Shown here piece by piece: positions 1 to 64,000 of a stretch of DNA of 64,000 nucleotides; the stretch's first letter is position 1; each line of letters starts with the position of its first letter. Where the stretch lies: positions 558,001 to 622,000 of the forward strand of contig NZ_LLWP01000009.1 in NCBI RefSeq assembly GCF_001412215.1, read 5' to 3'. Source of the DNA: Pedobacter sp. Hv1 (GTDB taxonomy: Bacteria > Bacteroidota > Bacteroidia > Sphingobacteriales > Sphingobacteriaceae). The position numbers were made by a program, and so were the translations under genes. The notes below the pieces were generated by a model. It made no database searches, was not told the DNA's origin, and was given only the letters and a program-made list of their open reading frames with translations.

Positions 1-15
1 TTTGTTTGATTTAAA

Positions 16-954
16 TTATTGGAATGCGGCTTGTATTTTTCCAACCAATCCAGTGTTGATCATATCTCTAGATTGGAAGATCATATTTTTTATTGCTTCA
101 GGGCTTGAAATTCCATGTCCGATCAGAACAGGGGCATTCACGCCTAGCACTGGGCTTCCGCCATAGTTTTCGTAGTTAAAACGATCAAAAAATTCATCTT
201 TTAATCCTTTTTTAATGGTCAGCACATAAAATGATTCGGCTAATTTAAGCATTACATTTCCAGTGAAACCATCGCAAACTATTACATCGGCTTTGTCGTT
301 AAATAAATCTCGGCCTTCTACGTTTCCTACAAAGTTAAACAGTTCTGTTTCCTTCATCAACGGGAAAGTAGCCAAAGAAAGCATATTGCCTTTTTCGTCT
401 TCTTCGCCAATGTTCATCAAGGCTACTTTAGGGTTGTTGATCTGCATTACATTTTCTGCATACAGACTGCCCAATACACCAAACTGCAATAAAGTATCAG
501 GTTTACAATCGGCGTTGGCACCTACATCCAGCATCAAGCCTATTCCACCCTTAAGTTTGGGTACAATGGTTGATAAACAAGGACGGATAATACCAGGGAT
601 AGTTTTTACGCTAAAAACAGCGCCAACTAGCATTGCACCAGAATTTCCCGCACTTGCGAACGAGTCAATTTTGCCTTCTTTTAACAATTGGAAACCTACA
701 GCAATACTAGAATTTGGCTTTTGAAGAATAGCCTTTGTGGGATGTTCGCCCATACCAATTACTTCTTCGGTATGTACGTATTCAAAGTGATCGGGGTTGA
801 ATCCGTTCTCTGAAAGTAGAGGTTTAATCTGCTGGGTATCTCCGATAAGCACTAAATGCTGATCGGGAGTAAGGGATTGATGAGCTGCTATTGCCCCCAA
901 AACAATTGCTTTGGGAGCATAGTCTCCGCCCATAATATCGAGACCTATTTTCAT
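16..954 (-). CDS. plsX: Phosphate acyltransferase PlsX
   Basis: PlsX converts acyl-ACP to acyl-phosphate, the acyl donor for PlsY in the first step of phospholipid synthesis at the inner face of the membrane. The 312-residue product has the family's usual length. It opens with the typical GLDIMGGDYAPKA segment and carries the family blocks around NSGAMLVGAVF (about residue 104) and DGFTGNVMLKLAE (about residue 228). It is the last gene of a minus-strand run DUF177-rpmF-plsX, an order conserved in many bacteria. In Bacteroidota fabH commonly follows and would lie just left of the window; that neighbour is inferred, not seen. The gene is complete, with its stop at 16-18. Confidence 0.96.
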   Translation of the reverse strand: MKIGLDIMGGDYAPKAIVLGAIAAHQSLTPDQHLVLIGDTQQIKPLLSENGFNPDHFEYVHTEEVIGMGEHPTKAILQKPNSSIAVGFQLLKEGKIDSFASAGNSGAMLVGAVFSVKTIPGIIRPCLSTIVPKLKGGIGLMLDVGANADCKPDTLLQFGVLGSLYAENVMQINNPKVALMNIGEEDEKGNMLSLATFPLMKETELFNFVGNVEGRDLFNDKADVIVCDGFTGNVMLKLAESFYVLTIKKGLKDEFFDRFNYENYGGSPVLGVNAPVLIGHGISSPEAIKNMIFQSRDMINTGLVGKIQAAFQ

Positions 955-1051
955 AGTAAAAATCTTTTGTGTGTAAGCTTAATTGCTTTTTAATTCCATT
1001 AATCTAAGTTATACTTAAACTAACAGAAAACACAAAAATTTTCTTAGAAAA

Positions 1052-1243
1052 CTAACCTATTGAAGTGTTTTCTATAACTAATTTACCGTTGTAGTACAAG
1101 TTACCATCAACATTGTATGCATGGTGAGGAACGTGTATAGCACCAGTAGTTTGGCATGTTGCCAAAGAAGGAGCTACAGCTTTATAATGAGTTCTTCTTT
1201 TGTCTCTTCTTTGTTTCGAAACCTTGCGTTTAGGATGTGCCAT
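1052..1243 (-). CDS. rpmF: 50S ribosomal protein L32
   Basis: This small basic protein of the large ribosomal subunit has 63 residues and starts [20 protein letters not shown], the standard L32 N-terminus. Only one cysteine (about residue 29) is visible in the part that binds zinc in four-cysteine L32 proteins, so this looks like the zinc-free form. It lies 18 bp downstream of the DUF177 gene and about 100 bp upstream of plsX, on the same strand, and is probably cotranscribed with both. Confidence 0.96.
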
Positions 1244-1261
1244 TGCTGCTTTGTTTAATTA

Positions 1262-1795
1262 TTATTTTAATTTTTTTAATGCGGCCCAACGAGGGTCGTC
1301 ATTTTGTTCTTCTTCTTTTTCTGGAGTTCCACTGGCCAATTTTTCCAAAGTAGCGATCATTTCTGGGTCGCATTGTTGGCCTTGTCCTGCTTGCTCACAG
1401 TTGTTAATATAGGGTACTGCAACATTGATAAACTCGTAGATCATCTCCGAAATATCTATTGCACTTTCCTTTTTATTTAAAACAATGATCTCAAGATCAT
1501 CACTTTCTAAATCATCTTCTGCAAATTTTACAATTTGCCTTTCGTTAATTTCAATCGACTGGGCAAACTCGGCTAAACATTTATCGCAATTCAATTGTAT
1601 CGTGCCCAAAATATGGAGATGCAAAATCAACATTGTTTCCTGTTTATCCAGTTCAACTTCAGCTTTAAGCGCTCCATCTTTAACCAAAGAGTACTCAAAT
1701 GCATCAAAAAAGCTTTTATCAATTTCAAACTCGAATTGATGTTTGCCCAATTTTAAGCCGGTAAACGGGATTGAAAATTGTTTTAATGCCTTCAA
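1262..1795 (-). CDS. DUF177 (YceD-like) protein
   Basis: This 177-residue protein belongs to the DUF177/YceD family, which is almost always encoded directly before rpmF. In plants and bacteria the family is linked to 23S rRNA accumulation and ribosome assembly; the exact activity here is not shown by the sequence. A CDKCLAEF segment near residue 80 matches the family core, and a second cysteine pair (NNCEQAGQGQQC, about residues 131-142) is followed by an acidic tail and a basic end. It is first in the DUF177-rpmF-plsX unit. A TAnnTTTG box lies 22 bp upstream of the start. Confidence 0.88.
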   Translation of the reverse strand: MKALKQFSIPFTGLKLGKHQFEFEIDKSFFDAFEYSLVKDGALKAEVELDKQETMLILHLHILGTIQLNCDKCLAEFAQSIEINERQIVKFAEDDLESDDLEIIVLNKKESAIDISEMIYEFINVAVPYINNCEQAGQGQQCDPEMIATLEKLASGTPEKEEEQNDDPRWAALKKLK

Positions 1796-1816
1796 TTGTA
1801 ACTAAATTTTAGCCTG

Positions 1817-1824
1817 CAAAGGTA
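1817..1824 (-). promoter_or_regulatory. Candidate -7 box for the DUF177-rpmF-plsX unit
   Basis: On the minus strand this reads TACCTTTG, an exact match to the Bacteroidota -7 consensus TAnnTTTG. It sits 22 bp before the start codon. No good TTTG -33 box stands at the usual distance, so the call rests on the -7 element and its position. Confidence 0.4.
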
Positions 1825-1940
1825 GGAAATATTTTTATTAAATGAAATATTTTCACAAAATTGAATCAAGCTTATTAAACTCATAATGATATGGATGAAG
1901 AAGAATAATTACTTTTCACCTCAATATTCCTATATTTTAT

Positions 1941-2178
1941 GCCCTGTAGTTTAACAATTAACTAATTTCGACAGCTTAGCAATTGGAATTTAACCACATA
2001 GGGACATAGAACACATAGATTGGTGAGTTGCTTTGGTTTTCAATTTCAACAGTTAACCAATTTCAACAATTTAGCAATTTGACTTTCACCACATAGAAAC
2101 ATAGGACACATAGATTGAAAAGTTGCTTTGGCCTGTAATTTAAACGATTAACCAATTTAAACAGTTTAGCAATTAAAC
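1941..2178. repeat. Tandem ~95-bp imperfect repeat, 2.5 copies
   Basis: Most of the 402-bp gap between the sulfurtransferase and DUF177 genes is this repeat. Units start at 1941, 2035 and 2130; the third is partial. Each full unit contains a TTAACCAATTT..AGCAATT part and a part reading CACATAGRRACATAGRACAC, then ends in GTTGCTTT. A lone piece of the second part occurs inverted at 30986-31000, so the sequence is dispersed. No ORF or gene remnant was seen in the gap. Confidence 0.75.
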
Positions 2179-2197
2179 AATACTAACAATTAACTCA

Positions 2198-3034
2198 TTA
2201 AACACCCAACACCATTTCCTTCTGATTTCTAGACCACTCGCTCCATGAACCCACATAGAGTTTAGGGATGCTTAGGCCGGCATAATCCATAGCCAACAAC
2301 ATATGGCAAGCGGTTACTCCAGAACCACAATGTACAATAACCTGATCGCTAGGAATATCTTTTAGTGCTGCTGTATATTTTTCTTTTAAAAGTGCTGGAG
2401 CTAAAAAGAAACCATTTTCGTCTAAATTTTCGGTAAACGGGATGTTTCTGGCTCCAGGAATGTGTCCTGCAATTAAATCTATAGGCTCAGTTAAGCCATC
2501 GAAACGGTTTTTATCTCTTACATCAACAATTACCTGATTTCCAGTTTTACTAGCAGTTTCAACTTCATTGATATCAGCCAATGGTAAGGCCCATTCTGTG
2601 AGCTGATAATCTTCAACAGTTTTTGGTGCTTCTATGCTTGAACTGGTAGGGAAACCCGCTACAATGGCGGCATTAAATCCACCATTTACCACTTGCACCT
2701 GCTCATGTCCAATCGCTTTTAACATCCACCAAAACCGGGCGGCTGCATTGCCACCATTTTTATCATCATAAATTATTACACGAGTGCCTTTAGCGATCCC
2801 AAATTGCTTTAAAACCTTGGTAAATTGTTGTAAGCTTGGCAAAGGATGCCTACCGCCAACAGCAAAATCTTCAATGTGTGCCAGATCTGTATTCAGGTCT
2901 ATGTATAAGGCACCATTTAAATGATTTTCATCATATCTTGCTTTTGAGCCTGCACTTGCATCAACTAAAACAAATGTAGTTGGATCAAGTTCAACTAATG
3001 CTGTTGGTTCTATAATTGGAGATAGTTTTTCCAT
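2198..3034 (-). CDS. Two-domain sulfurtransferase (rhodanese / 3-mercaptopyruvate type)
   Basis: This 278-residue cytoplasmic protein has two rhodanese domains (about 10-135 and 160-275). The C-terminal one carries the active-site loop CGSGVT at residues 236-241, the motif of 3-mercaptopyruvate sulfurtransferases (thiosulfate sulfurtransferases more often have CRxGxT). The equivalent N-terminal loop (YDDKNGGNAA, about 89-98) lacks the cysteine, as expected for an inactive first domain. It probably moves sulfane sulfur from mercaptopyruvate or thiosulfate to an acceptor such as cyanide or thioredoxin. It follows the GLPGLI-like gene by 7 bp on the same strand. Which substrate is preferred cannot be read from sequence alone. 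Confidence 0.9.
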   Translation of the reverse strand: MEKLSPIIEPTALVELDPTTFVLVDASAGSKARYDENHLNGALYIDLNTDLAHIEDFAVGGRHPLPSLQQFTKVLKQFGIAKGTRVIIYDDKNGGNAAARFWWMLKAIGHEQVQVVNGGFNAAIVAGFPTSSSIEAPKTVEDYQLTEWALPLADINEVETASKTGNQVIVDVRDKNRFDGLTEPIDLIAGHIPGARNIPFTENLDENGFFLAPALLKEKYTAALKDIPSDQVIVHCGSGVTACHMLLAMDYAGLSIPKLYVGSWSEWSRNQKEMVLGV

Positions 3035-3041
3035 TGGATGA

Positions 3042-3839
3042 CTAATTTGAAAGAGTAATTGATTTTAATTTTGTTGAGATGGTCATCCCATTAAACAAAG
3101 AAATTTTCTGATTGATTTCAAGAGGAAAATATTTTGCCAAAATTTCCTTTTCTTTACAAATTGGATGAAATAAAGATTGGATTTGATCTGTTACCCAAAA
3201 TTCGGCAATGCTGAACTCATCAAGTGATAATATTGTAGAAATCTCATCATATTCTTCCTCATTCTCCTCTCCTGAGCCATCTTTATATTTATAAATAACT
3301 TTGAAACAATCATAACCATGAATGTTCTTTCGTTCATTTCTAAACTCTGTAATGGTTACCTCTTTATTTTTTGCGTAATAATAAACTTGAGGTTTGGTGT
3401 AGATAATTGAACGATCTACTTTGGCTTGTAAAACAAATGTTGATTTTTTTAGGTCAATGAGTGTATAATCCCCAATCATAACGCCATTATCACTGCTTTG
3501 ATAACTTCTAATTAAAGAGTCTTCATAAACATGTTGAAACATCATTGGTTCATCATTACCTGTTAATAACATAAAAGGAACAGAATCTAAATTTTTTGCT
3601 TGTTTTTGAGCGAGACTATCAATTTCTCCTTCTTTACCCATTGTTGCCAATATTAGTGTAATTAGCTTAGTCTGCTTTTCTTTCATACTCTGCTCAAACA
3701 ACTCTTTGTTTGATATGATGTTTTCTGATACAAAAACAATCTCCCCCTTTTTAGGACGAATTACTTTCTTTTGAGCAAAAGCATTAGGAAACGATGTGAA
3801 AAGTAGTAAGCAAGGAAGGATACAAAACAATCTTTTCAT
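3042..3839 (-). CDS. Secreted GLPGLI-like protein
   Basis: The 265-residue product starts with a clear signal peptide (basic start, hydrophobic residues 4-18, cleavage likely after AFA-Q at about 22). The body is rich in beta-type sequence. It holds the pattern of GLPGLI-family proteins: an internal GYDCFKVIYKY segment (about residue 175) followed by EFWVTDQI (about residue 212) and a proline soon after. GLPGLI proteins are exported Bacteroidota proteins of unknown function, often made near TonB receptors or peptidases. The gene lies between pdxA and the sulfurtransferase and is read in the same direction. The family call is moderate because the name-giving motif itself is not seen. Confidence 0.6.
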   Translation of the reverse strand: MKRLFCILPCLLLFTSFPNAFAQKKVIRPKKGEIVFVSENIISNKELFEQSMKEKQTKLITLILATMGKEGEIDSLAQKQAKNLDSVPFMLLTGNDEPMMFQHVYEDSLIRSYQSSDNGVMIGDYTLIDLKKSTFVLQAKVDRSIIYTKPQVYYYAKNKEVTITEFRNERKNIHGYDCFKVIYKYKDGSGEENEEEYDEISTILSLDEFSIAEFWVTDQIQSLFHPICKEKEILAKYFPLEINQKISLFNGMTISTKLKSITLSN

Positions 3840-3913
3840 TAGATAGAGATTTAAATATTAATCAAGGGTTAGCCGCTTTCCGCCTTTTGCTTTCAGCTTT
3901 AAGCCTTCCACTT

Positions 3914-4993
3914 TTAATTCGCATCATCCTTCACATCGCTGGCCGTTTCTACCAGTTTACCACCAGACCTCAATTGGTTGCCCAATAATTTTTCTTGCTC
4001 TCTGCGATGTTTAACAATATGGATGGCCGCAAAAACAGCTTCCATAAACGAAGTCGGATCTGCAATGTTTTTACCAGCAATATCATAACCCGTTCCATGG
4101 TCTGGAGAGGTTCTTACAAACTTTAATCCTGCGGTATAATTTACGCCTGTACTAAATGCAATGGTTTTAAAAGGAATTAAGCCTTGATCATGGTACATGG
4201 CCAAAACTGCATCAAATTGGGTATAAGTTCCATTGCCAAAAAAGCCATCGGCAGGGTACGGGCCAAAACAAATAATTCCCTTGTCAAAGGCCTCTTGTAT
4301 CGCTGGCGAGATAATTTCAGCTTCTTCTTTACCCAATAAACCATTATCGCTGGCATGAGGATTTAGTCCTAATACCGCTATTTTTGGTTTCTCGATCCAG
4401 AAATCTTTCTTTAAACTCTCATTGATCAATTGTAGTTTTTTGACAATTTTTTCGCGACTGATCGCTTTTGGAACCTCAAATACTGGGATATGGCCAGTAA
4501 CCACGCCAACTCTTAAGGTTTCGCTAATCAGGAACATCAATACATCATTGCTGCCGCTGCGTTCTTGTAAGTATTCGGTATGTCCAGGAAAGTTAAAATT
4601 CTCCGACTGGATGTTGTTTTTGTTAATTGGGGCGGTAACCAAAGCATCAATAGCTCCACTAACCAAGTCGTCTGTAGCTCTTTGTAAAGAAAGCAAAGCA
4701 TATTTTCCGCCAGTTTCATTGGCTACACCAAGGTCAATTTTTACATCTTCTTCCCAGCAGTTTACCATATTTACCTTACGTGGGTTGGCATCTGCAGGTT
4801 GATGGATCACGTTAAACACCAAATCGTTCATGTGCAAAGCTTTTCTATGAAAAGAAGCTACTTTGGTATGCCCATAAATGATAGGTGTACAATAATCAAG
4901 CATTTTATTTTCGGCAAAGGTTTTAAGAATAACCTCTAAACCTATACCATTAACATCACCTATGCTGATTCCTATTTTAACTTTGTCGCTCAT
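3914..4993 (-). CDS. pdxA: 4-hydroxythreonine-4-phosphate dehydrogenase PdxA
   Basis: PdxA oxidises 4-phosphohydroxy-L-threonine with NAD in the DXP-dependent pathway to pyridoxal phosphate. The 359-residue product has full family length. It starts with the conserved GISIGDVNGIGLEV segment and shows the histidine-bearing metal-site blocks GHTEYL (about 137), MYHDQGLIPFK (about 267) and TSPDHGTGYDIAGK (about 295), plus GLNPHASDNG. It is divergent from rsmA across a 490-bp gap. pdxA and rsmA are neighbours in many bacteria, and in Bacteroidota pdxA often precedes DUF177-rpmF-plsX. Here two extra genes separate pdxA from that block. Confidence 0.96.
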   Translation of the reverse strand: MSDKVKIGISIGDVNGIGLEVILKTFAENKMLDYCTPIIYGHTKVASFHRKALHMNDLVFNVIHQPADANPRKVNMVNCWEEDVKIDLGVANETGGKYALLSLQRATDDLVSGAIDALVTAPINKNNIQSENFNFPGHTEYLQERSGSNDVLMFLISETLRVGVVTGHIPVFEVPKAISREKIVKKLQLINESLKKDFWIEKPKIAVLGLNPHASDNGLLGKEEAEIISPAIQEAFDKGIICFGPYPADGFFGNGTYTQFDAVLAMYHDQGLIPFKTIAFSTGVNYTAGLKFVRTSPDHGTGYDIAGKNIADPTSFMEAVFAAIHIVKHRREQEKLLGNQLRSGGKLVETASDVKDDAN

Positions 4994-5122
4994 GCTTTAT
5001 TGAAAGAATTTAGCGCAAATTAGCGATTATTATAGAAACGGCCAAGATAAGGGGCAAACCACTAGGCAAATCGCTATTAAACTTTCCGAATTTCAAATGA
5101 TCAGTAGCGCAATTTTTGCTAT

Positions 5123-5212
5123 CGTTGGCGTCCTCGCCAACGGGAACCTACCTTTTATATAACTTTGTTCAACCAATGTGTCTTTATGCTTGTTGGCGGG
5201 GACGCCAACAAG
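5123..5212. repeat. Pair of inverted GTTGGCG hairpins (REP-like)
   Basis: Two strong hairpins lie in the 490-bp pdxA-rsmA gap. The first is 5123-5142, CGTTGGCG/CGCCAACG with loop TCCT. The second is 5189-5212, CTTGTTGGCG/CGCCAACAAG with loop GGGA. They are inverted copies of one sequence (the flanks GCTAT and AGGGCTAT also match), a layout typical of REP pairs. A third copy of the core lies at 40791-40808. The rest of the gap (4994-5122 and 5213-5446) shows no ORF and no RNA gene that I recognise. Confidence 0.75.
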
Positions 5213-5446
5213 GGCTATGAAATGTACAGGATACCAAAATAGAAAGCAAATTTGTTGATTAAATACACCTGATATTAGCGAACAAGGGGCGGGAGCATAG
5301 TAAAGCGGTTAAAGGGGCTTGCAGAAGTGATGAGCAAGAACCTGCTCTTCAAAAAATATTTATCCTAAAATCATGTACAGTACCTGTAAAAAATTGAGAT
5401 TCCTATTTCTTGGTGCGCTTTGAGCCTTAGTGGCAAAAATAAACCC

Positions 5447-5454
5447 TAACTTTG
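5447..5454 (+). promoter_or_regulatory. Candidate -7 box for rsmA
   Basis: TAACTTTG matches the Bacteroidota TAnnTTTG consensus and ends 29 bp before the rsmA start. A TTTG at 5419-5422 could be the -33 element, but its spacing (24 bp) is longer than usual. Confidence 0.4.
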
Positions 5455-5483
5455 TATTCTTCGCGGTTAATCAATAGCGTAAC

Positions 5484-6269
5484 ATGAGTTTAGTTAAAGC
5501 AAAAAAACATTTAGGTCAACATTTTTTAACGGACAAGAAAATTGCCGAAAAAATTGTGAATGGTCTCATTCATACTGATCAATACCATCAGGTTTTAGAA
5601 GTAGGACCAGGTATGGGTATTTTATCTGATATTTTATTGGAACGAAAAGACCTAGAGACCTACCTTATTGATATTGATACGGAATCTGTTCATTTTTTAG
5701 CGGCTAAATATCCTCAACTTGGAGATCGCTTAATCAATGGCGATTTCTTAAAGCTAGACTTGACTTCAATCTTTCCTGCCAAGTTTGCTGTAATTGGTAA
5801 CTTTCCTTACAATATCTCTTCTCAGATTTTATTTAAGATTTTAGACCATAAAGACCATATTGTAGAAATGGTAGGGATGTTTCAGAAAGAGGTAGCCGAA
5901 CGTTGTGCCTCCAAATCGGGTACCAAAGAGTACGGCATATTAAGTGTACTGATCCAAGCCTATTATGATATTGAGTATTTGTTTACTGTAAAACCGGGCA
6001 CTTTTAATCCGCCACCCAAGGTAAATTCTGGTGTGATCAGGTTGAGCCGCAATAATACAGCAGCTTTGCCATGCGACGAAAAATTGTTTTGGCGTACCGT
6101 AAAAGGAGGATTCAACCAACGCCGTAAAACTTTACGTAACGCTCTATCTGGTACCATTCCGAAAGATAAAATGGACGACCATCCGTTTTTCGGTAAACGT
6201 GCCGAACAATTGAGTGTTGCAGATTTTATTACTTTAACACAGCATCTGAGTGCTTTAATGGCCAAATAA
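5484..6269 (+). CDS. rsmA: 16S rRNA (adenine1518/1519-N6) dimethyltransferase RsmA (KsgA)
   Basis: RsmA dimethylates two adjacent adenines in the 3' hairpin of 16S rRNA late in 30S assembly, using S-adenosylmethionine. The 261-residue protein starts with the family's AKKHLGQHFLTDKKIA block. It has the SAM motif LEVGPGMGIL (about 40-49) and the catalytic GNFPYNIS (about 107-114), the N(L/F)PY motif of adenine-N6 methyltransferases. The basic C-terminal part (FNQRRKTLRNAL) is the expected rRNA-binding helix. The next gene starts 2 bp after the stop, so the two are probably one transcript. Kasugamycin sensitivity is the classical effect of loss in E. coli. Confidence 0.97.
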   Translation: MSLVKAKKHLGQHFLTDKKIAEKIVNGLIHTDQYHQVLEVGPGMGILSDILLERKDLETYLIDIDTESVHFLAAKYPQLGDRLINGDFLKLDLTSIFPAKFAVIGNFPYNISSQILFKILDHKDHIVEMVGMFQKEVAERCASKSGTKEYGILSVLIQAYYDIEYLFTVKPGTFNPPPKVNSGVIRLSRNNTAALPCDEKLFWRTVKGGFNQRRKTLRNALSGTIPKDKMDDHPFFGKRAEQLSVADFITLTQHLSALMAK

Positions 6270-6271
6270 GA

Positions 6272-7201
6272 ATGGATAAAAGAATTTTAATTGTAGATGA
6301 TCTTCACCCTGTTTTTAAAGAAAATGCAATTGCACTAGGTTTTGAGGTTGACGATAGGCCTTTGATTAGCAGAGCTGAAACTTTAGCAGTGATTAAAGAC
6401 TATGTAGGCATTGCAGTTAGAACCAAGTTTAGAATAGATGAAGAGCTATTAGATGCTGCGCCAAACTTAAAGTTTGTGGCCAGGGCAGGTGCGGGTTTGG
6501 ATAATATTGACGAAGCAATAGCTAAAGCAAAAAATATCCAATTGATCAATGCCCCAGAGGGAAACAATGATGCCGTTGGCGAACATGCTATTGGATTGCT
6601 GTTGGCCTTAATGAATAACTTTCGCAATGCGGATGCAGAAATAAGAAATGGTGTTTGGGATAGAGAAAGCAACCGTGGTTATGAGCTGAAGGGTAAAACC
6701 GTAGGCGTTATAGGTTATGGATTTATGGGCAAGAAAATGGCTCGTAAGCTTTCAGGTTTTGAGGTAAATGTAATTGCTTACGATAAATACCAAACTGGTT
6801 TCACTGATCAATATGTCCGTGAGGTAAGTATGGAAGAAATTGTAAAACATAGTGATGTGATCAGTTTACATGTCCCATTAACCAAAGAAACCAGACAGAT
6901 GGTGAACGAGGAATACCTCTACCATTTTAAAAAACCGATTTTTTTGATCAACACTGCCAGAGGAGAAATTGTAGATACGAAAGCCGTATTGGACAAGATT
7001 AAAGGTGGTAGAATTTTGGGAGCGGGGCTAGATGTATTGGAAACCGAAAAATTTCCACTGCTCGGAGAACAAGCTTGGTTTGATGAGTTAAAAACATCGG
7101 GTAAGGTCATCCTAACTCCACATGTGGCTGGTTGGACCTTTGATTCCTATCGTAAAATTTCTGAAGTTTTGGCGCAAAAACTAGGCGAAATCAAATTATA
7201 A
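6272..7201 (+). CDS. D-isomer 2-hydroxyacid dehydrogenase (SerA-like, short form)
   Basis: The 309-residue NAD-dependent dehydrogenase has the two-lobed 2-hydroxyacid dehydrogenase fold. Visible signatures are the dinucleotide loop GVIGYGFMGKKMA (about 144-156), substrate arginine and loop INTARGEIVD (about 227-236) and the catalytic-histidine region TPHVAGWTFDS (about 285-295). It lacks the ACT regulatory domain of long 3-phosphoglycerate dehydrogenases. The substrate could be phosphoglycerate, glyoxylate/hydroxypyruvate or another 2-ketoacid; sequence does not decide. It is tightly linked to rsmA (2-bp gap), and the OsmC gene follows 40 bp later. Confidence 0.85.
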   Translation: MDKRILIVDDLHPVFKENAIALGFEVDDRPLISRAETLAVIKDYVGIAVRTKFRIDEELLDAAPNLKFVARAGAGLDNIDEAIAKAKNIQLINAPEGNNDAVGEHAIGLLLALMNNFRNADAEIRNGVWDRESNRGYELKGKTVGVIGYGFMGKKMARKLSGFEVNVIAYDKYQTGFTDQYVREVSMEEIVKHSDVISLHVPLTKETRQMVNEEYLYHFKKPIFLINTARGEIVDTKAVLDKIKGGRILGAGLDVLETEKFPLLGEQAWFDELKTSGKVILTPHVAGWTFDSYRKISEVLAQKLGEIKL

Positions 7202-7241
7202 TTCCTTAAATTGCTCATAAGAACAAAACATCAAAAAACTT

Positions 7242-7718
7242 ATGGCAAAGGAACATCAATATAAAACCAATTTGGTTTGGACGGGTAACAAAGGTTCGGG
7301 AACAATGGATTATCGCTCATACGACCGAGATTTTGTAGTGTCTATTGAAAACAAAGCCCCAATTTCAGGCTCTTCAGATTCAGTATTTTTAGGAGATAAA
7401 ACAAAATATAATCCAGAAGATCTTTTACTATCCTCTATATCTTCCTGCCACATGCTCTGGTATCTGCACCTGTGTTCAAAAAATGGCATTGTGGTTATTG
7501 AGTATAAAGATAATGCGGTTGGCATTATGGAAGAAAGTGCTGATGGTAGTGGGAGATTTAGAGAAGTAACTTTAAATCCTGAGGTACTCATTGCAGACAA
7601 AGCGCATATTGCTCAGGCAAATGCTTTACACGTAGACGCCAATAAAATGTGTTTCATTGCCAACTCGGTTAATTTTCCAGTTAAACATCAAGCTTCATTT
7701 AAAGCAGAAAATGAATAA
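7242..7718 (+). CDS. OsmC family peroxidase-like protein
   Basis: This 158-residue protein belongs to the OsmC/Ohr superfamily, thiol peroxidases that reduce organic or fatty-acid hydroperoxides. Two cysteine positions fit the family's redox pair: SSISSCHMLWYLHLC in the long central helix (about 64-78) and MCFIANSVNFPV near the C-terminus (about 131). An extra cysteine sits close to the first. Many Bacteroidota proteins of this subgroup are annotated simply OsmC-family. It is the last gene of the rsmA-led run; a large hairpin follows at 7755. Confidence 0.85.
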   Translation: MAKEHQYKTNLVWTGNKGSGTMDYRSYDRDFVVSIENKAPISGSSDSVFLGDKTKYNPEDLLLSSISSCHMLWYLHLCSKNGIVVIEYKDNAVGIMEESADGSGRFREVTLNPEVLIADKAHIAQANALHVDANKMCFIANSVNFPVKHQASFKAENE

Positions 7719-7722
7719 TGGC

Positions 7723-7739
7723 CGGGATTATAAATCCCG
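7723..7739. repeat. CGGGATT/AATCCCG palindrome (REP-like)
   Basis: CGGGATT-ATA-AATCCCG followed by ACCAAC. Related palindromes occur at 11074-11115, 20279-20301, 20602-20624, 30891-30915 and 31203-31225, mostly just past gene ends. It is part of a dispersed family. Confidence 0.65.
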
Positions 7740-7754
7740 ACCAACGGTATAATG

Positions 7755-7792
7755 AATTCCCTTGGTTCGTGTCGACGCGAACCAAGGGAATT
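7755..7792. terminator. Bidirectional hairpin between convergent OsmC and M1 peptidase genes
   Basis: A perfect 15-bp stem (AATTCCCTTGGTTCG paired with CGAACCAAGGGAATT) has an 8-base loop that contains GTCGAC. It sits between two convergent genes, ends 4 bp before the peptidase stop, and could stop both transcripts. No long T run follows, so efficiency is uncertain. Confidence 0.55.
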
Positions 7793-7796
7793 TGAA

Positions 7797-9686
7797 TTAT
7801 TTGGAATTCCAAGAGTTATCTGCTGGTGTAGCATCAACAAAGATCCCATTGTCAATATGAATGGATTGGATAGGCTTTCCGGTAGGTGTTTTGATCCTAA
7901 CTGAAATAAATTTTGGACCGTTCTTCCAAATTGCGGGTGTAAAATGTTCCTTTTGTTTTGTGCCATCGCTAAAGGTCACAACTACATCAAAAGGAATCGC
8001 AAAACCACCCACATTCTCTATCCGAACCGGAAGATAACCTGGTGCTTTTCCAATGCCAATCATTCTTAGGTCTAGATAGTTGTTGGTAAAGAACCAATTC
8101 TGGAAAAACCAGTTTAGGTTTTGGCCGGCTCCAGTATTCATCGAATTGAAATAATCCCAAGGAATGGGGTGTTTACCATTCCAATTGTCCATGTAAGTGT
8201 GCAGGGCTTTTTTAAACAGGTCATCGCCCAACATATCTTTAAGTGCCAGATAAGATAAAGAGGCTTTGCCATAAGAATTGTTGCCGTAACCAGAACCAGA
8301 CAATTGAGTAGACATGGTAATGATCGGTTGATCTTCTTCGGCAGATTTGTCATTGATATATTTATTTACCCTAAAACTTTTGTAAAACTGATCGGCCGAT
8401 TCCTTGCCATGTTGTGCAATGCCGATTAAATATTCTAAAGTGGTGGCCCAACCCTCATCCATAAAAGCATAACGCGTTTCGTTAATGCCCATGTAAAAAG
8501 GGAAATAAGTGTGCGCTATTTCGTGGTCTTGTACCAATTGTGCAAATTTCGGATCACCGGTTTGCGAGTCGTTAACCATACCTGGGTATTCCATGTCGGC
8601 AAAACCCTGAAAAGCAGTCATTTTTGAGAATGGATAAGGCACACCAGGCCAGTTGTTAGAAAACCAAGCCAAGGCATAGTTATTGTATTTAACAGAGTTG
8701 ATAAAATCAGTTCCAGTTACATCGTAAGCTGCCTGAGTGCTTACTCTTCTGTTGGTTTTATTGTCAACCACCACACTACTTGCATCCCATAAATAAGTGC
8801 TACTTAAGCCAAAACAAACATCTACAATGTTATTAACTGAGAATTTCCAAGTATTCCAATCGTTTTGTAATGTCACCTTACCACTTTTCATTTCCTGCTC
8901 ATTGGCCACATGGATAATCTCATCACTGGTATACGATTTTTTTAATCTTGCAGCATATTCTGGCTGTAACACTTCATCAGGGTTTAACAGATCGCCTGTG
9001 GCATATACCACATAATTTTTAGGCGCTTTGATCGAAAAAACATAGTCGTTAAAATCATTGTAGAATTCTTGTCTGTCGGTATGTGGCAATTTATCCCAAC
9101 CATTGTAATCATCGTAAACTGATACCCGTGGATAACTGTAGGCCACATATAGCGTGGTTGGATTGATCTGTCCTTCGCGGCCACTTTCTTTTGATAAAGG
9201 ATAATTCCAATCAATATTTAATAGGGCTTTTTGACCCGGCAATAAGGGCGATTTTAACTTGACATCGCCTGTGGTACCCCAATTTTTAGTGTTTACGTTG
9301 TATACCTCACCATTAATTTTTAATGTGGTAATGGTTAATCCAGCCGACAAAAAATCTTCACTTACACTACCACCTCTAGGCGAGGTAGGTTTATGCAAAT
9401 TGTTTACAAAACGGATGGTAATCGATTTTAAAGTGTCTCTACTGTTGTTCGAATAATCGATGCTTTCCGTTCCGCTAACTACTTTGGTATCTGGGTTAAC
9501 GGTAATTTCCATATTGTATTTGCCATGGTTTTGCCAATAGTTTTTGCCCGGTTTACCATCAAGAGAACGTGTACCCTTCTGATAGGCAGCCTTCACATTC
9601 CGTGGCATGTACAGTTCCTGCGCCGAAAGTTGTTGACAACTTAGTAAAGCAATGGCTCCTACTAAAATGAGGTTAAGTCTTTTCAT
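7797..9686 (-). CDS. Secreted M1 family metallopeptidase
   Basis: This is a zinc aminopeptidase-type protein of the gluzincin M1 family, exported to the periplasm or surface. I start it at 9686 because the protein then begins MKRLNLILVGAIALLSCQQLSAQ, a clean signal peptide; an upstream in-frame ATG at 9719 only adds 11 residues. Length is 629 residues. The zinc motif HEIAH is at about 388-392, and the downstream zinc glutamate is in MDEGWATTLEY about 20 residues later. The N-terminal beta domain (about 50-290) is typical. The substrate is unknown. A second, larger member of this family lies at 38163-40571. Confidence 0.9.
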   Translation of the reverse strand: MKRLNLILVGAIALLSCQQLSAQELYMPRNVKAAYQKGTRSLDGKPGKNYWQNHGKYNMEITVNPDTKVVSGTESIDYSNNSRDTLKSITIRFVNNLHKPTSPRGGSVSEDFLSAGLTITTLKINGEVYNVNTKNWGTTGDVKLKSPLLPGQKALLNIDWNYPLSKESGREGQINPTTLYVAYSYPRVSVYDDYNGWDKLPHTDRQEFYNDFNDYVFSIKAPKNYVVYATGDLLNPDEVLQPEYAARLKKSYTSDEIIHVANEQEMKSGKVTLQNDWNTWKFSVNNIVDVCFGLSSTYLWDASSVVVDNKTNRRVSTQAAYDVTGTDFINSVKYNNYALAWFSNNWPGVPYPFSKMTAFQGFADMEYPGMVNDSQTGDPKFAQLVQDHEIAHTYFPFYMGINETRYAFMDEGWATTLEYLIGIAQHGKESADQFYKSFRVNKYINDKSAEEDQPIITMSTQLSGSGYGNNSYGKASLSYLALKDMLGDDLFKKALHTYMDNWNGKHPIPWDYFNSMNTGAGQNLNWFFQNWFFTNNYLDLRMIGIGKAPGYLPVRIENVGGFAIPFDVVVTFSDGTKQKEHFTPAIWKNGPKFISVRIKTPTGKPIQSIHIDNGIFVDATPADNSWNSK

Positions 9687-9805
9687 AAATTTATAGTAAT
9701 TAAAATTTAAAGTTAGCAATTGAAGATGAAGGTCAGATGAAAATAATTTAGTGCTAAAATATTTGCTTTTGTAAGAATAGCCTTATATCTTCGTTTTAAG
9801 TGAAG

Positions 9806-9850
9806 CAAGACTATGTAGGCTAAATGCCGATGTAGTCTTGTTTGTTTTTT
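9806..9850 (+). promoter_or_regulatory. Hairpin with T-rich tail in the greA leader
   Basis: CAAGACTA (9806-9813) pairs with TAGTCTTG (9833-9840), and TTTGTTTTTT follows (9841-9850). The shape is that of an intrinsic terminator, yet it lies only 25 bp before greA and points into it. It may be an attenuator, the end of a short leader RNA, or a chance structure. The stem is only 8 bp with a 19-base loop. Confidence 0.35.
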
Positions 9851-9875
9851 AGAGGACTTTATAAAATTATTAAGT

Positions 9876-10349
9876 ATGTCAGAGGTAACTTATTATACCC
9901 AAGAAGGTTTAGATAAACTTAAAGAGGAATTACATAGATTAAAAACAAGTGATAGAGTGGCAATATCAAAAGCTATTGCAGAGGCTAGAGATAAAGGCGA
10001 TTTGTCGGAAAATGCAGAATACGATGCTGCTAAAGAAGCACAAGGTTTGCACGAAGCCAAAATTGCTAAAATGGAGGCGACCTTATCTACGGCAAGACTG
10101 ATTGACGAAAGCAAGCTTGACCTATCTAAGGTGTTGGCCCTATCTATTGTTAAAATTAAGAATATAAAGAATGGTGCAACAATGACTTATCAATTGGTTG
10201 CAGAAAGTGAAGCAGATTTAAAAACTGGGAAAATTTCAGTGAAATCTCCTATTGCGCAAGGTTTATTGGGTAAATCTATTGGCGATACCACAGAAATCCA
10301 AGTGCCTGCAGGTAAAATGGAATTTGAAATACTAGAAATCTCGAGATAG
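9876..10349 (+). CDS. greA: Transcription elongation factor GreA
   Basis: GreA enters the RNA polymerase secondary channel and stimulates cleavage of backtracked transcripts. The 157-residue product has full length. An N-terminal antiparallel coiled coil (about 1-75) contains the conserved RDKGDLSENAEYDAAKEAQ tip with the acidic residues that bind the catalytic Mg. The C-terminal FKBP-like globule (about 80-157) ends in the IQVPAGKMEFEILEI strand. A HIT gene follows about 70 bp later on the same strand; the gap is filled with degenerate repeats. Confidence 0.97.
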   Translation: MSEVTYYTQEGLDKLKEELHRLKTSDRVAISKAIAEARDKGDLSENAEYDAAKEAQGLHEAKIAKMEATLSTARLIDESKLDLSKVLALSIVKIKNIKNGATMTYQLVAESEADLKTGKISVKSPIAQGLLGKSIGDTTEIQVPAGKMEFEILEISR

Positions 10350-10353
10350 AAAG

Positions 10354-10418
10354 AAGTTATAAGTTGTAGGTTATAAGTTAATAGTCCTGCAACCCATAAC
10401 TGATAACTTGCAACTTAA
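10354..10418. repeat. Degenerate TTATAAGTT / AACCCATAAC repeat
   Basis: A run of short degenerate units (AAGTTATAAGTTGTAGG, then CAACCCATAACTGATAAC) fills the greA-HIT gap. Similar runs lie at 49311-49358 and in 40660-40900. No function is apparent. Confidence 0.55.
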
Positions 10419-10420
10419 TT

Positions 10421-10810
10421 ATGAGTATATTTTCTAAAATTGTAAGCGGAGAAATTCCAGCACATGTGGTAGCAGAAACTACAGATTTTTTAGCGTTTTT
10501 AGATGTTAGCCCATTGGTAATGGGCCATGTTTTGGTGATCCCCAAAAAAGAGATAGACTATATTTTTGACATGGATGACGAAATTTATACCGGATTGACA
10601 CTTTTTGCAAAGACAGTGGCTACTGGAGTAAAAAAAGCTTTTCCATGTAAGAAGGTAGGTGTGGCTGTGATTGGACTCGAAGTACCGCATGCGCACATTC
10701 ATTTAATCCCGATGAACAATGTAAGTGACATGAATTTTAGTAAAGAAAAATTAAAGCCATCGCAAGATGAACTGGCCGAGGCCGCTGCTAAAATTAAAGC
10801 GGTGTTATAA
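10421..10810 (+). CDS. HIT family hydrolase
   Basis: This 129-residue protein has the histidine triad fold. It starts with the family's SIFSKIVSGEIPAHVV block and carries the active-site HAHIHLIPM (about 90-98), which matches the HxHxHxx triad with the nucleophilic middle histidine. Members hydrolyse nucleotide phosphoramidates or dinucleotides (Hint/Fhit types); this one looks Hint-like by length. It is probably read through from greA and is followed by a strong terminator. Confidence 0.93.
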   Translation: MSIFSKIVSGEIPAHVVAETTDFLAFLDVSPLVMGHVLVIPKKEIDYIFDMDDEIYTGLTLFAKTVATGVKKAFPCKKVGVAVIGLEVPHAHIHLIPMNNVSDMNFSKEKLKPSQDELAEAAAKIKAVL

Positions 10811-10832
10811 AATTGATTACTGAAGTAATCGG

Positions 10833-10867
10833 AAAGTGCCATGAATATATTTCATGGCACTTTTTTT
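10833..10867 (+). terminator. Rho-independent terminator of the greA-HIT unit
   Basis: A perfect 13-bp stem, AAAGTGCCATGAA/TTCATGGCACTTT, with a TATAT loop runs into a T tract. It starts 23 bp after the HIT stop. A smaller dyad GATTAC-TGAA-GTAATC lies just before it at 10815-10830. Confidence 0.9.
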
Positions 10868-10910
10868 ATGGGGTTGTAACTGTGCCTAGAGCCACTGCCT
10901 TTGTTAGCTA

Positions 10911-11115
10911 AACCTGATTGTAGTGTATGCCGATTTTTCTTCGGCAGCAACGAAAAGCAGGACTGAAATGCCCGAAGAACTACGGACAATGTTTTTCTGA
11001 AACCTTAATAAATAAGACCGCTTTGAGTCTGAAAAGGATTCGGACAGCGGTTTGTTCTATTAAAAATTAAAAAGGTCGAGATTGTAAATTCCAACCAACA
11101 TTCTAAATCTCGACC
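10911..11115. repeat. Dispersed repeat copy plus GGTCGAGATT palindrome
   Basis: 10911-11002 is one copy of a ~92-bp sequence that recurs at 20479-20588 (starts AACCTGATTGTAGTGTATGC, ends AATGTTTTTCTGAAA). It includes an internal TTCTTCGGC...CCGAAGAA dyad. Next, GGTCGAGATT (11074-11083) pairs with AATCTCGACC (11106-11115). These elements and the terminator make up the 310-bp gap between the HIT and GT39 genes; no gene is visible in it. Confidence 0.7.
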
Positions 11116-11120
11116 AACAG

Positions 11121-12650
11121 TTAACCTTTAAAACCCCTTAATCGATAAACCAATAGATATTTGCAGATTTTGCCATTTCTATAGATCGGAATAAATGTTG
11201 GAACATCTATTTTTTCAAAAGCTGTTTTATTCACCTCTAGGTCTTCTGGTTTAAATGTATTTGAAGGGGCAATGTAATAGGCGTCACTTCCCAAAGCTGG
11301 TTTTTCTTTCTTAAGGTTATAAAAGTAATATTGGTGTAGGTCAAATAACGGTCCAATACCATATGTTTCTTGTTGGGTATAATGGGCCAAGTAAAAATCT
11401 ATATGGCTAGCCGGAAACCATTTATTGATAATGATGGACGCATTGATTGGCATTAAACCTTTGGCTTTGTCGTTTAAATAAAGCTGGTTAAATTCTTTGC
11501 CAGCTGTTTTCCAACCATACAAATCTAAGGTTACATCACCTTTTCCGGTAGTATATTTGTCTGTAGTTGAACCCAATGTTCCCGGCATGAAATTAATAAC
11601 CATAAGCCCTGCAACTACCACTAGCAAATAGAAAGACAGTGCGCCAATGATCAACTGGTTGGCCTTGCGTTTAGGATAGAAGGCTAACCTTACCCCAGAA
11701 ATTAAGATCAAACAACTGTAAGCCGGGCCAGACCAATGTGGTAAGGTATCTCTAAATAAAGACAAGGCCAGCAACACAACAATTAATGGCAAGCTACAAC
11801 AGATCAGCAAGCTGAATTCTTTTCTTTTGGCATGCAATTTATTTTTATACCACAACCAAATGCTTGCCCAGCTTAAGAAAAAGACAACCGGATTACTGTA
11901 GAAAAACTCGCCAAATAACTCTCTAAAAAAAGCAATCGGATTTAAACCAGCGGTAACTAAACTGACCCTGCTGCCATGGTAAGTGTAGGTGATGAAATGA
12001 TGCTGAATGTTCCAAAGCAAAATTGGAGAGGCAATTACAAAACTGATCATTGCTGCAATGTACAACCAAGGGTTTCTGAGCCAATTTCTATTGCCAAAAC
12101 AAGCAAACAAGGCAACCGCAGCCCATAAAAATACACCATGCACTTTACATAGGATACAGAGCCCTGCAATGATGCCAAAATAACACCATAGCCTTTTGCT
12201 GCGTGGATTGATGGTGTTTGATCGGGCTATCTTGATCAACGTAAAGATAGCCCATAACCAAAAAATCATTTGAGGGCTATCGGGCAAAATAAATGTTCCT
12301 GCAATGATGCTGCAATAAAATGATGAGGTATAAAGTAGGGCCGCATACCAACCCGCACGACGGTTGTAAAGGCTAGTACCCATTTTATAGATCAATAAAG
12401 TACAAATGGCAGAAGAGATCACAGCTCCAGCCCTTACAAATACCTCGTGGTGTAGCGTAAGGTTAAACGTAGTGAGCCGAATTAACCAAGCCACCATAGG
12501 CGGGTGGTCAAAGTAGTTCCATTGAAGGTCTTGGGCATAAGTCCAGTAGTAAACCTCATCATTGCCCAGATTTAAACAAAAAGCAATCACCAATCGTAAA
12601 ATGGTGGCCACTAAAATTAAAAACCAAATTCTATTGTTCCAGAAGTTCAA
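11121..12650 (-). CDS. GT39-type membrane glycosyltransferase (ArnT/PMT-like)
   Basis: This 509-residue polytopic membrane protein is of the dolichyl-phosphate-mannose / ArnT glycosyltransferase superfamily, which moves a sugar from a polyprenyl-phosphate donor to an envelope acceptor on the periplasmic side. The first loop has the catalytic acidic pair GNDEVYYW (D31, E32) and the second acidic motif NYFDHPP (about 46-51). About ten or more hydrophobic spans follow, then a soluble C-terminal part. Its start overlaps the stop of the GtrA gene by 4 bases. GtrA proteins are often made with such enzymes and may flip or supply the lipid-linked sugar. The acceptor is unknown. Confidence 0.87.
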   Translation of the reverse strand: MNFWNNRIWFLILVATILRLVIAFCLNLGNDEVYYWTYAQDLQWNYFDHPPMVAWLIRLTTFNLTLHHEVFVRAGAVISSAICTLLIYKMGTSLYNRRAGWYAALLYTSSFYCSIIAGTFILPDSPQMIFWLWAIFTLIKIARSNTINPRSKRLWCYFGIIAGLCILCKVHGVFLWAAVALFACFGNRNWLRNPWLYIAAMISFVIASPILLWNIQHHFITYTYHGSRVSLVTAGLNPIAFFRELFGEFFYSNPVVFFLSWASIWLWYKNKLHAKRKEFSLLICCSLPLIVVLLALSLFRDTLPHWSGPAYSCLILISGVRLAFYPKRKANQLIIGALSFYLLVVVAGLMVINFMPGTLGSTTDKYTTGKGDVTLDLYGWKTAGKEFNQLYLNDKAKGLMPINASIIINKWFPASHIDFYLAHYTQQETYGIGPLFDLHQYYFYNLKKEKPALGSDAYYIAPSNTFKPEDLEVNKTAFEKIDVPTFIPIYRNGKICKYLLVYRLRGFKG

Positions 12651-13063
12651 TTCTTGCTAAATGTTAAGGTGGCATTAATGGTATAGTTCCATGCAAAAAC
12701 GATAACAATAGCAATCAACTTTGCCAAATAGAAAGGGAGGTGCAGTTGTTGTTGCAATAAGTAAATACAAAGGGTGTTTAGCGCTAAGCCTATAATGGCG
12801 ATGAGCAAAAACTTTCCAAACTGTTGGATAATTGCTTGTTCTTTACTTTTAAAAGTCCATGCCCTATTGATGAGATAGTTGTTAACCACAGCAAAACAGA
12901 AGCCTAAAGTATTGGCCAGATATGGATTGAAATGAAGGTGTTCTTTAAAAAAATAGGTAACAGAAAAATCGATCAACAAACCTGATAAACCTACTATCCC
13001 AAATTTAAAGAGCTGTATGATTTTCTTCTTGAATAAGGGGCTGTTTTTTTGTGCTAAATCCAT
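12647..13063 (-). CDS. GtrA family membrane protein
   Basis: The 138-residue protein has four predicted membrane spans and the GtrA opening FKFGIVGLSGLLIDF (about 20-34). It also has NYLINRAWTF at about 79-88. GtrA-like proteins are thought to help carry undecaprenyl-linked sugars across the membrane. It overlaps the following GT39 gene by 4 bp, which suggests translational coupling. Its start lies 59 bp inside the end of the PAP2 gene in another frame. No later in-frame ATG precedes the conserved region, so I keep this start. Confidence 0.88.
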   Translation of the reverse strand: MDLAQKNSPLFKKKIIQLFKFGIVGLSGLLIDFSVTYFFKEHLHFNPYLANTLGFCFAVVNNYLINRAWTFKSKEQAIIQQFGKFLLIAIIGLALNTLCIYLLQQQLHLPFYLAKLIAIVIVFAWNYTINATLTFSKN

Positions 13064-13736
13064 AATGTTTACTTAATATTTGCTCAGATTTTGCTTTTTT
13101 GTAAATGTTTTTAAATGGCAAGTGCATTTTTTTCTGTTTCACACAGTAATAGCTCAGCATACCGAAAATGGTGCCAATCAATGCACCAGCAATGGTGTCT
13201 TGCAAGAAATGTTGCGCCAGGTAGATCCTTGAATAGGCCACTAATGTTGCGCCAATGAGGCAGGGTATAGCCAGTTTTTCTTTTTTAAAAACCAATACCA
13301 AAACCGTAGCCAAGGCAAAGGCTGATGTGGTATGCCCAGATGGAAAAGAATTGGAGTTGTGTAGGGTAATGCCCTCAATAAAATGATTGTATTGGAATGA
13401 AGTAGCCTCAAAATACATTTTTGGTCTGGGCAATTGAAAGAGTCTTTTTAACAATTGGGCCGCTAAACTAGAACTCAAAAAAGCCAATAATAAGGTGCTT
13501 GCTTTTCTATACTTTTTGAGTATGAATAGACATAAGACAACGATGATAGAGCATACCCCATCGCCTAATAAAGTATAAAAGCTGAAAAACTGATCTAAGG
13601 CCTCAGTATGGAAACCATTTAACCATACAAACCCCTCCGTTTTAGAAAAGTAGAAATTAAATAGCGTACCTAAAATTAGTAATAAAACAACAAGGCCAAA
13701 ATAGATTGGATGCTGCTTTAGCTGTTTCAACATCAT
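13005..13736 (-). CDS. PAP2 superfamily membrane phosphatase
   Basis: This 243-residue integral membrane lipid phosphatase shows all three PAP2 signatures: KRLFQLPRP (about 112-120), PSGHTTSAFA (about 152-161) and SRIYLAQHFLQD (about 189-200), supplying the nucleophilic and acid-base histidines. Such enzymes hydrolyse phosphatidic acid, undecaprenyl diphosphate or lipid A phosphate. With GtrA and GT39 immediately downstream, a role in recycling or trimming lipid-linked sugar carriers is a reasonable inference. The last 59 bp overlap GtrA. Confidence 0.9.
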   Translation of the reverse strand: MMLKQLKQHPIYFGLVVLLLILGTLFNFYFSKTEGFVWLNGFHTEALDQFFSFYTLLGDGVCSIIVVLCLFILKKYRKASTLLLAFLSSSLAAQLLKRLFQLPRPKMYFEATSFQYNHFIEGITLHNSNSFPSGHTTSAFALATVLVLVFKKEKLAIPCLIGATLVAYSRIYLAQHFLQDTIAGALIGTIFGMLSYYCVKQKKMHLPFKNIYKKAKSEQILSKHYGFSTKKQPLIQEENHTAL

Positions 13737-13752
13737 AGATAAGTGATTTAAA

Positions 13753-13760
13753 CAAATCTA
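13753..13760 (-). promoter_or_regulatory. Candidate -7 box for PAP2-GtrA-GT39
   Basis: On the minus strand this reads TAGATTTG, fitting TAnnTTTG, 16 bp before the PAP2 start. No clear -33 box accompanies it. Confidence 0.3.
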
Positions 13761-13792
13761 TAGGTTGAATATTAAGTCGGGGTGAGGATAAA

Positions 13793-14096
13793 GTTAACTT
13801 AACCTGAGTTTGTGTTAAGGAATTTAGATTTAGAACTATCTCAAGCCAAAGTACTACCTCAACGTTTCGCTAAAAGCGGCCTTGGCCTGTTCGGATTGCA
13901 CTATTATGCCTAAGCACTTCCTTTTATAGAACAGGGCGCAGCCGTGGATTTTTTTGCATACTTTTTTCATCTACAGGAAAAAAGTTTGTCCGCGAAGCGA
14001 CAGAACGATCAAATAGTAGCTAGGAATAATTGATTTCAAGATCAGCTATTGATGTAAATTATATATTTACTTATGCGCAACTCACGTTAACTTAAC
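13793..14096. repeat. Possible MITE-like element with imperfect terminal inverted repeats
   Basis: The ends are near-inverted copies: GTTAACTTAACCTGAGTTT at 13793-13811 and, inverted, GTTAAGTTAACGTGAGTTG at 14096-14078 (16 of 19 match). The 304-bp body has no ORF of note. It contains GGCCTTGGCC and a perfect 9-bp dyad ACTTTTTTC/GAAAAAAGT at 13960-13985. No target-site duplication is obvious. It fills most of the 369-bp gap between PAP2 and the GT2 gene. Confidence 0.35.
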
Positions 14097-14105
14097 AGTG
14101 TAAGA

Positions 14106-14861
14106 CTAATCGTTGGTTCTTCTATGTCTAATGAAATATTGAATGAGGTTTAAAGCAATAAAAATATGGTTCAATAGATTTGGAATAAGACCATAATATT
14201 TACTCAAAATTTTAAAGCGTTCTTTAAGACTTGCCAAATGTTTTTTCTTAGATATGCCGCCTACCAAATATTTGGCCACATACAAATGTGTATTTACAAT
14301 ATTCGACGATTTTTTGGCTGCTTTTAAAATCCAATCAATATCAGAACTGTATTTGTAGTGTAGGTCATAAGGCACCGTTAAACTGCGTTTAATATAAATG
14401 GCCTGATGGCTTACATTCATCCCGAACTTAAAACTGTGCCAATCGAAATGTTCAGGAGCAGTGTGCCTGCGTTGCCCTAGGCTATTCCAATTTTCATCGT
14501 ACATCTCCGTTTCACCGTAATAGATATCGCCAGATGGTGCTGATGAGAAAACATCAGCTACCGTGTCCAATGCATAAATCTCGTCTCCAGAATTCATAAA
14601 CAATACATAATCGCCGGTAGCCAAAGCCAATCCTTTGTTCATGGCATCATAAATACCTTGGTCTTGCGCCGAGATTAATTTGGCGATACGGTCTTTGTAT
14701 TTGTGGATAACCTCAACAGTTCCATCATTAGAAGCACCATCAATTACAATATATTCAATATTGGTATAAGTTTGGTTCAATACCGAAAGCATGGTACGCT
14801 CGATATCTTTTACATTGTTATAAACTACAGTAATTACGCTAAGTTTCGGGTTAATGGTCAT
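14106..14861 (-). CDS. Family 2 glycosyltransferase
   Basis: This 251-residue GT-A fold enzyme starts with the GT2 block SVITVVYNNVKDIERTMLS. It continues with YIVIDGASNDGT (about 37-48) for nucleotide binding and YDAMNKGLALATGDYVLFMN (about 66-85). The acidic NSGDE region corresponds to the metal-binding DxD. It resembles WcaA/WcaE-type transferases that extend surface polysaccharides. It overlaps the upstream GT4 gene by 4 bases and is surely cotranscribed. Donor and acceptor are unknown. Confidence 0.9.
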   Translation of the reverse strand: MTINPKLSVITVVYNNVKDIERTMLSVLNQTYTNIEYIVIDGASNDGTVEVIHKYKDRIAKLISAQDQGIYDAMNKGLALATGDYVLFMNSGDEIYALDTVADVFSSAPSGDIYYGETEMYDENWNSLGQRRHTAPEHFDWHSFKFGMNVSHQAIYIKRSLTVPYDLHYKYSSDIDWILKAAKKSSNIVNTHLYVAKYLVGGISKKKHLASLKERFKILSKYYGLIPNLLNHIFIALNLIQYFIRHRRTND

Positions 14862-16138
14862 TGAGGCATTGCGTTAATTAAACTGTGATATAATTCTTCG
14901 TGTTGGTTGGCAATTACTGTAGGTGCAAAATGGTTTAAGATGCTTCTTCGGGCCTCTTTTTGTACCGCCTCTTTGTTTTCGTGAAGGAATAGCCATTCTA
15001 TACCATCGGCCAAGTCTGTTGCCGACTGATATTTGGCCAGGTAACCATTTTCTAAATGTTTCACCATATCTGGAATACCACCTGTTGTAAAAGCGATTAC
15101 AGGTGTAGCACAGGCCAAACTTTCCATCACGGTATTGGGTAAATTGTCTTCTAAAGAAGGGGTAATAAATGCATCAGCTGCAGCATAACATTTGGCTAAA
15201 TGTTCATCCTTATTGATGGTGCCTAACCAAGTGGTTTTGAAAGGGAATTCTGGCAAATCTTTCTCAGTCTTATTGCCAAAAATGACCAATTCTATTTTTT
15301 CTCTTGGAATTTCTGGACGAGCGGCCAGTTCATTTAAGGCATCAATCAAGTATTGGGCACCCTTGTGTTTATCATTTTTAGAGGGCATAAAACCGCTCAT
15401 CAGTACAAAATGGTCTGCAGGGATTTTTAATATTTTTTTAGCCTCTGCTTTAACATAAGGTTTAAAAACGTCTATTTCAATGGTGTTTGGAATAACCGTA
15501 GTTTGTCTAACGCCCAGTAAACTACTTTGTTTAACCGAGGCGGCCATCCATCTGCTTGGTGCTACCACATGAAAGTTCAACTCTGAGTACGCTTTTTGCT
15601 TACGCAACCAGTTTTTATGAGAGATATCGTCTTTCCCGCTTAGGCGCAATACCGGACAATTGCCACATTGTTGATGAAAATGCTCACAGCTGTAACGCAC
15701 ATGGCAGCCCCCAGTAAAGGCATTGCTGTCGTGAAAAGTCCAAACAATGGGTTTCTCTAATTGATCAAGTTGGGCTAGAAATTTTGGAGTTAAAAAGCCA
15801 TGGTTAACCCAATGTAAATGGATCAAGTCTGCCGATTGAAGATCAGGATGGTTTACGATCGATTTGCCAAACCATTGCAAAGAAAAAGGGGTTTTTACAG
15901 CCTTAACAAATAATTTGGCGAGGTAACGCTCGGCCATAATGTTAAAAATAGCCATAGCTTTGGCAAAAATGCCTTTGGTAAAAGTGTCGATTTTCGGGTT
16001 TTGGCCAAACTTGTAATAGACCAATACCTTCGAGTCTATTCCATTCGCATTTAGGGCGTCACTTAAACGCAGGCAAGCCCTGCCAGCGCCTCCATTTCCA
16101 TCGTAGGTATTTAAGTGTACAACTTTCAAATCAATCAA
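14858..16138 (-). CDS. Family 4 glycosyltransferase
   Basis: This 426-residue GT-B enzyme starts with HLNTYDGNGGAGRACLRL, the N-terminal acceptor-domain glycine loop. The C-terminal donor domain has the GT4 signature PSLEDNLPNTVMESLACATP (about 332-351), the E(x7)E region that binds the nucleotide sugar. A cysteine cluster near 155-170 (CHVRYSCEHFHQQCGNC) is found in a subset of GT4 enzymes and could bind metal or a disulfide. It is the first gene of a two-gene unit with the GT2 and divergent from the S41 protease. It is probably part of exopolysaccharide or LPS assembly. Confidence 0.9.
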   Translation of the reverse strand: MIDLKVVHLNTYDGNGGAGRACLRLSDALNANGIDSKVLVYYKFGQNPKIDTFTKGIFAKAMAIFNIMAERYLAKLFVKAVKTPFSLQWFGKSIVNHPDLQSADLIHLHWVNHGFLTPKFLAQLDQLEKPIVWTFHDSNAFTGGCHVRYSCEHFHQQCGNCPVLRLSGKDDISHKNWLRKQKAYSELNFHVVAPSRWMAASVKQSSLLGVRQTTVIPNTIEIDVFKPYVKAEAKKILKIPADHFVLMSGFMPSKNDKHKGAQYLIDALNELAARPEIPREKIELVIFGNKTEKDLPEFPFKTTWLGTINKDEHLAKCYAAADAFITPSLEDNLPNTVMESLACATPVIAFTTGGIPDMVKHLENGYLAKYQSATDLADGIEWLFLHENKEAVQKEARRSILNHFAPTVIANQHEELYHSLINAMPQ

Positions 16139-16212
16139 AAATACATTTTATTGTTTAGGTTTATAAAATTGTTGTGTATTTTCAACATTTAAAGCCAACA
16201 AACAAAATTTTC

Positions 16213-19200
16213 ATGAACAAAAACATCCTTAGAACGCTCGCCGCAATGGTATTGTTGCTGCCAGCCTTAACTAAAGCGCAAGATCAAACCTATTTTGCCG
16301 CTTATCCATCGTTAAGCCCAGATGCACAAACGATCGTGTTCAGCTATGATGGCGACATTTGGAAAGTGCCTACAAAAGGTGGTGTGGCCTTACGCATTAC
16401 AGGAATGCAAGGCGATGAAATCAATCCTAAAATTTCTCCAGATGGGAAATGGCTGGCCTTTACTTCAAACCAGTTCGGAAACAACGATGTGTATGTAATG
16501 CCATTGGCAGGTGGAGACATCAGACAGTTAACTTTTAACGATGGAACGGATGAGGTTGACAATTGGAGTTGGGATTCTAAAACGATCTATTTTACTTCTA
16601 GTAGATACAACAACTATAGTAGTTATAAGGTAGGAATCAATGGCGGAACGGCTGTGCGTTTGTTCGATAATTACTTTAACACCACCCATAATATTGCAGA
16701 GGCACCAGATGGTAACCTCTTTTTTAACGACACTTGGGAGAGTAGAAACTTTATCAATAGAAAACATTATAAAGGTGCATTTAACCCTGATATTCAATCG
16801 TATAACCCAAAAACTAAAAGCTATAAACGCTATACCGATTATATAGGTAAAGATTTTTGGACTACCATAGATCAAAAAGGAAATATCTACTTTGTATCTG
16901 ACGAGGGTAATGAAGAATACAATCTCTATACTTTTAACAATGGCAAAAAAACAGCTTTGACCAAGTTCGATACTTCAATTAAACGTCCTTTTGTATCGGC
17001 AAATGGCAGTACCATTGTTTTTGAGAAGGATTACCAATTGTATACTTACGACGTGGCTTCCAAAAAAATAGAAAAAGTAGCTGTGAGCACGTCGAGAAAC
17101 CAGATCTTGAGCAAAGAACAAGAGTATGATGTAAGAGCGAACATCTCTAATTTTGATGCATCGGCTGATGGTAAAAAGATTGCGTTTATTGCAAGAGGAG
17201 AGATTTTTGTAAGTGATCCAGATGGTAAATTTATCCGTAAAATCAGCAATACGGGAGAGCGGGCTTTAGAGGTAAAATGGCTGGCAGACAACAAGACCAT
17301 TCTTTTTAACCAAACATTTAATGGCTACCAAAACTGGTATACCATTACTGGTGATGGTAAAGGTACCTTAAAACAGTTGACCAAAGACAAAGCTAATAAC
17401 CATGATATTACCTTAAACAAAACCAAAACATTGGGTGTTTATTTGAGTGGACGTAACGAGTTAAGGTTGTTAGACCTTAAAACTTTAGAGAGTAGAACAA
17501 TTGTAAGAGACGAGTTCTGGGCCATCCAAAACTCTAGCCCTAGTTTCTCTCCAAATGATCAATATGTATTGTTTACGGCCTTTCGCAATTTTGAACAAGA
17601 TATTTTGGTACATGATATCAAAGACAATAAAACCATTAACTTAACCAATACAGGGGTTACCGAAGCCGGGCCAGTTTGGTCGCCAGATGGCAAGTATATC
17701 TATTTTACAAGCGATCGGATCAAGCCATCATATCCTTCAGGTATGCCAAACGCACATGTGTACCGTATCGCTTTGAACAAGTACGATACCCCTTTCCGCT
17801 CTGAGAAATTCGACGAATTGTTTAAGGATGAAAAACCAGCAGAACCTAAAGAGGTGAAGCCAGTAATCGTAGCGGATAAAAAGGTTGATACGGCAAAGAA
17901 AAAACCAGAGATTAAACCAACACCAAAAGCTCCAGCGTTAATTACCATCAATACCCAAAGAATTTTAGACAGAATGGAATTGATTAGTCCTTCTTTTGGT
18001 AGCCAATTTCTTACGGATGTGTTTGCCAAAGGCGACAAAACTTATGTGTTTTACAGTTCAAACCACGAAGGTGGTTCAACAGCTACCTATAGAACAGTTA
18101 TAGAGCCTTTTGAAGCCAATAAAACAGAAAAAGTTACCGATGGAGGCATGGGTATTATGGAGGCGGGAGCTAAATTCTATACGCTAACCAGAGGTGTAAT
18201 CGGCAAGTATAATATCGATGCCAATAAATTGGATAAAGTAGACCATACTTATAAATTTAACAGAAACCTGAATGCAGAGTTTAACCAGATGTTTTACGAA
18301 ACTTGGGTGGGCTTAGATGAAAACTTCTATGATGAAAAATTCCATGGAGTAGATTGGGAAAAAATGAAAACACGTTATGAAGTTTTTCTTCCTTATGTGA
18401 ATAGTCGTACAGACCTAAGAATCTTGTTAAATGATATGTTGGGCGAACTTAACTCTTCGCATATGGGCTTTAACAGTTTTGGTGCCGAAGAACGTAGAAA
18501 CATGAACTATGTAACCAATGAAACAGGAATTATCTTCAATAATGAAAAACCTTATCAGGTAGAAAGGATTGCCACAAAGAGCAACGCTTGGTTAACTGGA
18601 GAAAAAATTAACAGTGGTGATGTGTTGACAGAAGTAAACGGCATAAAGGTTGACGAAAAAATGGACCGTGATTACTACTTCAGCAAACCATCGTTAGATA
18701 GAGAAATGACCCTGACTTTTTTACGCAATGGCAAGCCAGTTACGGTTAATGTACATCCGCAAAGTGCCGGAGCCTTAAAAACCAATTTGTACGATGAATG
18801 GATTGCCAAAAATCGCGACAATGTAGATAAATGGGGTAATAACCGTATTGCTTATACCTACATGAAAAATATGAGCGGAGGTGAGCTAGAACGTTTCATG
18901 TTGGATATGGTAGAGCAAGAAAACAATAAAGATGCGATTATCCTAGATCTACGTTATAACACTGGGGGTAATGTGCACGATGATGTATTGAGATTCCTAT
19001 CACAAAGACCTTATTTAAAATGGCAATACCGTGGTGGTAAACTGGCTCCACAAAGTAATTTCGGGCCAGCTGCCAAACCAATTGTGTTATTAATTAATGA
19101 ACAATCTTTAAGTGATGCAGAAATGACTGCTGCGGGCTTTAAAGAATTGAAATTAGGAAAGATTATCGGTACAGAAACTTACCGTTGGATTATCTTTACC

Positions 19201-19395
19201 TCTTCAAAAGGATTGGTTGATGGTTCTTCTTACCGTTTACCATCATGGGGATGTTTTACCATGGATGGAAAAGATTTAGAGAAAGAAGGGGTTAAACCTG
19301 ATATCTTTGTGAAAAATACATTTGAAGATAGATTGGCAGATAGAGATCCGCAATTGCAGAGAGCTGTTGCAGAAATCTTGAAAGACCTGAAGTAA
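16213..19395 (+). CDS. Tricorn-like S41 family periplasmic protease
   Basis: The start at 16213 gives a clear signal peptide, MNKNILRTLAAMVLLLPALTKAQ; an upstream in-frame ATG at 16174 adds 13 residues that spoil it. Of 1060 residues, the N-terminal half holds WD40/PD40 beta-propeller repeats (for example YPSLSPDAQTIVFSYDGD and ISPDGKWLAFTS). A lysine/proline-rich linker follows at about 550-580. The C-terminal part has a PDZ-like segment (GDVLTEVNGIKV) and the S41 core, with the nucleophile serine in NEQSLSDAEMTAAG (about 960-975). This is the tricorn protease layout: the propeller gates peptides and the S41 domain cleaves them. It is found widely in Bacteroidota envelopes. Confidence 0.93.
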   Translation: MNKNILRTLAAMVLLLPALTKAQDQTYFAAYPSLSPDAQTIVFSYDGDIWKVPTKGGVALRITGMQGDEINPKISPDGKWLAFTSNQFGNNDVYVMPLAGGDIRQLTFNDGTDEVDNWSWDSKTIYFTSSRYNNYSSYKVGINGGTAVRLFDNYFNTTHNIAEAPDGNLFFNDTWESRNFINRKHYKGAFNPDIQSYNPKTKSYKRYTDYIGKDFWTTIDQKGNIYFVSDEGNEEYNLYTFNNGKKTALTKFDTSIKRPFVSANGSTIVFEKDYQLYTYDVASKKIEKVAVSTSRNQILSKEQEYDVRANISNFDASADGKKIAFIARGEIFVSDPDGKFIRKISNTGERALEVKWLADNKTILFNQTFNGYQNWYTITGDGKGTLKQLTKDKANNHDITLNKTKTLGVYLSGRNELRLLDLKTLESRTIVRDEFWAIQNSSPSFSPNDQYVLFTAFRNFEQDILVHDIKDNKTINLTNTGVTEAGPVWSPDGKYIYFTSDRIKPSYPSGMPNAHVYRIALNKYDTPFRSEKFDELFKDEKPAEPKEVKPVIVADKKVDTAKKKPEIKPTPKAPALITINTQRILDRMELISPSFGSQFLTDVFAKGDKTYVFYSSNHEGGSTATYRTVIEPFEANKTEKVTDGGMGIMEAGAKFYTLTRGVIGKYNIDANKLDKVDHTYKFNRNLNAEFNQMFYETWVGLDENFYDEKFHGVDWEKMKTRYEVFLPYVNSRTDLRILLNDMLGELNSSHMGFNSFGAEERRNMNYVTNETGIIFNNEKPYQVERIATKSNAWLTGEKINSGDVLTEVNGIKVDEKMDRDYYFSKPSLDREMTLTFLRNGKPVTVNVHPQSAGALKTNLYDEWIAKNRDNVDKWGNNRIAYTYMKNMSGGELERFMLDMVEQENNKDAIILDLRYNTGGNVHDDVLRFLSQRPYLKWQYRGGKLAPQSNFGPAAKPIVLLINEQSLSDAEMTAAGFKELKLGKIIGTETYRWIIFTSSKGLVDGSSYRLPSWGCFTMDGKDLEKEGVKPDIFVKNTFEDRLADRDPQLQRAVAEILKDLK

Positions 19396-19416
19396 AAATT
19401 ATTGCCGATACCATAT

Positions 19417-19459
19417 ATTGTTAAATTGCTTTATGGTTAAACAAGAGCAATTTAACAAT
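19417..19459 (+). terminator. AT-rich hairpin after the S41 protease gene
   Basis: A perfect 14-bp stem, ATTGTTAAATTGCT/AGCAATTTAACAAT, has a 15-base loop and starts 22 bp after the protease stop. No T run follows (AAAACAATC), so it may protect the mRNA end rather than terminate. Confidence 0.45.
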
Positions 19460-19516
19460 AAAACAATCTAACAATTGAGCAATATAAGAACTGAGCAAGT
19501 ATACATTTGAGTAAGA

Positions 19517-20266
19517 ATGAGTAATTTATTAACTGACAGAGATTTTTGGGTAAAATATTGGGAAAGTAAGACAGATTTGTCGGTTGTAATACCAGAAACA
19601 TATTTATTTCATCGCCAACTGGCGGATATTGTAAAAAATAACAACGTAAAAACGGCAATAGAGCTAGGAGGTTTTCCGGGCTACTATGCCGTTTTTTTAA
19701 AAAAATACCTCAAGTTGGATGTTACCCTGTTAGACTATTTTGTTCATCCACCCATTACAGAACAATTACTAGAAACCAACAACTTGGCAAAGGATGATAT
19801 CCATATCATTGAAACAGATTTGTTCAATTACACCCCTGCACAACAATATGATTTGGTGTTGAGCTGCGGACTGATTGAACATTTTAACGATACTGCAGAT
19901 ATCATTAACAGGCATATTGCTTTTGTTAAGCCCGGAGGAAGTTTGTTCATTACCCTTCCCAACTTTAAGGCCTTAAATGGTTGGTTTCAAAAGAATTTTG
20001 ATAAAGAAAACTACGATAAACATAATATCGATTGTATGGATCCAGCCTTGCTGGAGAAAATCTGTGCGGCCGCAGGATTGGAAGTTATTCAATCTCGTTA
20101 CTTTGGCAGGTTTAGTTTATGGTTAGAAAATGAGCAACAAAAATCTTTACCTGTTCGTTTGCTTAAAAAAACAATGTGGCTAATGGGTAAATTATTTACC
20201 AAAGTTTTTGCTTTTGATTCGAAGCAGTTATCTCCTTATATTTTATTGGAGGCTAAGAAGAAGTAG
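19517..20266 (+). CDS. Class I SAM-dependent methyltransferase
   Basis: The 249-residue protein has a Rossmann-type methyltransferase core: AIELGGFPGYYAVFL (about 47-61) for SAM binding, TLLDYF at strand 2, and LVLSCGLIEHFND (about 114-126), close to the Methyltransf_11/23 pattern. The C-terminal end is basic with a short hydrophobic stretch. The target is not evident; glycosyltransferases nearby suggest a sugar or lipid intermediate, but this is only context. The gene stands alone between a hairpin and a repeat-filled gap. Confidence 0.82.
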   Translation: MSNLLTDRDFWVKYWESKTDLSVVIPETYLFHRQLADIVKNNNVKTAIELGGFPGYYAVFLKKYLKLDVTLLDYFVHPPITEQLLETNNLAKDDIHIIETDLFNYTPAQQYDLVLSCGLIEHFNDTADIINRHIAFVKPGGSLFITLPNFKALNGWFQKNFDKENYDKHNIDCMDPALLEKICAAAGLEVIQSRYFGRFSLWLENEQQKSLPVRLLKKTMWLMGKLFTKVFAFDSKQLSPYILLEAKKK

Positions 20267-20278
20267 CATAGTTACTCA

Positions 20279-20726
20279 GGTCGAGATCATAGATCCCGAC
20301 CAACAATTTCCGGCCAGCAAAGAATATAATCAACTCAACAAATGTCAGTCTGAGCCTGTCGAAGACCATTTAACTACTGGAATGCACTTTGAGAAGAGTC
20401 AGCACTACTTTAATTAACGCAGGTCTGTACAACTATTTGAAGCTGCAGCTTGCTAAGAATTACTGGCTTAGTGATATAAACCTGATTGTAGTGTATGCCG
20501 ATTCTTCTTCGGCAGTAACGGAAAGCCTGCCTGCGGTAGGCAGGCGGGGCTAAAATAACCGAAGAACTACTGGGAATGTTTTTCTGAAATTGAAATAGAA
20601 GGGTCGAGATTATAAATCCCGACCAGCAGATGCCGACCAACAATAAAATCAACTCAACAGCTGTCAGTCTGAGCCTGTCGAAGACTATTTGATTACTTTA
20701 GGGCACTTCGACAGGCTCAGTGTGAC
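20279..20726. repeat. Dense REP-like repeat mosaic
   Basis: The 481-bp gap before blaR1 is almost wholly repeats. 20279-20301 and 20602-20624 are GGTCGAGAT palindromes. 20344-20366 and 20663-20685 are direct copies of GTCAGTCTGAGCCTGTCGAA, and 20706-20726 is a near-inverted copy that could pair with the second. 20479-20588 is a second copy of the repeat at 10911-11002, but with a 21-bp palindrome (20525-20545, GCCTGCCT/AGGCAGGC) inserted. No gene was seen; open frames here are repeat artefacts. Confidence 0.8.
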
Positions 20727-20747
20727 ATATTATTTATAAATACAAAA

Positions 20748-22157
20748 TTATTTAGCTTGATCGTGTTTTGAAAAACAAACCTTTACAGATTTATTCTTAT
20801 TGGCCTCTGCAAGATAAGTTTGGTAATGGGCTTTGGTCATCAAATTAACTTGAAAGTAGTGTTTGCCATAATTAATGGCCTTTTCTGTTAGGTTAGAAGA
20901 GTCCCAATGTTTAAAATCGCTAGGTTGGTATTTGGCCAATTCTGTATTGTCTACTCTTTTATCATCTATCCAAACCCCATATTTTTTCGAATTTTGCCAA
21001 TCAGTTAATTGCTTAGAAGAAGGCACATTAGCCTGAAGAGGTTTGGTATGGACTATTTTGGCATTAAAAGTTTTTAGCTGTTGTGCAGACAGTCTATTGT
21101 AAAGTACGAATAACCTGTCATCATCAGCTTTCTCTAGTTTTTTAGGAAAGGTTACAAAGTGTTCAGGTTGTTTTTGGATATTATATTTTGCCAATATGGT
21201 GTTGAATTCTGCTAATTCAGCTGTAGTGAGGCCTTCTTTTGAAGTTGCAGTTTGTTTAATTTTAGATTGGCTTGGCTTGTTTTGTGCAATGGTTTGTGTG
21301 GCGAACATCATTACGGCAAAGCCTATTATTGGAAGCAGCAACAGTTGTTTAGTAATCAGTTTTTTCATCGAATTGGTTTTGCTCATCATCATTAGTCTTT
21401 TTTTAATGGTTAAGTAATTGAATTGGCTGGTTAAGGTTAAGCCACTTTGTTTAGAGACCTGTTGGATCAAAACCAATTGATAGGTAGAGATGTCATGAGA
21501 AGTATTGATGACAGCCTCGTCGGCCAAATACTCATGGTTGGTCTGTATGGCTTTGCGGTAAAAATAAAGGAAGGGGTTAAACCAGAAGAAAAGCTGCAAA
21601 AGCTCAATTACAATCACATCTAGCGAGTGTTTTTGCTGTACGTGTGCCAATTCATGTTGGAGGATTTCTTCGGCAATTTGCCCATGCTCATAATCCATTT
21701 TATCCACAAAAATGCAATTGATAAAACTATACGGAACACTAGGTTTTTCACTGAGCACTACAGTAACACCGTTCCAGTTGGTTTTTGAGCTCTGTTTTAT
21801 TTTTGATAAAAGCATAAAAATATTACGGCTAAACTTGAACAAGAGTATCGTACTAATACCAATATAAACAGCCCAAATTAGGTAAGGAATGTAATTGGTT
21901 TGTTCTTGAACTGGAGCAACTGCGGCTCCAATTGAAGCTGATGCCACAGGCTCGATATTGAAGTGTGGAATGGTTTCGACAGGTAGAATGTCTGCTTTGC
22001 TTTCAATGGTGATCAAAGGAATAAGCAATGCTAAGAATAGGCTAGCCAATAAGTACAATCTTTTAAACCGATGTGCCTTTTCTTTGTCTAATAGTAAGAG
22101 ATAGGTTACTAAAAATAACCCCGAACAGAGTACAAACTTGGCTAGATAAATGATCAT
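20748..22157 (-). CDS. M56 family membrane metallopeptidase (BlaR1-like sensor)
   Basis: This 469-residue integral membrane protein has N-terminal spans at about 4-22, 35-52 and 92-112. Its cytoplasmic zinc-protease domain has HELAH at residues 168-172 and the downstream HEYLADEAV. A further span at about 270-290 is followed by a ~180-residue outer domain. The classical BlaR1 penicillin-binding domain is absent, so the signal sensed is probably not a beta-lactam. On sensing, M56 proteases lead to loss of the BlaI repressor. It overlaps BlaI by 4 bp and is translated after it. Such pairs are common in Bacteroidota and their triggers are mostly unknown. Confidence 0.9.
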   Translation of the reverse strand: MIIYLAKFVLCSGLFLVTYLLLLDKEKAHRFKRLYLLASLFLALLIPLITIESKADILPVETIPHFNIEPVASASIGAAVAPVQEQTNYIPYLIWAVYIGISTILLFKFSRNIFMLLSKIKQSSKTNWNGVTVVLSEKPSVPYSFINCIFVDKMDYEHGQIAEEILQHELAHVQQKHSLDVIVIELLQLFFWFNPFLYFYRKAIQTNHEYLADEAVINTSHDISTYQLVLIQQVSKQSGLTLTSQFNYLTIKKRLMMMSKTNSMKKLITKQLLLLPIIGFAVMMFATQTIAQNKPSQSKIKQTATSKEGLTTAELAEFNTILAKYNIQKQPEHFVTFPKKLEKADDDRLFVLYNRLSAQQLKTFNAKIVHTKPLQANVPSSKQLTDWQNSKKYGVWIDDKRVDNTELAKYQPSDFKHWDSSNLTEKAINYGKHYFQVNLMTKAHYQTYLAEANKNKSVKVCFSKHDQAK

Positions 22158-22528
22158 GGTTTCCCTTTTTTAATTTGATCTTCTACAATTTTCTTAAGGT
22201 CTTCTAATTCGGCTTGTGTTAAATTGGTGTTGGCCGCAAAAAAGGAAGCAAACTGTAAGGCCGAATTGTCGAAATAATTTTTGATCATTCCGTTTACATG
22301 ATTTGAAAAATAATCGTCTTTTTTAACCAGTGGGAAGTAAGCTCTTGAATTTCCATACAAATGATAACCCACAAATTTTTTGTCCTGCATTCTTTTCAAT
22401 AAAGTTGCAATGGTAGTAGGTGCGGGTTTAGGATCTGGATAACTTTCTATAATGTCTTTCATGAAAATGGTCTCGTTTTTCCAGATCATTTCCATTAATT
22501 GTTCTTCGGCTTTTGAAAGTTGTATCAT
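22154..22528 (-). CDS. BlaI/MecI/CopY family transcriptional repressor
   Basis: This 124-residue winged-helix repressor has the family's N-terminal LSKAEEQLMEMIWKNE block. It also has the recognition-helix region PAPTTIATLLKRMQDKKFVGY (about 35-55) and a C-terminal dimerisation helix pair. A cleavage site for a BlaR-activated protease would be expected in the C-terminal part but is not obvious. It is the first gene of a two-gene operon with the M56 sensor. A TACA-N2-TGTA operator lies over its own -7 box, so self-repression is likely. Confidence 0.92.
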   Translation of the reverse strand: MIQLSKAEEQLMEMIWKNETIFMKDIIESYPDPKPAPTTIATLLKRMQDKKFVGYHLYGNSRAYFPLVKKDDYFSNHVNGMIKNYFDNSALQFASFFAANTNLTQAELEDLKKIVEDQIKKGKP

Positions 22529-22538
22529 TCTATTTGTT

Positions 22539-22562
22539 TAGACTTGCGTCTACAAATGTAGA
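22539..22562 (-). promoter_or_regulatory. BlaI operator overlapping the blaI promoter -7 box
   Basis: Two dyads sit just before blaI. TCTACA-AA-TGTAGA at 22549-22562 contains TACA-N2-TGTA, the core recognised by BlaI/MecI repressors. TAGAC-TTGC-GTCTA lies at 22539-22552. On the minus strand, 22560-22553 reads TACATTTG, a TAnnTTTG -7 box, 24 bp from the ATG. A bound repressor would cover the promoter, which predicts autoregulation. Confidence 0.65.
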
Positions 22563-22623
22563 ATAAAAAGAATAACATCCAAATATTTCTCAAAAAAACC
22601 TGAAAATCAAGAAAGTATAGAGG

Positions 22624-24075
22624 TTAAGCTTTGAACTGATATAAACCAAACTCACACAGGGTAATACATACTGGCGATTTGCTAATATTTAACCTTACCG
22701 TTTTTGTAGTTACTGGATGATCTAATTTAATTAAACGTTTGGCGCCAATACTTGTCCCATCGTATACCTTTTTCCAAGTGTTATTTTCCATAATCTCAAT
22801 AGTATAACCTTCAATTCTTTGGCCTAAAGGAATATACTCTTGCAGGCTAATGATGTCGAAGGTTTTTGGGGTGTTGAGATTAATCTCTAAGGTGGCTTGA
22901 TGAACATTGTCTGCTGTGGCCCAATAAGTTTGTTTATTGCCATCTAGCAGGGTGGTAGCACCATAGTTTTTGCCACGGGTATTACTAGCCTTGATCTGTG
23001 CTCCTTTGGCTAGGTTGGTAGCAAAGGTATGTTTAACCATGTTGCCAAAGGTTTGTAGTGCGGCTACATCATCTTCATGCAATTGACCACGGGTATCAGG
23101 TGCTAAACCCAAATCTAAACCAGCACCACGGCCTACGCTTTTAAGGTAGAGCTCAAATAGGGTGGCGGGTGTTTTTGGTTTTTCTTGCGCATGATAGAAC
23201 CAACCTTGACGTAGTGGAACATCACATTCAGCAGGCATCCAGAATTTTCCATCTCTGGTTCCTTTAGGGTTTAAAGGCCAATCGGCTTGCCCGGGTACAG
23301 CCACATTGTGGCCTACAGATGGCATAGGTGTAAAAGTTGCCCAACTGGTTTCGTTGGCATAACCATTTTCATTACCTACCCAACGCACATCCCAACCAAT
23401 ATCACTAAAAATACTAGCCATAGGCTGCATTTTTCTGGTAATGGCCCAAGTATTGTTCCAGTCGTAATAAGTAATGTTGTCTATCGAACGCTTTTCTCTG
23501 GCACCACCATAATACCCATCACCACCATTAGCACCATCGTGCCAGCTCATGAAAAGCTGTCCATAATTGCTATACAATTCTTTCAATTGTGCTTGGTAAA
23601 TAGCCAGATATTCTGAGGTGCCGTATTTTGGGTTGTTGCGGTCCCAGGGTGAACAGTACACGCCAAATTTTAACCCATTTTTACGGGCAGCTTGTTCTAT
23701 TTCTTTAACCATGTCTCCTTTCCCACCTCTAAACGGACTTGCAGAAATGTTATAACTAGTGGTTTTGGTAGGCCATAAGGCAAAACCATCATGGTGTTTG
23801 GCTACTAAGATAATCCCTTTTAAACCACCTGCTTTTGCTGCTTTGATAATTTGTTCTGCACTAAAATTGCTAGGATTAAATGTTTTAGGGTCAGCATCTC
23901 CAAAGCCCCATTCTTTATTTTCAAAGGTAGTAGGGGTGAAATGGATCAGGCCATAAACTTCAGTATCATGCCAAGCCAATTGTCTTTTAGATGGAATAGC
24001 TCCATAAGGTTTGATCGGTTGCTGCGCATAGGTAAAATTGGCAAGCAATAGGCAAAGGACAATTAATTTTTTCAT
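22624..24075 (-). CDS. Secreted GH29 alpha-L-fucosidase
   Basis: GH29 enzymes hydrolyse terminal alpha-linked L-fucose with retention. The 483-residue protein has a signal peptide (residues 1-17, FTYAQ), then a catalytic barrel with HHDGFALW at 94-101. The nucleophile aspartate is D180, in MSWHDGANG. A C-terminal beta-sandwich of F5/8-type C (CBM32-like) fold occupies about 345-483. It acts in the periplasm or at the surface on fucosylated glycans. It stands alone upstream of the BlaI operon, with no SusC/SusD pair next to it, so it is not part of a classical utilisation locus in this window. Confidence 0.92.
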   Translation of the reverse strand: MKKLIVLCLLLANFTYAQQPIKPYGAIPSKRQLAWHDTEVYGLIHFTPTTFENKEWGFGDADPKTFNPSNFSAEQIIKAAKAGGLKGIILVAKHHDGFALWPTKTTSYNISASPFRGGKGDMVKEIEQAARKNGLKFGVYCSPWDRNNPKYGTSEYLAIYQAQLKELYSNYGQLFMSWHDGANGGDGYYGGAREKRSIDNITYYDWNNTWAITRKMQPMASIFSDIGWDVRWVGNENGYANETSWATFTPMPSVGHNVAVPGQADWPLNPKGTRDGKFWMPAECDVPLRQGWFYHAQEKPKTPATLFELYLKSVGRGAGLDLGLAPDTRGQLHEDDVAALQTFGNMVKHTFATNLAKGAQIKASNTRGKNYGATTLLDGNKQTYWATADNVHQATLEINLNTPKTFDIISLQEYIPLGQRIEGYTIEIMENNTWKKVYDGTSIGAKRLIKLDHPVTTKTVRLNISKSPVCITLCEFGLYQFKA

Positions 24076-24224
24076 AAACAGCTCATGTTAAAAGGTAATG
24101 AAGCACATCCTATAAGTTTCATTAAATGAGAAGCGTAAACGGTGTGCTCACTCAAATTTAAAAGTAATTCTAACTTTCCAATTAAATGATATTGTCTTTT
24201 AATGATGGGATTTGAGCAAGGTGT

Positions 24225-25121
24225 TTAAAACTTCTCTTTGATGTACCTTTTGATTCTTGCCCACAAACTGCCTTTTCTATTGGTTAAAAAGTGTTTAATG
24301 GCATGGTAGGCCTGCGTATTTTCTTCAACTACTGTTGGAAATTGGCCAATTGGTTTTGGATTGATGATCACGTTATAGATGTCGTTCATCCCAGAATGGA
24401 TCCCACTTCCATCATGCCCAATGTTATTTACTAAAGACTGAGCAGGATTTAAAGTAAGCCCTCCTTTTAAAAAGATAGAGGCATACCAACGGATGGCCCA
24501 TGAATTGTTTTTACCATTTTTAAAATCTTGCATCTGTTTCCAGAAGTTCATCGTTTTTTCGATAGAAAAGGCATGCTTTTTTTTGGCATCAAACTGGTCC
24601 AATAAGGTTTCAATATTTGGCTCAAAATGTTGCCAAGCCCTTTGCCAGGTTGCCCAACCCCAACTGGTTGCTGCTCTATAGAAAAAACTTTCGGGCAAAT
24701 GCGCTTCCTTTAAGGCATACATATATGCCCCAATATGCATCACTTTTTCTTCGTTACGGTAACGGTTTAGGGCTTCATTGAAATACGTAAGTGTATACGG
24801 AGAAGAGATCAGGTCGTCTTCAAAAACGATAGCCTGTCCGTAAGCAGCTGTTAAACGGTTAACTCCTGCAATAACGGAATTGGCCAGCCCCATGTTGCTT
24901 TTGCTTTCTATAATTTCAATAGATTTGAAACCTTCAACTGTTTTGATCAGTTCACGTACTTCCTTTACTTTATCCTCGTCTGCAGCTGTTTTGGCTCCAT
25001 CAGAAAAAATAAATAACCTACTGTCTGCTGCCAGCTCATTCTGTTGCAAAAACTTTAACGTACGCTCAGTATGCTGAGGGCGATTGTAAACAAATAGCGC
25101 TATGGGTGCAAGATTTTGCAT
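24225..25121 (-). CDS. GT-A fold glycosyltransferase
   Basis: The 298-residue protein has a nucleotide-diphospho-sugar transferase fold. It opens APIALFVYNRPQHTERTL, as in hemolytic-protein-like and GNT-I-like bacterial transferases. The metal-binding acidic patch is FEDDLISSP (about 101-109), and an aromatic region SWGWATWQRAW (about 151-161) is typical of this subgroup. It begins 1 bp after the methyltransferase gene and is the last of a flippase-led unit, so it probably adds a sugar to a surface polysaccharide repeat or LPS core. Donor unknown. Confidence 0.8.
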   Translation of the reverse strand: MQNLAPIALFVYNRPQHTERTLKFLQQNELAADSRLFIFSDGAKTAADEDKVKEVRELIKTVEGFKSIEIIESKSNMGLANSVIAGVNRLTAAYGQAIVFEDDLISSPYTLTYFNEALNRYRNEEKVMHIGAYMYALKEAHLPESFFYRAATSWGWATWQRAWQHFEPNIETLLDQFDAKKKHAFSIEKTMNFWKQMQDFKNGKNNSWAIRWYASIFLKGGLTLNPAQSLVNNIGHDGSGIHSGMNDIYNVIINPKPIGQFPTVVEENTQAYHAIKHFLTNRKGSLWARIKRYIKEKF

Positions 25122-25122
25122 G

Positions 25123-25896
25123 TTAGAAGATCTGCAGGTTTAGGTCTGATTTTTTGGTTAAAACGGTATAGGCGTTGGCAAATTGTTCTTTTTTATTTTG
25201 TCCTAGCACATCACCTAAAAAACGTTTGAGCTGATATTCCAATTGAATTTTTAACCGCTTGCTGATCGATCTACTTGCTTTTTTATTGATAAACTCATTG
25301 AAATAACTCACCTCTGGCTTAATCATCGATACTTTGTCGGCCACTAGTTCTAAACCTTCACTTTTTAATAAAAAACGCAAAGAAGTAGGGGTGTACATGT
25401 TAATGTGTCCATAATCCATAAAATGTTTCATGCGTTTGTCTACCCCAAAACGATAATCTTTAGGCACTTCAATTACAATATGTTTAGCCACTCGTTTGAG
25501 CTCCCTAATCAAGATCCGTTCATGTTCTACATGTTCCAATACATGGGCTAAAATAATCAGGTCGAAACTATTATCCGCATAAGGAATTTTGTAGCCATCA
25601 AAGGTTTGTGCCTCTTTAAGCCTGCTCAGTTTGCGTTCCTTAATCTTATCAACCCCACTTTGCGCAATTTCCAGTGCATAAAGTTCGGTGCCAAAGTTCC
25701 ATTCGTTAAGGTAATGTAAAATGCTTCCATCGCCTGCGCCAACCTCTAAAACTTTATGGGGCTGGATACTTTGGCAAACTTCAACAATGTTTTGGGCTTT
25801 ATATTTTGCACCCAGCATTCGCCAGGCCACATCATTGTCTGTATAAAAATTGTCGTAAGCTGCCTTTACTTCTTCGCTCAACATTTCAGTGCTCAT
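25123..25896 (-). CDS. Class I SAM-dependent methyltransferase (polysaccharide cluster)
   Basis: The 257-residue Methyltransf_11-like enzyme has VLEVGAGDGSIL (SAM loop, about 48-59), the acidic ribose-binding residue in LYALEIAQ, and LIILAHVLEHVEHE (about 112-125), the usual post-I motif. Its C-terminal half lacks a recognised domain. It sits between another SAM-fold gene (18 bp upstream) and the GT-A glycosyltransferase (1 bp downstream). O-methylation of a sugar in the polysaccharide made here is a fair inference. Confidence 0.82.
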   Translation of the reverse strand: MSTEMLSEEVKAAYDNFYTDNDVAWRMLGAKYKAQNIVEVCQSIQPHKVLEVGAGDGSILHYLNEWNFGTELYALEIAQSGVDKIKERKLSRLKEAQTFDGYKIPYADNSFDLIILAHVLEHVEHERILIRELKRVAKHIVIEVPKDYRFGVDKRMKHFMDYGHINMYTPTSLRFLLKSEGLELVADKVSMIKPEVSYFNEFINKKASRSISKRLKIQLEYQLKRFLGDVLGQNKKEQFANAYTVLTKKSDLNLQIF

Positions 25897-25914
25897 AATT
25901 TTTAAATAACGAGA

Positions 25915-26562
25915 TTAAATGCCTAAACAATTATCGGCCTTGTAAAAAACAGAAGTGGCCTTGTTGTAAAATAGACCTGGAGAAATGCCAGTAAATGGAA
26001 GTTCTTTAAATCCTTTTTCGGTTAAAAATGTTCTGGCTTCTTGGTATATTTCACGTTCCGAATCGTCTAAAACCAAAACACCATTGCTTGTTAAAGCATC
26101 AACACTGTGTTTACAACAGTTTACCCGATCTCTACCATCTACAATAATGACATCGAATTTTTCTGCTAATAATTTTGCTTTCTGACTGTATTCTCCACCT
26201 TTTTCAAGCTGGGTAAAAATCATTTCAGCATTGCTGGCTTTTTCTTTTACAATTTTATTGAACCAAGCTTCATCATGTTCTACAGAAACTACTTTTTTTA
26301 CACGTTTGGCGTAGAATAAAGTAGAGTTGCCAGAACCATATTCAAAAATAGCAAGCTCTTTGTTTAGTCGAGTTTTGATGAAATCGATGAACGAATAAGT
26401 TACCCATGGTAAGGGTTGTTCTGCTTCATCTACGGCTTGATGGGTATCAAATGCGGTGAACCAACCAATAGTGGCCAAATAGCCTTTATGTCCATAAGAT
26501 AACAGGGCGTTCAGCCTTTTTGGCTTACCAATTAGATCTGCTAATGCTTTAAATTTACTCAA
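25915..26562 (-). CDS. SAM-fold methyltransferase-like protein
   Basis: This 215-residue protein has a Rossmann methyltransferase core: IFEYGSGNSTLFYAK (about 93-107), SVEHDEAWF (about 114-122), and FDVIIVDGRDRVNC (about 158-171) with the acidic end of strand 4. The pattern resembles short proteins often labelled FkbM or class I methyltransferase in LPS and capsule loci. It overlaps the flippase gene by 4 bp and is cotranscribed with it. Whether it still methylates is not certain, but the SAM loop looks intact. Confidence 0.75.
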   Translation of the reverse strand: MSKFKALADLIGKPKRLNALLSYGHKGYLATIGWFTAFDTHQAVDEAEQPLPWVTYSFIDFIKTRLNKELAIFEYGSGNSTLFYAKRVKKVVSVEHDEAWFNKIVKEKASNAEMIFTQLEKGGEYSQKAKLLAEKFDVIIVDGRDRVNCCKHSVDALTSNGVLVLDDSEREIYQEARTFLTEKGFKELPFTGISPGLFYNKATSVFYKADNCLGI

Positions 26563-27887
26563 CGTTTAAATATTTTTTGAAATGCGGAGACCAAAAATAG
26601 TGATTTTAACATCATTATTCCTTGCGGGCGTGTTTTAGGGATAAAAAGAATTAAAAAAGTAGCAGAAAAGTAAGCCACTACTGTAGCAATGGCCGTTCCC
26701 ATCATCCCCATTTTTGGGATCAATAAAAAGTTTAAAATAATATTGACAATGGCACCAAGACCAGTACGGATAAAGGTAAGCTTGTTAAAACCTTCGGCTA
26801 TTAAAAACTGACCACTGGCTACACCTAAGAACACAAACAAGCTGCCCCAAACGTGTACGGCCAAAACGGGTGCTGCAGCTACATACTGAGGTTTAAATGA
26901 TTGATAAATTAATGGTGAAGCAATGGTGATGAAGATGGCAAATGCCAAACTTAACCATATCATCAAATCGAACAGATTTTGAAGTCGTTTTTGATAACGT
27001 TGAGGGTCGTCTCTGCGGGCATTTAGAATGGCGGGGAAAAGAGAGGTGACAATGGCCACAGGCACAAAGTTCAGCGCCTCACTAAACATCACTACAGTTG
27101 CGTAAGCACCAGAGGCTTTGGTGCCAACATCATCGCCTAAAATCTCTTTGAGCATGATCACATCAATCTTCATGTACACAGATACCATAATACCCGAAAT
27201 GATCAATGGCCAAGAAAGGTGCAATAATTTTTTGGCTAGTTGGTGGTCGTATTTCCAATTGAAAACACTGCGACCTTTTCGCTGATAAGTAACAAAATAG
27301 CCTATAGACAGGATCAAAATATCAAATGCATAAGCATAGATAAAATACATGATGTCTGCAGCAAGGTAAACCAATAGGATTTTAATGCCTGCAGAAACAA
27401 TGTTGCCAATAATCTGCACCTGCATGATATATTTAGACTGTACTTCAGATTGGAAGTACGAATCGATAATGGTAAAGGATTGAAACAGCCCTACAAATGA
27501 TAAAATAAGGATAAATAAGTAGGGGATATTGGTAAGGGGAAACAATTGCCAAGCAATAAAGATGATGGGGATACATAACAATCCGGCAAATATCTTTAAT
27601 AAAAATGAGGTACCTAAAATGGTATCTCTTTGTTTGGGAAACTGGTGCAGCTCTTTAACAATGAAACTATCTAAACCCAATCCAGCCAAGGCTGCAAATA
27701 GAAAAACGTAAGAGGTAGAGGTACTTAAAACACCATTCCGCTCTGGTAAAAGGTAATTGGCCACATGAATGGTGGTCAGCATTTTAATGGCCATACTGCC
27801 TACCCTGCCTAACATCAATAAACCTGTATTTTTAAAATACTTGTTTAAGGCCTGCTCATCAAAACCATTTATCTTGGGTAGTTTCAT
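26559..27887 (-). CDS. Oligosaccharide flippase (Wzx/MATE-like)
   Basis: This 442-residue polytopic protein has about 12-14 membrane spans and belongs to the polysaccharide-transport branch of the MVF superfamily. Such proteins flip undecaprenyl-diphosphate-linked repeats to the outer face of the inner membrane. The N-terminal LLMLGRVGSMAIKMLTTIHV and the charged loop around RRDDPQRYQKRLQNL (about 292-306) fit the family. It leads a four-gene minus-strand unit (flippase, two SAM-fold proteins, glycosyltransferase). No polymerase (Wzy) is present in the unit. Confidence 0.87.
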   Translation of the reverse strand: MKLPKINGFDEQALNKYFKNTGLLMLGRVGSMAIKMLTTIHVANYLLPERNGVLSTSTSYVFLFAALAGLGLDSFIVKELHQFPKQRDTILGTSFLLKIFAGLLCIPIIFIAWQLFPLTNIPYLFILILSFVGLFQSFTIIDSYFQSEVQSKYIMQVQIIGNIVSAGIKILLVYLAADIMYFIYAYAFDILILSIGYFVTYQRKGRSVFNWKYDHQLAKKLLHLSWPLIISGIMVSVYMKIDVIMLKEILGDDVGTKASGAYATVVMFSEALNFVPVAIVTSLFPAILNARRDDPQRYQKRLQNLFDLMIWLSLAFAIFITIASPLIYQSFKPQYVAAAPVLAVHVWGSLFVFLGVASGQFLIAEGFNKLTFIRTGLGAIVNIILNFLLIPKMGMMGTAIATVVAYFSATFLILFIPKTRPQGIMMLKSLFLVSAFQKIFKR

Positions 27888-27917
27888 TCAAGCAAAGATC
27901 GTAAAATCATTGAGTTA

Positions 27918-28496
27918 TTAAGTAAGTGGTGCGCCAACTGCAATTTCGCAGCGATGGCCAGGTGCACCATGTTTAGGGTTCAGTTTTACACCATTCTTAG
28001 CTTCTTTTGGTAAGTTGGCTGGTAACTTAACATCAACGGCTTTTGGTGTGGTTGTAGTTGTTGTGGTTTGAGGTTTCGAATCTAAAGGAGCACCTACAGC
28101 TATTTCGCAACGGTGGCCAGGTTCGCCATGTTTAGGGTTCAATTTTTGTCCACTGCTAGGTACTACTGCTTCAACAGGTGCTGTTGTTGGTGTTACCGCA
28201 GGTACTGTGGTATTGATAGGTTGTGGGTTAACTGTTGGCGTAACAGGTGTTGATGGGGCTGCATTTAACGAGGCACCTACTGCAATGTCGCAACGATGGC
28301 CAGGAGCACCGTGAGGTGGATTAACACCAGCATTGCCTGTGGTTTGGCCAGTTGCTGCAGCAGGAACACTTGGCGCACTATTCTGAATGCCCTGTAAGCC
28401 TGTTGGTGTTGCCGCATAAGTTTGTGTAGATTCTGGTTTTTTAGAATTACAGGCCATTAAGCCTACCACACAACATAGATATAAAACCTGTTTCAT
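27918..28496 (-). CDS. Lipoprotein with three HGxPGHRC repeats
   Basis: I do not recognise a named function. The 192-residue protein has a lipoprotein signal peptide with lipobox LMAC (cysteine 16). The rest is Pro/Thr/Ala/Val-rich linker carrying three copies of NPxHGxPGHRCxIAVGAxL, at about 59-77, 120-138 and 173-191; the last ends the protein. Each copy has two histidines and one cysteine in fixed spacing, which could bind a metal or heme, though this is only inference. The linkers look disordered and one has a threonine run. The gene stands alone between flippase and DinB genes. Similar repeats occur, to my knowledge, in other Bacteroidota hypothetical proteins. Confidence 0.72.
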   Translation of the reverse strand: MKQVLYLCCVVGLMACNSKKPESTQTYAATPTGLQGIQNSAPSVPAAATGQTTGNAGVNPPHGAPGHRCDIAVGASLNAAPSTPVTPTVNPQPINTTVPAVTPTTAPVEAVVPSSGQKLNPKHGEPGHRCEIAVGAPLDSKPQTTTTTTTPKAVDVKLPANLPKEAKNGVKLNPKHGAPGHRCEIAVGAPLT

Positions 28497-28530
28497 AATT
28501 TAAAGCGCTAATTATTCAAAGATGTGAAAA

Positions 28531-29055
28531 TTACCTTGCTAACTCAAAACTATTTTCTATCCGTTTCAATTGTTTTAAGTGATGGTTCAAATGCACTTCG
28601 GTAAATCGTAACCATTGCTTAGCATTGAGGTAACCTAGTCTAGGGTGTTTAACTTTTATTTTTGGATTGGCGCTGTTAATCTGAGGGAAGGTTTTCCCTA
28701 ACTGGAGCTCGAAATCTGTAATAAATTGTTGTGCTGCCATAATGTTGATTTTCTTCACTCTTTCGGCCAATCTTTTAGGAACTTTATACTTTTTACCAGG
28801 TGGCAAGGTGCCAAAAAACAAGACCATTTTTGCGCCAAATAAGGTAGGTTGTTTTTCACCCTCACCTTTAATACAGTTGTTTAAGGCCATTAAAGAAAGT
28901 AAGCTAGAATCGAAAATATGAGCATACACCTCACTATAACTCCATCCACCAATGGGTGGAGTTAAAATAAAATCATCATCGTCAAGTTTGTTCAACTTTA
29001 CCTGATAAGCATTTACAATTTTGAGGATCGATCGATAAACTTTGGCTATGTTCAT
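28531..29055 (-). CDS. DinB superfamily protein
   Basis: This 174-residue four-helix-bundle protein is of the DinB/YfiT type. Three histidines in family positions are visible: YAHIFDSS (about 45-52), then LRFTEVHLNHHLKQL (about 151-165), which usually hold a divalent metal. Members include bacillithiol or mycothiol S-transferases and many proteins of unknown role; DNA damage induction is known only for the founder. It starts 20 bp after the DUF4476 gene on the same strand, so the two may be cotranscribed. Confidence 0.8.
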   Translation of the reverse strand: MNIAKVYRSILKIVNAYQVKLNKLDDDDFILTPPIGGWSYSEVYAHIFDSSLLSLMALNNCIKGEGEKQPTLFGAKMVLFFGTLPPGKKYKVPKRLAERVKKINIMAAQQFITDFELQLGKTFPQINSANPKIKVKHPRLGYLNAKQWLRFTEVHLNHHLKQLKRIENSFELAR

Positions 29056-29075
29056 AAAGTAAAGTTAAACTATAT

Positions 29076-30074
29076 TTATCGCTTACTTATAAAATCAAGT
29101 AGGGCATCTTGGTTGGTTTTGTATTTAAATACGTCTTTTAAGGTAAAATAGTTTTGTTGATCATTTACATAGCGGTAGGCCCATTTGGCGCAGATCAAAG
29201 CTTTGTCTTCAAAAGTATAAAGCCTCAATAATACGTCCATGTGGCCTGTAGATAGCGATTTATTTTGGAATGCAGCTTGGATCAATTTCGTTTTATCATC
29301 ATCAAAAGCCTCTCGTTTAACAGCAGATTTTAATTGCTCAAAATCAGCAGCCAAACTTGAACCCTGCTCTGCTCTTGGTTTTGGCCTACTGTTTAAAAAG
29401 TTAATAAAATTATCTTTCGTACTTATAAAAGTGAAAGACTCTTTTAAGGTATAGTAATTCTGTATATCACTAATTGCAGGGGTTAAACTTTTCGCCAAGC
29501 TTAATTTTTTGTCGTCGTTTATTATGCTTTTTAACAAGATGGCCACTTGTATCGTAGACAAATCATTGTATGCAACATAAGCTTGAATCAATTTAATTTT
29601 ATCATCATCAAAAGACTCCTTTTTTATTAGAATGCTCAGGTCGTTAAAAGCCTTGCTATTTTCTGTCGGACGAGGTTTTGTTGGCGGAACAATCCCTGTA
29701 TTAAAATTATTGCTATAATCGTCAAAATCGTTTAAGGCATATTGTCTGTCCTTATAGATGCTCAATTCTTTGTAAAACTGAAGACCTCGCCTTAGAGAAT
29801 AATTTAATATCAATCGTTGGTCTAGCTGAAGATCAATTTTGGTACTGAAAATTCTTTTGTTGCCTTGTAAAATAGACAGTGTAGGTCGGGTATTGTAAAC
29901 ATCGTAAAATCTAAATCGCCCGTTGGCCGACCCTACAAATTCATCGTCTAAATAAACGGTAAAATTGCCTTGATCTTCAATTTGGATAAATACTTCGGCT
30001 TTGCTGCGGTTGTTTTGTGCTAAACTTAGCTGTGCACCGAGTAGGGCCAGCATTAAAAGGATGTAAGGTTTCAT
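29076..30074 (-). CDS. Secreted protein with two DUF4476 domains
   Basis: The 332-residue exported protein has a signal peptide (residues 1-19, SLAQ) and an N-terminal beta region (about 20-110). Two copies of DUF4476 follow: about 140-232 and about 245-332. The copies share ESFDDDKIKLIQA / EAFDDDKTKLIQA and QNYYTLKESF / QNYFTLKDVF. DUF4476 is common in secreted Bacteroidota proteins and has no assigned activity. The two copies seem to have arisen by internal duplication. It lies upstream of the DinB gene. Confidence 0.8.
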   Translation of the reverse strand: MKPYILLMLALLGAQLSLAQNNRSKAEVFIQIEDQGNFTVYLDDEFVGSANGRFRFYDVYNTRPTLSILQGNKRIFSTKIDLQLDQRLILNYSLRRGLQFYKELSIYKDRQYALNDFDDYSNNFNTGIVPPTKPRPTENSKAFNDLSILIKKESFDDDKIKLIQAYVAYNDLSTIQVAILLKSIINDDKKLSLAKSLTPAISDIQNYYTLKESFTFISTKDNFINFLNSRPKPRAEQGSSLAADFEQLKSAVKREAFDDDKTKLIQAAFQNKSLSTGHMDVLLRLYTFEDKALICAKWAYRYVNDQQNYFTLKDVFKYKTNQDALLDFISKR

Positions 30075-30136
30075 ATGGGTTCATTTGTGTGTACCTCAAC
30101 ATGTTCAAACATTAAACCGATAATTGTTAAGAAATG

Positions 30137-30826
30137 TTAAAAGTGGTTTAATAATTCTTCAAGGTTGGAAATCTGCCACGTTACATCAGCTGGTTTTTCA
30201 ACATTTAAAGGGTTAAAGAAGATGGCGCTTAAACCAAAAGCCTGTGCGCCACGAATGTCGGCCTCCAAACTATCTCCAATCATAATACTCTCCTGTTTTT
30301 CTGCAGCAGCTTTGGCTAAAGCATGTTCGAAAATGGCTTTATTGGGCTTGTTCACACCTACATCTTCAGAAATAATGACTTGGGTAAAATATGGATTTAA
30401 GCCCGACACCTCCATTTTAGTCAAGGTAGTTTCTTTAAAACCATTAGAAATGATGTGCAATTGATACTTCTTTTGAAGATAAGTGAGCACTTTCTCTGCT
30501 CCGGCAAATAAATGGGTTTTGGTAGGACTGATCCTTACATAATCATCTTCAAATTGTTGGGGTACCAGTTCTGGACTTACGCCAAGTTCAAGAAAAGTAT
30601 TTCTAAAACGTTCTGTCCTTAAGGTTTCTTTGGTAATTTCTCCCAAATGGTATTTTGCCCAAAGTTGATGGTTGTTCTCTGTGTATCGGTCAATAAAATC
30701 TTGGGCAGAATGAAGTCCCAAAGCTTTGAGTTCATAAGCTTCGTAAAGTTCTAAAAGGGTCTCTTGTGCATTGCGGTCAAAATCCCAAATGGTATGGTCG
30801 AGGTCGAAGAAAATATGCTTGATCAT
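30137..30826 (-). CDS. YjjG-type HAD family nucleotidase
   Basis: HAD hydrolase of the YjjG branch, which dephosphorylates non-canonical pyrimidine nucleotides and UMP/dUMP. I use the ATG at 30826 (MIKHIFFDLDHTIWDF), since it places the catalytic DLDHT motif at residues 8-12 as in homologues; an upstream in-frame ATG adds 6 residues. The 229-residue product also has SNGFKE (motif II), a lysine in KPNKAIFEHAL (motif III) and MIGDSLEADIRGA (motif IV with the Mg-binding aspartates). A cap domain lies between motifs I and II. It is a single gene. Confidence 0.88.
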   Translation of the reverse strand: MIKHIFFDLDHTIWDFDRNAQETLLELYEAYELKALGLHSAQDFIDRYTENNHQLWAKYHLGEITKETLRTERFRNTFLELGVSPELVPQQFEDDYVRISPTKTHLFAGAEKVLTYLQKKYQLHIISNGFKETTLTKMEVSGLNPYFTQVIISEDVGVNKPNKAIFEHALAKAAAEKQESIMIGDSLEADIRGAQAFGLSAIFFNPLNVEKPADVTWQISNLEELLNHF

Positions 30827-30890
30827 TAAGACCAAAGGTCGCAAAGTTTTTTGGCAAAGAGCGAAGAAACAGCCTGCTTTTTTATTTTGC

Positions 30891-31225
30891 TAGTCGGGAT
30901 TTAAAATCCCGACTAACGAAAAAATGCTACCACAGGCCCAGCACGATATTCTTTTACAAGATAGGGGCGACTAAATCTATGCCTACTATGTTCCTATGTG
31001 TTAAGAGATCAGATGAAGCGTATCAAATTTTAAGCTTTTGGTTTGATGAGTAAAGCAGGTTCAGTGCTTTTTTCAATGTTAGTCCCGCCTTTCGTTCCAA
31101 GTCCTCATTTCGCTGCGCTACATTGTGGGCTTTACACTCCAATCGGGTTTAATTAGTCTGGTTCAGCTGGTTAAAGTAGGTTGCAAACCTGCAAGTTAGA
31201 CAAATCAGGATTACAAATCCCGATT
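30891..31225. repeat. Repeat-rich gap between upp and yjjG-like gene
   Basis: The 388-bp gap begins and ends with members of the CGGGATT palindrome family: AGTCGGGATT/AATCCCGACT at 30892-30914 and AATCAGGATT/AATCCCGATT at 31203-31225. Between them lies an inverted piece of the CACATAGGAACATAG repeat (30986-31000). Next comes a GTCCCGCC...CATTTCGCTGCGCTAC stretch (about 31080-31150) that resembles another dispersed Sphingobacteriaceae repeat. No gene was recognised. Confidence 0.6.
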
Positions 31226-31232
31226 AACAATA

Positions 31233-31877
31233 TTAAGCCTTAGTTCCATAAGCGAGATCTCCGGCATCGCCCAAGCCAGGTACAATGTAAGATTTGCTGG
31301 TCATCTCCTCGTCAATGGCACCCAACCATAAATCGGCCTTTGGTAAATTTGCCCGTACATGTTTTACCCCTTCGGTACTGGCAATGGCAGCTATGATATG
31401 GAGTTTTTTAATTTGATAGCGATTAATCAGTTCTTTGGCACAAAGTACCATACTTAAGCCTGTTGCCAACATCGGGTCGACAAGGATTACTGTTTTGTCT
31501 TCGAGATCTGGAGCAGAAATGTGTTCCATCTGGATAATGAAATCGCCACTCTTTTTTGTTTTGCGATAAGCAGTAATGAAAGCAGCTTCAGCCTGATCAA
31601 AAACACTTAACAAACCTTGTTGCATGGGGATACCAGCTCTTAAAATGGTGGCCAAAACAGGTTGTTGACTAAGTACTTTACTTTTGGCAATACCAAGTGG
31701 AGTTTGCGTATCAATTTCTGTATAAACAAGTGTTTTGCTGATTTCGTAAGCGAAAAAAGCCCCCAAACGTTCTAAATTTTTACGAAAACGCATGGAATCT
31801 TTTTGGATCACCTCATCTCTGAGTTCAGCGATGAAAGTATTGGCAATAGAATCTGTTTTACTGAGGTCGAAGATCAT
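31233..31877 (-). CDS. upp: Uracil phosphoribosyltransferase
   Basis: Upp makes UMP from uracil and PRPP in pyrimidine salvage. The 214-residue protein has the PRPP loop VILVDPMLATGLSMV (about 130-144), the N-terminal RAGIPMQQGLL region (about 81-91), and the uracil-binding C-terminus YIVPGLGDAGDLAYGT. Length and order of motifs match the bacterial family. A palindrome lies just past its stop. The deacetylase-like gene upstream is 61 bp away and may share the transcript. Confidence 0.94.
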   Translation of the reverse strand: MIFDLSKTDSIANTFIAELRDEVIQKDSMRFRKNLERLGAFFAYEISKTLVYTEIDTQTPLGIAKSKVLSQQPVLATILRAGIPMQQGLLSVFDQAEAAFITAYRKTKKSGDFIIQMEHISAPDLEDKTVILVDPMLATGLSMVLCAKELINRYQIKKLHIIAAIASTEGVKHVRANLPKADLWLGAIDEEMTSKSYIVPGLGDAGDLAYGTKA

Positions 31878-31938
31878 AAGCTAAAGATAACGAATTTTGA
31901 ACAAAAAGTGATAATGAATGCAATAATCGACGTTTATT

Positions 31939-33246
31939 TTAGGCTAAGGAATTTTTTAACATCTCTTCATAAACAGCTTTCCAACCTCTCCATCTGCCAG
32001 TTTCAGAAAGCGATTCATTGTGCCACAAACTACAAAAAGTACCATTTACCAATTTTACACTAGAGAGGAGTTCATCTATTTTCTGATTGGTTTGCTCAGG
32101 TCTCAGCTTTAAATACTGTTGTAGGGTTACATCCATCACCATAAATGGATGGATCTTTAAATGGGTCTGTTTTTCAAGTTGCAAATCGTACCAAAAGAAA
32201 GGAGTACAAGTGCCGGCCCTAAATCCAATTTTAGAAGAATAACCCATCGAATAATCATGATGGATGCCCACTTTGATCAATTGAAGGTAGGTTTGAGGCA
32301 ACTGGATCTTTAAAAAATGCTGACGTGATTGATCTACTTTTTTATTAGTGAGTTGTTGTAAGGTGAGCAGTTCCTCACTTATCTTTTGGGTTTCAATGGT
32401 AGAAGCATAAGAGGGGTGAAGGCCAATTTGGGCTTCTTTGGCTACTTTAGCAATCAAGGTTTTAAAAGCTTCGTTCTCCGGGTTGATATTTTGGTCAAAC
32501 TCTTCATGGCCATGTTTAGCCAGCAGAAAAAAGAAGATGGGCTTTAATTGGTATTGTTGATGGATGTCGGCCAGGTACTCATAAGTATCGAAAGGATCGT
32601 TCAAGCCTATTCCTGTGCTAACAATGGCCGCAATTTTTTCGGTATTAAGGTTTATGGCTGCCCTTAAAAAACGAGCTGTATTTTTAATGAGGCCACTGGA
32701 ACGAAAATGATAGGCCCGGTCTACATCAATGGTTGGCACAAATTTGAATTTCCTTTTGCCAAAAATTAAGACGGGAAATTTTTTAAGCAAAATGTTCTTT
32801 AAGATCAATGCCCATCCATCAATTACAGGAAACTCAAGTAGACCAAGTTGATGTTGCAAACTTTGTTCAGCCGGAAAACGTTGATGTTCATCAGCGGCAA
32901 AAGGTAGGTATTCTTCATATCTACTTAAAAAATAAAAAGAGGCTGCAAAAATATCAAAAGGTAAGGTGCCATTGGTTACAGCAAAGGGAACTTTCTGGTC
33001 GCCAAATGTAGTGGTATGAATGGCAATCGGTTCAATCTGATATTGTGTCAATAAAGGTGCGCAAGCAAAGAACAACTCTTCATCTAGCGGTGCATCAGCA
33101 TAACTCATTTTAGGTAAAGTGCTTTGTATAAAATCTTCAGCGATACTTGTCAACTCAAAATCGCAGCTCAATATCTCCCTAAAGATAAAATTGAAAATAT
33201 ACTTAATCCGAGGCGTAACCTTAGGGATGTAAATGAGTAATTGCAT
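31939..33246 (-). CDS. Polysaccharide deacetylase family protein
   Basis: The 435-residue protein has a C-terminal NodB-like deacetylase domain (about 165-430). It shows the motif-1 region FVPTIDVDRAYHF, IGLHPSYAS (His/Ser motif), GFRAGTCTPFFWYDL (catalytic-side arginine block) and SLWHNESLS near the end. The N-terminal half (about 1-150) matches the extension found in Bacteroidota proteins of this type. Such proteins de-N-acetylate or otherwise act on surface polysaccharides. No signal peptide is seen, so it may work in the cytoplasm, as do some biosynthetic homologues. Activity is inferred. Confidence 0.78.
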   Translation of the reverse strand: MQLLIYIPKVTPRIKYIFNFIFREILSCDFELTSIAEDFIQSTLPKMSYADAPLDEELFFACAPLLTQYQIEPIAIHTTTFGDQKVPFAVTNGTLPFDIFAASFYFLSRYEEYLPFAADEHQRFPAEQSLQHQLGLLEFPVIDGWALILKNILLKKFPVLIFGKRKFKFVPTIDVDRAYHFRSSGLIKNTARFLRAAINLNTEKIAAIVSTGIGLNDPFDTYEYLADIHQQYQLKPIFFFLLAKHGHEEFDQNINPENEAFKTLIAKVAKEAQIGLHPSYASTIETQKISEELLTLQQLTNKKVDQSRQHFLKIQLPQTYLQLIKVGIHHDYSMGYSSKIGFRAGTCTPFFWYDLQLEKQTHLKIHPFMVMDVTLQQYLKLRPEQTNQKIDELLSSVKLVNGTFCSLWHNESLSETGRWRGWKAVYEEMLKNSLA

Positions 33247-33494
33247 GTTTAAAGTTATTCTTAAAAGTTAAATGTTGCGCCATTATTTTTAATTAAAAAT
33301 TAACATTTCAGTAGAAGGTTAATAGCTGATTTGTGAATGCAATAGGTAGCTCCTTTAAATGTTGTTTTGGGCTAGTTTGAAGAAAGGCTTTATTTTAGAA
33401 TGCCAGTTCAGAAATAAATTTAAACGTTCAATAAATCCTATCTTTTCAATTATAGCTTAGTATATTGGTACAAGGAGACTCTTGCGCCAGATAG

Positions 33495-33590
33495 GGGGTT
33501 GCTCAAACATTTAATAATGGAAAACAAGTTTGGGTTCAAACATTCAATGGTAAGATTATTAATGCAGGTGTAAATTTAGTGGCTAAATAA
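33495..33590 (+). pseudogene. Remnant of a polymorphic-toxin-like C-terminus
   Basis: In the 352-bp gap before the next gene, an open frame without a start codon (the previous in-frame codon is a stop at 33492) encodes 31 residues that include NGKQVWVQTFNGKIINAGVN, then ends at 33590. The sequence has the look of the extreme C-terminus of Rhs/CdiA-type toxin modules. That match is from memory and not tested. The next gene starts 8 bp later, as an immunity gene would. The remaining gap sequence (33247-33494) holds nothing I recognise. Confidence 0.4.
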
Positions 33591-33598
33591 TAAAGAAA

Positions 33599-34090
33599 AT
33601 GAATAAAGCAATAACAAAAGATATAGAAAAACAGTATTTGGAAGCTGTTAAATACTATAAGGAAGAAATAGATACAAATACCTTTCCCCCACTTGATTAT
33701 TTCATAAACCTAGCTTTTCTATATTGGTCTTTTGCAACTGAGCAAATTGAATTTAATGACCCAAATCATATTCCCGATGAGTGGAGTGTAATTGGAGAGA
33801 AAAATTTTATGCCAACAATCGATAAGGGGTTGGAGTATTATCATAATAACATAGAATTAATTTTTTGGAGAAGATATTTTTCCTATAGACTTTATATGTC
33901 CGATTTCTCTGAGGATGATTGTAAAATAATACTGAAAACAAATGATGGTCATGATAGTTTAGTGCCTTATTTCTTTCTCTACTTATTTGATAAGACATCG
34001 TATGAAAAACAAATAATTGATCTTAGGAAAATATGTGATGATTTACCGACAGCAAAAAATATTTATATCAATTCTTTTATACAAAAATGA
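33599..34090 (+). CDS. Hypothetical protein, possible immunity protein
   Basis: I do not recognise a family. The 163-residue product has no signal peptide or membrane span. It is acidic and rich in aromatic residues (Tyr, Phe, Trp), with likely helices such as IEKQYLEAVKYYKEEID (about 9-25). It is more AT-rich than its neighbours. Size, composition and position 8 bp after a toxin-like C-terminal remnant fit an orphan immunity gene, but that is inference. A hairpin with a T run follows. Confidence 0.55.
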   Translation: MNKAITKDIEKQYLEAVKYYKEEIDTNTFPPLDYFINLAFLYWSFATEQIEFNDPNHIPDEWSVIGEKNFMPTIDKGLEYYHNNIELIFWRRYFSYRLYMSDFSEDDCKIILKTNDGHDSLVPYFFLYLFDKTSYEKQIIDLRKICDDLPTAKNIYINSFIQK

Positions 34091-34161
34091 CAGAATATTG
34101 TATTAACAATTTTCCAGCATACCCCCTCTATCACAATCATCCCACTTGTGTTTTAAACGAC

Positions 34162-34200
34162 AAAAAGTTTTGGTGTCGTAAAAAGTATCAAAACTTTTTT
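34162..34200 (+). terminator. Terminator-like hairpin after the hypothetical gene
   Basis: AAAAAGTTTTGGT (34162-34174) pairs with ATCAAAACTTTTT (34187-34199) with one G-U pair, and the stem runs into T residues. It lies 71 bp after the stop. The stem is A/T-rich and symmetric, so it could act in both directions. Confidence 0.55.
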
Positions 34201-34444
34201 GCTTTATAATAACTTGTTTTATTTAGTAAGGTGAGCGGATATAAATCTTCTTTTTGAAACGAAAAAGTTACATATTTACTAATCAATTAGTTTTGTTATT
34301 AACTAATTAGTAGTATTTTCGTTAGTCTACTTTATCAAACGTAGATTGATACGTCACAAAACGTTAAATTTTTTTTAAAGTAATTGTCACACTTTATTTT
34401 TTGTGGTGTCTTTTAAAAAACGATAATTAATTAAACAGCTACCC
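34201..34444 (+). promoter_or_regulatory. Long AT-rich leader of the outer-membrane receptor gene
   Basis: The 244 bp before the receptor hold dyads but no ORF. AATTAGTT-N8-AACTAATT sits inside an outer TACTAA/TTAGTA pair (about 34278-34314). ACGTA-GATTGA-TACGT lies at 34339-34354. They could be operators or mRNA structures. No specific regulator can be named, and no TAnnTTTG box is obvious. Confidence 0.35.
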
Positions 34445-36895
34445 ATGAAGAAAATATCTAACTCAACTGTATTCGCTCAGCATAAATCTACGAAATATTT
34501 CGTATTTATTGGGATTTTGCTTTTATTATCCTTTTGGGTTTTAACAGCAACAGCACAAGAAAAAATTAAATACCAAGGTATGGTTAAAGACAGTACCACG
34601 TTACAACCCATTGCCTATGCCAGTATTCTTTTGCAAAAGAATGATGCTACAAAAGCCGTGGTGGTAAATGCACTGTCAGATTCAATAGGGCAATTTACCC
34701 TTAACATAGACACAGGAACTTACCTCCTTTCATTACAACTCTTCGGCTATGCCAAGCTTGCCCAAAAAATCAAGATCGACCAAACAATGGCTAGCTCCTT
34801 AAAAATATGGTTGTTGAAACCATTGGTCAACCAATTGAAACAGATTACCGTAACAGGCCAAAGATCTTTAATTTCTCAAGATAAAGACAAATTGGTATAC
34901 AATGTAGCGCAAGATCCAATGGCCAAAGGCGAAAACCTGAGCGATATTTTTAGACGAGTACCCATGTTGAGTGTTGATGGAGAGGGTAATGTACAATTGA
35001 ACGGACAAACCAATTATAAGGTGTTATTAAACGGACGTGAAACGGCCATGTTTGCACAAAATACCAAAGATGCTTTGCGGGGCTTTCCCGGCTTGGTGGT
35101 TGATAAAATTGAAATCATTACCGCCCCTTCTGCCAAATATGATGCAGAAGGTATTGGCGGACTGATTAACATCATTACCAAAAAAGGTGTGATGGGCTAT
35201 AATGGGTTTTTAAGTGCCTATTATTCGAATATTAATTATCAGACCAGTACAAACCTCAGTATCCGTTCGGGTAATTTTGCCATTACAGGTACTTATTTTT
35301 TAAGTGGTAATTACAACAACAGGGCAGGTCTAACCAGCGAAACCCTGCCTTTGCAATCGTCGTTTTACCAAAGAAGGTATTTAGAGGGAGAACGTGTAAC
35401 CAACCGTTTTTCAAATGATGGAAACCTGGAGATGAGTTATAACCTTGATAGCCTACAAACCATAGTAGCCTATGCCAATATTGGTGGTGGCAACAATAAA
35501 AGTAGGTTCGACCAAAACATTACAACCGACTTTGCCAATGCAGCCTCTCAGCACAGCCTTTTTACGCAAAATGTAAAAAACAATATCCCAACATTTGGAC
35601 TTGGAAGTGATTTTATCAAGAAATTTAAAGGGAATACCGATAGGGAGTTAAGTTTTAGATTCAATGGTCAGTTTAGCAAAAACGATGGCCTCAATACAAG
35701 TTTGATGGCTATGGCAAACAGCAACTTGTTTAGGCAAAACGATAGTTATTCTAAAAACAGGGAATATACTTTACAAACAGACTACATAGAACCATTGGCC
35801 AAATCGATGAAATTAGAGACAGGTGCAAAATTCATTTTTAGAGATGCTGATGCAGATTATTTGAGCCTAAGCAAAACCAATGCAAACGAACCTTTTGAAC
35901 CAGATTACTCCAATTCGAATAGCTTTGCCTACAAACAACAAGTGTACAGTGGCTACGGTTCTCTGTCTTTTAGTCTACAGAAGCTCAACTTTAGAACTGG
36001 TCTTCGCCTCGAACACACTACAGTAGATGGCGATTTTTTTAGCTCCAACACCAATGTCAAGCAAAATTATACTTCATTAATTCCAGATTTTTCAATGAAT
36101 ACCAAGCTGGGTAAAGATTATACCATTGTATTGGGCTATACCAAACGCTTGCAGCGTCCATACATCAATACGCTTAATCCATTTATAAATAACAACGATC
36201 CCTTAAACATCTCTTTTGGCAATCCCAACTTGAGTGCACAAACCATACATACCTTATCTTTTCAAAATCGCCTGGTAAAAGGACCTACTTTTATCTCATT
36301 TGGCCTAAGTGCATCCTATTCGGGAAATATGATTGTACAATACACTACATTTAAGCCAGCTTCTGGCATTAGCACTACACAGTATGGCAATACAGGTAAA
36401 AATAGAGATGCAAGTATGTCGGTTGCACTTTCTACCAACCTGAAAAAATTCAATGGCGGTTTTGGCGGAACCCTGCGCTACAACAAAATAGAAAATACAT
36501 TGGTATCTACGCAGCACGAAGAAGGACTTAGTGGGCAGGTATACGGTTTTTTCACCTATACGGTATATAAATCGTTATTTTTAAGCGGCAATGGGGGCAT
36601 TAGCAGACCAGCTTATAGTTTAATCAACACAACAAAAGCATTTCCATATTATCAGATGAATATTGGTGCCCAATTGTTCGATAAAAAACTGACTACCTCA
36701 ATTAATTTCAATCGGTTTTTTAACAAATGGTTTACCAATAGATCCTATACAGAAGATGCGAATTTCAGTACAAGATCGACCGTTACAACACCTTATCGCG
36801 TAATATACTTTGGTTTTACCTATAATTTCGGCAAGTTAAAAGAAAACCTAACCAAGAAAAAAGGAGTAAACAACGACGATTTGATCAATAACTAG
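34445..36895 (+). CDS. Outer-membrane beta-barrel receptor (TonB-dependent type)
   Basis: The 816-residue outer-membrane protein has an unusually long N-terminus with a hydrophobic span at about 18-38 (signal ending ATAQ). A carboxypeptidase-regulatory-like beta-sandwich follows at about 42-125, starting KYQGMVKDSTTLQPIAYAS. A plug domain comes next at about 130-235, with GEGNVQLNGQTNYKVLLNG and YDAEGIGGLINIITKKG. The large C-terminal barrel matches the outer-membrane beta-barrel family seen in Bacteroidota. No SusD partner follows and no TonB box is certain. Substrate unknown; it stands alone after a long leader. Confidence 0.88.
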   Translation: MKKISNSTVFAQHKSTKYFVFIGILLLLSFWVLTATAQEKIKYQGMVKDSTTLQPIAYASILLQKNDATKAVVVNALSDSIGQFTLNIDTGTYLLSLQLFGYAKLAQKIKIDQTMASSLKIWLLKPLVNQLKQITVTGQRSLISQDKDKLVYNVAQDPMAKGENLSDIFRRVPMLSVDGEGNVQLNGQTNYKVLLNGRETAMFAQNTKDALRGFPGLVVDKIEIITAPSAKYDAEGIGGLINIITKKGVMGYNGFLSAYYSNINYQTSTNLSIRSGNFAITGTYFLSGNYNNRAGLTSETLPLQSSFYQRRYLEGERVTNRFSNDGNLEMSYNLDSLQTIVAYANIGGGNNKSRFDQNITTDFANAASQHSLFTQNVKNNIPTFGLGSDFIKKFKGNTDRELSFRFNGQFSKNDGLNTSLMAMANSNLFRQNDSYSKNREYTLQTDYIEPLAKSMKLETGAKFIFRDADADYLSLSKTNANEPFEPDYSNSNSFAYKQQVYSGYGSLSFSLQKLNFRTGLRLEHTTVDGDFFSSNTNVKQNYTSLIPDFSMNTKLGKDYTIVLGYTKRLQRPYINTLNPFINNNDPLNISFGNPNLSAQTIHTLSFQNRLVKGPTFISFGLSASYSGNMIVQYTTFKPASGISTTQYGNTGKNRDASMSVALSTNLKKFNGGFGGTLRYNKIENTLVSTQHEEGLSGQVYGFFTYTVYKSLFLSGNGGISRPAYSLINTTKAFPYYQMNIGAQLFDKKLTTSINFNRFFNKWFTNRSYTEDANFSTRSTVTTPYRVIYFGFTYNFGKLKENLTKKKGVNNDDLINN

Positions 36896-36964
36896 TAATT
36901 GCTGAATTGCTCACCAGATAAACCATCAACTATTGACCATGGACCATGGACTATCAACTAAGCA

Positions 36965-37477
36965 CTAAAAACCAACACTCATCTCCCGATTGGGATAACT
37001 TGCCTTTGTACTTTTTCTAGTCCCTAGTTTCTCTACATGTAAAATGTTCAGTTGGTCGTCAAATAGATCGTACAAAATGGTATTGCTTAACTTAATGCTT
37101 TGTAAAGTAGCAATATTGTCAATCTCCAAATAAACATTGGTAGCTTCATGGTCTATCTCAAAACCTACATAAGTGGCCGTTGCAGCTTTTCCATTAACAG
37201 TGTACTGCAAATGGGCATTCATGTATTTTTTAATCAGCTCGTCCATCGCTTTGTGCATAGCAGGTTTAGCCAAATCTGTTTTGGTTTTAAACTGTTTGGC
37301 TAGGATAGTTTCAAAATCATCGGTAAAAATGCGGCAACTGATCTCTAAACTTTTTTCTTTTGCATTAAAATTGAGCTCTGTGGTGCTTACATGTAAAGGA
37401 TGTTTATCCGCTTTAAGTCCTTCGCCCAAAGGCAAAAGCATCAAAACAAGTAACAATTTTGAATAAAAAAGGTTCAT
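36965..37477 (-). CDS. DUF6702 family secreted protein
   Basis: I start this at 37477 (MNLFYSKLLLVLMLLPLGEG), which gives a signal peptide; an in-frame ATG further upstream would bury it 24 residues in. The ~170-residue protein has HPLHVSTTELNFNAKEKSLEI at its mature start, the DUF6702 opening, and ends in a strand region. The function is unknown. In Bacteroidota it is commonly next to HupE/UreJ and M1 peptidase genes, as here, where HupE is divergent 90 bp away and the peptidase follows. A shared role in the envelope is likely but undefined. Confidence 0.75.
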   Translation of the reverse strand: MNLFYSKLLLVLMLLPLGEGLKADKHPLHVSTTELNFNAKEKSLEISCRIFTDDFETILAKQFKTKTDLAKPAMHKAMDELIKKYMNAHLQYTVNGKAATATYVGFEIDHEATNVYLEIDNIATLQSIKLSNTILYDLFDDQLNILHVEKLGTRKSTKASYPNREMSVGF

Positions 37478-37567
37478 ATGCAACAAAGTTTCGTTTATAA
37501 ACAAAAAAGAAATTAATTTAGTGTTGTAAACATACAGTGCTATTTGCATTAAACCTAACTATACCCG

Positions 37568-38152
37568 ATGCCACTAAGCGATTTTTTCTTTTATTTTAAG
37601 TTGGGTTGGACTCATATTGTAAGTTTAGATGCGTTAGACCACCAATTGTTTATCTTGGCTTTGGTCGCAGTTTACACCGCTAAAAATCTAAAACAGGTAT
37701 TGATATTGGTAACTGCATTTACAATTGGCCACTCCTTAACCTTATTGCTGAGTGTGTTAGATGTGATCCGTTTTTCGAGCAAATGGGTAGAGTTTTTAAT
37801 TCCCTGCACTATTTTTATCACTGCGTTTAGTAACCTTTTTAAAAAAGATTTTTCAACCAAAGGCGTCAATACAAATTACTATCTCGCCTTATTGTTTGGG
37901 CTAATCCATGGTATGGGTTTTGCCAATTCCGTTCGGATGATGTTAGCCAAAGACCAAAACATAGGTTGGGGGCTGTTTGGTTTTAACATCGGTCTAGAAT
38001 TCGGACAACTATTTTTTGTGATCATCATTTTACTACTTACTTGGCTCGGTCTTTCCTTTTTTAGGATCAAACGGAGAGAGTGGGTTATATTTATATCAGC
38101 AGCTGTGTTTAGCCTAGCCCTTCAAATGGCCTTAGAGAGAATACCTTTTTAA
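37568..38152 (+). CDS. HupE/UreJ family membrane protein
   Basis: This 194-residue protein has about six membrane spans. It contains the family block SLDALDHQLFILALV (about 19-33) and GLIHGMGFAN (about 113-122), whose histidines are thought to bind nickel or another metal in HupE transporters. No hydrogenase or urease genes are in the window, so nickel uptake is not supported by context. This Bacteroidota subgroup is tied instead to the M1 peptidase starting 10 bp after its stop, and the two are surely cotranscribed. Confidence 0.83.
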   Translation: MPLSDFFFYFKLGWTHIVSLDALDHQLFILALVAVYTAKNLKQVLILVTAFTIGHSLTLLLSVLDVIRFSSKWVEFLIPCTIFITAFSNLFKKDFSTKGVNTNYYLALLFGLIHGMGFANSVRMMLAKDQNIGWGLFGFNIGLEFGQLFFVIIILLLTWLGLSFFRIKRREWVIFISAAVFSLALQMALERIPF

Positions 38153-38162
38153 TTTTTATACA

Positions 38163-40571
38163 ATGAATAAATGCTACAAATTTTTGGTATTAATGGGCCT
38201 AACCAGCCAGGTGGTATCAGCTCAAAACATCCAGAACAACCCTGGTAGTAACCATGGCAACAAGTTTGAACAATTGGGCACCATTTTAACTACGCCCAAC
38301 GAGCAGCGTACGGCAAGCGGAGCACCAGGTGTAAAATATTGGCAACAACGAGCCGATTACAACATCAAATGCGAATTGGACGAGAAAAAGCTGACCCTAA
38401 AAGGCAGCGAAACCATTACCTATTACAACAACTCGCCAGATGTATTGACTTATATCTGGATCCAGTTGGATGAAAACGAACACAACAACCTGCGCAATGC
38501 CAATTACCAGAGCAGCACCAAAATGCCGCAAGGCGGAAGTACAAAACAGGTTGATGACCTGAGTAATGCAGCCACGCAAGGCGACAATGGTTATGGAATT
38601 ACCATCACCAAATTAACCGATGCAACAGGTAAAAAATTAAGTTACACCATCAATAAAACGATGATGCGTGTAGAAGTGCCTGCTTTAAAATCGGGAGCTC
38701 AATTTGTTTTCAATATCGATTGGAATTACAAAATTACCGACAGAATTGCAGGTGGTGGCCGTGGTGGTTATGAGTTTTTTCCAGAAGATGGAAACTATCT
38801 CTTCACCATGACCCAATGGTATCCACGTTTGTGTGTGTATAGCGATTTTCAGGGTTGGCAAAACCACCAGTTTACAGGTAGAGGCGAGTTTGCTTTAACC
38901 TTTGGTAATTTTAAGGTACAGATGACCGTACCTGCCGATCATATGGTAGGTTCAACAGGAGAGTGTATCAACTATGCTGCAGTGTTAACCCCAACGCAAT
39001 TGGCTAGGTACAACAAAGCAACAACCAGTACCGTAGCACCTGTAGAAATTGTAACCCTCGCCGAAGCCAAAACCGCAGAGACTAAAAAATCAGAAGCCAA
39101 AAAAACTTGGGTTTTTCAGGCCAACAATGTACGAGATTTTGCATGGACAGCTTCTCGTAAATTTATTTGGGATGCCATGGCACAACCCATTGCAGGTAAA
39201 AATGTAATGTGCATGAGTTTTTATGGCAAAGAAGCCTATCACTTGTACAGCAAATTTTCTAGCCGTGCAGTGGCCCATACCATTAAAACCTATTCAGATT
39301 TTACCATTCCTTATCCATACCCTGTAGCACAAAGTATCGAAGCTGCCAACGGGATGGAATATCCGATGATCTGTTTCAATTATGGTCGTACGGATGCGGA
39401 TGGAACCTATAGCGAAAGCACTAAAAATGGCATGTTGGGTGTAGTGATCCACGAAGTGGGACACAACTTTTTCCCGATGATTGTAAACAGCGATGAACGC
39501 CAATGGACCTGGATGGACGAAGGGTTGAACTCTTTTGTAGAATACCTAACAGAAGAACTTTGGGACAATAAATTTCCGAGTAAAAAGGGGCCAGCTTATA
39601 CCATTGTACCTTACATGAAATTACCGAAAGACCAATTGGAACCTATCATGTCCAATTCAGAAAATATTGTACAGTTCGGACCAAATGCCTATTCTAAACC
39701 TGCAACAGCCTTAAATATCCTTCGCGAAACCATTATGGGACGAGAGTTGTTTGATTATGCCTTTAAAGAATACTCAAGAAGATGGGCCTTTAAACATCCA
39801 ACACCTGCAGATTTATTCAGAACCATGGAAGATGCCAGTGGCGAAGACTTAGATTGGTTTTGGAGAGGTTGGTTTTACGGAACAGATGCCTGCGATATTG
39901 CTTTAGATAGCGTAAGATATGCTAAACCAGATTATGCCGGTCTTACTGGCCCAACAGGTGGCAATAGAGGAGGCGCAAGAACAGGAATAAGAGTAGACAG
40001 ACCTGCAGTAAATGCTTTCGAAGACATTTCTAAAATCAGAAACAGAGAAAATAGCAATATTAAATTCTATACCGATAAAGATCTGGCAGCAAGAGATTTC
40101 TATTGGAAATACGATAGAGGTCTGGTACAGATTGATACCACTTTGGCACCAAAACCAGCTAGTCAGCCAGCCAGGTTGCCAATGGAAGAATTTACGGCCG
40201 AAGAAAAAGCGAAATATGCCGATAAGTTCTTTTATGAGCTCAACTTTAGCAATAAAGGAGGGCTGGTAATGCCAATCATTGTAGAGTTTACTTTTAAAGA
40301 CGGTACAAAAGCCATTGATAGAATACCTGCACAGATCTGGAGATTGAACGAGCAAAAAACATCTAAATTCTATGTACAGAATAAAGAAGTAGCCTCAATT
40401 AAAATAGACCCGATGCGTGAAACCGCCGATATTGACGAAACGAACAATACTTGGGGCTCAGGTGCCGCACCAAGCAAATTCCAATTGTTTAAAATGCGAG
40501 CAGGTGGTGCACCCGCCCGTGGCCAATCAGTCGGTTCAAACCCAATGCAATTAGAAAAGAAAAGTAAATAA
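38163..40571 (+). CDS. Secreted M1 family metallopeptidase (long form)
   Basis: The 802-residue exported gluzincin has a signal peptide (residues 1-21, QVVSAQ). The N-terminal beta domain spans about 60-300. The zinc motif is HEVGH (430-434) and the third ligand region is WMDEGLNSFVEYL (about 450-462). A low-complexity stretch rich in Ala/Glu/Lys/Thr (about 290-315) interrupts the N-terminal domain, and a C-terminal domain follows the catalytic part. It is cotranscribed with HupE/UreJ and ends at a strong terminator. It is a distant paralogue of the peptidase at 7797-9686. Substrate unknown. Confidence 0.9.
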   Translation: MNKCYKFLVLMGLTSQVVSAQNIQNNPGSNHGNKFEQLGTILTTPNEQRTASGAPGVKYWQQRADYNIKCELDEKKLTLKGSETITYYNNSPDVLTYIWIQLDENEHNNLRNANYQSSTKMPQGGSTKQVDDLSNAATQGDNGYGITITKLTDATGKKLSYTINKTMMRVEVPALKSGAQFVFNIDWNYKITDRIAGGGRGGYEFFPEDGNYLFTMTQWYPRLCVYSDFQGWQNHQFTGRGEFALTFGNFKVQMTVPADHMVGSTGECINYAAVLTPTQLARYNKATTSTVAPVEIVTLAEAKTAETKKSEAKKTWVFQANNVRDFAWTASRKFIWDAMAQPIAGKNVMCMSFYGKEAYHLYSKFSSRAVAHTIKTYSDFTIPYPYPVAQSIEAANGMEYPMICFNYGRTDADGTYSESTKNGMLGVVIHEVGHNFFPMIVNSDERQWTWMDEGLNSFVEYLTEELWDNKFPSKKGPAYTIVPYMKLPKDQLEPIMSNSENIVQFGPNAYSKPATALNILRETIMGRELFDYAFKEYSRRWAFKHPTPADLFRTMEDASGEDLDWFWRGWFYGTDACDIALDSVRYAKPDYAGLTGPTGGNRGGARTGIRVDRPAVNAFEDISKIRNRENSNIKFYTDKDLAARDFYWKYDRGLVQIDTTLAPKPASQPARLPMEEFTAEEKAKYADKFFYELNFSNKGGLVMPIIVEFTFKDGTKAIDRIPAQIWRLNEQKTSKFYVQNKEVASIKIDPMRETADIDETNNTWGSGAAPSKFQLFKMRAGGAPARGQSVGSNPMQLEKKSK

Positions 40572-40580
40572 GAAAACTCA

Positions 40581-40611
40581 AAAAGTCCCGATGCAAATCG
40601 GGACTTTTTTT
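40581..40611 (+). terminator. Rho-independent terminator after the M1 peptidase
   Basis: A perfect 12-bp stem AAAAGTCCCGAT/ATCGGGACTTTT with a GCAA loop runs into seven or more T residues, starting 9 bp after the stop. Confidence 0.92.
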
Positions 40612-41185
40612 GTTAGTAACGCTTTAAGCTTAAAGCAAAAAGCTGAAGGCTTAAAGCTGCAAACTGGTAACCCATATTGAGGTGTAAGGATCGTAAAACT
40701 TATAACCCATAATATATTAAAGAATGTCAGTCTGAGCCTGTCGAAGACCTATTGATAAATTAAAACTGCAAACCTGGCTTCCAAAGAACCGTTGGCGAGG
40801 ACACCAACAGATGCCTCTTATGAACCTGTGACAGATGAACGAATAAAACTCAAGACCTAAGCTATAGCCTATAACCCACAACCCATATTAAGGTAAAAGG
40901 TTTAAGGCGTAAGGCTGATAAGCTTAAAGCAAAAGGCTAAAAGCATAAAATAATGACTACCTGAACTTCACAAAATGTGAGCATATTCACAAAATTGAGA
41001 TGCTTTGCTCAGTATTTATACTTTGTACTTACTACTTTATGCTAATGAACCAATGACCAATGAACTATTGACTATTGAACTACTGCGTCTTTATACTTTG
41101 TACTTACTACTTTATACTAATGAACCACCGTGTCTTTATACTAATTACTTTACAAATGGCGCATTAATCTTTATCTTTACCTATA
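40612..41185. repeat. Repeat-packed gap before uvrB
   Basis: The 614-bp gap between the peptidase and uvrB has no gene. After the terminator come degenerate GCTTAAAGC-type runs (about 40620-40660, 40905-40950) and AACCCATAAC-type runs (about 40665-40715, 40862-40890). A GTCAGTCTGAGCCTGTCGAA copy lies at 40726-40748 and a GTTGGCGAGGACACCAAC palindrome at 40791-40808. A 38-bp sequence repeats directly at 41015-41052 and 41090-41127 (period 75, one mismatch), with a worn third piece before uvrB. The GCTTTAAGC-type run also occurs near 3880-3915. Confidence 0.75.
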
Positions 41186-43222
41186 ATGAAGTTCAAACTC
41201 ATCTCAGACTATAAACCTACTGGCGATCAGCCAAACGCTATCAAACAATTGGTACAAGGAGTCAATGCCGAAGAGCATTACCAAACCCTATTGGGGGTAA
41301 CAGGTTCAGGTAAAACCTTTACTGTAGCCAATGTAATTGAACAGACCCAAAAACCAACATTGATCTTGAGCCACAACAAAACCCTGGCCGCACAGCTCTA
41401 TGGAGAATTTAAACAATTCTTTCCAGAAAATGCTGTCAACTATTTTGTGTCTTATTACGATTATTACCAGCCAGAAGCTTACATGCCCACCACTAATACT
41501 TACATCGAAAAAGATTTAAGTATCAATGAAGAAATTGAAAAACTACGCTTGCGTACCACCTCAGCATTAATGTCTGGCAGAAGAGATGTAATTGTCGTAT
41601 CGTCCATTTCCTGTATTTATGGTATGGGAAATCCTGAGGATTTTTCTAAATCGGTTTTTCGTTTTGGTGTAGGAACAAGAATAAGCCGGAACTCTTTTTT
41701 ACACAGTTTGGTAGAGATTTTATATGCCCGTACCATTAACGATTTCAAGAGAGGCACCTTCAGGGTAAAGGGAGATACCGTAGATATTTTTCCAGCTTAT
41801 TTAGACAGTGCCTACCGCATTTCTTTTTTTGGCGATGACATTGAAGAACTCAGCGTAATTGACCCGATTACAGGTAAAACATTAGAGAAACTAGAAGACA
41901 TGGCCATTTATCCAGCCAATCTGTTTGTTACACCGAAAGAGAAATTCAACTCTTCTATTTGGGGCATACAAGAAGAATTGGAGCTGCGTAAAAACCAATT
42001 GTTAAATGATAGGCAGTTGTTAGAAGCCAAACGTTTAGAAGAAAGGGTAAACTTCGATATCGAGATGATGAAAGAACTCGGTTATTGTTCAGGTATTGAG
42101 AATTATTCGAGGTTTTTCGATGGCCGTTCGCCAGGAATGAGGCCCTTCTGTTTATTGGATTATTTTCCAGACGATTACTTAATGGTGATCGATGAGAGCC
42201 ATGTAACCGTACCACAGATCAGGGCCATGTACGGGGGTGACCGTTCTCGCAAAATGTCGTTGGTAGAATATGGTTTCCGTTTACCTTCAGCGCTAGACAA
42301 TCGCCCTTTAAATTTTGATGAATTTGAGCGCTTAGCTCCACAAACTATATATGTGAGTGCAACCCCTGCAGATTACGAACTGGAAAAAACAGATGGTGTT
42401 GTTATTGAACAGGTCATCAGGCCAACAGGATTGTTAGATCCAATTATTGAAGTAAGACCAGCCATTAACCAAGTTGATGACCTGTTAGATGAAATTGACA
42501 AGACCATTAAAATGGGCGATCGGATTTTGGTAACCACTCTAACCAAACGCATGGCAGAAGAGTTAACCAAGTACATGGACAGGTTAAATATCAAGTGTCG
42601 TTACATCCACTCGGAAGTAAAGACCCTAGAACGTGTAGAAATATTACGTGGGTTACGATTGGGCGAATTTGATGTGCTGGTAGGGATCAACCTATTAAGA
42701 GAAGGATTGGACTTGCCAGAAGTAAGTTTGGTAGCCATTTTAGATGCAGATAAAGAGGGCTTTTTAAGATCAGATAGGGCATTGATCCAGACCATCGGCC
42801 GTGCCGCACGTAATGATAGAGGCCGCGTAATTATGTATGCCGATAACATGACCCAATCAATGGAGAGAACCATTGATGAGACCAATAGGCGGAGAGAAAA
42901 ACAGATCAGTTATAACTTGGAACATGGCATTACCCCAAAAACTGTGGGCAAAACCAGAGAAGAAATTATAGAACAAAGTTCAGTGTTAGATTTCTCTGAA
43001 AGTAAGGCACGCAACAAAGCCTATGTAGAAATTGATGAAGTGAGCATTGCTGCAGATCCAATTGTACAGTACATGACCAAGCCCGAACTGCAAAAAGCCA
43101 TAGACAAAACAAGAAAAGACATGCAAAAGGCGGCAAAAGAAATGGATTTCTTAATGGCAGCCCGTATGCGTGATGAAATGTTTGCATTAGAAAAAGTATT
43201 TGAAGAACGTTTTAGTAAATAA
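41186..43222 (+). CDS. uvrB: Excinuclease ABC subunit B
   Basis: UvrB is the damage-verifying helicase-like core of nucleotide excision repair and works with UvrA and UvrC. The 678-residue protein has Walker A GVTGSGKTFT (about 38-47), the beta-hairpin region YYDYYQPEAYMP (about 90-101), DESH (helicase motif II, about 338) and the helicase motif-VI block QTIGRAARNDRG. The C-terminal UVR motif that binds UvrC is about 630-670, with KEMDFLMAARMRDEM. All parts are intact. The start ATG follows a repeat-rich gap without a plain promoter. Confidence 0.97.
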   Translation: MKFKLISDYKPTGDQPNAIKQLVQGVNAEEHYQTLLGVTGSGKTFTVANVIEQTQKPTLILSHNKTLAAQLYGEFKQFFPENAVNYFVSYYDYYQPEAYMPTTNTYIEKDLSINEEIEKLRLRTTSALMSGRRDVIVVSSISCIYGMGNPEDFSKSVFRFGVGTRISRNSFLHSLVEILYARTINDFKRGTFRVKGDTVDIFPAYLDSAYRISFFGDDIEELSVIDPITGKTLEKLEDMAIYPANLFVTPKEKFNSSIWGIQEELELRKNQLLNDRQLLEAKRLEERVNFDIEMMKELGYCSGIENYSRFFDGRSPGMRPFCLLDYFPDDYLMVIDESHVTVPQIRAMYGGDRSRKMSLVEYGFRLPSALDNRPLNFDEFERLAPQTIYVSATPADYELEKTDGVVIEQVIRPTGLLDPIIEVRPAINQVDDLLDEIDKTIKMGDRILVTTLTKRMAEELTKYMDRLNIKCRYIHSEVKTLERVEILRGLRLGEFDVLVGINLLREGLDLPEVSLVAILDADKEGFLRSDRALIQTIGRAARNDRGRVIMYADNMTQSMERTIDETNRRREKQISYNLEHGITPKTVGKTREEIIEQSSVLDFSESKARNKAYVEIDEVSIAADPIVQYMTKPELQKAIDKTRKDMQKAAKEMDFLMAARMRDEMFALEKVFEERFSK

Positions 43223-43223
43223 C

Positions 43224-44558
43224 ATGAATAGAATTTCCTTAATCATCTGCTTGATGTTTTTGCACACCCTAGTTTTTGGGCAACAAACACAAAGCATAGT
43301 GGTGCCTCTAGGAGGCAATGCATACGCCAATAGTGTAAATGAAAGATTAATTACCAGAAATGGAATTGAAAATTGGAGCAATACCAATACTACATTTAAG
43401 GTGTATGTCCGTTTCGTTAAAACTGGAACTTTAACTGTTGCGTTAAATAACGTGACTAAAATTAATGGCGAAAATCAGCTCAGCCTCGGGATAAAGGGGC
43501 AATATAAAACCATTTCAATAATCGAAGGCAAGGACCTTGTTGCTCCAGTAGGCCAGTGGCAGATCAAAGACACCGGATATGTGGCTATAGAAATAAAAGG
43601 CTTGAAAAAAACAGGAGCACAATTTCCAAATATTGGAAATTTGATGTTATCAGGTACGGCCATTAATGAACAAACATCCTATGTTAAAAATAATGAAGGC
43701 AACTTTTTTCACTGGGGCCGAAGAGGGCCGTCTGTACATTTAAACTATCAATTGCCCACCCAAACCGATGCCGAATGGTTTTATAACGAAGTAACAGTAC
43801 CCAAAGGCGAAGATGTAATTGGATCGTATTTTATGGCCAATGGCTTTGGCGAAGGTTATTTTGGCATTCAGGTCAATTCGGCAACAGAAAGAAGGATTTT
43901 ATTTTCTGTTTGGAGCCCATTTACCACAGATAATCCAAGGGATATTCCAGAAAGTCATAAAATCAAAATGTTAAAAAAAGGGAAAGATGTACATACTGGC
44001 GAGTTTGGTAATGAAGGTTCTGGTGGCCAAAGCTATTTAAAGTACAATTGGAAGGCAGGTAACACCTACAAATTCTTATTACATGCCGTTCCGGGAACCG
44101 CAGTGCCAAAACCAAATCCAAAAGATGGAACCGTAGATGTCGAAAATCTCAAAGACAGCACCACAACTTATACTGCTTACTTTTTTGCACCAGAGTTAAA
44201 TGAGTGGCAATTGATTGCTTCCTTCAAACGTCCAAAAACACAAACCTATCTGAAACGTCTACATTCGTTTTTAGAGAATTTTATTCCAGAATATGGCGAT
44301 CAATCGAGAAAGGTCTTGTTCAGCAACCAGTGGATTTATGACACAAAAGGGAAGTGGACAGAATTAAATACAGCTCGTTTTACCACTGATAATACCGGAA
44401 ATGTAAATTACCGTAAAGATTATGCTGGTGGATTGGCAGCTGGTAGCTTTTACTTAAAAAATGGAGGTTTCTTTTCTAATTTTACACCGGCAAAAACCAT
44501 GTTTAGCAGAAAAGAAGCAGGTAAAAAACCAGAAATCGACCTGAAAAAACTCCCTTAA
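43224..44558 (+). CDS. DUF3472 (with DUF5077) secreted protein
   Basis: Starting at 43224, 1 bp after uvrB, the 444-residue protein has a signal peptide (MNRISLIICLMFLHTLVFGQ). The N-terminal DUF5077-like part (about 22-140) begins SIVVPLGGNAYANS. The DUF3472 part (about 155-400) includes HLNYQLPTQTDAEWFYNEVT and GYFGIQVNSATERRILFSVW. Such proteins are predicted carbohydrate-binding or glycan-related exported proteins of unknown activity. The near overlap with uvrB suggests read-through, but no functional link is known. Confidence 0.82.
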   Translation: MNRISLIICLMFLHTLVFGQQTQSIVVPLGGNAYANSVNERLITRNGIENWSNTNTTFKVYVRFVKTGTLTVALNNVTKINGENQLSLGIKGQYKTISIIEGKDLVAPVGQWQIKDTGYVAIEIKGLKKTGAQFPNIGNLMLSGTAINEQTSYVKNNEGNFFHWGRRGPSVHLNYQLPTQTDAEWFYNEVTVPKGEDVIGSYFMANGFGEGYFGIQVNSATERRILFSVWSPFTTDNPRDIPESHKIKMLKKGKDVHTGEFGNEGSGGQSYLKYNWKAGNTYKFLLHAVPGTAVPKPNPKDGTVDVENLKDSTTTYTAYFFAPELNEWQLIASFKRPKTQTYLKRLHSFLENFIPEYGDQSRKVLFSNQWIYDTKGKWTELNTARFTTDNTGNVNYRKDYAGGLAAGSFYLKNGGFFSNFTPAKTMFSRKEAGKKPEIDLKKLP

Positions 44559-44604
44559 CCATTAACAAGAGAAAACCAGGGCACTCCAAAATACGTTAAG
44601 TAAT

Positions 44605-44805
44605 ATGCAAGGACAAAACAGAAAAGATATTTACCCAGGCCTAGAAGTAGGCATCATTTTAAAGAAAGACCAAAGAAATGGAAACATCACTTATGGAGTT
44701 GTTAAAAATCTATTAACTTCATCTGCTTTTCATTCAAGGGGAATAAAGGTGCGCTTAGAAGATGGGCAGATAGGTAGGGTTACAGAAATTGTAGAAGAAA
44801 CCTGA
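44605..44805 (+). CDS. YwbE family protein
   Basis: The 66-residue protein matches the YwbE family, small conserved bacterial proteins of unknown role: RKDIYPGLEVGIILKKDQRN at the start and HSRGIKVRLEDGQIGRVTEI toward the end. It is full length and cytoplasmic, with a KOW-like small beta fold. The next gene begins 1 bp after its stop. Confidence 0.88.
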   Translation: MQGQNRKDIYPGLEVGIILKKDQRNGNITYGVVKNLLTSSAFHSRGIKVRLEDGQIGRVTEIVEET

Positions 44806-44806
44806 T

Positions 44807-45322
44807 ATGAAAAAAATAGGCATTGTTTTTCTTTTATTGTTAGGTGCTGTGAATGGCTTTGGTCAAGAGATAGAGAAAGGCAAAGAAACAAGCATTATAT
44901 TGTATTGTGGGGCTAGGAAAGTTGATCCCGCAAAAGGACCAATTTATATTGTGAATAATAAATATATCATGTTTCCGACGGGAGACTTTGGTTCGAGGTT
45001 GCAAGTGAGCGATATTGAACGATTAACAATTCCTAAAAAATCAGATAGTTTAGTTCAATTGTATGGCGAAAAGAGTAAAAATGGCGTTGTTAAACTTGAT
45101 TTATATAGTAACGTTAGCATCTATCAAATAGATGAGCTATTTGATTTATTTCGCATTAAAGATAAATATCGCTCCTTACCCCTATACCTCAATGATGAAT
45201 TGATAACAGATCGGGCTAATTTTTTTATCACGGCAACAGCAATTAAGAAAGTAAAAGTAGTGAATAAACCCACTGCCGAAGTGGCCGATCTTAAATTTAT
45301 TGCGATAAAAACAAAACCTTAA
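44807..45322 (+). CDS. Secreted protein with TonB-plug-like segment
   Basis: The 171-residue exported protein has a signal peptide (residues 1-19, NGFGQ). It carries an ERLTIPKKSDSLVQLYG then EKSKNGVVKLDLY segment (about 65-102), which resembles the end of a TonB receptor plug (pattern: IE-x-I-x-V-LKD...YG-x(3)-NGV-I-x-I-TTK). No barrel follows. Some Bacteroidota BlaR1-type sensors carry a similar stand-alone plug-like piece, so a protein-protein or signal role is possible. No specific function can be given. It is coupled to YwbE by a 1-bp gap. Confidence 0.6.
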   Translation: MKKIGIVFLLLLGAVNGFGQEIEKGKETSIILYCGARKVDPAKGPIYIVNNKYIMFPTGDFGSRLQVSDIERLTIPKKSDSLVQLYGEKSKNGVVKLDLYSNVSIYQIDELFDLFRIKDKYRSLPLYLNDELITDRANFFITATAIKKVKVVNKPTAEVADLKFIAIKTKP

Positions 45323-45417
45323 TCGTCTGTAAATTGTAATGATAGTGCAATTATCTTTTTAAAAAGTAACAAAAAATTAATCGCCACGTCTATATTTGTG
45401 TTAATAATATAATAAAA

Positions 45418-45669
45418 ATGGGTTACTTATTAAACTTTATACTGATTTCAATCATCGTACTTTGGGTTATTCGACTTTTGTTCCGAATGATATTTCCAGT
45501 GATGTTAAAAAATGTTTTCGGTAACATGCAGAACCAAGCTGCGGGTCAACAACAACAACGCTCTACTAAGCCAGAGGGTTCAATTTCAATTGATTATATG
45601 CCTAAAAAAGAGAAAAAGGGCAATGCAGATAAATTAGGTGATTTTGTAGACTACGAAGAAATCAAATAA
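45418..45669 (+). CDS. DUF4834 family small membrane protein
   Basis: The 83-residue protein has a single N-terminal membrane span (about 4-30). A glutamine-rich linker (QNQAAGQQQQR) follows, then a charged C-terminal tail with DYMPKKEKKGNADKLGDFVD, as in DUF4834 proteins of Bacteroidota. The function is unknown. It stands 95 bp after the plug-like gene and 125 bp before the DUF4397 gene, so cotranscription is uncertain. Confidence 0.78.
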   Translation: MGYLLNFILISIIVLWVIRLLFRMIFPVMLKNVFGNMQNQAAGQQQQRSTKPEGSISIDYMPKKEKKGNADKLGDFVDYEEIK

Positions 45670-45839
45670 GCTTTTTCGAGCTTACCGTAGGCTAATTTGT
45701 ATTCTTATGGTTAAAATTTTAGGCATAACTATTTAATTTTAACAAAATTTAACGACTATTCATTTAAATAAAAACAATATTTGCTGTAGCATAATTGAAT
45801 ATGTACTCGTTTAAAAGAATAAAACCTTTAATTATTTTT

Positions 45840-46553
45840 ATGAAAAATCTTAAACTAAGCCTACCAACTTTATCAGTTCGTTTATATGCGTATTTGTTTT
45901 TAGCTGCTTTTAGTGTACTTTCTTTGGGCGCTTGTAAAAACAAAGAACAACCCGTAGTAAATATAAGTAACATTAGAATAATCAATGTTTCGCCAACTGG
46001 AGCTACATTTAATGCTTACCTAAACGAAAAAAAGGCAAACGCTGCCGCTCTACCTTTTAGTGGAGCAACAGGTTACCTACAAGCAGAGCCAGGTACTTAT
46101 GCGGTAAAATTGACTACGTCAACTGATGTGCAAAGCTTATTGACCAAAACTGTGGCGATTTCAAAAGACATTGCTTATTCTTTTTACGTTGTAGATAGAG
46201 CACCAAACTTAGATGGTTTATTGATTGTAGATGACATGAGTATGGCCACATTGGATAAAACATTCGTGAAATTTATCAATCTAAGCGTTGATGCACCAGC
46301 ACTTGATCTGAAAATAAAGGATGGAGCAAGCATTACCACAGGTAAAGCTTACAAGGCATCGAGTACTTTTACAGGTATGGAAGCAAAAACCTATACTTTC
46401 GAAGTTAAAGATGCAACTACCGGAGTAGTAAAAGCTACCTTAACCGATGTTAATTTAGCAGCTGGCCGTTTTTATACCATTGTTGCCAAAGGATTATTAA
46501 CACCAGGAAATAACGAACAAGCCTTTGGTGTACAAGCTTATATCAACCAATAA
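45840..46553 (+). CDS. DUF4397 domain lipoprotein
   Basis: I start this at 45840 (MKNLKLSLPTLSVRLYAYLF); an in-frame ATG at 45795 adds 15 residues. Either way a lipobox LGAC precedes CKNKEQ, so the protein is a lipoprotein. Two DUF4397-type beta-sandwich repeats occupy about 35-230, with NISNIRIINVSPTGATFNAY and TFVKFINLSVDAPALDLKIK as repeat starts. DUF4397 proteins are surface or periplasmic proteins of unknown role. No close operon partner is present; a long hairpin follows. Confidence 0.82.
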   Translation: MKNLKLSLPTLSVRLYAYLFLAAFSVLSLGACKNKEQPVVNISNIRIINVSPTGATFNAYLNEKKANAAALPFSGATGYLQAEPGTYAVKLTTSTDVQSLLTKTVAISKDIAYSFYVVDRAPNLDGLLIVDDMSMATLDKTFVKFINLSVDAPALDLKIKDGASITTGKAYKASSTFTGMEAKTYTFEVKDATTGVVKATLTDVNLAAGRFYTIVAKGLLTPGNNEQAFGVQAYINQ

Positions 46554-46600
46554 TCTTTATTTAGGTATATATAAAATGGATGGTGTTATGCCATTCTGTA

Positions 46601-46642
46601 CAATAGCCAGCAGGTGATGATCCCATTATCTGCTGGCTATTG
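46601..46642. terminator. 13-bp hairpin between DUF4397 and yfhO genes
   Basis: CAATAGCCAGCAG (46601-46613) pairs perfectly with CTGCTGGCTATTG (46630-46642) across a 16-base loop. It has no T tract. It could be an mRNA 3' stabiliser, an inefficient terminator or a protein-binding site. Confidence 0.4.
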
Positions 46643-46722
46643 ACATTAAAATCCAATCTAAAGAGGTTCTAAATATAATACGTCCAATTATTTTATTTCC
46701 TTTTTTATCTCGACCAATTTTC

Positions 46723-46730
46723 TATTTTTG
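46723..46730 (+). promoter_or_regulatory. Candidate -7 box for yfhO
   Basis: TATTTTTG fits TAnnTTTG and ends 28 bp before the yfhO ATG. There is no clear -33 partner. Confidence 0.3.
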
Positions 46731-46758
46731 GGAAATCGTTTAATTTTAATTAACCTCA

Positions 46759-49218
46759 ATGAATAATTGGTTTAATAAAAATGGCATCCATGTAGCCATT
46801 CTTGCAGCTTTCTTAGTAATCTGTTTTGTCTATTTCAGTCCTGTATTACAGGGAAAAGCACCGCTTCAAAATGACGTAGTTCAGTCTAAAGCGATGCAAA
46901 AAGAAATTATGGACTATAAAGCCAAAGATGGTACTGCACCACTTTGGACCAACCAGATGTTTGGCGGGATGCCCGCTTATCAGATTTGGGCACAATATGC
47001 CTACAATGGAGCAACTTATGGTATTGCCTTAATTACCAAAGCTTTGCCAAATCCGGTGGGTACAGTATTTTTATTGTTAATCGGCGCCTACTTTTTATTT
47101 ATCGTACTCAAGGTAAATCCTTGGCTAGCCGCTGCGGGAGCTATCGCCTTTGCCTTTACCACCTATAATTTCGTACTTATTGCAACCGGGCATAGCAATA
47201 AAGCCTTAGCTATTGGCTTTTTTGCCCCTATCATAGCAGGAATAATATTAACCATGCGTGGTAAATATTATTTGGGTGCAAGTTTAACCGCCTTGTTCTT
47301 GGCTTTAGAGATCAGGTCAAATCACGTGCAGATGACGTATTACCTGTTCTTATCTATTCTAATTTTTATTGGAATTGAAGTTTATCAGGCCTATAAATCA
47401 AAAACACTTCCAGTTTTAGGTAAAGCAATTGGATTTTTATCACTTGCGGTAGTTTTGGCGGTAATGGTTAATGCCAGTTTATTGTGGACCACATCAGAGT
47501 ATGCCAAAGAAACCAATCGTGGTAAATCTAACCTAACAAGTACTTCAACCCAAAAAGATGCCGGCATGACTAAAGAATATGCCTATGGTTGGAGCCAAGG
47601 AGTTGGAGAGAGTTTTACCTTTTTGATTTCTGATCTTTATGGTGGAAGCAGTGACAGAAAACTGGACGATAAATCTGAAGTATACAAAACACTAACAGAA
47701 GTTGGGGCTACACCTGAGCAGGCCATAGGTTTAGCACAACAGCTGCCACCTTATTGGGGCGAAAAACCAGGTACTTCTGGAGGTTATTATTTCGGAGCCA
47801 TTGTATGTTTCCTTTTTGTATTTGGCTTATTCATTGTTCGTAGCCGTTTAAAATGGTGGGTTTTAGCCACAACCATTTTATTCATGTTGTTGTCTTTTGG
47901 TAAAAACTTCCCTTTAATATCAGACCTTTTCTATGACTATTTCCCTTTATACAATAAGTTTAGAGCGGTAGAATCTATTTTGGCTGTAGTAGGCTTAATG
48001 GTTCCAATATTGGCATTTTTAGCAGTTAAAGAGGCACAAGAAGGTAATATTGAGCAAAAAGTATTGGTCAAAAAATTAACTTGGGCAGCAGGCATTACTG
48101 GTGGCTTTTGTTTATTGGTAGCCATTGCACCAACAATTTTCTTCAATTTCAAAACTTCTGGTCACGCTGATTTTGTACAACAATTAAGCAGTGTAGTTCA
48201 AAATAATGAATTGGGACAAAAGGTAGCCAATGCATTAGTTAAAGACAGGATCTCATTAGCACAAACAGATGCCATTCGCTCTTTCTTGTTTATTTTAGTG
48301 GGCTTCGGTATTGTTTGGGCTTTCATTACCAAAAAAATGAACATGCAATTGGCTTTTGGCCTATTGACCCTTGCCGTATTGATCGACATGTGGCAGGTAG
48401 ATCGTCGCTATTTGAACAATACAAACTTTGAAAACAAATCGACATTGGCCAATTACTTCCAACCACGTGATGTTGATACTTTCATTATGGCAGACAAGGA
48501 CCCAGATTTTAGGGTCTATGATCAAACCATCAGTACTTTCTCTAATGCAAGTACATCGGCTTTCCACAAAACCATTGGTGGTTACCATGCTGCAAAACTG
48601 AAAAGATACGACGAGTTGATTGAGCACCAATTTGGAAAAAGTGTAAATATGGATGTATTGGACATGTTAAATGCCAAATATATCATTACACAAGACCCAC
48701 AGAATGGTTCTTATAAAATGCAAAGAAACAATACGGCATTAGGTAATGCTTGGATTGTAAGCGGTGTACAGTTTGCAAAGAATGCTGATGAAGAAATGAA
48801 AGCAATCAGCAGTTTTGATCCAAAGAAAGACGCTATTGTAGACGTGCAGTATAAAAAACTGATCGATACTACACGTTTAGGTGCAGATCCTTCAGCATTC
48901 ATTAAGTTGGAAAGTTACCATCCAGATCATTTGGTTTATTCTTATAGTGCACCTAGAGACATTATTGCAGTATTCTCAGAAATCTATTACGATAAAGGAT
49001 GGAACATGTATGTAGATGGGGTAAAGAAAGATTATTTCAGAGCCGATTATGTACTAAGAGCAGCTCAATTGGTAGCGGGTAACCATAAAGTTGAATTTAA
49101 GTTTGAACCAACATCATACTACGTAGGAGAGAAAATCTCTTTAGCAGGATCGATCTTATTGCTTTTATTCTTAGGTTTTGCAGGTTATACAGAAACCAAG
49201 AAAAAGAAAGCAGCTTAA
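46759..49218 (+). CDS. YfhO family membrane protein
   Basis: This 819-residue polytopic membrane protein has about 12 spans, with the first at about 10-28. Soluble loops include the early acidic loop FSPVLQGKAPLQNDVVQSK (about 26-44). The YfhO family comprises GT-C-like proteins linked to sugar modification of teichoic acid or other envelope polymers in Gram-positives. In Bacteroidota the acceptor is unknown. The C-terminal soluble part (about 560-800) ends with one span and KKKKAA. It is a single gene with its own terminator. Confidence 0.85.
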   Translation: MNNWFNKNGIHVAILAAFLVICFVYFSPVLQGKAPLQNDVVQSKAMQKEIMDYKAKDGTAPLWTNQMFGGMPAYQIWAQYAYNGATYGIALITKALPNPVGTVFLLLIGAYFLFIVLKVNPWLAAAGAIAFAFTTYNFVLIATGHSNKALAIGFFAPIIAGIILTMRGKYYLGASLTALFLALEIRSNHVQMTYYLFLSILIFIGIEVYQAYKSKTLPVLGKAIGFLSLAVVLAVMVNASLLWTTSEYAKETNRGKSNLTSTSTQKDAGMTKEYAYGWSQGVGESFTFLISDLYGGSSDRKLDDKSEVYKTLTEVGATPEQAIGLAQQLPPYWGEKPGTSGGYYFGAIVCFLFVFGLFIVRSRLKWWVLATTILFMLLSFGKNFPLISDLFYDYFPLYNKFRAVESILAVVGLMVPILAFLAVKEAQEGNIEQKVLVKKLTWAAGITGGFCLLVAIAPTIFFNFKTSGHADFVQQLSSVVQNNELGQKVANALVKDRISLAQTDAIRSFLFILVGFGIVWAFITKKMNMQLAFGLLTLAVLIDMWQVDRRYLNNTNFENKSTLANYFQPRDVDTFIMADKDPDFRVYDQTISTFSNASTSAFHKTIGGYHAAKLKRYDELIEHQFGKSVNMDVLDMLNAKYIITQDPQNGSYKMQRNNTALGNAWIVSGVQFAKNADEEMKAISSFDPKKDAIVDVQYKKLIDTTRLGADPSAFIKLESYHPDHLVYSYSAPRDIIAVFSEIYYDKGWNMYVDGVKKDYFRADYVLRAAQLVAGNHKVEFKFEPTSYYVGEKISLAGSILLLLFLGFAGYTETKKKKAA

Positions 49219-49236
49219 AAAAATAATAAATTGTTT

Positions 49237-49276
49237 AAAAGCCCCAGATCTACAGATCTGGGGCTTTTCTTTTTTG
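49237..49276 (+). terminator. Rho-independent terminator after yfhO
   Basis: AAAAGCCCCAGATCT and AGATCTGGGGCTTTT form a perfect 15-bp stem with a 2-base loop, followed by CTTTTTT. The stem contains two AGATCT sites. It starts 19 bp after the stop. Confidence 0.93.
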
Positions 49277-49310
49277 TGTCAACCCCAAAAGGATAAATAA
49301 ATTCAACTTT

Positions 49311-49358
49311 CAACCTACAACTCGTAACCCATAACCTGCAACCCACAACCCATAACTG
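49311..49358. repeat. Degenerate AACCCATAAC repeat
   Basis: Several degenerate units of the AACCCATAACC / AACCTACAAC type in a row. They share the family of 10354-10418 and parts of 40660-40890. They lie in the 395-bp gap after yfhO, together with its terminator and a 30-codon ORF. Confidence 0.5.
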
Positions 49359-49470
49359 CCGAAAATAAACAGGTCATGTTAACAAATTAATAAAAATAAG
49401 GTAACATAATATTTTCTTAACAACTTGTTAATCTATGTCTTGCATTTTTGTAATCATAAAATAGATCAAA

Positions 49471-49563
49471 ATGCCAGAATTGTTTCTAGTTATCTGTTTG
49501 CTTGCAATTGTTGTTTTTTTCTTTAGTCCGTATGACTTGACTATTGATGAGGAAGAAGACTAA
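49471..49563 (+). CDS. Possible 30-residue membrane microprotein
   Basis: A 30-codon ORF upstream of the LpxH-like gene encodes MPELFLVICLLAIVVFFF followed by a tail ending in DEEED. One clean hydrophobic span of about 15 residues is followed by an acidic end, the shape of real single-span microproteins. It sits 50 bp ahead of the next gene on the same strand. Chance cannot be excluded in AT-rich DNA; there is no homology support. Confidence 0.4.
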   Translation: MPELFLVICLLAIVVFFFSPYDLTIDEEED

Positions 49564-49613
49564 ACAAGACCATGCAATTTCAACTGTTTGCCAAATAGGG
49601 CGTCAGGCATTTG

Positions 49614-50483
49614 ATGGCTCAAAAATTTTGTATGGAAAAGCGAGAAGTTGAGATAGCGGTAATTTCCGATGTACATCTGGGTACTTATGGTTGCCACGCC
49701 AAAGAGCTGTTAAAATATCTTAAAAGCATTAAACCAAAAATGATCATCCTCAATGGAGACATCATTGATATTTGGCAGTTTAGCAAAAGATACTGGCCAG
49801 AAACCCACATGAAAATCATTCGTAAACTCATGAAATTTGTGGTAGAGGGTGTGCCTGTTTATTATTTAACGGGTAACCACGACGAAATGCTGAGAAAGTT
49901 TGCAGATATGCACATGGGTGCCTTCCATCTTCAAAATAAATTGGTATTAGAACTTGATGGTAAAAAAGCCTGGTTTTTTCATGGAGACATATTTGATGTA
50001 ACCATGCAACATTCTAAATGGTTAGCTAAATTAGGAGCCATTGGCTATGATAGTTTGATCCTCATCAACAGCTTTACCAATTGGTGCCTAACTTCTATAG
50101 GCAGAGAAAAAATGAGCTTTTCTCAAAAGATCAAGGCAAAATTTAAAGATGCCGTAAAATTTATCAATAGTTTCGAACAAACAGCAGCCGATTTGGCCAT
50201 AGAAAAAGGATACCAATATGTAGTTTGTGGACATATCCATCATGCAGAATTAAGGGAGATTGTAACCGAAGATGGTACGGTAACCTATTTAAATAGTGGC
50301 GATTGGGTAGAGAGTTTAACTGCATTAGAATACAATCAGCAACAATGGACAATTTTTAAGTATCAAGCTGCCGATTTTGAAAAAGACGAAGTAGAACAAG
50401 GTGTTTTATCAGATAGTGAAGATCTGCACAGCAAATTAGATATCAATACCCTATTGCAAAAGATCAAATTAGAAATTATTTAG
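49614..50483 (+). CDS. LpxH-like UDP-2,3-diacylglucosamine diphosphatase
   Basis: This calcineurin-like metallophosphoesterase of the LpxH branch hydrolyses UDP-2,3-diacylglucosamine to lipid X in lipid A synthesis. Motifs are complete: SDVHLG, NGDIIDIW (about 46-53), TGNHDEM (about 83-89), FHGDIFD (about 122-128) and GHIHHAE (about 206-212). At about 289 residues it is longer than E. coli LpxH (about 240), with an inserted helical part. The start is uncertain: TTG 49611, ATG 49614, or ATG 49632 (MEKREVEIAVISDVH); the last fits homologues best. A glycosyltransferase gene follows 2 bp later. Confidence 0.83.
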   Translation: MAQKFCMEKREVEIAVISDVHLGTYGCHAKELLKYLKSIKPKMIILNGDIIDIWQFSKRYWPETHMKIIRKLMKFVVEGVPVYYLTGNHDEMLRKFADMHMGAFHLQNKLVLELDGKKAWFFHGDIFDVTMQHSKWLAKLGAIGYDSLILINSFTNWCLTSIGREKMSFSQKIKAKFKDAVKFINSFEQTAADLAIEKGYQYVVCGHIHHAELREIVTEDGTVTYLNSGDWVESLTALEYNQQQWTIFKYQAADFEKDEVEQGVLSDSEDLHSKLDINTLLQKIKLEII

Positions 50484-50485
50484 TA

Positions 50486-51478
50486 GTGCAGAAAAGAATA
50501 CTTTACGCCATACAAGGTACTGGAAATGGTCACATCAGCAGAGCTCGAGAAATTGTGCCCCTGCTTCAAAAACATGGAGACCTCGATATCCTGATTTCTG
50601 GAACACAAGCCGATGTAAAGCTAGCAGAAGAGGTGAAATACCAATTACACGGATTCAGTTTTATTTTTGGTAAAAACGGAGGGGTAGATCATTTCAAAAC
50701 CTATAAAAACATGGATTTGAGACGTTTCCGTAAGGACATGAAAATGTTGCCACTAAATGATTACAACCTCATTATAAACGATTTTGAACCAGTTACAGCA
50801 TGGGCCTGTCGCAAAAAAGGGATTGAAAGTGTTTCTCTTAGCCATCAGGCCTCTTTTACTTCACCTAAGGTGCCTCGCCCTAAGGTAAAAGACTGGGGCA
50901 AACTGATTTTAAATCGATATGCACCAACTACGCACCATGTAGGCTTTCATTTCGAAAGGTATGATGATTTTATTTATAGCCCAGTAATCCGTAGAGAAAT
51001 CCGAAATCTAGAACCTACTAATTTAGGTCACTACACAGTTTATCTTCCGGCAATTGACGATCGTCATTTGGTTAAATTGCTAAAGCAGATTCCTTCCGTT
51101 AGGTGGGAAGTTTTCTCTAAACATACCCATCAATCTTATAGCGAAGGAAATGTTTTTGTTGAACCTGTAAACAACGAAAAATTTAACAAGAGCATGGCCA
51201 GTTGCGAAGGATTGTTTACTGGGGGGGGCTTTGAAGGGCCAGCAGAAGCCTTGTTTTTGGGTAAAAAATTATTGGTGATGCCAATGAAATTCCAGTATGA
51301 GCAACAATGCAATGCTTACGCCCTAATGCAATTGGGTATACCCGTAATTTGGCCAAGCAACCATAATTGGGTGCCAGTTTTAGCAGATTTTGTAAAAAAT
51401 GGCCAACAACATCAATTTCATTTCCCAGATCAAACAGCTTCAATAATTGATGAGGTGGTGAAGAATTTTGCCAGATAA
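50486..51478 (+). CDS. MurG-like GT-B glycosyltransferase
   Basis: The 330-residue GT-B enzyme starts with ILYAIQGTGNGHISRA, the nucleotide-sugar or acceptor loop of the MJ1255/VC2487-type transferases. Its C-terminal donor site is CEGLFTGGGFEGPAEALFLG (about 244-263) followed by PMKFQYEQQCNA. It starts at a GTG, 2 bp after the LpxH-like stop, so the two are translationally close. The pair recurs in Bacteroidota. A sugar transfer to a lipid or LPS core would be consistent, but the substrate is unproven. Confidence 0.8.
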   Translation: MQKRILYAIQGTGNGHISRAREIVPLLQKHGDLDILISGTQADVKLAEEVKYQLHGFSFIFGKNGGVDHFKTYKNMDLRRFRKDMKMLPLNDYNLIINDFEPVTAWACRKKGIESVSLSHQASFTSPKVPRPKVKDWGKLILNRYAPTTHHVGFHFERYDDFIYSPVIRREIRNLEPTNLGHYTVYLPAIDDRHLVKLLKQIPSVRWEVFSKHTHQSYSEGNVFVEPVNNEKFNKSMASCEGLFTGGGFEGPAEALFLGKKLLVMPMKFQYEQQCNAYALMQLGIPVIWPSNHNWVPVLADFVKNGQQHQFHFPDQTASIIDEVVKNFAR

Positions 51479-51508
51479 ATTTCTTTACTTTGCCTTTAAC
51501 AAAGAGGC

Positions 51509-52489
51509 ATGATCAATCAATTTAGAAATTTAAGTCCAGTAAACCTTTTAATACTAGCCGCATATACAGTTTTTATGCGTTTAGCTATATTCATTAACCT
51601 ACCAGACCAACTGAATTTCGAATTTTTGGAACCTTATGCCAAGCTGTTTATCCAAATTCCGTTAACCAGTTCATTTTCGCCTTTGGCCAATCTGTGTTTT
51701 GCAACAGTAATTACTTTTGTTCAGGCCATTATATTTAACCGAGTAATCAATAATCATGGTTTGTTGGCTAAACCAAGCTACCTGCCAGGGCTCTTGTACA
51801 TTACTGGTTCAAGTTTATTTCTTCAGTTTTTGATTTTAAGCCCTCCTTTGATCTGTAATTTTTTACTGATCTGGATCATGGATAAATTTCTGAAAATTGG
51901 TAAAACAACAAATGGGATGATGACCATGTTTGATGTGGGTATGATCATCGCCTTAGGTACGCTAATCTATTTTCCTTTCATTGTACTTTTGGTAATGCTT
52001 TGGCTTAGTCTGTTATTGTACCGTTCTTTTAATTGGAGAGAATGGATTGCCGGGTTGATAGGTTTTTTGACTATTTTCTTCTTCATCGCTGTATTTTATT
52101 ATTGGAATGATAACATTACCCAATTTTATAAAATTTGGAAACCATTGGTCAACAAATTCCCTTCTGTACTTCAGATTAATTATAACGATTACCTGGTTTT
52201 GATTCCTGTGGCACTCATTATTGTGTTGGCTACTTTGCAATTGCGAGAGAACTTTTTTAGAAGTTTTATCAGTACCCGAAAAGCCTTCCAAATGCTGTTC
52301 TTTATGTTTATCATTGTAATGATCAGTTTTTATACCAAGCCAGACTTTCGTGTTTATCATTTTCTATTGAGCGTGCCACCAGGGGCAGTGCTGTTGGCCT
52401 ACTATTTTTCTAACGCCAAAAAACGTTGGTTTTACGAATCATTATTTGCCGTATTGGTGCTTTGTATCCAGTATTTTTTGTTTGTTTAA
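51509..52489 (+). CDS. DUF6427 family membrane protein
   Basis: The 326-residue integral membrane protein has roughly ten hydrophobic spans and no large soluble domain. It starts MINQFRNLSPVNLLILAAYT and has an internal NWREWIAGLIGFLTIFFFIAVFYYW stretch (only partly quoted here: NWREWIAGLIGF). It is a Bacteroidota family of unknown function, often near LpxH-like and glycosyltransferase genes. It starts 30 bp after the glycosyltransferase and probably shares its transcript. Gliding-related or glycan-transport roles are speculation. Confidence 0.7.
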   Translation: MINQFRNLSPVNLLILAAYTVFMRLAIFINLPDQLNFEFLEPYAKLFIQIPLTSSFSPLANLCFATVITFVQAIIFNRVINNHGLLAKPSYLPGLLYITGSSLFLQFLILSPPLICNFLLIWIMDKFLKIGKTTNGMMTMFDVGMIIALGTLIYFPFIVLLVMLWLSLLLYRSFNWREWIAGLIGFLTIFFFIAVFYYWNDNITQFYKIWKPLVNKFPSVLQINYNDYLVLIPVALIIVLATLQLRENFFRSFISTRKAFQMLFFMFIIVMISFYTKPDFRVYHFLLSVPPGAVLLAYYFSNAKKRWFYESLFAVLVLCIQYFLFV

Positions 52490-52532
52490 CCTTTTTTAAC
52501 AATTTCACACCTTAAAACTTGCTAAAGATTAA

Positions 52533-52540
52533 TAGCTTTG
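52533..52540 (+). promoter_or_regulatory. Candidate -7 box for the coaX unit
   Basis: TAGCTTTG fits TAnnTTTG, 46 bp before coaX. There is no firm -33 box. Confidence 0.3.
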
Positions 52541-52586
52541 TGTCCTAAAGTTTGAAGTCAAGTAGGGTTCAACTCTGATATGGTGA

Positions 52587-53321
52587 ATGCATAATCTTGT
52601 AATAGATATTGGGAATACAAATAGTAAACTAGCAGTTTTCAACCATAAAGAACTGGTACATTACCAGCGATTAAAAGAATTGGATGAGCTCAGCCTGACT
52701 AGCTTAATAGCAAAGTACCAGATACAAAATGCAGCCGTTTCAACTGTGAATAAAGATGTCGGCGAATTAAGCAACTTCTTAAGCACAAGAGTAAAGTATA
52801 TCCCTTTTACAACAAACATAAAGGCTGGAATAAAAAACAATTATGAAACACCAGCCACTTTGGGTTTGGATAGATGGGCAAAAGTAATTGCTGCACATGG
52901 CTTATACCCAGGTGAAAGCTGTTTGATGATTGATGCTGGCACTTGTATTACTTATGATGTACTGACAGCAGATAGCCAATACTTTGGAGGAAGTATTAGC
53001 TTAGGTATAAAAATGCGATTTGAGGCCTTGAATTATTATACAGGCAGATTGCCATTGGTAAATTGGGACAAAGAAGAAGCTATTCCTGAAGGTACAAATA
53101 CCAATAATGCCATCAAAAATGGTGTACTGCAAGGAATAATAAATGAAATAGAAGGGTTTATAACTCTAGAAAATAAAAAGAATAAGGCCCTAAAAGTGAT
53201 TATAACAGGGGGAGATGGAGATTTTTTGAACAAGCAATTAAAAAATAGCATCTTTGCCACCCAAATCAGTTATGATCCATATTTGGTTTTAAAAGGATTA
53301 AATGAAGTTATTACATTATAA
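52587..53321 (+). CDS. coaX: Type III pantothenate kinase CoaX
   Basis: CoaX phosphorylates pantothenate, the first step of coenzyme A synthesis; the type III enzyme needs a monovalent cation and is not inhibited by CoA. The 244-residue protein has the ASKHA phosphate motifs DIGNTNSKLAVF (6-17) and MIDAGTCITYDVL (about 113-125), and TLGLDRWAKVIAAH between them. The full family length is present. It begins a run CoaX, outer-membrane protein, LptC, PPIase that is conserved in Bacteroidota. The next gene starts 1 bp after its stop. Confidence 0.95.
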   Translation: MHNLVIDIGNTNSKLAVFNHKELVHYQRLKELDELSLTSLIAKYQIQNAAVSTVNKDVGELSNFLSTRVKYIPFTTNIKAGIKNNYETPATLGLDRWAKVIAAHGLYPGESCLMIDAGTCITYDVLTADSQYFGGSISLGIKMRFEALNYYTGRLPLVNWDKEEAIPEGTNTNNAIKNGVLQGIINEIEGFITLENKKNKALKVIITGGDGDFLNKQLKNSIFATQISYDPYLVLKGLNEVITL

Positions 53322-53322
53322 T

Positions 53323-54645
53323 ATGTACCAAAAATTAAAATATACGTTTGCAGTATGCTTATTGCTAACCAGTCTAATTGCAAACGCACAAGTTACTATA
53401 CAATCTCCATACTCTAAATTTGGGGTTGGTAACATTAAGGGATCGTTGCTGCCTCAATTCCGTGCTATGGGTGGTATATCTACAGCAGTAGGCCGAAGTA
53501 CTTTCTTTAACAATATCAATGTCCAAAATCCAGCAGCTTATGCAACCATTATCTCCACAACTTTAGATATGGGGATGACTGGTGGTTATACAGAGTTAAA
53601 GAATAGTTCGCTTAAAGAAACTAGCTTTAATGCCAGTTTAAGTCATGTAGCATTGGCATTTCCAATCCGTAGCAAATCAGGTATCACCAAATCAGCTATC
53701 AGTGTAGGTATTTTACCTTATTCGCAATTAGGCTATGATTTTAGAAATTCGGTAAAAATTGGAGCAACTTCAGAAAACCAAAAATCGGTTGATTATAAAT
53801 ATACCGGAGAAGGAGGTTTAACAAAGGCTTATATAGGTTATGGCAGACAGTTTGGAGATCACCTTAGGCTAGGTGTTAACTTTGAATACTTGTTTGGTAA
53901 CTTAATAGAAAATAGATCTACCGAATATCAAAATGATCCAGGCTCATTAGCCTCTCGTATCCAAGATAAAAATAGCATTGGAGGAATTAACTTTTCTTAT
54001 GGAGCACAATATGAGTTCAGGATCGATAACAAAACAAATCTTGTATTAGGTTATTCAGGATCTTCAAATTCGCCACTTAATTCTACAAGAGATAGGTACG
54101 TAACACAATATACGCTTAGCAATGGAAGTGAAAATCCGGCGTTAGACACTTTAGAAAAAGTTGAAGACAATAAGTCTAACCTAAAATTACCATTGATCCA
54201 TAATTTCGGTATCGCTTTGCAGAAAAATGACAAATGGTTAATTGGATTAGATTATAGAATGGGGAAATGGTCTGAGCTTTCTATTGGCAATGTGAACCAA
54301 AATTTACAAGATACTTACGGATTCTCAGTAGGTGGACAATTTGTTCCAGACTATAGCTCAATTAATAACTACTTTAAAAGAGTTGAATATCGTTTAGGCT
54401 TCCAGTACGACAAAACGTATATTCAAATGAACAATCAAGATATCAAACAAATGGCCATTACATTCGGCCTAGGTTTGCCACTTTCAGCTTACGAAAGAGG
54501 TGTGTTCTATAAAATGAATCTTACAGCCGAGTTGGGTAAACGAGGTAATATCAATAATGGATTGTTGCAAGAAAGATATATCAATTTCCATGTAGCCTTT
54601 ACGTTGAATGATGCTAGATGGTTCCAAAGATTTAAATTTGATTAA
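53323..54645 (+). CDS. Outer-membrane beta-barrel protein (hypothetical)
   Basis: I start this at 53323 (MYQKLKYTFAVCLLLTSLIA), since that gives a signal peptide ending ANAQ; an in-frame ATG at 53302 lies inside coaX. The ~440-residue protein has the features of an outer-membrane barrel: alternating strands, many Gly/Tyr/Asn residues, and a final strand ending in WFQRFKFD with a terminal aspartate after an aromatic. I do not recognise a specific family. It is next to coaX and LptC. A role in outer-membrane assembly is inferred from context only. Confidence 0.78.
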   Translation: MYQKLKYTFAVCLLLTSLIANAQVTIQSPYSKFGVGNIKGSLLPQFRAMGGISTAVGRSTFFNNINVQNPAAYATIISTTLDMGMTGGYTELKNSSLKETSFNASLSHVALAFPIRSKSGITKSAISVGILPYSQLGYDFRNSVKIGATSENQKSVDYKYTGEGGLTKAYIGYGRQFGDHLRLGVNFEYLFGNLIENRSTEYQNDPGSLASRIQDKNSIGGINFSYGAQYEFRIDNKTNLVLGYSGSSNSPLNSTRDRYVTQYTLSNGSENPALDTLEKVEDNKSNLKLPLIHNFGIALQKNDKWLIGLDYRMGKWSELSIGNVNQNLQDTYGFSVGGQFVPDYSSINNYFKRVEYRLGFQYDKTYIQMNNQDIKQMAITFGLGLPLSAYERGVFYKMNLTAELGKRGNINNGLLQERYINFHVAFTLNDARWFQRFKFD

Positions 54646-54647
54646 TA

Positions 54648-55226
54648 ATGCATAGGTCGGGTATCAAATCTGGCATCCCATTTCTTCTGGTAGCACTGCT
54701 ATTTGTGGTGGTTTCATGTAATGATGACGACCTTAAAAATGCAAGTGCCATCTCTTCAAAAAAAATTACCTTAACCAAAGACAGGTCTTATGGAGTTGAA
54801 ATGACTTATAGTGATTCTGCAGTTGTTAAAGCGAAGGCTTATGCACCAATTTTAGATAAGGTAATGCCATCAACCGGTGCTGTTTATAGTGAGATGCCCA
54901 AAGGAGTTAAAATTGAATTTTATGATCAATACCTACAAATAACGGGCACCATCACCTCAGACTATGCCATTTATAAAGAAACAGAGCGAATGACCATTTT
55001 CAGGAAAAATGTGGTGGTGGTAAATGATCAGATTACTTTTAGAACTGAAGAGCTGATTTGGGATGAAAATAAAAAAATGTATTTCTCGCCGGCAGGAACA
55101 GTAACTAAAAAAGCTGATGGTAGTGTGCTTAAAGGTACACAGTTTTCTGCGCCGCAAGATTTCAGTACTTATTCTATTACACAAGCCGCAGGCGAAACCT
55201 ATGTTAAGGGAGATTTAACACAATAA
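54648..55226 (+). CDS. lptC: LPS export ABC transporter periplasmic protein LptC
   Basis: LptC bridges the LptB2FG exporter and the periplasmic LptA bridge in LPS transport. The 192-residue protein has a lipoprotein-type signal ending VSC (C24), so it is probably anchored in the membrane by lipid. The beta-jellyroll (about 55-170) has MTYSDSAVVKAKAYAPIL at the start and IFRKNVVVVND / ELIWDENKKMYFSPAG repeats. Length and repeat style match the Bacteroidota LptC family. It starts 2 bp after the outer-membrane protein stop and lies 204 bp before the PPIase. Confidence 0.85.
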   Translation: MHRSGIKSGIPFLLVALLFVVVSCNDDDLKNASAISSKKITLTKDRSYGVEMTYSDSAVVKAKAYAPILDKVMPSTGAVYSEMPKGVKIEFYDQYLQITGTITSDYAIYKETERMTIFRKNVVVVNDQITFRTEELIWDENKKMYFSPAGTVTKKADGSVLKGTQFSAPQDFSTYSITQAAGETYVKGDLTQ

Positions 55227-55430
55227 ACAGAAATCACCTTAAAATACCACTTAATTTTTGAATGAAATTTTAGGGCTTTTGAGCAATTAGAATGCTTATT
55301 TGTTTCACTTTGTAAGTGGTTAAGCTATTGTAAGTTTGGGGACAAAAATCAAATAAAATTTAATATTTTCTAATTAGACGCAAATTTGTATCTTGCGCCC
55401 TCTAAAAAATAAAAAATAATAATAATTAAT

Positions 55431-57527
55431 ATGGGAGTAATGACATTCATGCGTACCAAAATGGGATATTTTCTAGTAGGAGGTATCGCGGTGGTATTAG
55501 CGTTATTTGTTTTAGAACCTTTGCTTCAGCAAGGTTCAGCGATTTGGGGAGCATCTAGAAACGTAGTAGGATCAATTGATGGTCAAGACATCAAGTATGA
55601 AGAGTTCAGTCCTAAAGTAGAACAAAGTATTGCACAGTTTAAACAACAATACGGTGGTAGCATTAATCCACAAATGCAAGCTATGGCTGTAGACCAAGCT
55701 TGGCAAGCAGAAATTGCAAACACAATTTTAACAAAAGAATATAGCCGATTAGGCTTAACCGTTTCTGGCGATGAATTGTTCGATTTATTGCAGGGAAAAA
55801 ATCCTAGTCCACTTATCGTTCAATATTTTGGTAACCCACAAACGGGGCAATTTGATCGTGCAGCTGTAATTAGCTCTTTAAAAGCACAAGCAAAAGATCC
55901 GAAATTGAAACAACAATGGGACTTGTTGCAAGTAGAAGTTGAGAAACAGGCAATGCAACAAAAATATGCAAACCTAATCCGTAACTCTGTATACATTACT
56001 TCTATCGAAGCTAATGACGAGTATAACAACAGAAACAAATTGGCAAACTTTAAGTATGTTGATCTTGGCTTTAGCACTGTGTTAGACAAAGACGTTAAAA
56101 TAACAGATGCAGATTATCAAGCTTATTACGATGCAAACAAAAAACGCTTCGATAATCCAACAGAGACTCGTGGTTTTGAATATGTAACTTTCAGTATTAA
56201 GCCAACGGCTGCAGATTCTAGCGCAGTTAAAGCACAGATTGATCAATTGGCAGCTGATTTTAAAATCACACCAAACGACTCATTGTTTGCTGCTAACAAC
56301 TCTGATGTAAAAGTTCCTTTTGCTTTTATCTCTAAAGGAAAATTAGATCCAGCGGTAGATTCAGTAATCTTTAACTATCCAGTGGGAAGTTTCTACGGAC
56401 CAAAATTCTCTGGTAACTCTTATAAACTAATTAAAGTGGTAGGTTCTAGGGTTTCTCCTGACTCTGTAAGAGCAAGTCACATTTTAATTGATCCATCAAA
56501 AGTGGGTGGCGAAGTAGCCGCATTTAAATTAGCAGACTCATTAAAGTCATTGATACAAAAAGGTGGAAGCATTGCAGATCTAGCTAAAAAATATAGCGTT
56601 GATGGTTCAAAAGAGCAAGGTGGAGACTTAGGAACTTTTGCACGTGGTGCAATGGTACCTGAATTCGAAAATGCATCTTTTGATGGTAAAACTGGCGATG
56701 TGAAAGTTGTTAAATCACAATTTGGCGTTCACGTTATTAAAATTGTAAAACAAGTAGGATCATCTAAAGTGGCTAAATTAGCTTACATCGAGAAAAGTTT
56801 GGCGCCTAGTCAGAAAACTAGAGATGCTGCTTACAAAAAAGCCTCTAGCTTCTTAAGTGAAGTAAAAGGTGATAACTTTAGCACTTTAGCTCAGAAAAAA
56901 GGATATACCGTTGGCTTAGCTGATAAAATTACAGCTACACAAGGTTTTGCTCCAGGATTAGATAATCCTCGTCAGCTAATTAGAGATGCATACCAAGCAG
57001 AAAAAGGTGATGTACTTACTCAAGTTTATACCATGGATAATGGTTTTGTTGTAGCACGTTTAACAGACATTAAACCAAAAGGACAATTGTCTTTAGCTGA
57101 TGTGAAAAAAGAAATCCAACCAATGGTAATGAATGCTGTTAAAGCTAAAATGTTAACTGAGAAAGTAGACAAAGCTTTGCAAGGTGCAGCTAACATTGAT
57201 CAAGTGGCTCAAAAATTAGGTAAAACTGCAACTCCTGCACAAAATGTAGTGTTCTCTAACCCTATCATTCCAGGTTTAGCACAAGAGAACAAAGTAATAG
57301 GTGCAATATTTGGTTCGCAGGTAGGCAAATTATCTAAAGCCATTGAAGGCGATAAAGGTGTATATGCATTTGTTGTGGATGGTTTTACCAACCCAGCGCC
57401 ATTAGACAATGTATTTAAACAAAAAGAAACCATGATTCTTGGTGTGGCACAACGCTCTTTAGGCGCAGCATTCCAAGCACTACAAGATAAAAGTGATATA
57501 AAAGACAATAGGGTGAAATTCTATTAA
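55431..57527 (+). CDS. Periplasmic peptidyl-prolyl isomerase (PpiD/SurA-type)
   Basis: The 698-residue protein has an N-terminal membrane anchor (about 12-32), a SurA-N-like helical chaperone region (about 35-190) and a parvulin (PPIC) domain at about 340-440. The parvulin part shows RASHILIDP, a DGSKEQGGDLGTFARGAM block, and VKSQFGVHVIKI. More helical sequence forms a chaperone cradle to the end. It helps fold outer-membrane and periplasmic proteins. Its place after LptC fits a shared envelope-assembly unit. A strong terminator follows. Confidence 0.9.
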   Translation: MGVMTFMRTKMGYFLVGGIAVVLALFVLEPLLQQGSAIWGASRNVVGSIDGQDIKYEEFSPKVEQSIAQFKQQYGGSINPQMQAMAVDQAWQAEIANTILTKEYSRLGLTVSGDELFDLLQGKNPSPLIVQYFGNPQTGQFDRAAVISSLKAQAKDPKLKQQWDLLQVEVEKQAMQQKYANLIRNSVYITSIEANDEYNNRNKLANFKYVDLGFSTVLDKDVKITDADYQAYYDANKKRFDNPTETRGFEYVTFSIKPTAADSSAVKAQIDQLAADFKITPNDSLFAANNSDVKVPFAFISKGKLDPAVDSVIFNYPVGSFYGPKFSGNSYKLIKVVGSRVSPDSVRASHILIDPSKVGGEVAAFKLADSLKSLIQKGGSIADLAKKYSVDGSKEQGGDLGTFARGAMVPEFENASFDGKTGDVKVVKSQFGVHVIKIVKQVGSSKVAKLAYIEKSLAPSQKTRDAAYKKASSFLSEVKGDNFSTLAQKKGYTVGLADKITATQGFAPGLDNPRQLIRDAYQAEKGDVLTQVYTMDNGFVVARLTDIKPKGQLSLADVKKEIQPMVMNAVKAKMLTEKVDKALQGAANIDQVAQKLGKTATPAQNVVFSNPIIPGLAQENKVIGAIFGSQVGKLSKAIEGDKGVYAFVVDGFTNPAPLDNVFKQKETMILGVAQRSLGAAFQALQDKSDIKDNRVKFY

Positions 57528-57547
57528 TCTTTATTATGTAATTTTGT

Positions 57548-57580
57548 AACCGTCTCGATATACCATCGAGGCGGTTTTTT
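57548..57580 (+). terminator. Rho-independent terminator after the PPIase gene
   Basis: AACCGTCTCGAT pairs with ATCGAGGCGGTT (one G-U pair) around ATACC, then a T run. It starts 20 bp after the stop. Confidence 0.9.
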
Positions 57581-57591
57581 ATTTGATAGCT

Positions 57592-58107
57592 ATGGACATT
57601 CAGGAAAAATTTGTTAATAAAGTTGCTGCAAGTGGTTTAGTTACCTTAAATCTTGAAGAATATTTCCACAAAGGAGAGCGCTTAGTGTATGATATTAAAG
57701 ACAATCTTTTTCATGGATTAATGTTAAAGGAGCAAGATTTTAGAGCATTTATAAAAGAACATAACTGGGAACAGTACCAAGATAAAAATATAGCAATTAC
57801 ATGTAGTACAGATGCTATTGTGCCAACCTGGGCCTATATGTTATTGGCCAATAAAATGAAACCATTTGCTAACGAAATTGTGTTTGGTAGCCTAGAAACA
57901 TTAGAAACGGTATTGTACACTAAAGCCTTTGCAAAAATAGACCTTAATAATTTTGCCGGAGAACGTGTGGTAATTAAAGGCTGTGCAGACCTAGAAGTGC
58001 CAGTTTCTGCCTATGTAGAGATTACTTCCTTACTCACGCCCATTGTTAAAAGTATCATGTATGGCGAGCCATGTTCTACTGTTCCAATTTATAAACGCAA
58101 AGATTAG
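57592..58107 (+). CDS. DUF2480 family protein
   Basis: The DUF2480 protein starts at 57592 (MDIQEKFVNKVAASGLVTLN); an upstream TTG would add three residues. Of 171 residues, the family blocks FHGLMLKEQDFRAFIKEHNW (about 42-61) and CSTDAIVPTWAYMLLANKM are visible. The family is confined to Bacteroidota and has unknown function. No signal peptide is present. It lies 11 bp after a terminator, so it should have its own promoter. Confidence 0.8.
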   Translation: MDIQEKFVNKVAASGLVTLNLEEYFHKGERLVYDIKDNLFHGLMLKEQDFRAFIKEHNWEQYQDKNIAITCSTDAIVPTWAYMLLANKMKPFANEIVFGSLETLETVLYTKAFAKIDLNNFAGERVVIKGCADLEVPVSAYVEITSLLTPIVKSIMYGEPCSTVPIYKRKD

Positions 58108-58140
58108 TAATTTTGGATTGCTTTTTGTTTAAGCAATAAT

Positions 58141-58911
58141 ATGAGAACATGGATTTTAGTACTAACATTAGCAGTAAATGGCTTTGTTGGTTTTGCACAA
58201 GAGTTGCCCTTAAAAAAGGAGCCTGTTTTTAAGGAAGGAGAGGTTTTAAAGTATAAGCTCAAATATGGTTTTCTTACTGCAGCAGAAGCTACCTTAAAGG
58301 TACAGGCAACTGATGTTAAGTTTGACAATAAGCCTGCTTATAGATTAGTTGTGGATGCAGAAACATCTGGAACATTTGATATCTTTTATAAGGTAAGAGA
58401 TCATTACGACTCTTTTATAGATAAAACCGATCTAACCCCTTACTTCTACCAAGAGAATATTAGAGAGGCCAGTTACCGCAGACAAGATAAAGCCAGATTT
58501 TATCAAGATACCAAAAAAGTTGTAGCCAATAGAGGTACTTTTGCTACCCCTACAACCCAAACATTTGACTTGGTTTCGGCCTATTATTTTGCCCGTAGTT
58601 TAGACATCACCGACCTAAAAATTGGAGATAAATTTAAGCTCAACTATTTTTTGGGCGATGAAATTTCACAATTAGAGATCCAGTATATTGGTAAAGAAGT
58701 AATCAAAACCAAGTTGGGAAGTATAAGGTGTTTAAAATTTAGTCCTTCTATTAAGCCTGGACGTATTTTTAAAAAGGATAGCAAGTTGTATCTTTGGATT
58801 ACAGATGATGGCAACAGGGTGCCTGTAAAGGCCGAGGTAGAGATCTTAGTTGGATCTGTGTCGCTTGAAATTAAATCTGCCGAAGGGTTAAAATATCCCA
58901 TAGGTAACTAA
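58141..58911 (+). CDS. DUF3108 secreted protein
   Basis: The 256-residue exported protein has a signal peptide (residues 1-20, GFAQ). The DUF3108 beta domain follows (about 30-250), with VLKYKLKYGFLTAAEATLKV (about 36-55) and a conserved LFFxRxxD-like FDLVSAYYFARSLDI (about 140-155). The function is unknown, and homologues are frequent in proteobacteria and Bacteroidota. It starts 33 bp after DUF2480, and the next gene starts 9 bp after its stop, so DUF2480-DUF3108-DUF3109 may be one operon. Confidence 0.83.
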   Translation: MRTWILVLTLAVNGFVGFAQELPLKKEPVFKEGEVLKYKLKYGFLTAAEATLKVQATDVKFDNKPAYRLVVDAETSGTFDIFYKVRDHYDSFIDKTDLTPYFYQENIREASYRRQDKARFYQDTKKVVANRGTFATPTTQTFDLVSAYYFARSLDITDLKIGDKFKLNYFLGDEISQLEIQYIGKEVIKTKLGSIRCLKFSPSIKPGRIFKKDSKLYLWITDDGNRVPVKAEVEILVGSVSLEIKSAEGLKYPIGN

Positions 58912-58920
58912 ACAAAATAA

Positions 58921-59484
58921 ATGATAGAGGTACAAAATGCCTTAGTGCATGAGGATGTGATAAGCGAAAGCTTTGTGTGTAATTTAAGTAAGTGCAAAGG
59001 TATTTGCTGTGTAGAAGGAGATGCAGGAGCGCCTTTAGATCATGCGGAGACTGTAATTTTAGCGGAAATTTATCCTAAAATTAAACACCTATTGGCACCT
59101 AAGGGCATCAAAGCCATAGAAGAACAAGGCACATCGGTAATTGATATGGATGGCGATCTGACAACGCCATGTGTAGATGGCCATAAAGAGTGTGCCTATG
59201 TAACGTTCGAAAATGGGATTACCAAGTGTGCCATAGAAAAAGCATACGAACAAGGCTTGGTCGATTGGAAAAAACCAATCTCTTGCCATTTGTATCCTAT
59301 TAGAATAACGCAATATCCCGAATTTGATGTGCTTAATTACGACAGGTGGCACATCTGTCATGATGCTTGTACATTTGGAAGAGAACTTAAAGTGCCGGTT
59401 TATCAGTTCTTAAAAGAGCCATTAATTAGAAAATATGGTTTAGAATGGTATACTGAATTAGAAAATAGTGTATCTTCAAAATAA
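58921..59484 (+). CDS. DUF3109 cysteine-rich protein
   Basis: The 187-residue protein has the DUF3109 cysteine pattern: FVCNLSKCKGICCVEGDAGA (about 20-39), then later Cys at DGHKECAYV, TKCAIEKAY, CHLYPIR and ICHDAC. These are family residues likely to bind metal (YkgJ-like Fe/Zn cluster). No signal peptide is present, so it should be cytoplasmic. The function is unknown. It lies 9 bp downstream of DUF3108. Confidence 0.85.
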   Translation: MIEVQNALVHEDVISESFVCNLSKCKGICCVEGDAGAPLDHAETVILAEIYPKIKHLLAPKGIKAIEEQGTSVIDMDGDLTTPCVDGHKECAYVTFENGITKCAIEKAYEQGLVDWKKPISCHLYPIRITQYPEFDVLNYDRWHICHDACTFGRELKVPVYQFLKEPLIRKYGLEWYTELENSVSSK

Positions 59485-59529
59485 AGATCTTAAATAAGAT
59501 TTATTACAATTAATGTCTCAAATCTCTCT

Positions 59530-60393
59530 ATGAAAGGTATAATCTTAGCTGGTGGTAGCGGAACCCGTTTACATCCATTAACGTTGGCATGTAGTAAACA
59601 AATGATGCCTGTTTACGATAAACCAATGATTTATTATCCATTGTCTACTTTAATGTTGGCAGGGATCAAAGAAATATTGATCATTTCAACCCCACATGAT
59701 CTACCTAACTTCGAAAAATTGTTGGGAGATGGATCAAACCTTGGCTGTAAATTTTCTTATGCTGTACAAGCTGAACCGAATGGTTTGGCGCAAGCTTTTG
59801 TAATAGGTGCTGATTTTATAGGCCAGGATAAAGTTGCATTGGTATTGGGCGATAATATTTTTCATGGTGATGGTATGGCCAGACTCTTACAAGCAAGTGC
59901 AGATCCAGATGGAGGGGTAGTTTTTGCCTATCAGGTATCTGACCCTGAGCGTTATGGCGTAGTTGAATTTGATGAACATAAAAATGCAATCTCTATTGAA
60001 GAAAAACCTAAAGTTCCAAAATCAGATTATGCAGTTCCAGGGCTATATTTTTATGATAACAGTGTAGTAGAAATTGCGAAGAATATTAAACCTTCGGCTC
60101 GTGGCGAGTATGAGATTACCGATGTGAATAAAGAATACCTAAGTAAGGGCAAACTTAAAGTAGGCGTACTCAGTAGAGGCACAGCTTGGCTTGATACAGG
60201 AACATTTGCATCTTTAATGCAGGCAGGTCAGTTTGTGCAAATTATAGAAGAACGTCAAGGCTTAAAAATAGGTTGTATAGAAGAAATTGCTTACCGTATG
60301 GGCTTTATCAATACAGACCAACTGGTAGAAATTGCTACCCCATTGCTTAAAAGTGGTTACGGCGAATACCTATTGAAAATTATCAAACACTAA
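59530..60393 (+). CDS. rfbA: Glucose-1-phosphate thymidylyltransferase
   Basis: RfbA makes dTDP-glucose, the precursor of dTDP-L-rhamnose and related sugars for LPS and capsule. The 287-residue product has full length. It shows the nucleotide motif [11 protein letters not shown] (8-18), the lysine in [28 protein letters not shown] (about 109-116), EEKPKVPKS (about 158-166) and TAWLDTGT (about 217-224). rfbB, rfbC and rfbD are not in the window, so either they lie elsewhere or the product feeds another pathway. A terminator follows. Confidence 0.95.
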
Positions 60394-60472
60394 CGAGTAT
60401 ATTTTGTGTTTTAACGGAATGTATTAAGCAGGTTAAAACATGTTATTTGTGTAGAATTTTAAACCTATATTT

Positions 60473-60503
60473 TCCCCATTTTCTACAAAGTGGGGATTTT
60501 TTT
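60473..60503 (+). terminator. Rho-independent terminator after rfbA
   Basis: TCCCCATTTT pairs with AAAGTGGGGA (one G-U pair) across loop CTAC, then seven T residues. It lies 80 bp after the rfbA stop. Between it and the small ORF at 60819 (about 315 bp) I see only AT-rich sequence. Confidence 0.88.
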
Positions 60504-60818
60504 ACCCATATTTTTTGTGTATTCTGCGTTATTTTAAAGGAAAAATTCTTAATTATAGGTTAAATTCAAATTAATTTTTATGACTAAAGTGCTAGTTTTC
60601 AAAAGGGTATGTGTTAACCTTAACGTTTAAAAAGTTCCTATTTATAGTCATAATCAATTGTTTATAACACAAACACCCTAAATCGGAATGACTTAAAAGT
60701 TTTGCTCATCCGTTTTAAGCTTTCAAAAACAGATGGACTAAATGGTAATGGATCAATTCATTTTAAAAATGGATTCGATTTTGTCTTGGTAAAGGTAATC
60801 ACCCTTAAACCAACCCTT

Positions 60819-60974
60819 ATGTATACGACCTGTAAATGCAGCAACTGCGAGCGCAGCCTTTATTACGAAGTACCAAGTAATTTCATTTTTAAACTGGTTT
60901 CACTAAAAATATTCTGGTGTTCCAAATGCGACACCAAGAGCTATTTTTGGGGTTGGAATCACGTTAGTGCCTAA
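60819..60974 (+). CDS. Small CxxC/CxxC protein A (zinc-ribbon-like)
   Basis: The start at 60819 gives a 51-residue protein. It has CSNC (7-10), then YYEVPSNFIFK, then WCSKC (33-37), so two CxxC pairs 23 residues apart. The spacing and the hydrophobic or basic middle suggest a minimal zinc ribbon. A paralogue with the same plan lies at 62574-62738. A longer frame from 60702 exists, but the added 39 residues show no sign of being real. It lies in the 785-bp gap between rfbA and gmd; 60975-61178 shows nothing further. Confidence 0.65.
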   Translation: MYTTCKCSNCERSLYYEVPSNFIFKLVSLKIFWCSKCDTKSYFWGWNHVSA

Positions 60975-61178
60975 CCTTAATTAAGCAGCTCGTTTTTAAT
61001 TTCATTAAATAGAGATAAGCTTTAAATGAGTTGAGTATATTCTTTTTAAAGAAATTTTATTGTCTGATAGTTATAGTAAAGGCGCACAGTTTTTTTGTCT
61101 TTTGAAATTAATTTTAAATGAGCATGAGCAAATATTATTGTTTATGTTTGTTTTCTTTAATCAAAAAAGTTCAAATTA

Positions 61179-62315
61179 ATGAAAGTTGCCTTAATCACTG
61201 GAGTTACGGGTCAAGATGGAGCGTACCTAGCAGAGTTCTTGTTAAAAAAAGGATATTTTGTACATGGGATCAAACGTAGATCATCTTTGTTCAATACCGA
61301 TCGGATTGATCATTTGTATCAGGATCAACATGAGCAAAATGTGCATTTCAAGTTGCATTATGGAGATTTAACCGATTCTACCAATTTAATTCGGATTATT
61401 CAGGAAACCCAACCCGACGAAATTTATAATTTGGCCGCAATGAGCCATGTACAGGTAAGTTTTGAAATGCCAGAATATACAGCTAATGCTGATGGGATAG
61501 GAACTTTACGTTTATTAGAGGCAGTAAGAATTTTAGGTCTGGTAAAAAAGACCAAAGTTTACCAAGCTTCTACTTCTGAACTTTATGGTTTGGTGCAAGC
61601 TGTACCACAGAGTGAAACTACGCCTTTCTATCCACGTTCGCCTTATGCAGTGGCTAAGATTTATGGTTACTGGATTACGGTCAATTACCGCGAAGCCTAT
61701 GGAATGTTTGCTTGTAATGGAATATTGTTCAATCACGAAAGTCCATTAAGAGGAGAAACCTTTGTTACACGTAAAATTACAAGAGCTGCCGCTAAAATAG
61801 CACTGGGCTTGCAAAGCTGTTTGTACTTAGGTAATCTTTCTGCTCAAAGAGATTGGGGGCATGCCAAAGATTACATTGAAGCAATGTGGTTGATTTTGCA
61901 ACAAGAGAAAGCCGAAGATTTTGTAATTGCTACAGGAATTACAACAACAGTAAGAGATTTTGTACGAATGGCATTTAGCGAGGTAGGTATTGAAATAGAG
62001 TTCTCTGGTAAAGATGAAAATGAAATTGGAGTAATTATAGACGTTGATCAAGAAAAAGCAACAAGCTTAGGTATAAAGGCAGAAGACCTACATCTGGGAA
62101 CAACAGTAGTTAGAGTAGATGCTAAATATTTCAGACCTACAGAAGTTGACCTACTTTTGGGAGATCCAACAAAATCAAAAACGCAACTAGGTTGGGAACC
62201 TAAATACGATTTGCCTGCCTTGGTTAAAGATATGATGCAATCTGACCTACATTTAATGAAGAAAGATGAATATTTAAAAGAGGGAGATTTTAAAACATTA
62301 AACTATTTCGAATAA
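61179..62315 (+). CDS. gmd: GDP-mannose 4,6-dehydratase
   Basis: Gmd converts GDP-D-mannose to GDP-4-keto-6-deoxymannose, on the way to GDP-L-fucose or other 6-deoxyhexoses. The 378-residue short-chain dehydrogenase has the NADP loop [14 protein letters not shown] (7-20). The YxxxK site lies in [13 protein letters not shown] (about 152-164), and [18 protein letters not shown] (about 182-199) is the family signature. The partner fcl, which usually follows, is not next to it. Two small CxxC genes flank it. It is probably part of a capsule or LPS locus that continues to the right. Confidence 0.95.
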
Positions 62316-62322
62316 TAAAAAA

Positions 62323-62427
62323 TTAGTACTCAGAGCTAATTCTATCTACAAGTGCCAAGAAACGCTTATGTTCTTCCTCAATTTGTAGAAAGTAATCCCA
62401 TACAAAAAATTGATGGTTTGATTCAGA
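62323..62427 (-). pseudogene. Possible C-terminal gene fragment
   Basis: On the minus strand, a 34-codon open frame without a start codon encodes WDYFLQIEEEHKRFLALVDR near its middle and ends in a stop. The helical, charged sequence looks like the tail of a real protein, but I cannot name it, and the frame is closed by TAA just upstream. The rest of the gap to 62573 shows only AT-rich DNA. Confidence 0.25.
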
Positions 62428-62573
62428 TTATCAATTTTTTTCATTTATAGGCATCTGAATGTCTTATTCTGACGTACTTATATAAAAAATAGAAATAAAA
62501 ATACTTCATCTATGCAAATGGATTGGTATTTGTATCATTTAAAGTATGATGTGTTTAAGACGTTTCTCAGGCA

Positions 62574-62738
62574 ATGAGTTTTCAGGATTATAATTGTAGA
62601 AAATGCGGTGCCGATTTTCATTATCAGGTTCCTCGTGGGTTTTTGTTAAAATCAGTATTAGGTTTTTTACCTATTCGGATTTATTGGTGTCCAAAGTGTG
62701 TAGCCAATCGTTACGTTTGGATTAAACGCAAAAAATAA
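62574..62738 (+). CDS. Small CxxC/CxxC protein B (zinc-ribbon-like)
   Basis: The 54-residue protein has YNCRKC (C8, C11), FHYQVPRGFLLK (15-26) and IYWCPKC (C39, C42), then a basic end. It shares with protein A (60819-60974) the order CxxC, YxVPxxFxxK, WCxKC, with a 4-residue longer middle. The pair lies on both sides of gmd. It is convergent with the CpsB-type gene, 3 bp apart. No annotated family is known to me; it may bind zinc and act in protein or nucleic-acid binding. Confidence 0.65.
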   Translation: MSFQDYNCRKCGADFHYQVPRGFLLKSVLGFLPIRIYWCPKCVANRYVWIKRKK

Positions 62739-62741
62739 GAT

Positions 62742-63470
62742 TTACATCAATTCTTTGTTTTTCAATAACCCACTATCAACCAAGCGGGCAAAATGTTTGG
62801 TTGTAGGTACTTCTTTTAAAAGCTCGAGGTGTTTAACATGGTGGATATCGGTTCCAATAAAATCAATCATATCATTTTCAATTAGCTTTTCGGCAATTGT
62901 CTTAATATTCTTGCCATAGTGTGGGGTTAATGATAAAGCATTTACTTGGAGTTCTACCCCCATTTCTTTAAGCCTAGTGTAATAGTTAAACTGTTTGTGA
63001 AAAAACAAATAACGCTCAGGATGTGCCAGAACAACTTGATATCCTTTTATACCGAGTTCAAAAATACTTTCTTCTAAATTATGTGGTCTAGAGATTTGAC
63101 TAAACTCAATCAATAACCTATTCCCTTTAAATGGCATCACACCATTTGAATTGATCTGATCAGTAAATTGATCATCCAAATAATATTCAGAAGATAAATT
63201 TAAGGTAATGCCTTCTGGTAATTTACCATTCAGTAATTCATGACCTCTTGTTAAACTTTCCTTTGTATTAGGGTGTATCTCTTGTAGTGTATGCGGGGTA
63301 GTAATTAAATGGGCAAAACCTAATGTCTTTAGGCCGCTAATCAATTGAATGCTATTTTCTACATCCTTAGCTCCATCATCAACACCAGGAATAAGATGCG
63401 AATGCATATCTAAACCTACTGCACTAAAATCTGAATAGCTGGATTTTTTTGAGCGATTGAAAAAAAACAT
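62742..63470 (-). CDS. CpsB/CapC-type tyrosine-protein phosphatase (PHP fold)
   Basis: The 242-residue protein matches the CpsB/YwqE family of manganese-dependent tyrosine phosphatases that reset the Wzc/BY-kinase cycle in capsule and exopolysaccharide export. The PHP motifs are complete: DMHSHLIPGVDDGAKD (about 21-36), TPHTLQEIHPN (about 58-68), AHPERYLF (about 149-156) and IGTDIHHVKH (about 209-218). The start is basic. It is divergent from whatever lies right of the window, where the partner kinase gene would be expected in a Bacteroidota capsule locus; that is inference. Confidence 0.88.
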   Translation of the reverse strand: MFFFNRSKKSSYSDFSAVGLDMHSHLIPGVDDGAKDVENSIQLISGLKTLGFAHLITTPHTLQEIHPNTKESLTRGHELLNGKLPEGITLNLSSEYYLDDQFTDQINSNGVMPFKGNRLLIEFSQISRPHNLEESIFELGIKGYQVVLAHPERYLFFHKQFNYYTRLKEMGVELQVNALSLTPHYGKNIKTIAEKLIENDMIDFIGTDIHHVKHLELLKEVPTTKHFARLVDSGLLKNKELM

Positions 63471-64000
63471 AATCTTGTTTTATCTAAAATAAATAGCTAC
63501 GAAGCTAAGGAATAAAATTTTTAAAACCGATTGCCGGTTCTTATGCTAGTTTAACGCTTCTCACAGCTATATTGTTTTGATGACAAAATTTGATTTTTAT
63601 AGTAGAAAATCTACACCAAAGAAATAGGGTAACAGTTAAGTAAAACCAAGCTGATCTATTGACAGTTTTTTAAAATCGTATGAAAACTGAAGGAAAGAAA
63701 TTGACTATAGTCTATAATGTCTACTACATGGCTATTTTGCTAGACTATATGATGGGTTAAGTCTACTAGAATTCATGAACCCAGTTTAAATAGATAAATT
63801 CGCAGGATTTGTTAAAGTGAAGTTTAATGTGAAGTGATGAGAGGCAAAAAACACAATGCTTTTAGTAAAAAAGATATAAAGTATAAAAATAAAATCTCAT
63901 TTAAAATACTGATTAATAGTGTATTAATTGTATTTTTAATCTGAAAATCTTTGAGCGATAAGTTGCTAAACGAATAGGGCATGAATTTTGCTTTTAGATG
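63471..64000. promoter_or_regulatory. AT-rich right-edge region with dyads
   Basis: I see no gene in these 530 bp. Dyads include the perfect palindrome GACTATAGTC at 63703-63712 and TATAGTCTA (63706-63714) inverted as TAGACTATA (63741-63749). ATTAATA-GTG-TATTAAT lies at 63912-63928. The region probably holds the promoters of the CpsB-type gene and of a capsule gene right of the window; no box can be assigned firmly. Confidence 0.3.

Follow-up and report, generated by a model that had tools for sequence, protein, structure and literature searches.

A lipoprotein gene with three 19-residue repeats

The window (the whole 64,000-nucleotide stretch of Pedobacter sp. Hv1 DNA analysed here) contains an open reading frame on the minus strand, at 27918..28496, which encodes a protein of 192 residues and for which homologues were found. 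Residues 1-16 (28449..28496, minus strand) form a signal peptide ending in a lipobox that reads ...VGLMAC, its cysteine being Cys16; this cysteine is at least 90% conserved in an alignment of 57 proteins. The mature chain is rich in Pro, Thr, Ala and Gln and carries three 19-residue repeats (called beads for simplicity): bead 1 at residues 59-77 (NPPHGAPGHRCDIAVGASL, 28266..28322), bead 2 at residues 120-138 (NPKHGEPGHRCEIAVGAPL, 28083..28139) and bead 3 at residues 173-191 (NPKHGAPGHRCEIAVGAPL, 27924..27980), all on the minus strand, with the C-terminus one residue beyond bead 3. Translation of the minus strand thus bore out the original prediction of a frame with a lipobox and three 19-residue copies; the predicted linker length of 40-45 residues held for the linker between beads 1 and 2 (42 residues) and failed for that between beads 2 and 3 (34 residues). 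Written as a degenerate DNA pattern, the bead core HGxPGH(R)C matched three times in the 4.9 Mb genome, always in this gene, and the reversed pattern gave no match across the same 4.9 Mb; the repetition is therefore not due to chance.

To describe the family, 186 beads from 75 distinct proteins were extracted with an HMM, whose seeds were beads picked for H-H-C and whose threshold was 12 bits, so that a badly degenerate bead could escape the count. Proteins were assigned to the family if they carried at least one bead of the form NPxHGxxxHxCxxxxGxxL and an export signal with a lipobox Cys or another anchor; the window protein has three such beads and Cys16. The consensus reads N-P-x-H-G-x-P-x-H-x-C-x-I-x-V-G-x-P-L over 19 residues. 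N3, P4, H6, G7 and H11 are invariant in 186/186 beads, and C13 and G18 are identical in all 185 beads that reach them, the frame of L044 being interrupted inside its last bead. The counts at four further positions are 163 of 186 for P9, 177 for V17, 177 for P20 and 183 for L21. The His-His-Cys triad of the original prediction is thus fixed throughout (186/186, 186/186 and 185/185), and the refuting outcome named beforehand, an alignment in which His and Cys vary among homologues, did not occur. The residues flanking the bead Cys co-vary: a basic residue at position 12, just before the Cys, is accompanied by an acidic residue at position 14 in 131/131 beads, and Asp at position 12 in 0/33.

Two beads (37 proteins) or three (34 proteins) are the usual number, with one or four in two proteins each, and beads follow one another at 35-88 residues, start to start. 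The last bead is usually C-terminal, the chain ending 0-3 residues past its final Leu in 61/75 proteins. A Cys lies upstream of the first bead in 72/75 proteins, a count that covers any such Cys rather than individually checked lipoboxes; the exceptions are L032 with a Cys-free start resembling a signal peptide, L100 with a hydrophobic N-terminus and L015 with an interrupted frame. With a lipobox or other anchor, low-complexity linkers and one to four beads per protein, the predicted 'anchored string of beads' describes the family well. Among 14 orthologues from the genus, selected because they carry three or four beads, column identity with gaps excluded was 87% in beads vs 46% in linkers.

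The linkers are also set apart by what they lack. In 3799 linker residues between the 24-residue bead windows there was no Cys, no His and no Trp. With the composition of neighbouring ORFs, about 34 Cys and 81 His would be expected, and with that of 80 control windows rich in Pro, Thr and Ala the figures would be 46 Cys and 21 His; these composition controls were drawn from mechanical ORFs, some of which are surely not genes. No further Cys occurs in bead windows, linkers or tails; the stretch ahead of the first bead was counted from after the last upstream Cys (the lipobox) and so is free of Cys by the way the count was built. This stretch contains 3 His in 3219 residues, and an extra His is found in 7/186 bead windows (at position 22 in five close relatives and at position 10 in two). 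The ban on His outside the two bead sites is therefore not complete.

Distribution and genomic neighbourhood

A search with the whole protein detected relatives in 19/59 genomes, 16 of these among the 36 genomes of the same genus, one of the 16 (G004) being an N-terminal remnant. Named relatives are found in Pedobacter frigidisoli and P. punctiformis, with best segments 49% and 47% identical. A 24-column bead profile was then applied to two overlapping draws of genomes. In the phylum draw, which included many genomes outside the class, 32/395 genomes were positive, all of them within the class of the window and none outside it. In the class draw, 39 of 396 genomes were positive at E < 1e-6 and span 13 families by our own count; at E <= 0.1 the tally is 60 genomes, 21 of which have noise matches only. 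The class-draw scores are bimodal, at 6.1e-7 or better and then at 0.0036 or worse.

The strong matches of any one genome fall in a single gene, and among those of the phylum and class draws no bead is fused to a folded domain, the open frames reaching at most 259 codons. Whole-protein tblastn gave no match in plasmids and phages, and viral contigs contained no relatives. Five loci inspected among the HGxPGHxC pattern matches outside the family proved to be frames of 20-59 codons. A literature search of titles and the beginnings of abstracts retrieved no relevant paper for the bead motif strings or for CCGSCS / TIGR04101 (see below), nor matching literature for the combination of copper and lipoprotein. 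The bead family is real, strongly constrained and undescribed: seven positions are invariant in a 19-residue motif that is carried by an otherwise poorly conserved sequence through 13 families of one class.

In the window the bead gene lies between a gene for a DinB superfamily protein upstream (28531..29055, minus strand, 34-base gap) and one for a multi-spanning membrane protein downstream (26559..27887, minus strand, 30-base gap), which resembles a polysaccharide flippase. Both neighbours are syntenic in the genus, where the bead gene sits between DinB-like and flippase-like genes, surrounded by what are presumably UPRT, HAD and sugar-polymer genes. The 34-base gap suggests that the bead gene of the window is co-transcribed with the DinB-like gene. 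Further upstream, between the HAD-like and DinB-like genes, positions 29076-30074 encode a protein with two DUF4476 matches, whose cluster is present in 3/23 neighbourhoods compared.

In the genus, 35 genomes matched the flippase, and 15 of the 30 loci read have beads. Twelve of the 15 beadless loci are empty sites, in which the aligned end of the DinB gene lies 22-75 bases before the flippase start; in the remaining three a truncated N-terminus of the bead protein is left (G004), the HAD gene adjoins the flippase gene (G018) or the locus is rearranged (G030). The empty sites indicate that the bead gene comes and goes as a whole; synteny in the genus is therefore no evidence of a functional linkage. 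Upstream of the flippase gene in G004, locus L204 retains the signal peptide, the lipobox and the start of the linker, after which no beads follow; it is a remnant of the bead lipoprotein and marks decay of the gene in one species of the genus.

Outside the genus the neighbours vary from family to family among the neighbourhoods clustered or read. In family f26, an element TATATTTG stands shortly upstream of the start in 12/13 loci. We take it to resemble the TAnnTTTG promoter of the phylum, and given its position just before the start the bead gene of f26 is probably a transcription unit of its own. In family f22, presumably Chryseobacterium-like by its gene content, an inverted repeat precedes the bead gene in every one of the six loci aligned from genus g22, and a pattern search detected it in 5/8 f22 genomes, once per genome. 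In two of these five a changed base keeps a G-U pair. The single copy per genome and the preserved pairing led us to set aside a role as operator and to read the hairpin as the terminator of the preceding regulator gene, which it probably is. One such hairpin (L096:9140-9232), which separates the bead gene from a response-regulator gene, is strong, with a fold z of -5.0.

Possible metal binding and competing readings

How might such a chain work? We propose an envelope lipoprotein whose mature part would be a flexible Pro/Thr/Ala/Gln string with near-identical 19-residue beads. The HGxPGHxC turn would set two His beside the Cys, the second of them two residues before it, and could thereby form a compact N2S site. 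Each site would bind a single ion of a soft transition metal, Cu(I) in the first place and Zn in the second, and the IxVGxPL half would pack over the metal site or contact a partner. With a number of such sites acting independently along one tether, the metal capacity at the membrane would rise, and the protein could act as a buffer, a scavenger or a carrier for handover. That His and Cys are so scarce elsewhere in the chain agrees with independent sites which must neither cross-link nor compete. An envelope string of small His2-Cys metal sites for buffering or delivery is the reading that we favour, and we give it a little less than an even chance; metal binding, the identity of the metal, the location (periplasm or surface) and the buffering or delivery role are all things that we infer.

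Metallothionein-like or His-rich envelope metal buffers, in which a flexible chain likewise carries a number of small sites for soft metals, would work alike; the bead differs from them in its one Cys and two His, its long invariant frame and its wide spacing. If beads do bind metal, each would be a metal site pared down to the size of a peptide, and envelope metal handling would gain a new component.

The gene neighbourhoods provide a metal association in one family. In f22, the neighbours of the bead gene are genes for a small Cys-rich protein and for a TonB receptor, all in the same direction, in each of the 8 genomes that were positive in the phylum draw. The association spans three genera and two gene orders: beads - small protein - receptor in the six genomes of g22, and small protein - (HMA protein) - receptor - beads in the other two genera. 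The L089 receptor has one HMA domain by Pfam (1e-07), a second recognisable by eye and matches of CopZ type; it is the receptor that was domain-scanned, the other f22 receptors being grouped with it by BLAST clustering. In g22 (L089, L096 and L153-L156), the TonB receptor with an HMA-like N-terminus and the small Cys/His-rich protein, which ends in WQPPK, lie beside a two-component system, and receptor and small protein are likely a metal import set.

The f22 receptor neighbourhood is the sole recurring metal association. In L093 a CopZ-like HMA ORF lies 20 bases from the bead gene, tail to tail with it, and since the two genes are convergent they are not co-transcribed. Outside f22 and L093, no metal gene was seen among the immediate neighbours read. 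In the genus of the window, matches to the HMA part of the f22 receptor occur in 5/15 bead genomes vs 7/21 beadless ones, independently of the beads, and co-occurrence with a copper receptor was rejected as a general rule. The 'ligand or metal binding' of the original prediction is thus backed indirectly, by the invariant His-His-Cys, by linkers free of His and Cys and by the HMA receptor next to the gene in one family, but the metal link fails to generalise to the genus of the window. A wider version of the proposal, in which the proteins would form an unrecognised envelope class ('metal rosaries') of one to four His2-Cys beads in at least 13 families, holding Cu(I) or Zn for handover to importers such as the HMA TonB receptor, we consider unlikely.

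Conservation extends well beyond the putative ligands. His and Cys are matched in invariance by N, P and G, with V, P and L close behind, which speaks against the metal reading in that it also fits a docking motif. That NP and IxVGxPL are nearly as conserved as the ligands suggests either a fixed backbone or a recognised surface, and docking stays a serious rival, the main one, although we rate it as rather unlikely. Here a folded partner in the envelope would bind the bead as an extended peptide, and multiple beads would strengthen binding through avidity and keep the partner at the membrane. Besides conservation over the whole 19 residues, the spacing of the beads is in line with docking, as is an AlphaFold2 (AF2) prediction made from three sequences, which had a mean pLDDT of 39.7 and contained no compact bead or fold; the lack of a compact bead also counts against the metal reading. 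The bead type moreover varies by position, RC[DE] being present in 101/124 internal beads vs 27/61 terminal beads. Docking does not, however, need an invariant Cys and two His, the linkers are free of His and Cys, and no partner gene is common to the families in the clustered neighbourhoods. If docking is what the bead does, there should be a conserved partner so far unrecognised.

The single Cys of each bead, with none elsewhere in bead windows, linkers or tails, and the His two residues before it also agree with thiol chemistry: each bead would present a reactive Cys whose pKa is lowered by the His, and this Cys could serve in redox sensing, form reversible disulfides or carry a covalently bound cofactor such as haem. 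Yet 34/75 proteins have three beads, and with odd numbers this common pairing of Cys within a chain is not required; nor was a redox or haem-lyase gene seen among the neighbours read. We judge this explanation improbable. Still less credence goes to beads as core peptides of a modified-peptide (RiPP-type) precursor, which an enzyme would excise and mature; we hold this very improbable. The repetition of a conserved core between variable spacers and the chain ends just past the final Leu of the last bead would suit such a precursor; most members carry a lipobox-type anchor, and no maturase or dedicated protease was noticed among the neighbours read or scanned.

Descent of the bead from the heavy-metal-binding domain HMBD (PF19335; CPMHP...PGxCPxCGMxL) in shortened form is hardly credible and was rejected on sequence. 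Both are short Cys/His beads, often repeated, the same genome has 7 HMBD matches, and by eye the order P-x-H, P-G, C, G, x-L agrees with the bead; the bead, however, is without the CPM and CPxCGM ligand set (as read from 13 HMBD units), hhalign of 93 bead vs 13 HMBD sequences gave a local P-value of 0.35 over 4 columns, the gapped profile score was reached in 271, 333 and 274 out of 500 shuffles of the columns with three different gap settings, and HMBD is absent among the 25 listed of the 30 Pfam families matched by 57 members.

Resemblance to known families and motifs

The window protein had no match in Pfam at E up to 10 and none in PHROGs. A PDB search with the protein returned 4 Spastin matches (E 0.38-2.6) in its low-complexity part, and one with the bead profile returned no match. 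The 30 Pfam families matched at E <= 1 by the 57 members are, in the 25 listed, mostly matched by few members each. The commonest of those listed is FG-GAP (PF01839), with 11/57 members and a best E-value of 0.0038. In 10 members inspected individually, 6 match FG-GAP, with at most 17.5 bits (L102) against a cut-off of 22.1. The likeness consists of the bead stretch D-[IL]-x-V-G-A-P-L, of which 9-13 residues align with positions 17-27 of the 37 in the profile; the match is confined to the bead's second half and the rest of the repeat is missing, and the likeness is probably due to chance.

In NCBIfam, the window protein has three matches below threshold, the best to TIGR04101 (CCGSCS motif protein, function not assigned) with 21.4 bits vs a cut-off of 28, and with 14.1 bits in the genome search; the string CCGSCS is absent from it. 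TIGR04101 is matched at E <= 0.1 by 12/57 members, the best being the four-bead protein L086 (9.1e-09). L086 passes the cut-off with 36.2 bits vs 28, a score summed over its beads, no single stretch of which passes, and on this total it would be named a CCGSCS motif protein. Of the 12, six were seen singly, one above the cut-off and five below. The matched stretches end at the bead Cys, from which we conclude that TIGR04101 shares the HGxPG..C region and the composition, whereas the VGxPL half of the bead is unmatched; this comparison was made through the model rather than its member proteins. Matches to PG1828-family lipoproteins were present in 17/57 members (NCBIfam) and, in those inspected, lie in the N-terminal region that serves export.

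A pattern scan of viral contigs yielded 30 stretches (L168-L197), 28 of which represent one protein type with a single E-N-P-x-H-G-x-P-G-H-x-C, the first half of a bead. This protein has the motif in single copy and without the IxVGxPL half, and gives no sign of common descent with the bead family. As the stretches were selected by the motif itself, they are a recurrence and no independent test. Together with TIGR04101, the viral-contig protein offers only a hint that HGxPG(H)xC might be a small site useful enough to arise independently. One of these proteins (L190) has a weak match of its tail to phrog_24078, which is of unknown function, and a tblastn search of the phage collection with it was negative. 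The bead's second half has a lookalike as well: at L135:18599-19363 and L138:87-1010, two proteins that we take to be acyltransferase-like contain a stretch, GPGKQCEIRVGAPM, that resembles it at about 10 bits, probably by chance.
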